From: Thermoproteota archaeon
GTDB lineage: Archaea; Thermoproteota; Methanomethylicia; Methanomethylicales; Methanomethylicaceae
Assembly (NCBI GenBank): GCA_030055575.1
Contig: JASFYL010000007.1
Span: 1 to 38,763, forward strand
Length of the DNA: 38,763 nt
Reading direction: 5' to 3'
Below, one piece after another: positions 1 to 38,763 of the stretch. A program made the translations under genes and the position numbers. Below the pieces are notes generated by a model, which was not told the origin of the DNA, searched no databases, and was given only the letters and a program-made list of their open reading frames with translations. Position 1 is the first letter of the stretch. Each line of letters starts with the position of its first letter.

Positions 1-366
1 AGGAAGAAGGTTTACGCTTGCGCAACGGACAGGAGCTTTGTCTGGCCGAACTGTACGTACATCAAGATCACATGCGGGGATGAACTGATAGGTGAGGACA
101 TTAACGACAAGGAGAGAATCGAGAGGCTGAAGTGTGAAGGGCACCTCATCGCCGGCACGCTGGTATTTTACCGCGACAAGATGCGGCTCTTCAAGGAGAG
201 GAGGGACGAGACGAAGGTCCATATACTCCCTCTCGAGATCCAAGATGTGCATGGAAAGTTCGTTGTAGGTAGCCCATCCCCACCCACAGACCTCTACCTT
301 AAGAAGAGGATGTGCTTAGACACAGAAAACAAGGATCTCGGCACCATCGTAATAGGGGTAGACTGA
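1..366 (+). CDS. C-terminal fragment of an unidentified protein (5' truncated by window edge)
   Basis: Frame 1 is open from base 1 to the stop at 364-366 (RKKVYACATDRSFVWPNCTYIKITCGDELIGED...GTIVIGVD*); the listed 61-aa ORF is its tail. Confidence 0.6.
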   Translation, partial: RKKVYACATDRSFVWPNCTYIKITCGDELIGEDINDKERIERLKCEGHLIAGTLVFYRDKMRLFKERRDETKVHILPLEIQDVHGKFVVGSPSPPTDLYLKKRMCLDTENKDLGTIVIGVD

Positions 367-418
367 TTAATAAGACTGCCCTCAACTTCCCTAAGGACGA
401 TGCTCAGCGCGAGCAATA

Positions 419-432
419 AGCAAATATAAGAT
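419..432 (+). promoter_or_regulatory. TATA-like promoter element upstream of the ACT-domain regulator gene
   Basis: AGCAAATATAAGAT about 25-35 nt before the likely start region at 455-464. Confidence 0.35.
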
Positions 433-454
433 TTTATGAACATACTTATGCATA

Positions 455-967
455 GTGGTAGCTATGTGGATAGAGATCACCAAGTTCTTTGAGGGGGCAC
501 CTGCAAAATTAAAGGTAGCCAAGCTCATGGTCGAGCTAGGATTCAGCATTAACGAGAAGGGCAGGGTCGTCTGCGGTAACGTCGAGATCGCCGATGTGGA
601 TCTTGCCAGGGCGGCAGACACGGATAGGAGGGTCGTAAGGCAGACTGTGGAAGAGATCATGAACGATCAGTTTATGAGAAAGATCTTTACCGGGATCAAG
701 CCTGCTGGGAGCTTCCTCAAAGACATCGCGCCAACACTCGGCTACGGCGTTGTCGAGATCAGGGCGCAGTCGAACGCTGTGGGAATCATCTCGCAGGCAA
801 CGAAATACATCGCGGACGCAGGCATCTCAATAAGACAAATACTGGCAGAGGATCCCGAGCTTAACCCGGACCCGAAGCTGATGATAATAACAGAGAAGAA
901 GGTACCTGGAGAGGTCATATCAAAGATACTCACGATCCCTACGGTGACGAAGGTAAGCCTGAGTTGA
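455..967 (+). CDS. Predicted regulator of amino acid metabolism with C-terminal ACT-like domain
   Basis: 170 aa; C-terminal VVEIRAQSNAVGIISQATKYIADAGISIRQILAEDPELNPDPKLMIITEKKVPGEVISKILTIPTVTKVSL resembles an ACT domain. Confidence 0.65.
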   Translation: MVAMWIEITKFFEGAPAKLKVAKLMVELGFSINEKGRVVCGNVEIADVDLARAADTDRRVVRQTVEEIMNDQFMRKIFTGIKPAGSFLKDIAPTLGYGVVEIRAQSNAVGIISQATKYIADAGISIRQILAEDPELNPDPKLMIITEKKVPGEVISKILTIPTVTKVSLS

Positions 968-1017
968 AAGATCGCTGGACCATAAAGAGTGGAAAGGGAG
1001 TAAGAAAAAGGGAAAGT

Positions 1018-2370
1018 TCACGAAATCCTTAATGGGATACCGTCGAAGTTTATTGAGACTGCATCACAGTTTACTACCCTTCCGCTTATGTATTCGGCGT
1101 ATCCACCAAGGTCGAGAAGGCCGTGACCGCTCATGTTGAAGAGGATCACCTTCTTTTCCTTGCAGCTCCTGGCGATGTTTATTGCAGAGAGGACTGCGTG
1201 GGCGCTTTCGGGCGCAGGTACGATCCCCTCGCACCTAGAGAAGATCTTTCCGGCTTCGAAGACTTCGCGCTGCTTTGCAGCAACAGGTTTGATGATAGAA
1301 TTCTTGACTAGGATGCTCATCGAATATGCCTTACCATGGTATCTTAGACCTCCTGCGTGTATTGGGGGGGTAACGAAGTTGTGCCCAACAGTGTACATCG
1401 GGAAGAGGGGAGTCATGCCGGCTGTGTCGCCATAGTCGTAAGCGTAGATCCCCCGGGTAAACGAGGGAACTGCCTCGGGCTCGACCGATATGAACTCCGT
1501 GTCGGACTTGCCCATCAACCTTTCCCTTATGAATGGATAAGACAGGCCTGCGTAGTTGCTACCTCCTCCAACGCACCCGATCACGTAGTCCGGTTTCCTG
1601 TCGATCAGCTCCATCTGTCTTATGGCCTCTTGCCCTATCACCGTCTGGTGGAGCAGGACGAAGTTAGTCACTGAACCAAGGGAGTACTTCGAGAGGGGAT
1701 CCTTCCGCACGGTCTCGATTGCCTCGCTTATTGCGATTCCTAGGCTTCCAGGGTGGTTCGGAGACTCTGCGAGGATCTTTCTGCCGAATTCGGTGACCGT
1801 GCTGGGAGATGCGTGCACCTCTGACCCGTACAGCTCCATCAGAACCCTCCTGTAGGGCTTCTGATCGTGAGAGGCCCTAGTCATGAATACAGTGCACCTG
1901 AGGTCGAACATGGCGCATGCCAGGGAGAGGGCTGAACCCCACTGCCCTGCGCCTGTTTCAGTAACTAGGCGCTCAACCCCCTCGTTCTTGTTGTAGTAAG
2001 CCTGTGCGATGGCGGTATTGCCCTTGTGGCTCCCTACGGGGGAAATCCCCTCGTATTTGTAGTATATCTCCGCAGGCGTCTTCAGGTATTCCTCGAGTCG
2101 CTTTGCCCTTATTAAGGGAGTTGGTCTTGCCATCTTGGCGTATATCTCCCTGACCTCATTGGGTATCGCAATATACCTTTCGGATGAGATCTCCTGATGT
2201 ATCAGGCTCTTGGGGAAGAACCAGAGCGAATCCAGACCCGCAGGCTTCTTTGTCTTCGGATCCAGCGGCGGAGGACATGGCTCAGGGAGATCCGGAACAA
2301 TGTTATACCAATACTTCGGTATCTCGTCAGTGGGCAGGTCTACTCGAATGCCCTTACCAAAAACTGTCAC
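1018..2370 (-). CDS. trpB2: Tryptophan synthase beta subunit-like protein, TrpB2 type
   Basis: 450 aa; PLP-lysine context [25 protein letters not shown] and [11 protein letters not shown] motifs, extended N-terminus typical of TrpB2. Confidence 0.88.
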
Positions 2371-2518
2371 CCATTTTTTTCACCAATGATTTTATTGGAT
2401 GATAAATACAAATATTTAAACCTTTATGGATAAAATTGTACATCAAATGGGGCAGAGAGGTGAGCGTCGCTAAGGAAAAGGCATATCTATCAGACCATGG
2501 ACTATCAGGCGAAGGGTC

Positions 2519-2848
2519 ATGGAACGTAACGCTCCCCTCAAGCGGATCCTATATTGGCTGATAGCTGGTACGCGAGGAGGGGAGTCCAGGGCGAGGGTGA
2601 TAATCTCGCTTAAAGAGATGCCCAAGAATGCCAACATGCTCGCGGAGTCCCTGGGAATGGAGTACAAGAACGTCAGGCACCACCTCGACGTGTTGGTTCA
2701 GAACGGGCTCGTCACAACCGTTGGGGAAGGGTACGGTATGACTTATTTCTTGAGTAATGAACTAGAGGGGAACTATAAGGTCTTTGAGGAGATCTGGGAG
2801 AAAATTGGGAAAAGCCGTAAAAGGCTCCAAGGCAGGAGGGGAAAATGA
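2519..2848 (+). CDS. Winged-helix (ArsR-like) transcriptional regulator
   Basis: 109 aa; MPKNANMLAESLGMEYKNVRHHLDVLVQNGLVTTVGEGYGMTYFLS is a typical wHTH. Confidence 0.7.
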   Translation: MERNAPLKRILYWLIAGTRGGESRARVIISLKEMPKNANMLAESLGMEYKNVRHHLDVLVQNGLVTTVGEGYGMTYFLSNELEGNYKVFEEIWEKIGKSRKRLQGRRGK

Positions 2849-3270
2849 TTATGAAGGGTATATCCACACTAGCAGTGGCAGCTCTGTTGGTTCTATTCCT
2901 TGTTCAGACAGCATTTCCAGTTGTGGAAGGCGATCAAGGTGGAGGAGGGCAGGGGCAGGGGAGAATACGCCACGAGGGCAGCGATATGGAGTTATATTAT
3001 ACGATCCAGACAGCCTTGTCCTTCGCTAACTCCGTCCTGTCAACGCTTCTCCTTGGAGCATATCTAGATACCTACAGAAGGATAAGGTCAGAGATCTCAC
3101 TTTCTCTGGTAGTAGTTTCGATCGTCTTCCTTTTTCATTCTTTGGCATCCAACCCACTGCTCCACAGCGCCTTCGGTTTCGGGGGATATGGTCTGGGACC
3201 GTTCGCTATGCTCCCAGAGCTCTTCAGTTTCGTCGCCCTATCGATACTTGTATACATAAGCATGAAGTAG
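2845..3270 (+). CDS. Small membrane protein with signal/anchor and several hydrophobic segments
   Basis: Overlaps the 3' end of the wHTH gene; hydrophobic N-terminus, Gly-rich linker, then several TM-like segments. Confidence 0.6.
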   Translation: MIMKGISTLAVAALLVLFLVQTAFPVVEGDQGGGGQGQGRIRHEGSDMELYYTIQTALSFANSVLSTLLLGAYLDTYRRIRSEISLSLVVVSIVFLFHSLASNPLLHSAFGFGGYGLGPFAMLPELFSFVALSILVYISMK

Positions 3271-3357
3271 ATTTTGGGGAAAATTTGGGGGTTACTTGGT
3301 AACAAACCCGGAAAAACGATAAACCCTGCCCCGTGAAGTTTTCGATCGGTGACAAAA

Positions 3358-3732
3358 ATGAACAAGAAAAGTGCGATAGTAATAGTGGCTGCAATAATCC
3401 TAGCGGCCATTCCAGTCTCCGCGACACTAGCAACATCTACCTTGCAGATTCCGATGCAGACACAAGTCTCCGAGTACCAGGTACAGCAGACCTGCGACAG
3501 GGACAGGCTTAGGGAACGAGATTGCCTTCGGCTTAACGCATCAGAATGTGACGAAGCGCAGCTACAGATCCAAGACAGAAGCCAAGTCAGGACAGGAGAA
3601 CAATGCATGGAGCGCCTAAATTATGGAAATATGAACCACGGCTGCGAAAACGGAGCTTCATTAGAAGCGATGCACGCGTTTAGGAACGCTCTAAGGAGCA
3701 GGATTGAGTTCGGTGCTGCAGGAGAAAACTAG
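3358..3732 (+). CDS. Secreted or membrane-anchored Cys/Arg/Gln-rich hypothetical protein
   Basis: Hydrophobic N-terminus MNKKSAIVIVAAIILAAIPVSATLA followed by CDRDRLRERDCLRLNASECDEAQ...; GTG at 3349 is an alternative start. Confidence 0.55.
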   Translation: MNKKSAIVIVAAIILAAIPVSATLATSTLQIPMQTQVSEYQVQQTCDRDRLRERDCLRLNASECDEAQLQIQDRSQVRTGEQCMERLNYGNMNHGCENGASLEAMHAFRNALRSRIEFGAAGEN

Positions 3733-3739
3733 ATCTGAC

Positions 3740-3775
3740 TTCTAATTTTTATATTTATAATTAATTTTTTATTAC
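3740..3775 (+). terminator. T-rich archaeal terminator candidate between convergent genes
   Basis: TCTAATTTTTATATTTATAATTAATTTTTTATT directly after the stop at 3732. Confidence 0.5.
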
Positions 3776-3778
3776 GCA

Positions 3779-4504
3779 CTAACGCCCCTGATCCCGCAGC
3801 GCCAATGCGAGGTCGAGCAGAGCTCCCCTTCGGTCTTTAGCCTTGACAATCCCAGATGCCAAGAGTACCCCTTCGGTCCCTAGCTTGACAGCAGCAGAAA
3901 CATCCTCCCCGGATGCGATACCTGCGCCACAGAGGACGCGTATGCCCTCATTGACGCGCTTCACTAGTTCTACGGATCCTTCGACAACCTCTGGTTTGGC
4001 TTTCGAGACAGGTATCCCGCTCCCTATAAGCTCGGGGGGCTCGACGGCAACCATTTCTGGAGCAAAACTAGCCACCGCCCTGCCCGCGAGCGGGGTATTC
4101 GCGCACACACATGTGCTGATGCCAAGGGAAGAACACCGCTTCACGGCATCTTCGATTAGATCCAGGCGCATCCTCCGCTCCGAGTGGTTAATAATAGCTC
4201 CAGAAACCCCGGCTTCCTTCAGAGACTCGGGCGCGATTGCGCCTGTGTATGCCCCCGGCGGATCTGGATCGACATGCTGCGCAAAGACAGGTATTCCAAC
4301 ATTGGGTGCAACCCTGAATAGATCCACTGTATGCGGTGCCACGGCTATGCAGACCCCAGTCTCCTCCGAAACCTCCTCTGCAATCCTCGCTAGCTCAAGA
4401 CCCCTATTACCCATGGACTCGATGTAAGTCTTGAAGTTTATCAGGATAAGCGGGAAACGAATTGACAAAAGACATACTCCCCTTGGGTCGGTCTGAAGAA
4501 CCAA
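3779..4504 (-). CDS. tpiA: Triosephosphate isomerase, archaeal type
   Basis: FPLILINFKTYIESMGNRG, VSGAIINHSERRM, MVAVEPPELIGSG, LCGAGIASGEDV; likely TTG start near 4468 after AGGGGAG. Confidence 0.88.
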   Translation of the reverse strand: MVLQTDPRGVCLLSIRFPLILINFKTYIESMGNRGLELARIAEEVSEETGVCIAVAPHTVDLFRVAPNVGIPVFAQHVDPDPPGAYTGAIAPESLKEAGVSGAIINHSERRMRLDLIEDAVKRCSSLGISTCVCANTPLAGRAVASFAPEMVAVEPPELIGSGIPVSKAKPEVVEGSVELVKRVNEGIRVLCGAGIASGEDVSAAVKLGTEGVLLASGIVKAKDRRGALLDLALALRDQGR

Positions 4505-4537
4505 AAAATAATAGAGGATGGTGATTGCGTATCTTCT

Positions 4538-4834
4538 TTACTTGTCCTCCTTCTTCTCTTCTGTGGGTTTGGCTTCCGAGTCTGCAGCCGCCTTCTCTGC
4601 GGTCTCTGAAAGCTCCGGGATCTCTTCAAGAGGTTTTGGAGGCGGTGTCGTTGCCATCGTGTAACCGATCCAACCTGCGATGCCTAGCACTGCCAAAACC
4701 ATCACAAGAACCGGAAGCACTATCGCCCACCAACTCCACTCGGTGAAGAAAAGCCACCACAGATACACCACTATGAGCGCTACCGATGCGACAAGTATTC
4801 CTGCGCCTATTGCCTGATCCTTTGACACGAACAA
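4538..4834 (-). CDS. Small membrane protein with two TM segments and acidic/Lys tail
   Basis: Two hydrophobic stretches, charged C-terminus EEIPELSETAEKAAADSEAKPTEEKKEDK. Confidence 0.55.
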   Translation of the reverse strand: MFVSKDQAIGAGILVASVALIVVYLWWLFFTEWSWWAIVLPVLVMVLAVLGIAGWIGYTMATTPPPKPLEEIPELSETAEKAAADSEAKPTEEKKEDK

Positions 4835-4875
4835 ACGCCCCTTTGTTTCAATACAGGATGTTCACCGTAATTTAA

Positions 4876-4887
4876 GCTTTTATATAC
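4876..4887 (+). promoter_or_regulatory. TATA-box-like element upstream of nadE
   Basis: GCTTTTATATAC about 35-45 nt before ATG 4921. Confidence 0.45.
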
Positions 4888-4920
4888 ACGCTAAGGGGGT
4901 ATTAATTCGGTCGATGAGCG

Positions 4921-5718
4921 ATGGTCCAATGTACCTCCCTTGGGTCCGACTGCGAGCTACTTGCCTCTGAGATATGCCGCTTCATTAGGAGAAAGGTGGG
5001 TGGTAGAAGGGCGGTGTTGGGGCTTAGCGGCGGGATAGACTCGGCAGTTACAGCCAAGCTAGCGGTCAAGGCACTCGGAAGCGAGAGAGTGCTAGCACTG
5101 ATAATGCCTGACTTGGCATCTACTCCACTCGAGGACGTGACCGATGCTAGAACCCTGGCAGACGAGATTGGGATAGGTTACAGGGTAATTGACATAACTG
5201 GGGTGGCAAAGAGCCTTGTCGATCTGGTATCTGGAACTGATGTGCGAAGAGATAAGGTGGCAGAGGGGAACACTAGGGCTAGGCTGCGGATGACAATCAT
5301 GTATTATATCGCAAACTCAGAGAACAGGATTGTGATCGGGAGCGGGGACAGGAGTGAGCTCCTGATAGGATACTTCACGAAGTATGGCGATGGCGGTGTT
5401 GACCTGCTACCACTCGGATGCCTCTACAAGACCCAAGTCAGGGAATTGGCGAGATGGATCGGAATACCTCAAAGAATCGTCGAGAAGGAGAGCTCGCCCA
5501 GGCTCTGGCCTGGTCAGACTGCCGAGGGAGAGCTGGGGCTCAGCTATGAAGAGATCGACAGGATCCTCTTCGAACTGATTGACCTGAAGAAAGGAGTGAA
5601 GGAGGCGATAAGGGATCTGGGAGAAGAATACGCAGAGAAGGTGACCAGAGTGGCTTGGATGATCAGGAGGAGCGCACACAAGAGGCGCACTCCACCAGTA
5701 CCGATAATAAAGCGCTGA
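4921..5718 (+). CDS. nadE: NH3-dependent NAD+ synthetase
   Basis: LGLSGGIDSAVTAKLAVKALG (SGGxDS loop), IVIGSGDRSELLIGYFTKYGDGGVDLLPLG, LWPGQTAEGELGLSYEEID. Confidence 0.92.
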   Translation: MVQCTSLGSDCELLASEICRFIRRKVGGRRAVLGLSGGIDSAVTAKLAVKALGSERVLALIMPDLASTPLEDVTDARTLADEIGIGYRVIDITGVAKSLVDLVSGTDVRRDKVAEGNTRARLRMTIMYYIANSENRIVIGSGDRSELLIGYFTKYGDGGVDLLPLGCLYKTQVRELARWIGIPQRIVEKESSPRLWPGQTAEGELGLSYEEIDRILFELIDLKKGVKEAIRDLGEEYAEKVTRVAWMIRRSAHKRRTPPVPIIKR

Positions 5719-5732
5719 CCGGAGGGGGGCGC

Positions 5733-6317
5733 TTGGAGGGTCCTGAAAGAAACCCGGATAGGGTCAGGGAGGTCTTAGACCAGATCAGGCGCGGGGGGTC
5801 GATAGAGGAGCTTGCATCTGGTCTCCACTGGAAGGACTTTGAGGCGTTCACTGCGCACATCTTCTGCGAAAACGGATTTCTCGTAAAGAGGAACTTCAGG
5901 TTCTCCTCGAACAAGAGGAGGTACGAGATCGACGTGGTCGCGATCGAGAAGCCAAGAGTCTTGCTAGTCGACTGCAAGCACTGGGGCATTAGACCAGGCA
6001 AGTCGAATGGAATCCAGAGGGCCGCGGATCAGCAAAGGCTCAGGAGAGAGAAGTTTGTTGCCAAGCTACCACTCCTTCTGACGAGTGAGACCGCGGAGTG
6101 GAGGACTGCGACCACGATACCACTGCTGGTAACACTATTCCACGAAGGCATATCCGAGAGGTGTGGGACCTACATCGTGCCGGTCTTCAAACTCAACGCA
6201 TTCATAGAGGAGGCGAGGTGCGGTCTCTTCGACTGCGGGAGGGCGTCCGAGATCGTCAGGCTAGACTGTTATCAAGGAACTTCGCCAATTTCCTTGCGAT
6301 CATCACAGCCTTGGTAG
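5733..6317 (+). CDS. Mrr/restriction-endonuclease-like protein
   Basis: LHWKDFEAFTAHIFCENGFLVKRNFRFSSNKRRYEIDVVAIEKPRVLLVDCKHW resembles a PD-(D/E)XK core (EIDVVA...VDCK). TTG 5733 follows GGAGGGGGG; the track's ORF start 5655 would overlap nadE. Confidence 0.6.
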   Translation: MEGPERNPDRVREVLDQIRRGGSIEELASGLHWKDFEAFTAHIFCENGFLVKRNFRFSSNKRRYEIDVVAIEKPRVLLVDCKHWGIRPGKSNGIQRAADQQRLRREKFVAKLPLLLTSETAEWRTATTIPLLVTLFHEGISERCGTYIVPVFKLNAFIEEARCGLFDCGRASEIVRLDCYQGTSPISLRSSQPW

Positions 6318-7656
6318 CGACCTCCACCGCATCTCTGCCCAGTATGAGCACCATAGGCTCCTTCCCCCAGTCTCCCTTGTGGAAGATGACATCGGGCACA
6401 TTGCCCGTTGCCTTTATCGCCTCTGAGACCCCCCAAGGAATCGAGGCACCCTCTTTGAACTTCACATCAAGCGGCTCTTTCTCCCTGTCATATGAGGAAG
6501 CTGTATATCCCAAGGATTTCGCAGCCGAGATTACCTCTTCAGAGTATCGGACATTCATGGCAGATCTTACCGTGGGATCGAATTCCATAGCCGAGAGAAC
6601 TGCCCGAGCCACATGTCTTGAAGCCCCAAAAGCTGGGGACGAGGAGGCCTTGAGCCGCCCACCAGCGTTCGAGATCCGTCCTGGGATACCGCAAACAGAC
6701 TCTTCACCAACCACGTACCTATTCGGGAGCGCCATTACCAAGTTGATCTGACACTCGGGTGCCAGAAGGTGCGCGACTTCGGACGACTCGAGTATGCATA
6801 CGCCTTCGGTGACTGAAGTGAGGACTCTGAACCGCTCCGCGTCTATCTCCAAGGCGGAAACCGGATTTACAGAGCCGACGCCCTTACCTATTTTGAGACC
6901 GAATTGGATAGAATGCGATACAAAGACCTTCGCGTGTTTGACAGAGGATTCTAGCGAGCTCCCGAGGGCAAGGTAACTCGCGAGAGCTGCAGAGAAGGTG
7001 CATCCAGTCCCGTGCGTGCACCCAGACTGGATCCGCTCACCTGGATAGAACCTCGGCTTATCGCCCTTAATAAGTAGCACGTCCACAGGATCCCCCGGCA
7101 GGTGCCCCCCCTTTACGACGACTGAACGAGAACCCATATCCAGGATTACGCCGGCAGCTCTGATCATGTCCTCTTGAGAAGAGATCCTGATCCCAGATAG
7201 AGTGGATGCCTCCTCGAGGTTAGGGGTCACGACTTCCGCGCGAGGTATGAGGAGTTCCTTAAGCGCCTTTACTGCCTCCTCTTGGAGGAGAGGGGCGCCT
7301 GACTTTGCAACCATGACTGGATCCACAACCACCTTAAGTCCATGCGCCTCGACTGCTTCTGATACACACCGGACTATTGGCGAGCTTGACAGCATACCAG
7401 TCTTTGCGAAGCGGACACCCAAGTCATCAACTACAGCATCGATCTGCCTCCTGACCATTTCGGGTGGAATCTCGTGAATGCCCATTACCGCAACAGTGTT
7501 TTGTGCGGTCACAGCAGTCAACGCCACAGCCCCATGAACCCCAAGGGATGCAAAGGTCTTGAGGTCTGCCTCGATTCCAGCGCCGCCTCCTGAGTCGGAT
7601 CCCGCTATCGTGAGAACAACAGGTATCGATGCACACTCTGTCATAGTCATCATCAA
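6256..7656 (-). CDS. thiDN: Bifunctional HMP(-P) kinase / ThiN-type thiamine-phosphate synthase (ThiDN)
   Basis: N-terminal [30 protein letters not shown] and [21 protein letters not shown] (ThiD); C-terminal ThiN-like region [24 protein letters not shown]...[27 protein letters not shown]. Confidence 0.9.
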
Positions 7657-7714
7657 TAGCTATATATGACAGGGATTTATAAACTCTGGATATAATATCA
7701 AAATAAACTCGTTT
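7657..7714. promoter_or_regulatory. Divergent thiDN/thiR-like promoter region
   Basis: AT-rich 58-bp spacer with TATA-like elements on both strands (TTTATAAACTC; GGATATAATATC). Confidence 0.5.
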
Positions 7715-8689
7715 ATGGTGACGGACTTGAACCCACCGTGCGAACTGACCGTAAGGGAACTGCTCCCGGTATTGAGAACCCTGATTGCCAAAGAGCTCGC
7801 CGAAAACCATGGATACACCCAGACAAAGATAGCAAAGAAACTAGGTGTTACCCAGGCGGCCGTGAGCGGGTACCTTACACAGGAGGTCACCGACGCAACG
7901 GTTAAGCCTTTCGACATCAAGGAGCTCAGTGAGATCGCCAAGAACTTCGCCTCCGAGATAACAATGAAGAGGTTTACCCATTCAGACATGATCAACAACA
8001 TCTGTGAGATATGCCTCAACCTGAGGCGGGGCGGATCGATATGCCACGCACATAGGCTGAAGATCCAAGAACTTGAGGATGAGAAGTGTAGCATATGTAT
8101 GCAGCTGCACATGAGCCTGACCGACATCTCGGACATGCGGAGAGGCACTCTAAGCGACCTGACTGTGGCGGTCTCGATGATAGAGAATACGCCGGAGTTC
8201 GTGGAGCTGGAGCCGCAGGTACTCTCTAACCTCGTTATGGCTATCAAGAATGCGAAGGGGGTCGCGGATGTCGCAGGGATACCCGGGAGGCTTGTAAAGA
8301 TAAGGGGCAAGGTGATGTCCCTCATGGATCCTGAGTTTGGTGTCTCAAGCCATCTCGCGAAGCTTGTGTTAAGGATCATGAACGTGAACCCTGAGGCCAG
8401 GTCGGCAATCAACACGGCGTACAACGAGAAGGTGGCGGACGCAATAAAGAGGATGGGCTTCTCCTGTGCGGTGTTCGAACGGACACCCGCTCAGAAGGGC
8501 GAGGAGGAGCTCTTCGACTTTGCAGAGAAAGCGTTCAGGGAGGGTGGAGGCTGGGTCGATGTGGTCGTCGATGCCGGGGGCATAGGGATCGAGCCGAACG
8601 CGTATTTCTTCGAGAAGAACGCACTAAGACTGGCTGACAGGATTGTCAGGGTTGCCAGGTTGGTAAGTGCAAGAAAGAACCAAAAGTGA
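7715..8689 (+). CDS. thiR: ThiR-like regulator: N-terminal HTH plus C-terminal ThiN-like domain
   Basis: HTH YTQTKIAKKLGVTQAAVSGYLTQ; C-terminal half resembles the ThiN region of the adjacent thiDN (LVMAIKNAKGVADVAGIPGRLVKIRGKV...VDAGGIGIEPNAYFFEKNALRLADRIV). Confidence 0.85.
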   Translation: MVTDLNPPCELTVRELLPVLRTLIAKELAENHGYTQTKIAKKLGVTQAAVSGYLTQEVTDATVKPFDIKELSEIAKNFASEITMKRFTHSDMINNICEICLNLRRGGSICHAHRLKIQELEDEKCSICMQLHMSLTDISDMRRGTLSDLTVAVSMIENTPEFVELEPQVLSNLVMAIKNAKGVADVAGIPGRLVKIRGKVMSLMDPEFGVSSHLAKLVLRIMNVNPEARSAINTAYNEKVADAIKRMGFSCAVFERTPAQKGEEELFDFAEKAFREGGGWVDVVVDAGGIGIEPNAYFFEKNALRLADRIVRVARLVSARKNQK

Positions 8690-9893
8690 GGCATCAATTT
8701 ATTACCGACAATGGAATAGAAGTTCCGAAACGGTGTGGCATTTGCCCGCGAACCTGCCTCCTCAAGCTAGGGCTGCTGAGAGAAGATACATCGAGGCAAA
8801 GACGCTACCAGAGAAGATAAAGTACCTCCAAGAGTTCATCTCGTCCATACCTGAGCACAAAGGAAACGAGAAGATGCGGGGATTTCTAAGGAGGCGGCTA
8901 GCGGAGCTGAAGGAGGAGCTCGAGACTCAGAAAAAGAGGAAGGCAGGCAGTGGCGGCGGTGGATTCTCGGTCAAGAAAGAAGGAGCCGCACAAGTGGTAA
9001 TAGTCGGATTGCCGGGATCAGGAAAGAGCAGCCTCCTCGCATCGACTACCAACGCAAGGGTCCAAATCGGGGATCATCCGTTCACCACAAAGGAGCCCTC
9101 CCCAGGAATGCTGAGCTTTGAAGACCTCCAGTTCCAGCTGGTGGACACCCCAGCGATATTCGAGGGTGCCTATTACGGTCTCTCGTGGGGTGCGCAGCTG
9201 ATGAGCGTAATCAGGAACGCAGACGGCATGATAGTCCTCCTAGACGGGGCTGATCCAGTAAGTCAGTACACTGTAATCATGAAAGAGCTCAAGATGGCAG
9301 GGATCACCATCGATAGGCCCAGGAGCAAGATAGAAATAGAGAGGACAACTGGAGGGGGTGTGCAGATTGCATGTGCTGGTAGGATTACGTGCGATGTGAA
9401 TGAAGTCGAGGAGATCCTCAAGGAGGCAGGGGTCAGGAATGCTGTTGTCAGGATATGGGGCGACGCAGGGAGGGAGGAGATACTCGAGGCGCTCGAGCAG
9501 ACAAAGATGTACAAGCCTGCTTTGATATTGGTGAACAAAGTCGACATCTATCCTGATGCTGTTATGAAGTTCGAAGAGGCGGTTGGGAAGAGGGCCCTCG
9601 GGATCTCGACGAAAACTGGGGTTAATCTGAGTCTCCTAGGCCGGGAGATCTTCATGGTATTGGAGATAATCAGGGTGTACACGAAGGAGGTGGGGGGGGA
9701 GCCGACGAGTAAACCGATTGTGATGAAGAAGGGCTCCAAGGTCATTGATGTCGCAAAGATAGTCCATTCCCACCTTTACAAAAACTTCAAGATAGCTAGG
9801 ATCTGGGGCACCTCAGCCAAATACGATGCCGAGAAGGTGGGGGCAGACCACGAGCTCGCGGACGGCGATGTAGTGGAGATCAGGATAAAGTAA
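8667..9893 (+). CDS. DRG/Obg-like GTPase with C-terminal TGS domain
   Basis: G1 VVIVGLPGSGKSSLL, G3 LVDTPAIFEG, G4 LVNKVD, C-terminal GSKVIDVAKIVHSHLYKNFKIARIWGTSAKYDAEKVGADHELADGDVVEIRIK. Start uncertain; GTG 8733 avoids overlap with the upstream gene. Confidence 0.88.
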   Translation: MQERTKSEASIYYRQWNRSSETVWHLPANLPPQARAAERRYIEAKTLPEKIKYLQEFISSIPEHKGNEKMRGFLRRRLAELKEELETQKKRKAGSGGGGFSVKKEGAAQVVIVGLPGSGKSSLLASTTNARVQIGDHPFTTKEPSPGMLSFEDLQFQLVDTPAIFEGAYYGLSWGAQLMSVIRNADGMIVLLDGADPVSQYTVIMKELKMAGITIDRPRSKIEIERTTGGGVQIACAGRITCDVNEVEEILKEAGVRNAVVRIWGDAGREEILEALEQTKMYKPALILVNKVDIYPDAVMKFEEAVGKRALGISTKTGVNLSLLGREIFMVLEIIRVYTKEVGGEPTSKPIVMKKGSKVIDVAKIVHSHLYKNFKIARIWGTSAKYDAEKVGADHELADGDVVEIRIK

Positions 9894-9987
9894 GTAAAAT
9901 AGGGTTCAAAGCGTGGAACGTAGAAAGAATTATTTTAGGCAAGGGACACGGTATATCGAGAAGCCGTCCCAAGCAATGGTGGTCACA

Positions 9988-11229
9988 ATGGTTAGAATTG
10001 CTCAGATATCATGTGGCTCGGAGTACAGCGGAATCCAAGCCGAGATCGAAAAGGCTGCAAAGATCGTCGGTGGCAGCATCTTCGTGCCAGAAGTCGATGT
10101 CTCAGACATCAGGACGATAGAGGACGAAATAGGGTTCCATGTTGCAAGCCCAGGGCTCAGGGTGATGATGGCTAGGGCGAAGGCTATTGTCGACGGCAGG
10201 GTTGACGCGGACGGTGTATTTATAGCCACTTGCTTCAGGTGTGCCGAAGGCGCCTTGGTTAGGAGCGTCGTCAGAAGGTATATCCAGAGCCAGACAAAGA
10301 TACCCGTTGTTACGTATTCCTTCACCGAGAGGACGAAGGCGGGCGCGCTCCTCCTTAGAATGGAGGCGCTGGTCAACATCATTGACAAGAAGCCGCTCTT
10401 CGCGAGAATGAAGCAGGAAGGCATAACCGCGGGGATAGACTCGGGGTCTACAACAACGAAAGCAGTTGTGATGAAGGACAATGAGATCATCGGACAGGGA
10501 TGGCTCCCTACCACGGGCGTGCTAGACTCGGGCATGGCGGCCCTGAACCAAGCTTTGAAAGAGGCAGGGATAGACGAATCGAAACTCGAGGCGGTCGGGG
10601 TCACAGGGTACGGAAGGGCAATACTCAAGGAAAAGTACAAAGCCCAGCTGGCAATGGAAGAGGTCTCCACATGCTCGAAGGGGGCGCTCTTCCTTACAGA
10701 CAGGCAGAGAGGAGATGCTACAGTCATAGACATCGGAGGCATGGATAACAAGGCAGTTACCCTATACGACAGCATACCAGACAGCTTCACGGTCGGGGGA
10801 GTCTGTGCCGGGGCGTCTGGGAGGTTCCTCGAGACCACCGCCAAGAGGCTAGGGGTTCCGATCGAGCAGTTCGGGGAACTGGCTGCTAAGGGGAACTGGA
10901 AGGCGGTGCCAATGAATGCCTACTGCATAGTCTTCGGCCTCCAGGATCTGGTCGCCGGGCTCGCGGGCGGTGCGAAGCCAGAGGACGCGGCAGCAGCCGC
11001 GTGTCACAGCGTCGCTGAGCAGGTCTTCGAGCAGCAGCTCCAAGAGATCGACATCAGGTACCCGATAATACAGGTGGGCTCGACAGCCCTAGTTAAGGGA
11101 CTTGTCAAGGCCATGTCTGAGATACTAAGCGTTGAGATGATAGTACCCAAGAAGCCCAATCTAATCGGGTGCGTCGGGGCGGCAGTCATGGTATCCGGGA
11201 TGAAAGATCTAGAAGAATCGAGGAGATAA
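9988..11229 (+). CDS. Methanogenesis marker protein 15-like; BadF/BadG/BcrA/HgdC-type ATPase
   Basis: [15 protein letters not shown] phosphate-1 motif, [42 protein letters not shown]-terminal extension with CFRCAEGA. Internal ATG 9988 preferred over the track start 9913. Confidence 0.85.
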
Positions 11230-11248
11230 ATCTGCGGGCGGCACAGAA

Positions 11249-12460
11249 ATGATCCTCAAGCCAGTACCCAAGGGGTACACTTCTGGGACCCATCGGGAGA
11301 GACCCCCATCTGTGACGCTCGAATGGGTCGCCGCGGTCAAGGAGAAGGCAGGAATAACGAGGGTAGCAGAGATAACAGGGCTCGATAGGATAGGGATCCC
11401 CATCTTCACTTCGATAAGACCCATGGCTTCAAAGGGAGCGGTCACCGTCTATACGGGCAAGGGCTCATCGGAGGAGGAGGCAGAGGTCTCCGCCATAATG
11501 GAAGGCATAGAACGGTTCTCTGCAGAGCCTCGCGGCTTCGAGCTCGTGAGGGGGTCATTCTCCGAGCTCGCAAAGGCGTGGAATGTCCTCGACCCGAACA
11601 GGCTGATCCTACCGCGGAGATACCCGCTCGGAGAGGAGATCGAGTGGGTCAGAGGACACTACATCACGGATGAGAAGGAAGTATTGGTTCCTGCAGAGGC
11701 GGTCTTTCATCCTTACTCACGCGCGAACCAGCTCTTCAGGACGAACACGAACGGCCTCGCGGTCGGGAACGTGTTGGAAGAGGCGATCGTCCACGGACTC
11801 ATGGAGCTGATAGAGAGGGACGCTTGGTCCCTCTTCGAGGCAGGAATAACCGAGGGGGCAGACTTGGAGATAGGCAGCTGCAAGACAGGAATGGCAGGTC
11901 CCCTATTGGACAAGATGGAGAGGGCAGGAATAGAAGTCTACGCTAAAGACATAACTTCAGACATCGGGATACCGACTGTCGCAGTGGCGATTGATGACCA
12001 AGTTACCAAGGATCCAGCGCTCCTTTCCCTCGGTGTAGGTACCCACCTTGTGGCAGAGATAGCGGTGGTCAGGGCGCTGACCGAGGCCGTGCAGAGCAGG
12101 CTGACTACGATACATGGCACCAGAGAAGACACGGTCAAGGCAGAGTTTGCCAGGAGGATCGGGTACGAGAGAATGAAAAGGATAAACAGGAAGTGGTTTG
12201 CCCCGAGTCAGAGAAAAACCACGCTCCAGCAAATGAAATCATACACCACCGAGGACTTCCTCGAAGACATAAAATACACGCTGGAGTCACTAAGAAGGGT
12301 CGGTCTCGCCGAGGTGATAGTGGTGGATCTTACAAGGCGTGAAACTGGTGTGCCGGCGGTGAGAGTCATCGTCCCGGGGCTGGAGGTCTACGCCCTTGAC
12401 AAGGAGAGGGCTGGCGAGAGGCTTCGCGCCCGTCGGAGGGGAGCGGATAAGGATAGATGA
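11249..12460 (+). CDS. ycaO: YcaO-domain protein, methanogenesis marker 1-like (McrA-glycine thioamidation)
   Basis: EEEAEVSAIMEGIERFSAEPRG, GNVLEEAIVHGLMELIERDAWSLFE, RALTEAVQSRLTTIHGTRED; overlaps tfuA and sits near mcr genes. Confidence 0.92.
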   Translation: MILKPVPKGYTSGTHRERPPSVTLEWVAAVKEKAGITRVAEITGLDRIGIPIFTSIRPMASKGAVTVYTGKGSSEEEAEVSAIMEGIERFSAEPRGFELVRGSFSELAKAWNVLDPNRLILPRRYPLGEEIEWVRGHYITDEKEVLVPAEAVFHPYSRANQLFRTNTNGLAVGNVLEEAIVHGLMELIERDAWSLFEAGITEGADLEIGSCKTGMAGPLLDKMERAGIEVYAKDITSDIGIPTVAVAIDDQVTKDPALLSLGVGTHLVAEIAVVRALTEAVQSRLTTIHGTREDTVKAEFARRIGYERMKRINRKWFAPSQRKTTLQQMKSYTTEDFLEDIKYTLESLRRVGLAEVIVVDLTRRETGVPAVRVIVPGLEVYALDKERAGERLRARRRGADKDR

Positions 12461-13110
12461 GAGCTGCAGTCTTCCTCGGCCCCAGCCTCCCGAGGGAGGA
12501 GGCCCTCCGGGTGTTTAGGTCTGCGGTCTACTACCCTCCGGCGGCGAGGGGTGACATAGCCGCTGCGGCGGATAGTGGATTTCAGATAATCGGGCTCATA
12601 GACGGCGTCTTTTACCAGCAGGCAGCGGTCTCCCACAGGGAGATACTCGATGCCATGAGCGGGGGGATCAGGATATTTGGGGGCTCAAGCATGGGAGCCC
12701 TAAGGGCATCCGAGCTAGATGTCTTTGGGATGGTAGGCGTAGGGAAGATCTACGAGTGGTATAAGTCCGGAAAGATAAGATCCGACGATGAGGTCGCATT
12801 GGCGTTCCACCCAATGGACTACAGACCCCTCTCAGAGCCGCTCGTAAATACGAGGGCCACTCTGGAGAGGCTCTTTATTGAGGGTCGCATCTCTCTGAGA
12901 GAGCACGACTTGCTCCTCGGGGCGGCAAAGGCGATCCAATTCCAGCTCAGGAACCCATACAGGATAATTCAGAAAGCACTACACGACGGGCTCGAGAAAG
13001 AGCGAGGGAGGGAGCTATTGGACTGCATGCTGAAGGCGCGGGTGGATCTGAAGAGGGAGGACGCCCTCATGGTGCTTAAGAGGATAAAGGATGAAGTTAA
13101 AGAGCTTTAG
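12457..13110 (+). CDS. tfuA: TfuA-like protein, partner of YcaO in McrA-glycine thioamidation
   Basis: VFLGPSLPREEALRVF...YYPPAARGDIAAAADSGFQIIGLIDGVFYQQAAVSHREILDAMSGGIRIFGGSSMGALRASEL; start overlaps the ycaO end by 4 nt. Confidence 0.9.
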   Translation: MRAAVFLGPSLPREEALRVFRSAVYYPPAARGDIAAAADSGFQIIGLIDGVFYQQAAVSHREILDAMSGGIRIFGGSSMGALRASELDVFGMVGVGKIYEWYKSGKIRSDDEVALAFHPMDYRPLSEPLVNTRATLERLFIEGRISLREHDLLLGAAKAIQFQLRNPYRIIQKALHDGLEKERGRELLDCMLKARVDLKREDALMVLKRIKDEVKEL

Positions 13111-13175
13111 TAGAAACTGTAGAGGCTACGAAAGTTCGGGAACTTCGTCCCGACAAGTCTGGTAAGAGTTCAGAT

Positions 13176-13208
13176 GTTACATTAACGGCAACTTGGCGTT
13201 ATTGTAAC
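13176..13208. repeat. Inverted repeat between tfuA and atwA
   Basis: GTTACATTAACG (13176-13187) / CGTTATTGTAAC (13197-13208): 12-nt arms with one mismatch, 9-nt spacer. Confidence 0.7.
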
Positions 13209-13283
13209 CTGAAAAAGGTGGTTCAGACATAGAGAGAGATAAATATGTGGGACCTAAAAATAGGTTGTTTTCAGGGTGATAAA

Positions 13284-14900
13284 ATGAGCGTCCCCCTCAT
13301 AAGGGTCGAGAATGTCACAAAGTCATTCAACGGCAACAAGGTCCTTGACAACATCTCCCTCACCGTGGAGGAGGGCGATAGGATAGGCATCATCGGCAAG
13401 AGCGGCTCTGGAAAGACCGTGCTCCTCTCCATGATGAAAGGCATACGCGAGTACAGACCCGACTATGGGCGGATCATCTTCAACATCGCGGTCTGTGAGC
13501 ACTGCGAAACCGTTGAGGGTCCAAGCTGGGCGCATAAGAAGTGCCCGTATTGTTGCCCCCATTGTGAGAAGGAGATGAAGCTCGCAGAGGTCGATATTTA
13601 CAGCGATGACCCTAAGACAAAGTGGCTAAAGCAGCGGATCGCGATAATGTTCCAGAGAACCTTTGCGCTTTACGGAAGCCTAACCGTCTACGAGAACCTC
13701 GTCGAGGCACTTAACAAGGTTTCCTCCGAGGACGCCAGTAGGAAGGCGCTAGAAATTGCGAAAGAAATCGGCCTAAATAACAGGCTACTGCACGCCGCCC
13801 GGGATTTGAGTGGAGGGGAGAAACAGAGGGTAGTCTTGGGAAGGCAGTTAGCAGTCAAGCCGATACTGCTCCTCGCCGACGAACCCACGGGTACGCTCGA
13901 TCCTCTGAACGCAGACATGATCCACAAGATAATCAAGAGGGAGACCGGACCAGGTAAAAGCACTCTACTGGTGACATCACACCTACCAGGCGCCATAGAG
14001 GAGCTGTGCGATAAGGCGATCTTCCTCGAGGGTGGCAGGATACAGGCTTTTGGGGATCCGAAAAGTGTGGTTGAGAAGTTCATGTCGAAGCTATCCCCCG
14101 AAGAGGTCACCAAACCCCCTGAAACGGGAGACGTGATCCTCAGGGTGAAAGACCTGAAGAAGTACTACTTCTCGATAGACAAGGGAGTGGTCAAAGCCCT
14201 CGACGGAATAACCTTCGAGGTAAGGGAGAGGCAGATCTTTGGCATCATAGGCCTCAGCGGCGCAGGGAAGACGACGCTATCGAGGACGATAGCGGGCGTC
14301 ACTGCCCCCACTTCAGGTGTGATCGAGCTCAAGATCGGCGATGAGTGGATCAACATGCTAGAACCCGGCCCTATGGGGAGAGGTAGAGCCACCCCATTCC
14401 TGGGGCTGTTGCACCAAGAGTACGCGCTCTACCCTCACAGAACTGTGCAAGAGAACCTGACAGAGGCAATAGGGCTCGAACTGCCTGACGAGTTTGCCAG
14501 GTTCAAAGCCCACAGCGTGCTGACAGCCGCCGGCTTCGACGAGGCATCAATTGAACGGACATTGACCAAGTACCCAGACGAACTCAGCGAGGGGGAGAGG
14601 CACAGGGTCGCACTAGCTCAGGTACTAATAAAGGAGCCCATTATCGTACTGCTAGACGAGCCCTCAGGTACCATGGATCCCCTCACACAACAGGATGTCT
14701 CCAAGTCGATCAAGAACGCGAGGAACGAACTAGGGCAGACATTCCTGATCGTGTCCCACGACCTAGGCTTCGTAACCAACACCTGCGAGGAAGGGATATT
14801 GATGAGGGCGGGCAAGGTCGTCAGCAGGGGAAAACCTTCTGACCTGGCCAAAGAACTGACCCCAGAAGAGAAGGAAGAGCTAGCGAATTCCAAAAACTGA
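13284..14900 (+). CDS. atwA: Methyl-coenzyme M reductase system component A2 (tandem ABC ATPase)
   Basis: Two Walker A/signature sets (GIIGKSGSGKTVLLSMMKG ... LSGGEKQRVVLGRQL; GIIGLSGAGKTTLSRTIAG ... LSEGERHRVALAQVL). First domain has a Cys-rich insert CEHCETVEGPSWAHKKCPYCCPHCEKEM. Start ATG 13284 preferred over 13245. Confidence 0.9.
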   Translation: MSVPLIRVENVTKSFNGNKVLDNISLTVEEGDRIGIIGKSGSGKTVLLSMMKGIREYRPDYGRIIFNIAVCEHCETVEGPSWAHKKCPYCCPHCEKEMKLAEVDIYSDDPKTKWLKQRIAIMFQRTFALYGSLTVYENLVEALNKVSSEDASRKALEIAKEIGLNNRLLHAARDLSGGEKQRVVLGRQLAVKPILLLADEPTGTLDPLNADMIHKIIKRETGPGKSTLLVTSHLPGAIEELCDKAIFLEGGRIQAFGDPKSVVEKFMSKLSPEEVTKPPETGDVILRVKDLKKYYFSIDKGVVKALDGITFEVRERQIFGIIGLSGAGKTTLSRTIAGVTAPTSGVIELKIGDEWINMLEPGPMGRGRATPFLGLLHQEYALYPHRTVQENLTEAIGLELPDEFARFKAHSVLTAAGFDEASIERTLTKYPDELSEGERHRVALAQVLIKEPIIVLLDEPSGTMDPLTQQDVSKSIKNARNELGQTFLIVSHDLGFVTNTCEEGILMRAGKVVSRGKPSDLAKELTPEEKEELANSKN

Positions 14901-15809
14901 CTCAAAAGAAAGATCCATGAATAACCTGCATTCCGAGCCTAGCCTTACCTTAATCTTCTTTGTATCATCGAACTTACCCACTACACTGGCAGAGAATCCT
15001 GCCCGGTTCAGCTTCTCTACAAGGGATCCATCGTCTGTGGCGAAGATGAATCCCATAGCAGGATAGGAAATGAACCAATCCGAGATGTTAGTACCCGCGG
15101 GTCTTGGGATCCTCCCCGCGTCAACCTCGGCTCCGACTGAGCTGGCCTCGCAGAGCATTGCCAAGCTCCCCAAAACACCAGGGGCACTGATGTCCCTGGA
15201 CGCTCTCACAAGCCCATATTCGATGGCTGATACAATCGATTCCAACATGACCCTGAGCTCAGTGCCGGTCTTCCTCAGCGTACTGTCAAAGCACCTGACC
15301 CACCCCTTCACCCCGAAGGAGCCGTCCAAGTCCAGTGCCATCACTATGAGATCCCCAGGTCTCGCAGTGCTCCCTTTTGCTACCTTCTTGGCGATCCCAA
15401 CAACTGCGGCATCAATCGCCTCATAGGAGGAGTCCGGATGGGTATGCCCCTTCAACAACTTGAGACCGTACTTGTCGAGCCCGGCCTTGATTCCCTCAGC
15501 CATTCTCCGCCTGGTTTCAAGGGTCCCAGACATGACATTCACATATCCCATGGGTCTGGCTCCCTTTACAACGACATCATTAACGTTAACTAACACAGAG
15601 TAGTACCCCGCGAACCAAGGGTCGGACTTTACGAGGTCTTCGGTTATACCATCGGTTGATACGACGATGTTTAGACCGCCAAACTCTATTACCCCTGCGT
15701 CGTCATACTCGTGCTCGCCTAGTATCTTTGTTATTTCGCCGATCTCAACCTTCCTTTTGAGACCCTTGAAATTCTTTGCCACGTTGATGATGTGGGAAAG
15801 ACCCTCCAA
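14880..15809 (-). CDS. Methanogenesis marker protein 2-like (AIR-synthase/PurM-fold family)
   Basis: LGEHEYDDAGVIEFGGLNIVVSTDGITEDLVKSDPWFAGYYSVLVNVNDVVVKGARPMGYVNVMSG (PurM/SelD-like DD...D.I.V NDI arrangement). Confidence 0.87.
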   Translation of the reverse strand: MEGLSHIINVAKNFKGLKRKVEIGEITKILGEHEYDDAGVIEFGGLNIVVSTDGITEDLVKSDPWFAGYYSVLVNVNDVVVKGARPMGYVNVMSGTLETRRRMAEGIKAGLDKYGLKLLKGHTHPDSSYEAIDAAVVGIAKKVAKGSTARPGDLIVMALDLDGSFGVKGWVRCFDSTLRKTGTELRVMLESIVSAIEYGLVRASRDISAPGVLGSLAMLCEASSVGAEVDAGRIPRPAGTNISDWFISYPAMGFIFATDDGSLVEKLNRAGFSASVVGKFDDTKKIKVRLGSECRLFMDLSFESVFGIR

Positions 15810-15879
15810 GCATATCCCTCAGGTTAATAGGAAAGTGGATAGATCATTATATTATAAAGTTTTGTGGAGGCAGACGAAG

Positions 15880-16170
15880 ATGGGGATCAAGGAAGGAGAC
15901 ACAGTAGTCTACAGCAAGACAGGAACCAAAGGCAGGATTTCCAGACTCGTAGAGTTGGAGGGAAAATTGTGGGCCGAGCTTGACACTACAGGGCTCCTTT
16001 ACGACGAAAATGCGCTTGAGGTCGTTGAGGTTGAGGATACTCCCAAAGAGGGGTGGACTGAGGCGTCTAGACCGAAAAAGGAAAGGGAACAAGAAAATGT
16101 ACGGGAGGAGGAGCTGAAGGGAGGGGACATGACCATCGATACGAGCGGGAGCTGCAGCGGGGCAGGGTGA
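15880..16170 (+). CDS. DUF2098-like small protein
   Basis: MGIKEGDTVVYSKTGTKGRISRLVELEGKLWAELDTTGLLYDENALEVVE; ATG 15880 after GGAGG; the track start 15667 runs antisense over marker 2. Confidence 0.75.
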   Translation: MGIKEGDTVVYSKTGTKGRISRLVELEGKLWAELDTTGLLYDENALEVVEVEDTPKEGWTEASRPKKEREQENVREEELKGGDMTIDTSGSCSGAG

Positions 16171-16179
16171 GGAGGAGAG

Positions 16180-16944
16180 TTGAGAAAAGCAGTCGTCCTG
16201 GACAAGTCTGGCACAATAATAGATCCCTGCAGGATTGTGTACAACCTAGAGACCGGAAAATGGCTTTTTCACGTGAGCACGCTCAAGTACGTCGTTGAAA
16301 AAGGAGGGGTCCTAGTAAACCTAAGAGGGTCGGCTTCCAAGATCATGAAAGGCGACCTAAGGGGCGTGCAACTCAAGGTTAGCTGCTGTGCAGTAGATCC
16401 AGTACCGCGCTTGGACAGATATAAGCTCGAAAAACCCAGTGTTGTAAGCGCGGTAAAGAGCGTTTTTATGAAGGCTAACGAGCACTGCTCCTCCGAGCTC
16501 GGAGCGTGTGTGGCAGTAGTGTTCGATTCGGCAGGAGATATAACGGATATTGTAGGCCTGGGGGGAAGGCTTTACAGCGATGTCCGCGGGGCGGTGTCGG
16601 AGATGCGGAGGGAGGGGGTTGATGTCTACCTAGCAACCGGGAACTGCAGGGAGATGACTCTCAAATGTGCCGAGGTGCTCGGAATGCCTAAGTATGCCGC
16701 GATCTTTGATGCCTCGCCTGAGGACAAGAGGGCGCTCGTCAGGAGGCTGAGGGGGTTCTACGGCGCCGTCATCATGGTTGGTAATGACATTAATGACCTT
16801 ACCGCCATGCGCGAGGCGGATATTGCCATACTCGTTTTGAGGGACGGTTCAAGCCCTAGGGAAAAACTTGAGACAGAGGTCGACTACTTAGTAGGATCGC
16901 TTACAGAAGTGGCGGAGATCGTCTCCTCGATTAGACCGATCTGA
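16180..16944 (+). CDS. HAD-superfamily protein resembling soluble P-type-ATPase-like phosphatases
   Basis: N-terminal VVLDKSGTIIDP (P-type-like DKSGT) and C-terminal VIMVGNDINDLTAMREADIAILVL (HAD motif IV); TTG start after GGAGGAG. Confidence 0.8.
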   Translation: MRKAVVLDKSGTIIDPCRIVYNLETGKWLFHVSTLKYVVEKGGVLVNLRGSASKIMKGDLRGVQLKVSCCAVDPVPRLDRYKLEKPSVVSAVKSVFMKANEHCSSELGACVAVVFDSAGDITDIVGLGGRLYSDVRGAVSEMRREGVDVYLATGNCREMTLKCAEVLGMPKYAAIFDASPEDKRALVRRLRGFYGAVIMVGNDINDLTAMREADIAILVLRDGSSPREKLETEVDYLVGSLTEVAEIVSSIRPI

Positions 16945-17530
16945 CCTCAAAGTAATGCTCTCGGTACTCGGGGTGGAAGTGGGGGAGGCTCCCGGCAATC
17001 TCCTTTTCCAATGCCTTTAGCCTCCCCATCTCCTCGCGTTCTACGAAGGAGATTAGCCCCCTCTCATGTGCCGAGTCGCAGAATATGCTGCATGGGATGA
17101 ACCCTGCTGTGGTAACGAAGGCGAACTTGCCTGAGATCTTAAGTTCGTTCAAATGATCATCATCGATACTGTACCTAATCCTCTCGGAGAATGAACGCAT
17201 GCAGCATTCGGGGTAGTCAAGGAAGCTCCCTATCTCGTAATCGCTAAAGGATTTTGAGAAAATGCCGATCTGGGTCGAAGTGTAGGGATCAAGCGCTGGT
17301 CTGACAGGAGGGGAAAAGCGGCTGACGATGCTGAGCTGCAGTTCAAGCCGTGGCAGCACGTCGAAGAGCCGGTCCTCCTGGAAAAGCTTGGAAATGTGAC
17401 TGGCTAAGTTTGGCGAGAGCGGGTGCCTGGCCCTTGCTTCATCAGGGTCTATAATGGAGAGAGCCCTTATCCTCTCGACCAGCCTCGAGAAAGATTCTTG
17501 ACCTTTCGAAGACATATATTCAAAAAGCAC
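16931..17530 (-). CDS. DUF483-like protein
   Basis: GIFSKSFSDYEIGSFLDYPECCMRSFSERIRYSID and FVTTAGFIPCSIFCDSAHERG. Confidence 0.7.
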   Translation of the reverse strand: MLFEYMSSKGQESFSRLVERIRALSIIDPDEARARHPLSPNLASHISKLFQEDRLFDVLPRLELQLSIVSRFSPPVRPALDPYTSTQIGIFSKSFSDYEIGSFLDYPECCMRSFSERIRYSIDDDHLNELKISGKFAFVTTAGFIPCSIFCDSAHERGLISFVEREEMGRLKALEKEIAGSLPHFHPEYREHYFEVRSV

Positions 17531-17550
17531 AAAAAAAGAAAAAAAGGTTG
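17525..17550 (-). terminator. T-rich terminator downstream of mcrA (minus strand)
   Basis: Plus-strand AAAAGCACAAAAAAAGAAAAAAAGG = minus CCTTTTTTTCTTTTTTTGTGC just past the mcrA stop. Confidence 0.55.
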
Positions 17551-17560
17551 TTGTGTCCGC

Positions 17561-19231
17561 TTACCTGCTCGGTATGATGAGGGACCTCTCGCCCGCGGGC
17601 ATGAACTCCCTCAGCGCGCCCTTTCCGAAGCAGAGCCTCGGGTGGGTGAAGTCGAACTTCAGGTCCTTGTCGGCGAATGCTATCTTTATCAACGGGTTGG
17701 TCGTCCATGCGTCTCCCCTTCCGCTGTGCGCTGCCTGGACGATACCCGTGTGCGCCGACTGGTGACCCACGTTCAGGGCGTAGTTCGGATAGTTCACACC
17801 CCTCAGGTTGAAGGGCAGACCCTCGTCGCTCCTGTACGAGAAGCTGTTCGCCGAACCGCACTGGTCCTGCTGGTCGTAACCGTAGAAGCCTAGCCTGCCC
17901 ATCTCCTCCTTGTGGAGAAGCTGGCTCAGGTACCAGCCGTTGATACCAGCGGTGCAGTTCCCTGTCGCAAGCGAGACAGCGACACCTGCGCCTGCAGCCA
18001 CCACCGCAGCCCTCTGGGATCCACCGAAGTGGGTCTCCATCAGTGCCGGGAAGCGCTCGTACTGCTCTAATCCGTACAGAGAGACTTCGGTCGCGATGTC
18101 CTTGATCAGGTCCCAGCTTGGCTTTGCCTTCCCAAAGCCGCCGTACTTCTTCTTCACATAGTCCGCTCCATAGTAGCAGAAGTCGTCCAGGATGTTGTCG
18201 GTGTATGTGCAGGTCGCGTACTGAGTGAAGCCTACGCCTCCGGACATGTAGCTGCCGAACCAGAACTGGTCATACAGCACTGCGCCCATCGAGATCGCCT
18301 CTAGTGCGACCCACGTCGGGTCCTCCGGCTTCACCCTAGACGCCTGGCACATGTCTGCGAGGTATCCGAGCGGGATTCCTCCGGGCTCGTTCGGGCCCCT
18401 CGCGCGCCTCCATGGCATCAGGGTTCCCATCTCGATGACCTCAGCGTGCTTCGCTGCGAATGCGAACTCTCCGATCGCTGCCTCACCAGCCATCAGCTTG
18501 TAGGCGTTGACCATCGACATCGAGATCTGCATCGCGGACCATCGTGACATCGTACCTCCATCGCAGGTCATAGCAACTATGGTGGGCATGCGCAGTACCT
18601 GGTAGATCCTCTTTCCGACTGCAGCCTTCAACTGTGCAGCCTGGTCTGCAGGGAACTCCTTATTTATGTCGATCAGGAACCGCTTGTCTATCTCGTCCGC
18701 GAGCTCGTCATCTCCGGTGAAGACCTTCACGTAAGAGTCCGCGACTAGACCTGGGTGGGTCTCGACCATGTGCTCCTGGATCACTGCGGCACCGGGCAGC
18801 GCGTGGTTCAGGATCTCGAGGTAGTGGTTGACCGTCTCTGGGGTGACTTCTTTGCCAAGCCTCTTCTGCAGCACCATGTGGGCAGCGTCTAGACCTACTA
18901 TGACGGTCCTTCTAATGTCGTGCCACATCTGCTGCATTGCTGCGTTGTTAACGAAGTGCAGGTCGTCGCCCTCGCAGTATATGTCTGTCTGCGAAATCTT
19001 ATATGGCATCAGAACCCGCTGACCAAGCGGAATGCCGCCCAAGTGCATCTCGGGGTTGTAGAACGGGATGCCTCTCTCCTTCGCCAGCTTTGTGCCCCAT
19101 TCGACGAACTCCTGCTTCCTCTTGGACTGCTTCCAGCCGTCGTATATATAGAACTTGGTATACTTCTCTTCAGGAGACTCCTTGAACTTCTTCCTGAGTG
19201 CTTCCAAGAACATCTTCTTTTCAGTTGCCAT
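17561..19231 (-). CDS. mcrA: Methyl-coenzyme M reductase subunit alpha
   Basis: 556 aa; [128 protein letters not shown]. Confidence 0.98.
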
Positions 19232-19245
19232 TCACATAACCTCCT

Positions 19246-20022
19246 TTAGATACCCTTCACCTTGTTTGGATCGAACCCAGCCTCCGTCCTCAGCATGTGC
19301 AGGCGCTGCACGAACTCGATCATTTCCTTGTCCTGCCTGAACGGCACACCGTCAACCCTGTACTCGCTGGTCATCTCCCTGAGTTCTTCTTCCTTGATCG
19401 GCTTCCCGACCGATATCGGCTTGTCCAGCGGGACTCCGATCTGGTCCTTGACGTAGACGACTTCGCCTGTCTTCTTGTCGAAGACGAACCTCCTGAGCGC
19501 ATCGAACATCATCCCGTTCTCGTCGAGCCTCAGCGAATGCCCGTGCACTGTAGCCCCTCTGATGCCGCACCTCGCGGGATCGAAGATCTCGGTCTCCACG
19601 AGCTCCTTTGCGACCTTCTCCAAGTCACGCTCGCGCATCTCTAGCGGAACCCTGCCCGAGAGGACACCGATGTCTACCCCTCTGTAACGAGTGTGACCCA
19701 TCCATGCACGCATGTAGGGCGTCAGCGGGGTGAAGTAGACTGAGTCCGTGAATTGGATGTACCTGATCCTGTCCCCTGCCTTGGCTCCTGGCGTCGGCTC
19801 CACGAGCTCCCTGATCGGGCATACCGGCTCGCCCATCTCCTCCAGTGGCGGATGGACGGACTTGTATGCCTCTCCGGGAACCCTGTGTCCCATCAGCTTG
19901 ACCAGGTCGTCGTCGCTGATGGTTCTCAGCTTCTTCAGCTTGTAGGACGGGTCCATGTACTTCTTCCTGTTCTTGGCTATTTTGCTTTCTCCAGGATAAT
20001 ACTGTGCCTTGTATGTTGTCAT
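19246..20022 (-). CDS. mcrG: Methyl-coenzyme M reductase subunit gamma
   Basis: [66 protein letters not shown] 20022 is 1 nt past the mcrB stop, so preferred over the track start 20058. Confidence 0.97.
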
Positions 20023-20023
20023 T

Positions 20024-21358
20024 TTAGACTCCTCCCATAATGGATACTGCTGCCTCATTCACATATCTCAGCGGCTCCCTCAGTTCAGGAACCTCGCTAA
20101 GAGTCTCCCCGACCACGCCGCTGATCTTCTCCGGCGTGTAGATGACCGTGCCCGCATCGAGCGCGACCGCAGCGGCTACGCACGGGATGGTGAAGCCCTT
20201 GCTGTGCCTCGTAACGATGTGGTTGCCGTGGAACACAGCGGGGTTACCTCCTCCATAGATCGAGTGGCTGAAGAACGCCATCTCAACTCCCGTACCAGCT
20301 ACCCTTCCAAAGTCGACACCGGGCAGACCAGTCTCCCTTTCGATCAGGTCGTTGAAGTATATGAAGACGGACGGGCAGTGCTGCATCGACCTTGCTGAAC
20401 CGCAGGTTATCATTGTACCAGCAAGCAGACCCGCAGCGGCGTAGGCGTTCCACTTGTTGAGGTCGTCCGTTGTGTACGCAGTATAGCCTGATGGCTTCTT
20501 CTCGAGCGGCTTTATCACGCCGTCGGCTAGAGCCCTCTTAACGGTAGAGATAGCTACATCGCCAAGCGTACCCGTCTTTGCGTTCTCCTTGACAAGGTCA
20601 TAGACCAGGTTGTTGGCGTTCAGCCCCTGGTATGCCAGCCCTAGTAGGTGAAGCCTCTCGAAGTTCCCGACAGCGTCACCCATCTCAAACATTGCTGCCT
20701 GCTCCATAATCGCAGAAAGGGCTGCTGCATTCATAGCGTTCTTCTTGGTGATCAGCGCAATGTGCGCGCAAGGCACGTTCCTCAGCGCATATCCCATACC
20801 CTCATTCTGTTGCGGAACCGACAATAGTGACGACACGTTTCCGCCGAGCGGCTCCATAGTCTGCGGGTACCTTCCCCAGACTGCTGCATGGATCAGGTCT
20901 GCGTCCCATAGGTTGACCTTGAAGTTCTCGACTATGGTGCAGCAGAGGGCTGCGGCTGTCGCTGTGAAACCAGTCGTGTACTCGACGCCTGCATTAAGCC
21001 TCTTCGCAGGTACCTTGACCAAGAGGTGCTTCCCGCCCTTGAGAACCTTAACCTCGGTGTCGTCATCCTTGGTCACCTGCAGGCACTTCTTAAGGCTGTC
21101 AGCGATGCTCTCAGCATTCTTTGTCAGGTCTAGCTTAACGGACCTGCCTTTGATGATGCACCACTTGCCGCCAACTTCACCGGTCGCCAGGGCCTTCTCG
21201 ATGCCTTCGAGGTTCACTGAAACGCACTGCTTGATGTAGGAAACGATCTTCTGTATGGCTGGGTTGTGCAACGGGCTTACGGCTTCGACAGGAACCTTGG
21301 AGGCGAAAACGCGGCCACGATCGTCGTATAGATCTATCTTATCCGGATATTTCGCCAT
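20024..21358 (-). CDS. mcrB: Methyl-coenzyme M reductase subunit beta
   Basis: [89 protein letters not shown]-like [28 protein letters not shown]. Confidence 0.97.
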
Positions 21359-21384
21359 AGAACTCCTCTCTCACAGTTTTGTTG

Positions 21385-21480
21385 CGAGTACTTTAAAGCT
21401 GCATGAAATATTAAAGCATTACCTAAACTGCGTAATAATCCGACCCTAAAAACCCTCAAATAAAAGCTGCTTATATCTAA
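21385..21480 (-). promoter_or_regulatory. Candidate mcrBGA promoter region with two TATA-like elements
   Basis: Minus strand reads GCAGCTTTTATTTGAGGG then, 68 bp downstream, GCAGCTTTAAAGTACTC, followed by GAGAGAGGAGTT ATG. Confidence 0.4.
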
Positions 21481-21506
21481 GTCAATTATACCCAGGAAAT
21501 AACCGT

Positions 21507-22058
21507 CTATTCTGTTGACGAGAGGATCTTCTCGACGAGCGTCTCCAACGAATCTATGATATTCGACTCTTCTATGCGTATTGTGACTAAAGGTATCCTC
21601 ACGAACTTCTCTATGGTGGTTGCTACTATGGATGCACAGACCAGCCCCTGCACCCTCTCACGCTCGGCCTTGATTGCACTGATGATCGCATCCTCCAGGC
21701 TGTTCACTGGATACTCCTTGATAAGGACTTTCTTCCCCTTCAGGATCATGACATTCTTGGAGAAGGCGTTCAATGAAGAGCGCGCAGCGATTATTCCCAC
21801 GGTGATGTCCCCTTCCGCAACTCCATGCTGGGTGACGACATATCGTATAACATCCCGGAGTGTGGAGAGGCGCAGATCCCTGTCCTCAGAGAGGATCTTG
21901 TTTATGGTGCTGACCGGGACGCCAGATCCCGCGCTGAGTTCCTTTACAGTAATGCCCTTTTTCCGCATCACGGACTTTAGCAACTCAGCGAACTTCTTGT
22001 TGGATTCCATCGCAGCGGATATCAGTGCGTCGAACAGTTCGGGATCCACGACTTCCAA
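21507..22058 (-). CDS. XRE-type HTH transcriptional regulator
   Basis: HTH LKSVMRKKGITVKELSAGSGVPVSTINKILSEDRDLRLSTLRDVI with an uncharacterised C-terminal domain. Confidence 0.8.
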   Translation of the reverse strand: MEVVDPELFDALISAAMESNKKFAELLKSVMRKKGITVKELSAGSGVPVSTINKILSEDRDLRLSTLRDVIRYVVTQHGVAEGDITVGIIAARSSLNAFSKNVMILKGKKVLIKEYPVNSLEDAIISAIKAERERVQGLVCASIVATTIEKFVRIPLVTIRIEESNIIDSLETLVEKILSSTE

Positions 22059-22069
22059 AACGCACCCCT

Positions 22070-22870
22070 CTATAGAGCAGTTATCTCTTCGTGGAGATAG
22101 CCGAGTATCTTCTCGCGGTATGATATGAACGGCGGGCTGAGCCTCGCCCTAGGATATTCGAGATTCACCTTGACCACTGCCTTTACGGTTGCTGGTCTCT
22201 TGGTCAGAACAACAATCTCCTGTGCCAAGAAGACTGCCTCGTCAACATTGTGAGTGATAAAGATAACGGTCTTGTTGAATTTGGACCAAACCGCAAGTAG
22301 CTCCTTTTGGAGTATCTGGCGGGTCTGCGCGTCGAGGTCGGCGAACGGCTCGTCCATCAGGATTATCTCCGGGTCGACAGCCATCGCCCTGGCTATAGCC
22401 ACGCGCTTCTTCATTCCGCCGGAGATCTGGTGAGGATAGTATTCCTCGAAGCCCTTCAATCCGACCAGGGAGAGGAACTCTCTTGCCAGATCATCGATAT
22501 CGGTCTTGTTTCTAGTTATCTCCAGACCAAACTTCACGTTGGCTAACACATTCCTCCACGGAAGGAGGGAGTCTTCCTGGAAGATTACGCCGAATCGATT
22601 TCTCTTCGGATCCGGAGGGTTTCCCTTCACCAGTACCCTCCCACTCGAAGGCTGGAGGAGCCCGCACATCAGCTTTAACAATGTGGTCTTCCCGCACCCC
22701 GATGGTCCGACCACACAGAGGAACTTTCCGTCGTCGACGCTGAGAGAGAGGTTCCTTATGACCTCTATTGTGTCCTTGCCGGATTTGAAGGTCTTGCCGA
22801 CGGATTCAAGCACGATCTCTGGTCCCAAATTCGATTCCCCTCCATTCATGCCCTCACTTCCACTCTCCAC
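22070..22870 (-). CDS. ABC transporter ATP-binding protein, NitT/TauT/SsuB type
   Basis: CVVGPSGCGKTTLLKLMCGLLQPSSGRV, GVIFQEDSLLPWRNVLANVKFGLE, ISGGMKKRVAIARAMAVDPEIILMDEPFADLDAQTR. Confidence 0.93.
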   Translation of the reverse strand: MESGSEGMNGGESNLGPEIVLESVGKTFKSGKDTIEVIRNLSLSVDDGKFLCVVGPSGCGKTTLLKLMCGLLQPSSGRVLVKGNPPDPKRNRFGVIFQEDSLLPWRNVLANVKFGLEITRNKTDIDDLAREFLSLVGLKGFEEYYPHQISGGMKKRVAIARAMAVDPEIILMDEPFADLDAQTRQILQKELLAVWSKFNKTVIFITHNVDEAVFLAQEIVVLTKRPATVKAVVKVNLEYPRARLSPPFISYREKILGYLHEEITAL

Positions 22871-23637
22871 TTGAATAGGCGCCTCTCGGTGGACAGGATC
22901 GCGTAGTTGAGTATCAGGCCGATGATGCCGATGGTTACCATCCCCAATATGACCACATCCATCTGGTATAGGTTCGCGTACTTTATTATCAGCCTACCTA
23001 GGCCAACAGGATCACCGCCTATCATCTCAGCGGCGACAATGCACATCCATCCTACTCCAAGCCCTACCCTCAGCCCGCTCATCACTTCAGGGAGTGCGCT
23101 CGGGAAGACGATCTTGAATGTGATTGTGCGGCTATCTGCACCAAAAGTCTTAGCCATGTCGACCAAGACGGCGGAGGTCCGCTTGACGCCCGCGATCGTG
23201 TTCAGTAGGATAGGGAAGAAGGCTCCAATCCAGATTAGGAAGACGTATCTCGTGATCCCTCCGAGGAGGATTATTGCCAATGGGATCCAAGCTATAGGCG
23301 GGATGAACCTTATAGGTTCGATTATAGGAGACGATACGCTGTTTACAGAGGGCTTTAGCCCCATAAAGATCCCTAAAGGGATTGCGGTCATGCCCGCGAA
23401 TAAGAAGCCGAGAAGCACTCGGTAAATGCTTGTCATGGCGTGAGAGGACAATGTGTAGCCGTCGATGTCCCCCGCAGTCGATATCCTGAAGAAGGCAGTG
23501 AGCACGCTGTATGGACCAGGAAGGAAGGGCGAGTTCATCCAAACAGCTAGAAGTTGCCAAAGGAAAAGAAAGACTATAAGAGAAAAAAGCCCTAGGAGCA
23601 GGCTTTTTGCCCGGTCAGCGTGCTTCATCTGTCTCAC
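22846..23637 (-). CDS. ABC transporter permease, NitT/TauT/SsuC type
   Basis: About 6 TM segments; EAA-like loop VDMAKTFGADSRTITFKIVFPSALPEVMSGLRVGLGVGWMCIVAAEMIG. Confidence 0.92.
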   Translation of the reverse strand: MRQMKHADRAKSLLLGLFSLIVFLFLWQLLAVWMNSPFLPGPYSVLTAFFRISTAGDIDGYTLSSHAMTSIYRVLLGFLFAGMTAIPLGIFMGLKPSVNSVSSPIIEPIRFIPPIAWIPLAIILLGGITRYVFLIWIGAFFPILLNTIAGVKRTSAVLVDMAKTFGADSRTITFKIVFPSALPEVMSGLRVGLGVGWMCIVAAEMIGGDPVGLGRLIIKYANLYQMDVVILGMVTIGIIGLILNYAILSTERRLFKWRVEVRA

Positions 23638-23643
23638 TCTTTA

Positions 23644-24615
23644 TCAGATGAAGCGCGTGTCTATAAATGCGTTTATGAAGTCGTCGACCTGTTCATGTGT
23701 CAGGGTGGTTACCACATTGAGGTCTATCATGGCGTGGAGGAATGTCTTCATGCTCACCGGATCTGGGGTCGAGGTATATACGATGTGTGACAGTGCCAGA
23801 TCGATGAGTTGTGAGGAGTGACCAGTTATGTTCATTGCAAGCTGCTTTGCATAAGCAGGGTTATTTATGATATAATTGTTTGCCAACTTGTGTGCAGCAG
23901 CAAACTTAGAGACCAAATCCTGGTGAGATGCTAGGAACTTGTTTGAGACGACGAGTACGCAGCACTGATGGTTCTCAAAGAGATCCTTGGAAGTAAGAAG
24001 GACATGAGCCCCAGACTGGACCACAGCGATGGAAGGAGCGGGCTCCCAACCTATGAAGCCGTTTATTGTCCCTTTGCTGAACTCAATCGGTAAGTACGAA
24101 ATTGACATGGGGCTTTTTGTTAATGTCAGGTTGTGATCTCTTATGTACATGCTAAGGAGAATGTCTTGGATTGTCCCTGTCCCAGGCGTACCTATAATCT
24201 TGCCGCTCAAGTCCTCGGGTGACTCGATACTCCCATCGACCACGATGGCAGATCCCTCAAGGTTAACCGAGGCGATCACGACTGGGAGATGCGCATTAGG
24301 ATCTGACATCCCCTTTGCCCTCGCAGAGATAGCCGGAGGCGCACCCACATAAGCAAAGTCCAGCTCACCAGCCAAAAAGTCCTGCATCAGAAGCGGACCA
24401 TTAGCGTACTCCTTTAGCTCGATCTTGATTCCGGATTGCTCAAAGTAGCCCTGGTTTCTTGCTACGAATAGAGCCAAATGGTGGAGATCTCCTGTCAGGT
24501 GCCCAACTCGCACGGTAGCTGTCTGCTGGGGAAACAGAAAACCAGAGAAGTATATGCCTGCACCTACTATTACAATAAGGGCAATAACAGATACAATAAG
24601 GATTTTGCTCGCCAT
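23644..24615 (-). CDS. ABC transporter substrate-binding protein, NMT1/SsuA-like, N-terminally anchored
   Basis: N-terminal TM anchor then VRVGHLTGDLHHLALFVARNQGYFEQSGIKIELKEYANGPLLMQDFLAGELDFAYVGAPPAISARAKG. Confidence 0.9.
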   Translation of the reverse strand: MASKILIVSVIALIVIVGAGIYFSGFLFPQQTATVRVGHLTGDLHHLALFVARNQGYFEQSGIKIELKEYANGPLLMQDFLAGELDFAYVGAPPAISARAKGMSDPNAHLPVVIASVNLEGSAIVVDGSIESPEDLSGKIIGTPGTGTIQDILLSMYIRDHNLTLTKSPMSISYLPIEFSKGTINGFIGWEPAPSIAVVQSGAHVLLTSKDLFENHQCCVLVVSNKFLASHQDLVSKFAAAHKLANNYIINNPAYAKQLAMNITGHSSQLIDLALSHIVYTSTPDPVSMKTFLHAMIDLNVVTTLTHEQVDDFINAFIDTRFI

Positions 24616-24688
24616 TTTGTTGACCCAAAAAATATAGCATTATCGTGAAATATATAGTTATAGTATACAATTAGGAATAGAAACACGG

Positions 24689-25330
24689 TCACTGTATACC
24701 CTTTAAGTACAGAAAGACGGCAAGCGCGCTAGAATCTGCCGTGGCATAGTCTTTTGCGAATGTGGCAATTATGCTGTCCCCTTCCTGAAGGTTGAACTTA
24801 CTTACCAACGCGTAGTATACCGAGGGATTAGAGATTGAGAGGTCTTCTGAGATTGTCGGAACCACTATCCTGTTCCCCGTGAAATTGAAAATAATCGCGC
24901 CATCTGCTCCCCATCGGATAGCAACATCACGGAGCTTCAATATCGAATGTGTTGAGATGTCGAACCGGATATGGATAGCATAAGACGGTTGGTTAATGCC
25001 CAGCCCCCCCAAGTCGATTTGAGCCGACGAGACCATGCCATCCCTAATTTTCTGGAGCACTTCCTTACCGATCGGGGTTAGTGTGCACCCACCTATGCTG
25101 TCAATTGTGATAAACGACCTTTCTTGAAGTCGCTTTATGATAGTCCTTACAGACCCCTCGCCTATCCCGAGCGCCCTTGACAGCATCACCCTACCGACCG
25201 ACCTCGAGGAGTCCACGATGAAAAGTGCCTTAACTACGTGGACAGGGGTGTATGCAGCAGCGGGACCTCTAGGCTGATCCGGTTTTGATATGGACTGGAC
25301 AAAGGAGTTGTACGCATCGGACATGATCAA
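24689..25330 (-). CDS. DUF4443-like HTH regulator
   Basis: wHTH SRSVGRVMLSRALGIGEGSVRTIIKRLQERSFITIDSIGGCTLTPIGKEVLQKI plus a C-terminal domain. Confidence 0.65.
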   Translation of the reverse strand: MIMSDAYNSFVQSISKPDQPRGPAAAYTPVHVVKALFIVDSSRSVGRVMLSRALGIGEGSVRTIIKRLQERSFITIDSIGGCTLTPIGKEVLQKIRDGMVSSAQIDLGGLGINQPSYAIHIRFDISTHSILKLRDVAIRWGADGAIIFNFTGNRIVVPTISEDLSISNPSVYYALVSKFNLQEGDSIIATFAKDYATADSSALAVFLYLKGIQ

Positions 25331-25514
25331 CTATATCCGAACATTGGATAATCACTTTTTCGGTACCATATCACAACAACGGGCTCGAAGTCAATATAAA
25401 GACATATCAGAAATCTTTAGCAAAAAGTCATATGCATACAGTAAGCACACTCGCAAATTTGGACGGCTTCTGATCCTTTATCAATACAAGAAGGGATCCT
25501 TTAGTTTTAGACGA

Positions 25515-25528
25515 CCCTATTTATAAGT
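25515..25528 (+). promoter_or_regulatory. TATA-like element upstream of the DUF2124-like gene
   Basis: ACCCTATTTATAAGTG about 45-55 nt before TTG 25573. Confidence 0.4.
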
Positions 25529-25572
25529 GCCTTGGCTCATTACTTTTTACAGGGAAAAGGTGAAGGTTTGTT

Positions 25573-26046
25573 TTGTCAGCAAGGATCGAAGCGAAGGGGC
25601 TCGTAGGACTCAGCAGATGCTTCCGAGATGCTGTTCACTCCACTAGAAAGGAGGGCAGAATCCTTTTTGTGGGGACACCTTTCACTTGCCTTCCATTTGC
25701 TGAGTTCCTCTGCTACGGAATTAGAGATCTGGCACTCAAGCCGTTTTTCATGCCAGGTAACCAGGCGGACAAGATAAGGGAGATCGTTAAAATGGAAGGA
25801 TATGGGTATCAACTCGGCGCGCATTCAAAAGAAAGTCATTATGACATAGTAGTGCTCCTCGGAGGGCTTGGTATGCCGAAGTACGGTCTGCCGCCGGCAA
25901 TGCTCCAAGAGGTCCTTAGCAGTATATCAGACAAAGAGAACATAATAGCAGTTTGCTTCCAAGGAACTCTGAAAAGCATCGATTGGACTGGAACATTTCG
26001 TTTTAAATTCCTCATAAACAGCGATCTAATGGTTACAATGGAGTAG
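25573..26046 (+). CDS. DUF2124-like protein
   Basis: GRILFVGTPFTCLPFAEFLCYGIRDLALKPFFMPGNQADKIREIVKMEGYGYQLG...VVLLGGLGMPKYGLP; TTG start after AAAAGGTGAAGG. Confidence 0.65.
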   Translation: MSARIEAKGLVGLSRCFRDAVHSTRKEGRILFVGTPFTCLPFAEFLCYGIRDLALKPFFMPGNQADKIREIVKMEGYGYQLGAHSKESHYDIVVLLGGLGMPKYGLPPAMLQEVLSSISDKENIIAVCFQGTLKSIDWTGTFRFKFLINSDLMVTME

Positions 26047-26052
26047 AACAAG

Positions 26053-26556
26053 ATGATACAGGAAATTTCAGGGCTAAAACCACAGATAGACCCGAGAGCT
26101 TTCGTCCATGAGTTGGCGGTGATAATTGGAGATGTGGTAGTGGAAGAAGATGCCAACATATGGCCGGGCGCGGTGCTTAGGGGAGACATCGAGAGGATAT
26201 TAATTAAGGCCGGTGCGAGCATTCAAGACGGGGCAGTACTCCACACTGACAAGGGATACCCAACGAATGTAGGTAAGGGGACGGTCATAGGACACGGTTG
26301 CATAATACATGGCTGCAGGATAGGAAACCACACGCTCGTAGGTATGGGCGCGATCGTGCTGACAGGTGCCGAGATAGGAGACGATTGCGTCATTGGCGCG
26401 GGTGCACTGATACCAGAAGGGAAAACTGTCCCCTCAGGGAGCGTTATGATCGGTCTGCCAGCCAGGAACGTCAGGAACACGGAGGAGAGGGATAGGGCAA
26501 GGATCAGGGAGACCGCTGCGGCGTATCAAGAGCTAGTGAAGAAGTACAAGCCATGA
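26053..26556 (+). CDS. Gamma-class carbonic anhydrase / left-handed beta-helix protein
   Basis: Hexapeptide repeats VEEDANIWPGAVLRGDIERILIKAGASIQDGAVLHTD...VIGHGCIIHGCRIGNHTLVGMGAIVLTGAEIG. Confidence 0.9.
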   Translation: MIQEISGLKPQIDPRAFVHELAVIIGDVVVEEDANIWPGAVLRGDIERILIKAGASIQDGAVLHTDKGYPTNVGKGTVIGHGCIIHGCRIGNHTLVGMGAIVLTGAEIGDDCVIGAGALIPEGKTVPSGSVMIGLPARNVRNTEERDRARIRETAAAYQELVKKYKP

Positions 26557-26564
26557 ATTCCTGA

Positions 26565-26756
26565 TTATTTCTTAAGCTCCTCGGATCGCTCTGTAGCAAA
26601 TAGAAGCACCAATCCAGCCAGGAATACTAAAACACTGAGTATTTGAGCTGTCATCGAATGCTCCACGAGGCTCGATCTCATCAGGAAGGAATAGGTAAAA
26701 GCGGGCAAGATCACCAGAACGAGTGCCACAGCATAGAACAGTCGCATGATTTTCAT
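26565..26756 (-). CDS. Small two-TM membrane protein
   Basis: MKIMRLFYAVALVLVILPAFTYSFLMRSSLVEHSMTAQILSVLVFLAGLVLLFATERSEELKK from internal ATG 26756, just after the upstream gene's stop. Confidence 0.55.
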   Translation of the reverse strand: MKIMRLFYAVALVLVILPAFTYSFLMRSSLVEHSMTAQILSVLVFLAGLVLLFATERSEELKK

Positions 26757-26761
26757 ACTGA

Positions 26762-27199
26762 TCAACTCTTTGGTACGAGGATCCTTAGGTTCGGCAGGGC
26801 GGACACCAGCTCCTTTATGAATGAGATGGGCGGCTCGTCGAGGCTCTTGAATCCTACTACAGAGCACTTGTCAGGGTAGATGTGCACATAGTGGTCTAGA
26901 TCGAAACGGAAGTCGGTCTCTTTTGGTCCAAAGGTAACCTTAAATGGCACTCTCTTCTGAAGGAGAACATCTGCAGAATTTATGACGAATTCTTTCTGCG
27001 CAGCGGGCACCTTTCTGGCAGATTTCCTGACCTTTATTCCCTTGGTCTCCTCCTTTGATAATGAAATCTTCACTACGCCCTTGGCTTCTAGCACTTCGGC
27101 ATTTTCTCCCTGGAACTTTACCTCGAATGGTTTTCCCTGGTCGAGAAACGTTCGTATCTCGAGCAACTTGGAAGCATGTATTTCGCTCACCGTGCTCAC
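26762..27199 (-). CDS. Hypothetical soluble protein
   Basis: 145 aa coherent ORF; no family recognised. Confidence 0.55.
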   Translation of the reverse strand: MSTVSEIHASKLLEIRTFLDQGKPFEVKFQGENAEVLEAKGVVKISLSKEETKGIKVRKSARKVPAAQKEFVINSADVLLQKRVPFKVTFGPKETDFRFDLDHYVHIYPDKCSVVGFKSLDEPPISFIKELVSALPNLRILVPKS

Positions 27200-27305
27200 C
27201 GTGGAAGGTATCCGCGGATTAAGGCTTTAACTCTAACGGAATGCATAGAGGACGAAATAAACATATTGTAAATGGTAGGCGAGAAATTTTACAGGATCTG
27301 CTCCC

Positions 27306-27348
27306 GAGGCATCTCCCCAGGCGGGTGAACGATCATTACAGATGCCTC
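27306..27348. repeat. Perfect 9-bp inverted repeat (stem-loop) upstream of porGD
   Basis: GAGGCATCT (27306-27314) / AGATGCCTC (27340-27348), 25-nt loop. Confidence 0.7.
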
Positions 27349-27416
27349 AAAATAAACCAAAACTGTTAAAAATAATGCCTTATTACTAACTCCCCATATT
27401 CAGGAGTGCTTCCAGG

Positions 27417-28310
27417 ATGCTAGAGATAAGGTGGCACGGAAGGGGAGGGCAGGGAGCTGTTACGGCAGCGGAGATACTCGCCACGAGTGCGATATTAGAG
27501 GGAGGTTATGCCCAAGCATTTGCGGCTTTCGGACCTGAGAGGAGGGGGGCGCCAGTCCAAGCTTTTACCAGGATCAGCGAGAATGAGATACTTACGAGGT
27601 GCCAGATTTACGAGCCCGATGTTGTGGTAGTCCTCGATAAGAACCTCTGTACAATGGAGGGCGTCAGCGATGGGCTTAAGCCCGGGGGAACCGCAGTCCT
27701 GAACACAGATAGGGGAGCCAAGAACTTCTCGGAAACATTCAAGGGTACAGGTGCTATAGCTGCGGTCAATGCGACCAAGATTGCGATGGAAGAGCTTGGT
27801 GCACCCATTACAAACACGGCAATCCTAGGCGCACTGGTCAGGGTCTTGGGCATCGTGAAGCTCGAGACCGTCGAGAGCATAATGAAGGAGAGGTTCAAGC
27901 AGTACGCCGAGAAGAACATAAACGCTGTGAGGAGAGCTTTCCAAGAGACTGAGATATTTGAGCCGGATGGAAAGAAGGGAGAAAGAACAGAGGAGAGTAG
28001 TGAAAGGAGAGCTTTGAAATGCTTCACCCCTCAGCTGAAGGGGTGGAGGGAGATACCTGAAGGAGGAACCATCACCGAACCCGGGAGTTCTGTGAATTTT
28101 GATGTTACTGCTTGGAGAACCTCGACGCCGGTTATAGACCAGAAGAAATGCACTAAATGTGGGATGTGTTTCCTCTTTTGTCCTGATTCAGCGATCGAGT
28201 TGGATGTTTACGGAAATTACGGTGTTAATCTTTCGTACTGTAAGGGTTGTGGGATATGCGCGAAGGGTTGTGCAGTAAAGGCTATAACGATGGTCAAGGA
28301 GGCTAACTGA
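27417..28310 (+). CDS. porGD: Pyruvate/2-oxoacid:ferredoxin oxidoreductase, fused gamma-delta subunit
   Basis: N-terminal EIRWHGRGGQGAVTAAEILA (gamma); C-terminal CTKCGMCFLFCPDSAIE...CKGCGICAKGCAVKAI two [4Fe-4S] motifs (delta) in one frame. Confidence 0.93.
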   Translation: MLEIRWHGRGGQGAVTAAEILATSAILEGGYAQAFAAFGPERRGAPVQAFTRISENEILTRCQIYEPDVVVVLDKNLCTMEGVSDGLKPGGTAVLNTDRGAKNFSETFKGTGAIAAVNATKIAMEELGAPITNTAILGALVRVLGIVKLETVESIMKERFKQYAEKNINAVRRAFQETEIFEPDGKKGERTEESSERRALKCFTPQLKGWREIPEGGTITEPGSSVNFDVTAWRTSTPVIDQKKCTKCGMCFLFCPDSAIELDVYGNYGVNLSYCKGCGICAKGCAVKAITMVKEAN

Positions 28311-29476
28311 TGCGCAAGAGGATTGCTCTCAACGGCAATTACGCGGTCGCCTATGCTGTGAAGATGGCAGACGTAGACATGATCTCTGCATACCCCATTA
28401 CTCCGCAGACAGCAATTGTCGAAAAGCTCTCCGAATTTGTCGCAAATGGGGAACTGGACGCGAGTTATATGAACGTCGAGTCCGAGCACTCGGCGATAAG
28501 CGCCTGCATTGGAGCCTCGCTCACTGGTGCAAGGGTCTTCACTGCCACCTCCTCGCAAGGGCTTGCGCTCATGCATGAGATTTTGTTCATGGCATCCACA
28601 CTCAGGACTCCGATTGTAATGGCAAACGTCAACAGAGCGTTATCTGCACCCTTGAATATTTGGAACGACCACTCGGACGCGATAGCACAGAGGGACTCTG
28701 GTTGGATCCAGATCTGGTCCAGATCTGCCCAGGAAGCGTTCGACAACACTGTGGAGGCATTCAAGATCGCAGAGGAGACCCGCCTACCGGTAATGGTAAA
28801 CCTAGATGGTTACATCGTGAGCCACATGTACGAGCTTGTGGAACTCCTAGACGAAGGCGAAGTGAGAGAGTTCATTCCGTCTAAACCGATGGAGAACAGG
28901 GTTTCTCCTAAAAAGCCGCGTGCGACAGGAGTCGTCGGCCCTCCAGAGTATTATTATGAGATGAAGTATCAGGCGATAGACGCCATTGAGGGCAGCAGGT
29001 TCCGAATAAAAGAGATCGATCGTGAGTTCAATGCGAAGTTCGGGAAAAATTACCGGGAGATAGACACTTACGGGCTAGAGGATGCAGAGACGGCGCTGGT
29101 TTTGATGGGATCCATATTCGGGTCTGCCAAGGAGGTAGCAAGCGAGCTGCGCCGAAATGGCAATAAGGTGGGTGTCATATCAGTGAGGTTGTTCAGACCC
29201 TTTCCAGTCGAGGAGCTTAGTAAGGCAGTCGAGGGGCTCAAGGCCATCGGTATCATAGATAGAGCCACTACTCCCGGTGGTCCAGCGAATCCACTCTTCA
29301 TGGATGTGGCAACCACCCTATACAGCATGTCCAAGAGACCTACGATCCAAGGTTTTGTGGCAGGACTTGGCGGCAGAGACATTAGACCGGAGGATTTCAA
29401 GCTCATGTATAGAGCTACTGAAAATGCTGGAATATCAGGGGCAGACCGCTGCATATACGTGGGGTTGAGAGAATGA
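28310..29476 (+). CDS. porA: Pyruvate:ferredoxin oxidoreductase subunit alpha
   Basis: ALNGNYAVAYAVKMADVDMISAYPITPQTAIVEKLSEF, VESEHSAISACIGASLTGARVFTATSSQGLALMHE. Confidence 0.94.
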   Translation: MRKRIALNGNYAVAYAVKMADVDMISAYPITPQTAIVEKLSEFVANGELDASYMNVESEHSAISACIGASLTGARVFTATSSQGLALMHEILFMASTLRTPIVMANVNRALSAPLNIWNDHSDAIAQRDSGWIQIWSRSAQEAFDNTVEAFKIAEETRLPVMVNLDGYIVSHMYELVELLDEGEVREFIPSKPMENRVSPKKPRATGVVGPPEYYYEMKYQAIDAIEGSRFRIKEIDREFNAKFGKNYREIDTYGLEDAETALVLMGSIFGSAKEVASELRRNGNKVGVISVRLFRPFPVEELSKAVEGLKAIGIIDRATTPGGPANPLFMDVATTLYSMSKRPTIQGFVAGLGGRDIRPEDFKLMYRATENAGISGADRCIYVGLRE

Positions 29477-30396
29477 GCAAGGTCTTTAAATCTGTAAAGG
29501 ATGTCCCTAAGGAAGAGCTCTTGGCGCCTGGTCATAGGCTCTGTGCGGGCTGCGCTGCGGGCACTATGGTCAGGCAGGTGCTGAAGGCTTCCGGGAGGGA
29601 TGTAGTCGTGGTATCTCCAACCGGCTGTTTGGAGGTATCTACTAGCTACTTCCCGCAGAGCGCATGGAGGGTACCATGGGTCCACATCGCGTTCGAGAAC
29701 GCGGCGGCGGTGGCTGCGGGCATATCGAACGCCATGAAGGTGCTGCAGAGGAAAGGTAAGACTGATGAAAATGTAGATGTGATAGCGATTGGGGGGGACG
29801 GCGGGACCTTCGACATAGGGCTGCAGGCGCTCAGTGGTGCCATGGAGAGGGGGGACGATCTGCTTTACATCTGTTACGACAACGAGGCATACATGAACAC
29901 GGGCATCCAGAGAAGTTCGGCGACGCCTTTCGGCGCTTCAACTACCACCTCACCTCCCGGTAGGCTCTCGGTAGGGCAGACGACTGAGAAGAAGGACCTC
30001 GTCGGAATAGCCGTAGCACACGGAATCCCCTATGCAGCTACTGCTTGCCCCTCGTACCCATTCGACCTGATGAATAAGGTCAGGAAGGGGCTCGACGTGG
30101 ACGGTCCTGCGCTATTGCATGTCTTGGCACCTTGTCCGACAGGTTGGAGATTTGACGTGAGCGATAGCATCGAAATTGGGAAGTTGGCTGTTTTGACTGG
30201 GCTGTGGCCCCTATACGAAGTGGTAAACGGGGAGACAAGGGTAACAGTCCAAGTCCCCAGGAGAGAGCCAGTCGCTAAATACCTGAAGTTACAGGGGAGG
30301 TTCAGGCACCTCGACGAGGAAGCCCTCAAAAAGATCCAAGGCAAGGCAGACGCGCTTTCGAAGAGGTTCGGGCTCGGTCCCGTAAGAGAGCAGTAG
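29473..30396 (+). CDS. porB: Pyruvate:ferredoxin oxidoreductase subunit beta
   Basis: HRLCAGCAAGTMVRQVL, PTGCLEV, AIGGDGGTFDIGLQALSGAMERGDDLLYICYDNEAYMNTGIQRSSATPFGA (TPP motif). Confidence 0.94.
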   Translation: MSKVFKSVKDVPKEELLAPGHRLCAGCAAGTMVRQVLKASGRDVVVVSPTGCLEVSTSYFPQSAWRVPWVHIAFENAAAVAAGISNAMKVLQRKGKTDENVDVIAIGGDGGTFDIGLQALSGAMERGDDLLYICYDNEAYMNTGIQRSSATPFGASTTTSPPGRLSVGQTTEKKDLVGIAVAHGIPYAATACPSYPFDLMNKVRKGLDVDGPALLHVLAPCPTGWRFDVSDSIEIGKLAVLTGLWPLYEVVNGETRVTVQVPRREPVAKYLKLQGRFRHLDEEALKKIQGKADALSKRFGLGPVREQ

Positions 30397-30989
30397 TGAT
30401 TTCGATGGCAGCGAATCACAGGGCGACAGGACTGGCGCTTCTCATATTCTTTGCAGTTTTCATGGGGGCGGTCTACAGCATAAGGATGGTCTCGGGGACC
30501 AACCTCCCTGTTGCTGCGGTGCAGTCTGGAAGCATGGAACCCAACATCCCGACAGGTTCCCTCATATTTGTCCAAGCAGTGGATCCGGAGAAGATAGTCG
30601 CCGGGGGATCTCCAGTTGGAGACGTTGTGATCTACGTCCAGAACGGCACAGTGGTCAGGGACTATTTCTTGTTCGCAAGCTACGACCCGCTTCCGATTTC
30701 CCACAGAGTTATAAACAAGACCCTGATAAATGGCACCTATTACTTCCTCACGAAAGGAGACGCCAACATCTACCCAGATCAGAACCCATGGGATCCAGAG
30801 TCATGGGTGCCCGAAGACAGGATTCTTGGAAAGGTAACATTCTCGATACCCTACCTCGGGTATCCTTTCCTTTGGTTCAAAAACCTCTGGCTCATGTCGA
30901 TAGCGCTCATAATAATAATAGTCCTGATCCTGCTTCCACCTGGTGAAAAGAATTCTAATGCAGAGATAGAGCCTTCTGTTCAGAAATAA
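30396..30989 (+). CDS. Signal peptidase I (S26B-like)
   Basis: AAVQSGSMEPNIPTGSLIFVQ (Ser motif), DPLPISHRVINKTLINGTYYFLTKGDAN; N- and C-terminal TM segments. Confidence 0.88.
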   Translation: MISMAANHRATGLALLIFFAVFMGAVYSIRMVSGTNLPVAAVQSGSMEPNIPTGSLIFVQAVDPEKIVAGGSPVGDVVIYVQNGTVVRDYFLFASYDPLPISHRVINKTLINGTYYFLTKGDANIYPDQNPWDPESWVPEDRILGKVTFSIPYLGYPFLWFKNLWLMSIALIIIIVLILLPPGEKNSNAEIEPSVQK

Positions 30990-31022
30990 AAAAGCTTTAT
31001 AAAGCCGACTAAAAACTTTAAA
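30990..31022 (+). promoter_or_regulatory. TATA-like promoter for the TBP gene
   Basis: AAAGCTTTATAAAGCC and downstream AAAAACTTTAAACG before the start at about 31038. Confidence 0.45.
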
Positions 31023-31037
31023 CGTAGTTCGTTTTAT

Positions 31038-31604
31038 TTGGTGGTCAAGGTAATGATTAAGCCCTCAGTGAGGATAGAGAATGTTGTAGCGTCAGTCACG
31101 ATGAACCAGAGCATAGATCTCGATGCAATCTCAGGGAATGTCCCTGGAGTGGAGTACAACCCCGAGCAGTTCCCCGGCCTCGTGTACAGGATCTCCAAGC
31201 CGAGGACAGCCACGCTGATCTTCTCTTCTGGAAAGATGGTGTGCACTGGGGCGAAGTCCGCAAAGGAAGTCCACAACGCGGTAAAGAAGATCATAAAGAA
31301 CCTAAAGGACAGGAACATTGTGATCATAGGGACCCCCGAAATCGTAATACAGAACATAGTAGCATCCGCCAACCTCAACGCAGAGGTTAACCTCGAGAAG
31401 GCGGCATTCCTCCTCGAGAACGTCATGTATGAGCCAGAGCAGTTCCCCGGCCTTATTTACAGGATGGACAACCCAAAGGTCGTACTGCTCATATTCTCTT
31501 CTGGAAAGATGGTGTGCACTGGGGCGAAGCAAGAGGAAGAGGTCGAGGTAGCCGTGGAGAAGATCTACCAGAAGCTGAAGGAGATAGGTGTGCTCTACGA
31601 GTAG
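31038..31604 (+). CDS. tbp: TATA-binding protein
   Basis: Two direct-repeat halves: [31 protein letters not shown] and [31 protein letters not shown]. Confidence 0.97.
31221..31256 (+). repeat. 36-nt direct repeat, copy 1 (in tbp)
   Basis: TTCTCTTCTGGAAAGATGGTGTGCACTGGGGCGAAG; identical copy at 31494-31529. Confidence 0.9.
31494..31529 (+). repeat. 36-nt direct repeat, copy 2 (in tbp)
   Basis: Identical to 31221-31256, offset 273 nt (91 codons). Confidence 0.9.
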
Positions 31605-31632
31605 GTCTTAGGATTGCCACTACTAGATGAGA

Positions 31633-31669
31633 AGAAGGCGGCAAAAAGGCAAATATAAAAGAAAAAAGC
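31633..31669 (-). terminator. T-rich terminator between the convergent tbp and AhpD-like genes
   Basis: Plus AAAAAGGCAAATATAAAAGAAAAAAGCGG = minus CCGCTTTTTTCTTTTATATTTGCCTTTTT. Confidence 0.4.
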
Positions 31670-31671
31670 GG

Positions 31672-32049
31672 TTATTTGGTGCCGCAGCCCATCTTCTCAA
31701 AAGATTTATCCTTCAGCATTTGGAGGGCGTCCTTGCATGCAGTTATCGCAGGGGCGCCGCCCGCTACTGCGATTGCGCGCACCGCCTCGAGAACCTCGGC
31801 CTCGGTGGCTCCCTTGTTAAGGGCGCCTTTCATGGCTGATACCACGCATTCCTTGCAGTGCCTCTGCGCGCCCATCGCCATGATCAGCAACATCTTGAAC
31901 TTTGAGGGGAGGGCACCGTCCTCCTGAACTGCACTGTCGCAGAAATTGTAGAACTCCGCCATCTTTGGGTCTAGTTCAGCTGCAATGTGCATGATCGCGG
32001 GGGTGAAGCCCATCTTCTTGTCAAATTTCGCCTTAAGACTGTCTGTCAA
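31672..32049 (-). CDS. Carboxymuconolactone decarboxylase/AhpD-like protein
   Basis: LLIMAMGAQRHCKECVVSAMKGALNKGATEAEVLEAVRAIAVAGGAPAI (CxxC plus AhpD helix pattern). Confidence 0.85.
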   Translation of the reverse strand: MTDSLKAKFDKKMGFTPAIMHIAAELDPKMAEFYNFCDSAVQEDGALPSKFKMLLIMAMGAQRHCKECVVSAMKGALNKGATEAEVLEAVRAIAVAGGAPAITACKDALQMLKDKSFEKMGCGTK

Positions 32050-32177
32050 AAGATCACCTAATTCTATTAACCAAGGGCGACTTAAATCTTTAGTTAGTCA
32101 ATCAACCAGATCCAAGGGCGGGTCAATCTCGAAGTTGGGAACCCGATTTAAATAAGTGGGTACAATATCTTATTCTG

Positions 32178-33755
32178 GTGTCGCAAATGGAAGGGGTGTT
32201 CGTCAGCAACTTCATCGATCCGGTCAAAGCCAGAGCTAAATTCCCTGAGAGGGTTTACGTCCTAGACACAACATTAAGAGACGGAGAGCAGACGCCGGGG
32301 GTCTGCTTCACGCTCGAGGAGAAGATAGAGATCGCCAAGAGGCTTGACGAGCTTGGCGTGGATGTGATAGAGGCAGGGTTCCCCGTCAACTCGGAGGAGG
32401 AGTGCAACACTGTGAAGACGATAAAGAGGGAGGGGCTCAAGGCAAAAGTCTGCGGCCTAGCCAGGTGCGTTATCAATGACATTGACGCGTGCATAAAGAG
32501 CGAGGTCGACAGAGTACACATATTCATAGCCACCTCCGACATTCACCTTAAGTATAAGCTCAGGATGGACGAGGAGAGGGCGCTTACGCAGGCACTTGCT
32601 GCGACCGAATACGTGAAGGACCATGGGCTCGAGTGTGAGTTCTCCTGCGAAGACGCCACAAGGACTCCCATAGAGCGGCTTGTCAGGTTCTATGGATCGG
32701 TCGAGGAGCGGGGCGCTGATGTGCACAACGTCCCAGACACGGTCGGGGTCATGGAGCCGGAGGCTATGTTTGACCTGATCAGCAGGCTCAAGGCTTTGCT
32801 CAGGAAGCCAATATCCATGCACTGCCACAACGACTTCGGGCTCGCGACCGCGAACACCTTGGCAGGGGTCAAGGCAGGGGCATCCCAGATCCATGTGACG
32901 GTCAACGGCCTTGGCGAAAGGGCCGGGAACGCCAGCCTCGAACAGACCGTGACTGCCTTGACAGCGATGTATGGCGTGAGGACGGGGATCAAGCTAAGCC
33001 TGTTGAAAGAAGTCTCGAAGGTTGTGGAAAGGAGCAGCATGATACCGCTGCCTCCAAACTTCCCGATCGTGGGGAATAATGCCTTCGCCCACGAGGCAGG
33101 CATACATGTCCACGGGGTCCTCGCCAAGGCAGAGAGCTACGAACCCCTTACGCCCGAGATGGTCGGGCAGAAGAGGAGGATCGTGATGGGCAAGCACACC
33201 GGAAAGCACGGTGTCGCTAATTTCGTCAAGGAAAAGTACAACCTCACTGAAGAACAGATAGCTGCGGTTGTGGAAAGGGTCAGGACGCTTGCAATAAGGA
33301 AGAAGAAAATCACGGAGGATGACGTGAATGCCGTTGTGGACGGCATACTAGGTAGCGTGCCGGACCAAGAAAAGCTGCTGAGGCTGGATGAGATACTCGT
33401 GGTCACAGGAAACAAGATAACGCCCACAGCATCTGTGCAGCTCATCCACAACAGCCAGAGGAGGGTTGCGGCAGGAATAGGCACTGGTCCAGTTGATGCG
33501 CTCTCTAAAGCCATCCAGTCGGCATTAGGCGAGGAGATCAGGCTCCTCAACTACAAATTGGAGGCGATCTCGGGAGGGACGGACTCTCTCTGCACCGTCG
33601 AAGTAATGACCGAAGACAGAGAAGGGAGGACAGCCATGGGGCTCGCTGTGGGGGGGGACATAGTCATGGCATCAGCAAATGCTCTGATGGAGAGCCTAAA
33701 CAGAATATACTCCAAGAGAGAGAAAGACTGCCAACAAAACAAGCAGATAAAATGA
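32178..33755 (+). CDS. leuA: 2-isopropylmalate synthase / citramalate synthase family
   Basis: VYVLDTTLRDGEQTPGVCFTLEEKIEIAKRLDELGVDVIEAGFP, ISMHCHNDFGLATANTLAGVKAGASQIHVTVNGLGERAGNASLE, C-terminal LeuA regulatory-like domain. LeuA versus CimA not resolved. Confidence 0.88.
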   Translation: MSQMEGVFVSNFIDPVKARAKFPERVYVLDTTLRDGEQTPGVCFTLEEKIEIAKRLDELGVDVIEAGFPVNSEEECNTVKTIKREGLKAKVCGLARCVINDIDACIKSEVDRVHIFIATSDIHLKYKLRMDEERALTQALAATEYVKDHGLECEFSCEDATRTPIERLVRFYGSVEERGADVHNVPDTVGVMEPEAMFDLISRLKALLRKPISMHCHNDFGLATANTLAGVKAGASQIHVTVNGLGERAGNASLEQTVTALTAMYGVRTGIKLSLLKEVSKVVERSSMIPLPPNFPIVGNNAFAHEAGIHVHGVLAKAESYEPLTPEMVGQKRRIVMGKHTGKHGVANFVKEKYNLTEEQIAAVVERVRTLAIRKKKITEDDVNAVVDGILGSVPDQEKLLRLDEILVVTGNKITPTASVQLIHNSQRRVAAGIGTGPVDALSKAIQSALGEEIRLLNYKLEAISGGTDSLCTVEVMTEDREGRTAMGLAVGGDIVMASANALMESLNRIYSKREKDCQQNKQIK

Positions 33756-33832
33756 AGGGAGTATGCTGGAAAAAAGAAGGTGTTGGTTATTATGAGTGCG
33801 AGGGTCGGGCATCTGCCCGCCGACCCCCCCTT

Positions 33833-35992
33833 TCAGACGAACATCTTCCCCAGCACCTTTCTAGAGTCATTGTACCTGAGCATGTCCTCCCTCGATACGC
33901 TGGGATGCACCGCCTTCAGGGCTTCCTCAAAATGCCTCATCTGGATCTTCTTGGGCTTCATGTCCTCCCTTAAGGCACTGAGAGCGGCCTCGCGACACAA
34001 GGCTGCCAGGTCAGCGCCGGAGTACCCCTCGGTCTTATCCGCAAGAGCCTTGAGGTCCACTCCTCCGTCCAGCGGCATCTTCCTGGTGTGAACTTTCAGG
34101 ATCGCCTCCCTAGCAGCTCTGTCGGGCAACGGGATGTAGACAGACCGGTCGAACCTACCAGGCCTAAGCAGTGCTGGATCGATGAGCTCAGGTCGGTTAG
34201 TCGCGCCGATGACCACGACATTCTTGAGTGAGACCAGACCGTCCATCTCCGAGAGGATCTGGTTGACCATCCTCTCAGTCACTCCCGAGTCGTGCTGCTC
34301 CCCTCGCCTGGGGGCGATCGAGTCCAGCTCGTCGAAGAAGACTATGCAAGGAGCCGCCTGCCTCGCCTTCTTGAAGATCTCCCTAATCGCCTTCTCCGAT
34401 TCGCCAACCCACTTGCTGAGGACTTCCGGCCCCTTCACGCTGATGAAGTTTGCCTGGCTCTCTGTAGCTACTGCCTTAGCCAGGAGCGTCTTCCCAGTCC
34501 CTGGAGGACCGTACATCAGGATCCCCTTGGGAGGCTCTATGCCCATCTGTTCGAAGAGCTCAGGGTGCTTGAGAGGCCACTCGACCATCTCCCGTAGCTG
34601 CCTCTTTACTTCCTCCAGCCCGCCCACATCGTCCCAGTGAACCTCGGGCACTTCAACGTAGACCTCCCGGAGGGCAGAAGGTGTGATCTCCCTCATGGCT
34701 TCTAGGAAGTCGGCCTTCGAGACCTTCAGGGCGCTCAGTATCGAGGCGGGGATGGTTTGCTTCTGCAAATCCAGCTTCGGAAGGAAGCGCCTAAGTGCCC
34801 TCATGGCGGCCTCGCGACACAACGCTGCCAGGTCCGCGCCGGAGTGACCGTGCGTCATGCCGGCGATCTCCTCTATATTGACGTCCTCGCTGAGAGGCAT
34901 GCCACGGACATGGACCTGCAGGATCTCCTGTCGAGCCTTCTTATCGGGCATGGAGATAGCTAGCTCGCGGTCGAACCTCCCCGGGCGCCTCAGCGCTGGG
35001 TCTATGGCGTCTGGTCTGTTGGTGGCAGCGATGACGATGACTTGACCCCTGCTCTTCAGACCGTCCATCAGAGACAAGAGCTGGGCCACTACACGCCTCT
35101 CGACCTCCCCGGTCACCTCCTCCCTTTTCGGGGCTATGGAATCTATCTCGTCAATGAATATGATGCTAGGCGCGTTCTTCTCGGCTTCCTCGAAGATCTC
35201 CCTGAGCTTCTGCTCCGACTCCCCATAGAACTTGCTCATTATCTCCGGTCCGTTGATTGAGATGAAGTTTGCTCCGGATTCGTTCGCCACCGCCTTAGCC
35301 AGGAGCGTCTTACCGCACCCCGGAGGACCGTACATCAGGATCCCCTTTGGAGGCTCTATGCCCAAGTGCTTGAAGAGCTCGGGGTGTCGCATCGGGAGCT
35401 CTATCATCTCCCTTATCTTTTCCTTAGCATCCTCAAGCCCACCTATGTCCTCATAGGATACCTTCGGCCTCGAAGTGTCTACCTCCTTCACGGGCTCTTC
35501 CTTGACCACTACTTCGGTTTCCTCTGTGACGAAACCCGATGGTTCAGGCTGGATCGATGCAACCACAAGCCTAAGCGCCTCACCCAGTATCGGGACCAGG
35601 ACAGTATCGCCCTTACTGAGTGGCTTATCCTGTAGGATCTGTCTAACGTAGACCCCAAAGTCTGAGCTGAATCGGATAGGCTCGGTGGGTGCGAGCACGA
35701 GCTTTGAGACGGGCTTGATATCGACCTTTGAGACCCTGACAGAGTCCCCGATCGATGTGCCAGTATTGTGGCGTATTATGCCGTCTATCCTGATTATTTC
35801 GTGATCCTCGTCCTCGGAGTAAGCCGGCCAAGCTATGGCTACCGTCTTCCGCTTGCCCTCCAGCTCTATGAAGTCGCCCGGCCTCAGGGAGAGGGTGCCC
35901 ATCGTCCTTCTGTTGAGCCTAGCCAAGGCTCGACCCACATCCCTTGTCCTTGCCTCAGCGACCTCAAGTTCAATTGTCTGTTTTCCGGTCAT
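33833..35992 (-). CDS. cdc48: Cdc48/VAT-type AAA+ ATPase with two AAA domains
   Basis: N-domain plus D1 ([23 protein letters not shown]) and D2 ([23 protein letters not shown]), Walker [13 protein letters not shown] / [12 protein letters not shown]. Confidence 0.96.
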
Positions 35993-36010
35993 CTTGATAC
36001 ACCTTGAGTA

Positions 36011-36054
36011 CCAATATATAGCAGAAAGATATATATTTTACTGCGATATATTTT
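36011..36054. promoter_or_regulatory. Imperfect palindrome in the divergent cdc48/hsp20 intergenic region
   Basis: CCAATATATAGCAGAAAGATATATATTTTACTGCGATATATTTT: GCAG...CTGC core (36021-36044) with AATATAT/ATATATT flanks in mirror positions. Confidence 0.6.
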
Positions 36055-36071
36055 GTATCGAGGTGGTCGGG

Positions 36072-36515
36072 ATGTCTTACGGGATGGACATATTCGATGA
36101 ATTTAGGAGGATGGCAAGGGAGATGGAAAGACTGATGGGCAGCATGACCGAGGAGATGCAAAGGAGGCTGCCGGTCGCCAAGGAAAGCGGGTTCAGGGAA
36201 CCCCTCGTAGACATAAATGAGACCAGCGACGAAGTTATCGTGACCGCGGAGCTCCCTGGTGTTTCCAAGGAGAACATTGAGCTGAACTTGAGCGAGAACA
36301 CGCTGGAGATAAAGACCTCCCAGAAGGAGGACATCGCTTTTGAGAAGGAGGGCTACAGGAGAAGGGAAAGGAGATCGATGAATTTCTACAGGTTGATTGA
36401 GCTCCCTTGCGGGGTCGACGGTTCCAAAGTCAAGGCATCCTTCAACAACGGCGTGCTTGAGGTAAGGATGCCAAAGTTAGAGAAGTCTAGGAAGTACTCG
36501 ATCAAAATCGAGTAA
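36072..36515 (+). CDS. hsp20: Hsp20/alpha-crystallin family small heat shock protein
   Basis: EPLVDINETSDEVIVTAELPGVSKENIELNLSENTLEIKTSQ...FYRLIELPCGVDGSKVKASFNNGVLEVRMPKLE; true start 36072, not the track's 35835. Confidence 0.94.
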   Translation: MSYGMDIFDEFRRMAREMERLMGSMTEEMQRRLPVAKESGFREPLVDINETSDEVIVTAELPGVSKENIELNLSENTLEIKTSQKEDIAFEKEGYRRRERRSMNFYRLIELPCGVDGSKVKASFNNGVLEVRMPKLEKSRKYSIKIE

Positions 36516-36520
36516 TCCGG

Positions 36521-36547
36521 ATTTTTTCTTTTTTTCTTTTTGATTTG
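36521..36547 (+). terminator. T-rich archaeal terminator after hsp20
   Basis: ATTTTTTCTTTTTTTCTTTTTGATTTG directly after the stop. Confidence 0.65.
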
Positions 36548-36649
36548 TTGTTTTCAATCCCAAGGAAGGAGCACTAGAGGATTAAACCCTATTCCAAGCA
36601 TACAAGTATTTTTATTACTCCAGGATGATATTAGGCGAGGGGGCCTTTG

Positions 36650-36946
36650 ATGGAAAAGATAAAAGTGGTCTCGAAAGAGAGGACGGAGAGGCTGGCTTGG
36701 TTGGCAAGGATAGAGCTGAGCACGGAGGAAGTCGAGAAGTTCACCGGACAGCTTAACAGGATACTCGAGTTTGCGGGCGCCCTAGACACCCCGGAACTCG
36801 AGGGTGTGGATCCGACTTTCCATGTACTCGAGATCGAAAACATGTTCAGGGAAGACGTAGAGGAACATGGGCTCAATAGGGAGGAAGCTCTAGCGACGGC
36901 AGCCAAGGTGAAGGACGGTTTCATAGTGGCTCCCAAGATAGTCTAG
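36650..36946 (+). CDS. gatC: Asp/Glu-tRNA amidotransferase subunit C
   Basis: RTERLAWLARIELSTEEVEKFTGQLNRILEFAGALDTPELEGVDPTFHVLEIENMFREDV; directly upstream of gatA. Confidence 0.9.
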   Translation: MEKIKVVSKERTERLAWLARIELSTEEVEKFTGQLNRILEFAGALDTPELEGVDPTFHVLEIENMFREDVEEHGLNREEALATAAKVKDGFIVAPKIV

Positions 36947-36961
36947 GCGGTCGGTATTCCT

Positions 36962-38383
36962 ATGCCCGATATTCTTGAGATGACACTCTTCGAACTAGTC
37001 GAGGCTGTTAAATGCGGGGAGATCGAAAGAGATGAGCCCTTCGAGGCATATATCGAGAGGATAAAGAAGGTAAATTCAGATTATAACGCTTACATAACGA
37101 TCAATGAGCGCGGGAGGAGCAGCGGGGCAGGGATACTCGAGGGCGCCCCCATAGCGATTAAGGACTGTATCTGCACGAAGGGGATAAGGACGACCTGTGC
37201 CTCAAAGATACTTAGCGGGTATGTCCCGCCATATGACGCCACGGTGGTCACAAGGATCAAGGCAGAGGGAGGGGCCATCACCGGAAAGACGAACATGGAC
37301 GAGTTTGCAATGGGCTCGTCCACTGAGAATTCGGGCTTCTTTCCGAGCCTCAACCCGTGGGACCGGAACAGGGTGCCAGGCGGTTCTTCCGGGGGTTCAG
37401 CGGTTGCTGTATCCGCTAGGATGGCCGTGGCTGCGCTAGGTTCAGACACAGGAGGATCTGTCAGATGCCCTGCCAGCTTTTGCGGCCTAGTAGGGATTAA
37501 GCCGACATACGGACTCGTCAGCAGGTATGGTCTTGTCGCCTACGCTAATAGCCTTGAGCAAATAGGTCCCCTAACAAGGAATGTGAGGGACTGTGCCTTG
37601 ATGCTGAACACGATAGGCGGTTACGACCCGAGAGACAGCACTTCAATCCCCAGAAGGGCTGAGGACTACCTCAAGTACCTTGAGATGGAGGTAAAAGGGA
37701 TAAGGATCGGGGTGCCGCAAGATTTCTTCGGCGATGGGACCGACCCCAAGGTCGAAAAGGCAGTATGGGATGGGATACACGCCCTCGAGGGGCTCGGGGC
37801 CACCTACGAGGAGACAAGCCTACCTTCCCTCAAGTATGCCCTTCCTGCGTACTACATCATCGCGATGTCCGAGGCAAGCTCCAACCTAGCGAGGTTCGAC
37901 GGGATAAGGTACGGGACGCGCGAGGACGATGAAGGGATGAACTGGGAAGAGTCGTTTTCCAGGACTAGGGGTAGGAACTTCGGCAGTGAGGTCAAGAGGA
38001 GGATAATACTGGGCACATTCGCTCTCTCATCGGGGTACTATGAGGAGTACTACCTCAAGGCGCTGAAGGCCAGGACGCTGATAAGGATGGACTTCCAGCG
38101 CCTATTCAAGGACTTCGACATACTGGTGGGACCGACAATGCCTACACCAGCATTCAGAATCGGGGAGAAGACGGAGGATCCGCTGACCATGTACATGAGC
38201 GATATAGACACGGTCTCTATCAACCTCGCCGGCATCCCGGCTATCTCCGTGCCGTGCGGGTTCGCCGACGGGCTGCCGGTCGGAATGCAGATCATGGCCC
38301 CGCCTCTGGGGGAGGGGAGGCTGATCAGGGCTGCCAAGGGGGTTGAAGAGGAGCTGAGGCTCGACCTCAGACCCCCCATTTGA
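36962..38383 (+). CDS. gatA: Asp/Glu-tRNA amidotransferase subunit A
   Basis: Amidase signature GGSSGGSAVAVSARMAVAALGSDTGGSVRCPASFCGLVGIKPTYGLVSRYGLVAYANSLEQIGPL. Confidence 0.96.
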   Translation: MPDILEMTLFELVEAVKCGEIERDEPFEAYIERIKKVNSDYNAYITINERGRSSGAGILEGAPIAIKDCICTKGIRTTCASKILSGYVPPYDATVVTRIKAEGGAITGKTNMDEFAMGSSTENSGFFPSLNPWDRNRVPGGSSGGSAVAVSARMAVAALGSDTGGSVRCPASFCGLVGIKPTYGLVSRYGLVAYANSLEQIGPLTRNVRDCALMLNTIGGYDPRDSTSIPRRAEDYLKYLEMEVKGIRIGVPQDFFGDGTDPKVEKAVWDGIHALEGLGATYEETSLPSLKYALPAYYIIAMSEASSNLARFDGIRYGTREDDEGMNWEESFSRTRGRNFGSEVKRRIILGTFALSSGYYEEYYLKALKARTLIRMDFQRLFKDFDILVGPTMPTPAFRIGEKTEDPLTMYMSDIDTVSINLAGIPAISVPCGFADGLPVGMQIMAPPLGEGRLIRAAKGVEEELRLDLRPPI

Positions 38384-38395
38384 GGTGATACAAAA

Positions 38396-38763
38396 GTGAC
38401 GGAAGGCGGAGTTGTCATAGGGATCGAAGTGCACTGCCAGCTGAACAAGCTTAAGACGAAGCTCTTCTGCGGCTGCAGCACCGATTATAGGGGAAAGGAG
38501 CCGAACACGAACGTTTGCGAGGTCTGCCTCGGGCACCCGGGGGCGCTGCCTAGACCCAATGCTAAGGCAGTAGAAATGGCAGTCATGGCTGGGCTGGCGC
38601 TAAAGAGTCAAGTGAGCGAGAAGACGTCATTCTACAGGAAGAACTACTACTACGTAGACATGGGAAAGAACTTCCAAATATCGATGTATGAGACGAAGGG
38701 CTCGAAGACCATATGCGAGGGGGGCTACATAGACATTAACGCGGAGGGGGGGAGGAAGAGGGT
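38396..38763 (+). CDS. gatB: Asp/Glu-tRNA amidotransferase subunit B (3' truncated by window edge)
   Basis: GTG start; VTEGGVVIGIEVHCQLNKLKTKLFCGCSTDYRGKEPNTNVCEVCLGHPGALPRPNAKAVEM. Confidence 0.92.
   Translation, partial: MTEGGVVIGIEVHCQLNKLKTKLFCGCSTDYRGKEPNTNVCEVCLGHPGALPRPNAKAVEMAVMAGLALKSQVSEKTSFYRKNYYYVDMGKNFQISMYETKGSKTICEGGYIDINAEGGRKR

Follow-up and report, generated by a model that had tools for sequence, protein, structure and literature searches.

A probable Methanomethylicota version of the MCR maturation and activation neighbourhood, with DUF2098, DUF483 and an order-specific HAD-superfamily protein beside mcrA

MCR makes nearly all biological methane, and its assembly and switching-on have been solved only in part. 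The closest described system is the MCR activation complex of M. maripaludis, in which a DUF2098 protein co-purifies with McrC, Mmp7, Mmp17, Mmp3, and A2 and is bound by the McrC loop C138-I168, and among whose co-purified subunits DUF483 was not reported (PMC12176620). DUF2098 had already been recognized in 2011 as a perfect methanogenesis marker by ProPhylo profiling (PMC3226654). A soluble P-type ATPase, arCOG01579, has been described from >90% of methanogens except Methanomassiliicoccales and from no other archaea (Borrel 2014 Table 5, PMC4153887), and DUF483 domains have been reported as fusions with, or neighbours of, radical SAM and methyltransferase genes, the radical SAM cases being in phages and bacteria (PMC11437467). 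In a search of the literature, DUF483 was not named as a methanogenesis marker, and neither DUF483 nor the HAD-superfamily (HAD) protein described here carried a name in an MCR context. We consider it probable that the locus presented below is the Methanomethylicota version of the MCR maturation and activation neighbourhood, with DUF2098 docking McrC, DUF483 serving as an accessory, and HAD as an order-specific add-on; beyond DUF2098, every assignment of function is one that we infer.

The window, i.e. the whole stretch of DNA analyzed (38,763 nucleotides), corresponds to an entire contig in the 1.36 Mb draft assembly of a Methanosuratincola-like methanogen (Ca. Methanomethylicota), whose named relatives comprise Ca. 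Methanosuratincola and other Ca. Methanomethylicota. Its MCR region contains the following features:

9913..11229, plus strand: methanogenesis marker 15, a BadF/BcrAD-type activase ATPase (TIGR03286, 647.2 bits)
11249..13110, plus strand: ycaO and tfuA, McrA-glycine thioamidation genes (TIGR03266, 467.6 bits; NF033432, 247.2 bits)
13284..14900, plus strand: component A2 (AtwA), ATPase of the MCR activation complex (TIGR03269, 721.8 bits; PDB 8s7v chain K, E = 1.5e-173)
14880..15809, minus strand: methanogenesis marker 2-like gene, AIR synthase-related (best NCBIfam match TIGR03267, 239 bits, below the cut-off of 365)
15880..16170, plus strand: DUF2098 protein, 96 aa (PF09871, 63.9 bits against a cut-off of 25, profile positions 2-94 of 94)
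16180..16944, plus strand: HAD-superfamily protein, 254 aa, TTG start, DKSGT motif I (PF00702, 53.1 bits against a cut-off of 26.4)
16931..17530, minus strand: DUF483 protein, 199 aa counted from GTG 17530 (PF04467, 112.5 bits against a cut-off of 25)
17520..17560, minus strand: oligo-T tract CCTTTTTTTCTTTTTTT in the mcrA/DUF483 spacer, at least 15 T in 17 nt
17561..21358, minus strand: mcrB, mcrG, and mcrA, the MCR structural genes (TIGR03256, 1008.6 bits; TIGR03259, 393.6 bits; TIGR03257, 645.5 bits; each above its cut-off)

Marker 15, ycaO, tfuA, A2, and the marker 2-like gene lie to the left of the three genes of interest, and mcrA, mcrG, and mcrB to the right; the marker 2-like gene is divergent from DUF2098, and DUF483 is on the same strand as mcrBGA. 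The DUF2098 stop is separated from the HAD TTG start by 9 nt, and the HAD stop ends at 16944 and the DUF483 stop begins at 16931, which makes these two genes convergent with a 14-nt 3′ overlap. This agrees with the first-pass annotation, which had placed all three genes between marker 2 and mcrA with DUF2098 and HAD adjacent on one strand and the same convergent overlap, and each of the three scored above its family cut-off. Comparison with homologues makes ATG 17515 a more likely start for DUF483 than GTG 17530.

The part of this locus that can be tied most directly to the described complex is DUF2098. A family profile built from this phylum (A1) matched PDB chains 8s7x_L (E = 9.5e-08) and 8s7v_L/9h1l (E = 1.2e-07), titled “DUF2098 domain-containing protein” in entries 8S7X, 8S7V, and 9H1L; the window’s DUF2098 sequence by itself, when searched against the PDB, returned no match. 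All other named subunits of the activation complex (McrC, Mmp7, Mmp17, Mmp3, and A2) are encoded by the window’s genome, with A2 in the window itself and another contig (C97) carrying McrC and Mmp5 adjoining a Mmp3-Mmp6-Mmp17-Mmp7 run. The partner McrC (L104/L142) was recovered at 283 bits, and its C138-I168 docking loop is identical at 17 of 31 positions, about the level of the whole protein (56%), in an alignment that takes the PDB numbering to be offset by a 36-residue tag, as suggested by the agreement of Cys138 and Ile168 with the residues at those positions. Based on the family match and the conserved partners, we regard the window’s DUF2098 as a new member of a known component and, by homology, as the putative McrC-docking subunit of an MCR activation complex. 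The label “uncharacterised” given earlier to the three genes was therefore wrong for DUF2098, a family member of which is seen in the solved complex.

To place all three genes in a broader context, we compared their distribution with that of mcrA, which was found in 27 of 398 Thermoproteota genomes. DUF2098 was detected in 26 of these 27, the one miss being a genome (G163) whose mcr contig ends inside the HAD gene, and full-length DUF483 (86–121 bits) in all 27. Among the mcrA-negative genomes, both families were found in G175, a Nezhaarchaea-like genome that is 72% complete, with McrC present and mcrA not recovered; the only other DUF2098 match was a weak, short ORF (66 aa) in G170, a genome with 9% contamination and without mcrA or McrC. 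This ORF (L143 4638-4838, G170:C122), possibly a contaminant or a distant paralogue, is located close to a 535-aa ORF reading like a B12-type radical SAM protein. The remaining DUF483-like matches in other archaea were partial and reached 20–41 bits, and they were set aside as distant paralogues. Association with mcrA was significant for both DUF2098 and full-length DUF483 (Fisher tests, p < 1e-36 each), with the kinship of genomes overstating independence, since the mcr-positive genomes belong to two related orders of one class and represent few independent events. An mcr-linked distribution, as anticipated in the first-pass annotation, was borne out within Thermoproteota in that neither DUF2098 nor full-length DUF483 is broad in mcr-negative genomes; HAD proteins of a generic kind and DUF483-like proteins of distant relationship are present there.

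Euryarchaeal coverage consisted of two named controls: M. jannaschii, in which both DUF2098 and DUF483 are present, and M. acetivorans, in which DUF483 was not found although mcr and DUF2098 are present. DUF483 is therefore not a universal MCR factor, and its presence in every mcr-positive genome holds inside Thermoproteota and fails in M. acetivorans. HAD was found in 23 of 23 Methanomethylicales sampled, including 16 mcrA-positive genomes at 306–418 bits (next match, 66 bits) and 7 more, and in none of five Nezhaarchaea-like genomes positive for mcr or McrC, “Nezhaarchaea-like” being an inference for this family (f5) from class membership and gene content. HAD is accordingly not a marker of every mcr-positive genome in the phylum. 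The proposal of a single three-gene module survives in part, as DUF2098 and DUF483 do travel together; an obligatory module is ruled out, with HAD missing from mcr-positive Nezhaarchaea-like relatives in which the DUF2098-DUF483 pair persists. Searches of phage and plasmid records returned no DUF483 match, and scans of viral contigs returned no relatives of the DUF2098, HAD, or DUF483 families. Four Methanomethylicota genomes also carry a second, divergent mcrA-like gene (G046:C3, G157:C23, G161:C112, and G164:C212; 516–534 bits, below the cut-off), possibly an alkyl-CoM reductase.

The block mmp2-DUF2098-HAD-DUF483-mcrA is kept in the named Ca. Methanomethylicota contigs, complete wherever the contig is long enough, with a single exception in order (L080, in which mmp2 is about 3.7 kb off). 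Full-length HAD identity across these contigs is 39–67%, and dN/dS is 0.07–0.32 for DUF2098, HAD, and DUF483 wherever it could be computed with synonymous change unsaturated. This low dN/dS and the conserved block indicate that the three genes are not chance ORFs. The HAD/DUF483 3′ junction varies in relatives from a 70-nt overlap to a 52-nt gap, which rules out a functional 14-nt overlap and points to compact packing rather than a signal. HAD-DUF2098 spacing ranges from −4 to +30 nt across 16 genomes, consistent with co-translation. On its two strands together, the window contains just two stretches with at least 15 T in 17 nt, one of them being the oligo-T tract in the mcrA/DUF483 spacer, and T-rich spacers are found at this place in relatives too. 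The tract likely acts as an archaeal mcrBGA terminator, which transcription into DUF483 would need to cross, so that DUF483 may be made at a low level via read-through, or else from its own promoter. On the far side of the mcr genes, an SsuABC/Tau-type sulfonate/taurine ABC transporter (22070-24615) and an HTH regulator (21507-22058) lie directly upstream of mcrB on the same strand family-wide, which suggests coenzyme M or sulfonate supply, and a DUF2124 protein (PF09897, 25573-26046), a further uncharacterized archaeal protein, is retained close to mcr in the majority of Methanomethylicota loci.

A different arrangement is found in three Nezhaarchaea-like genomes (L124-L126), where the order is Mmp6/Mmp17, mcrBGA, an A2 paralogue, DUF2098, DUF483, Mmp5, Mmp15, and then Mmp7 and A2, preceded by a 512-aa ORF that is probably Mmp3. 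Here DUF2098, DUF483, mmp5, and mmp15 lie on one strand with spacing from about a 27-nt gap to a 4-nt overlap, so that DUF483 probably shares an operon with marker genes; the DUF483 gene of Methanomethylicales instead comes after mcrA, on the mcr strand. The A2 paralogue, a second A2-like double ABC protein in the mcrA-DUF2098 interval, was seen in all three Nezhaarchaea-like regions fetched (L124 11194-12888, L125 11530-13227, and L126 7780-9474), and the copy of G127 scored 285.9 bits to the A2 model, below the cut-off. An intact mgmA (McrA glutamine methyltransferase) precedes DUF2098-DUF483 in G173 and G175, the G175 copy being cut by the contig end. Only mgmA fragments were seen between the A2 paralogue and DUF2098 in G127 (L124 9640-10262) and G103 (L126 around 10389-10629). 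An intact mgmA also abuts HAD in G115 (L127 12853-14208), which belongs to a different family of the window’s own order; this contrasts with the statement in a 2025 paper that Methanomethylicales are without MgmA (PMC11796369).

HAD motif I is invariant at D8, S10, G11, and T12 in 15 of 15 sequences, and the motif residues D8, S10, T12, T153 (≥90%), K183, D203, and D206 are conserved. The predicted structure (pLDDT 90.8) found its best PDB folds in the P and N domains of CopB/CopA. Only the catalytic part matched P-type ATPases, the Pfam scan gave no membrane or actuator (TGES) domain, and the cap is of its own type, with cysteines that are conserved in the main family and largely lost in G115. 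These features raise the alternative that HAD is simply the methanogen soluble P-type ATPase arCOG01579, i.e. a gene of methanogenesis at large and not one specific to the order. While both the published distribution of arCOG01579 (PMC4153887) and the soluble P-type ATPase-like sequence and fold of the window’s HAD speak for it, we regard this identity as possible but doubtful: a pattern scan of 84,980 species, although insensitive to distant relatives, returned Methanomethylicota only, and mcr-positive Nezhaarchaea-like genomes are without HAD, with arCOG01579 compared by its published description. We favor HAD as a candidate soluble P-type-ATPase-like, lineage-specific accessory of Methanomethylicales that is coupled to DUF2098 and whose link to MCR is uncertain.

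For DUF483, six residues (C109, C110, H126, C151, H184, and H186) are invariant in 18 of 18 sequences, alongside the kept strings RPA-DP and LPH-H. The structure was predicted with a pLDDT of 93.5, and fold searches against the PDB and a viral structure library gave no match at E < 0.001. The natural reading of the invariant Cys and His residues is that DUF483 probably binds a metal or an Fe-S cluster. Its link to MCR is strong because of both its distribution and its gene order in two lineages, and we propose it as a candidate, and probable, accessory in the maturation or activation of MCR. As marker 15 is an activase-type ATPase by family, DUF483 could plausibly take part in supplying the activation complex with electrons or clusters. 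The main rival is that DUF483 and HAD act in McrA post-translational modification and not in reductive activation, DUF483 as a radical-SAM or thioamidation partner or adaptor and HAD in a phosphatase or ATPase step. This would fit ycaO and tfuA in the same cluster, the intact mgmA beside DUF2098-DUF483 (G173 and G175) or beside HAD-DUF2098 (G115), and the reported phage and bacterial cases in which a DUF483 domain is fused or adjacent to a radical SAM protein (PMC11437467). We nonetheless judge it unlikely, as all genomes of Methanomethylicales family f1 keep DUF483 and no tested f1 genome has an above-cut-off mgmA, DUF483 is intact in G127 and G103 where mgmA is fragmentary, and DUF483 sits directly upstream of mmp5-mmp15 in the Nezhaarchaea-like genomes. 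Less probable still is that HAD and/or DUF483 are housekeeping genes that came to lie beside mcr by chance and were held there by low rearrangement in one lineage: HAD belongs to a very large superfamily and is confined to one order, and thiamine, NAD, and ABC transporter genes also keep their place in the cluster family-wide, but DUF483 keeps its mcr/Mmp link in two different gene arrangements and is found at full length in no mcr-negative genome except the mcr-remnant G175, and HAD stays directly adjacent to DUF2098, as its operon partner, despite rearrangement elsewhere in the cluster of G115.

Taken together, these results favor a maturation and activation neighbourhood in which the three genes would contribute with decreasing certainty. 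In a first step, shown for the family in M. maripaludis and transferred here by homology, DUF2098 would dock the McrC loop in the McrC-Mmp7-Mmp17-Mmp3-A2 complex, which would grip one MCR half and relay electrons through large Fe-S clusters so that, with ATP as the control, F430 is reduced to Ni(I). In a second step, suggested by distribution and gene order, DUF483 would act as an accessory of the same activation process, supplied either from its own gene just downstream of mcrA (Methanomethylicales) or from the DUF2098-DUF483-mmp5-mmp15 row (Nezhaarchaea-like genomes); it would probably bind a metal or Fe-S cluster via its invariant Cys and His residues and help Mmp5 and Mmp15 prepare or reduce the activation complex or MCR. 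In a third and weakest step, HAD, translated right after DUF2098 and with a P-type-ATPase catalytic layout predictive of aspartyl-phosphate chemistry, might modify, recycle, or regulate something in the same process as an order-specific add-on. The MCR role that the first-pass annotation had read from location hence stands for DUF2098 through the solved complex, is likely for DUF483 from its distribution and its gene order in two lineages, and stays uncertain for HAD. A part in F430 maturation or repair, also raised there, is neither favored nor disfavored by these results. A bolder version, which we offer as a long shot, would have DUF483 as a new-fold metallocluster protein that, with Mmp5 and the activase-like ATPase Mmp15, feeds electrons or clusters to the [8Fe-9S-C]-like wire of McrC/Mmp7/Mmp17, with the HAD of Methanomethylicales as an aspartyl-phosphate switch on the DUF2098-McrC joint. 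If true, this reading of DUF483-Mmp5-Mmp15 would account for the physiological reductant branch that is missing from the picture of MCR activation.

The placement of DUF2098 in the activation complex would extend that machine outside Euryarchaeota, to a methanogen of an uncultured lineage. The new elements here are an mcr-bound candidate factor of Thermoproteota, DUF483, along with the DUF2098-HAD coupling of Methanomethylicales, the role of DUF2098 being already known for its family. DUF483 is a specific candidate for a further factor, as it is strictly mcr-linked in Thermoproteota, lies beside Mmp5 and Mmp15, and carries invariant Cys and His residues.

Compared to known systems, each of the three proteins combines shared and distinct features. 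The window’s HAD shares with P1B ATPases and COG4087-type proteins the D-K-S-G-T motif I, the T of motif II, the K of motif III, and the paired acids of motif IV, and with CopA/CopB the fold of the P and N domains; it differs from P-type ATPases in being without a transmembrane or actuator domain, in its own conserved cysteines, and in a motif IV that reads GNDIND instead of GDGxND. The DUF483 protein matches its family (PF04467) over the full length, including the GYPxCC and TAGFIPCSxxC motifs, whereas the distant DUF483-like proteins of mcr-negative archaea are longer and match the CC region only, and the one examined in full is also without RPALDP and LPHxHxxY. Neither HAD nor DUF483 has been reported in the solved M. 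maripaludis complex, and the locus further differs from that system in that DUF2098 is operonic with HAD and DUF483 is linked to the cluster. In Methanomassiliicoccales, the “SH3 fold protein” (arCOG04846) encoded directly upstream of mcrA may, as compared by description, belong to the DUF2098 family (PMC4153887). With M. maripaludis, the window’s genome has in common that DUF2098, McrC, Mmp7, Mmp17, Mmp3, and A2 are all encoded and that the docking loop is conserved.
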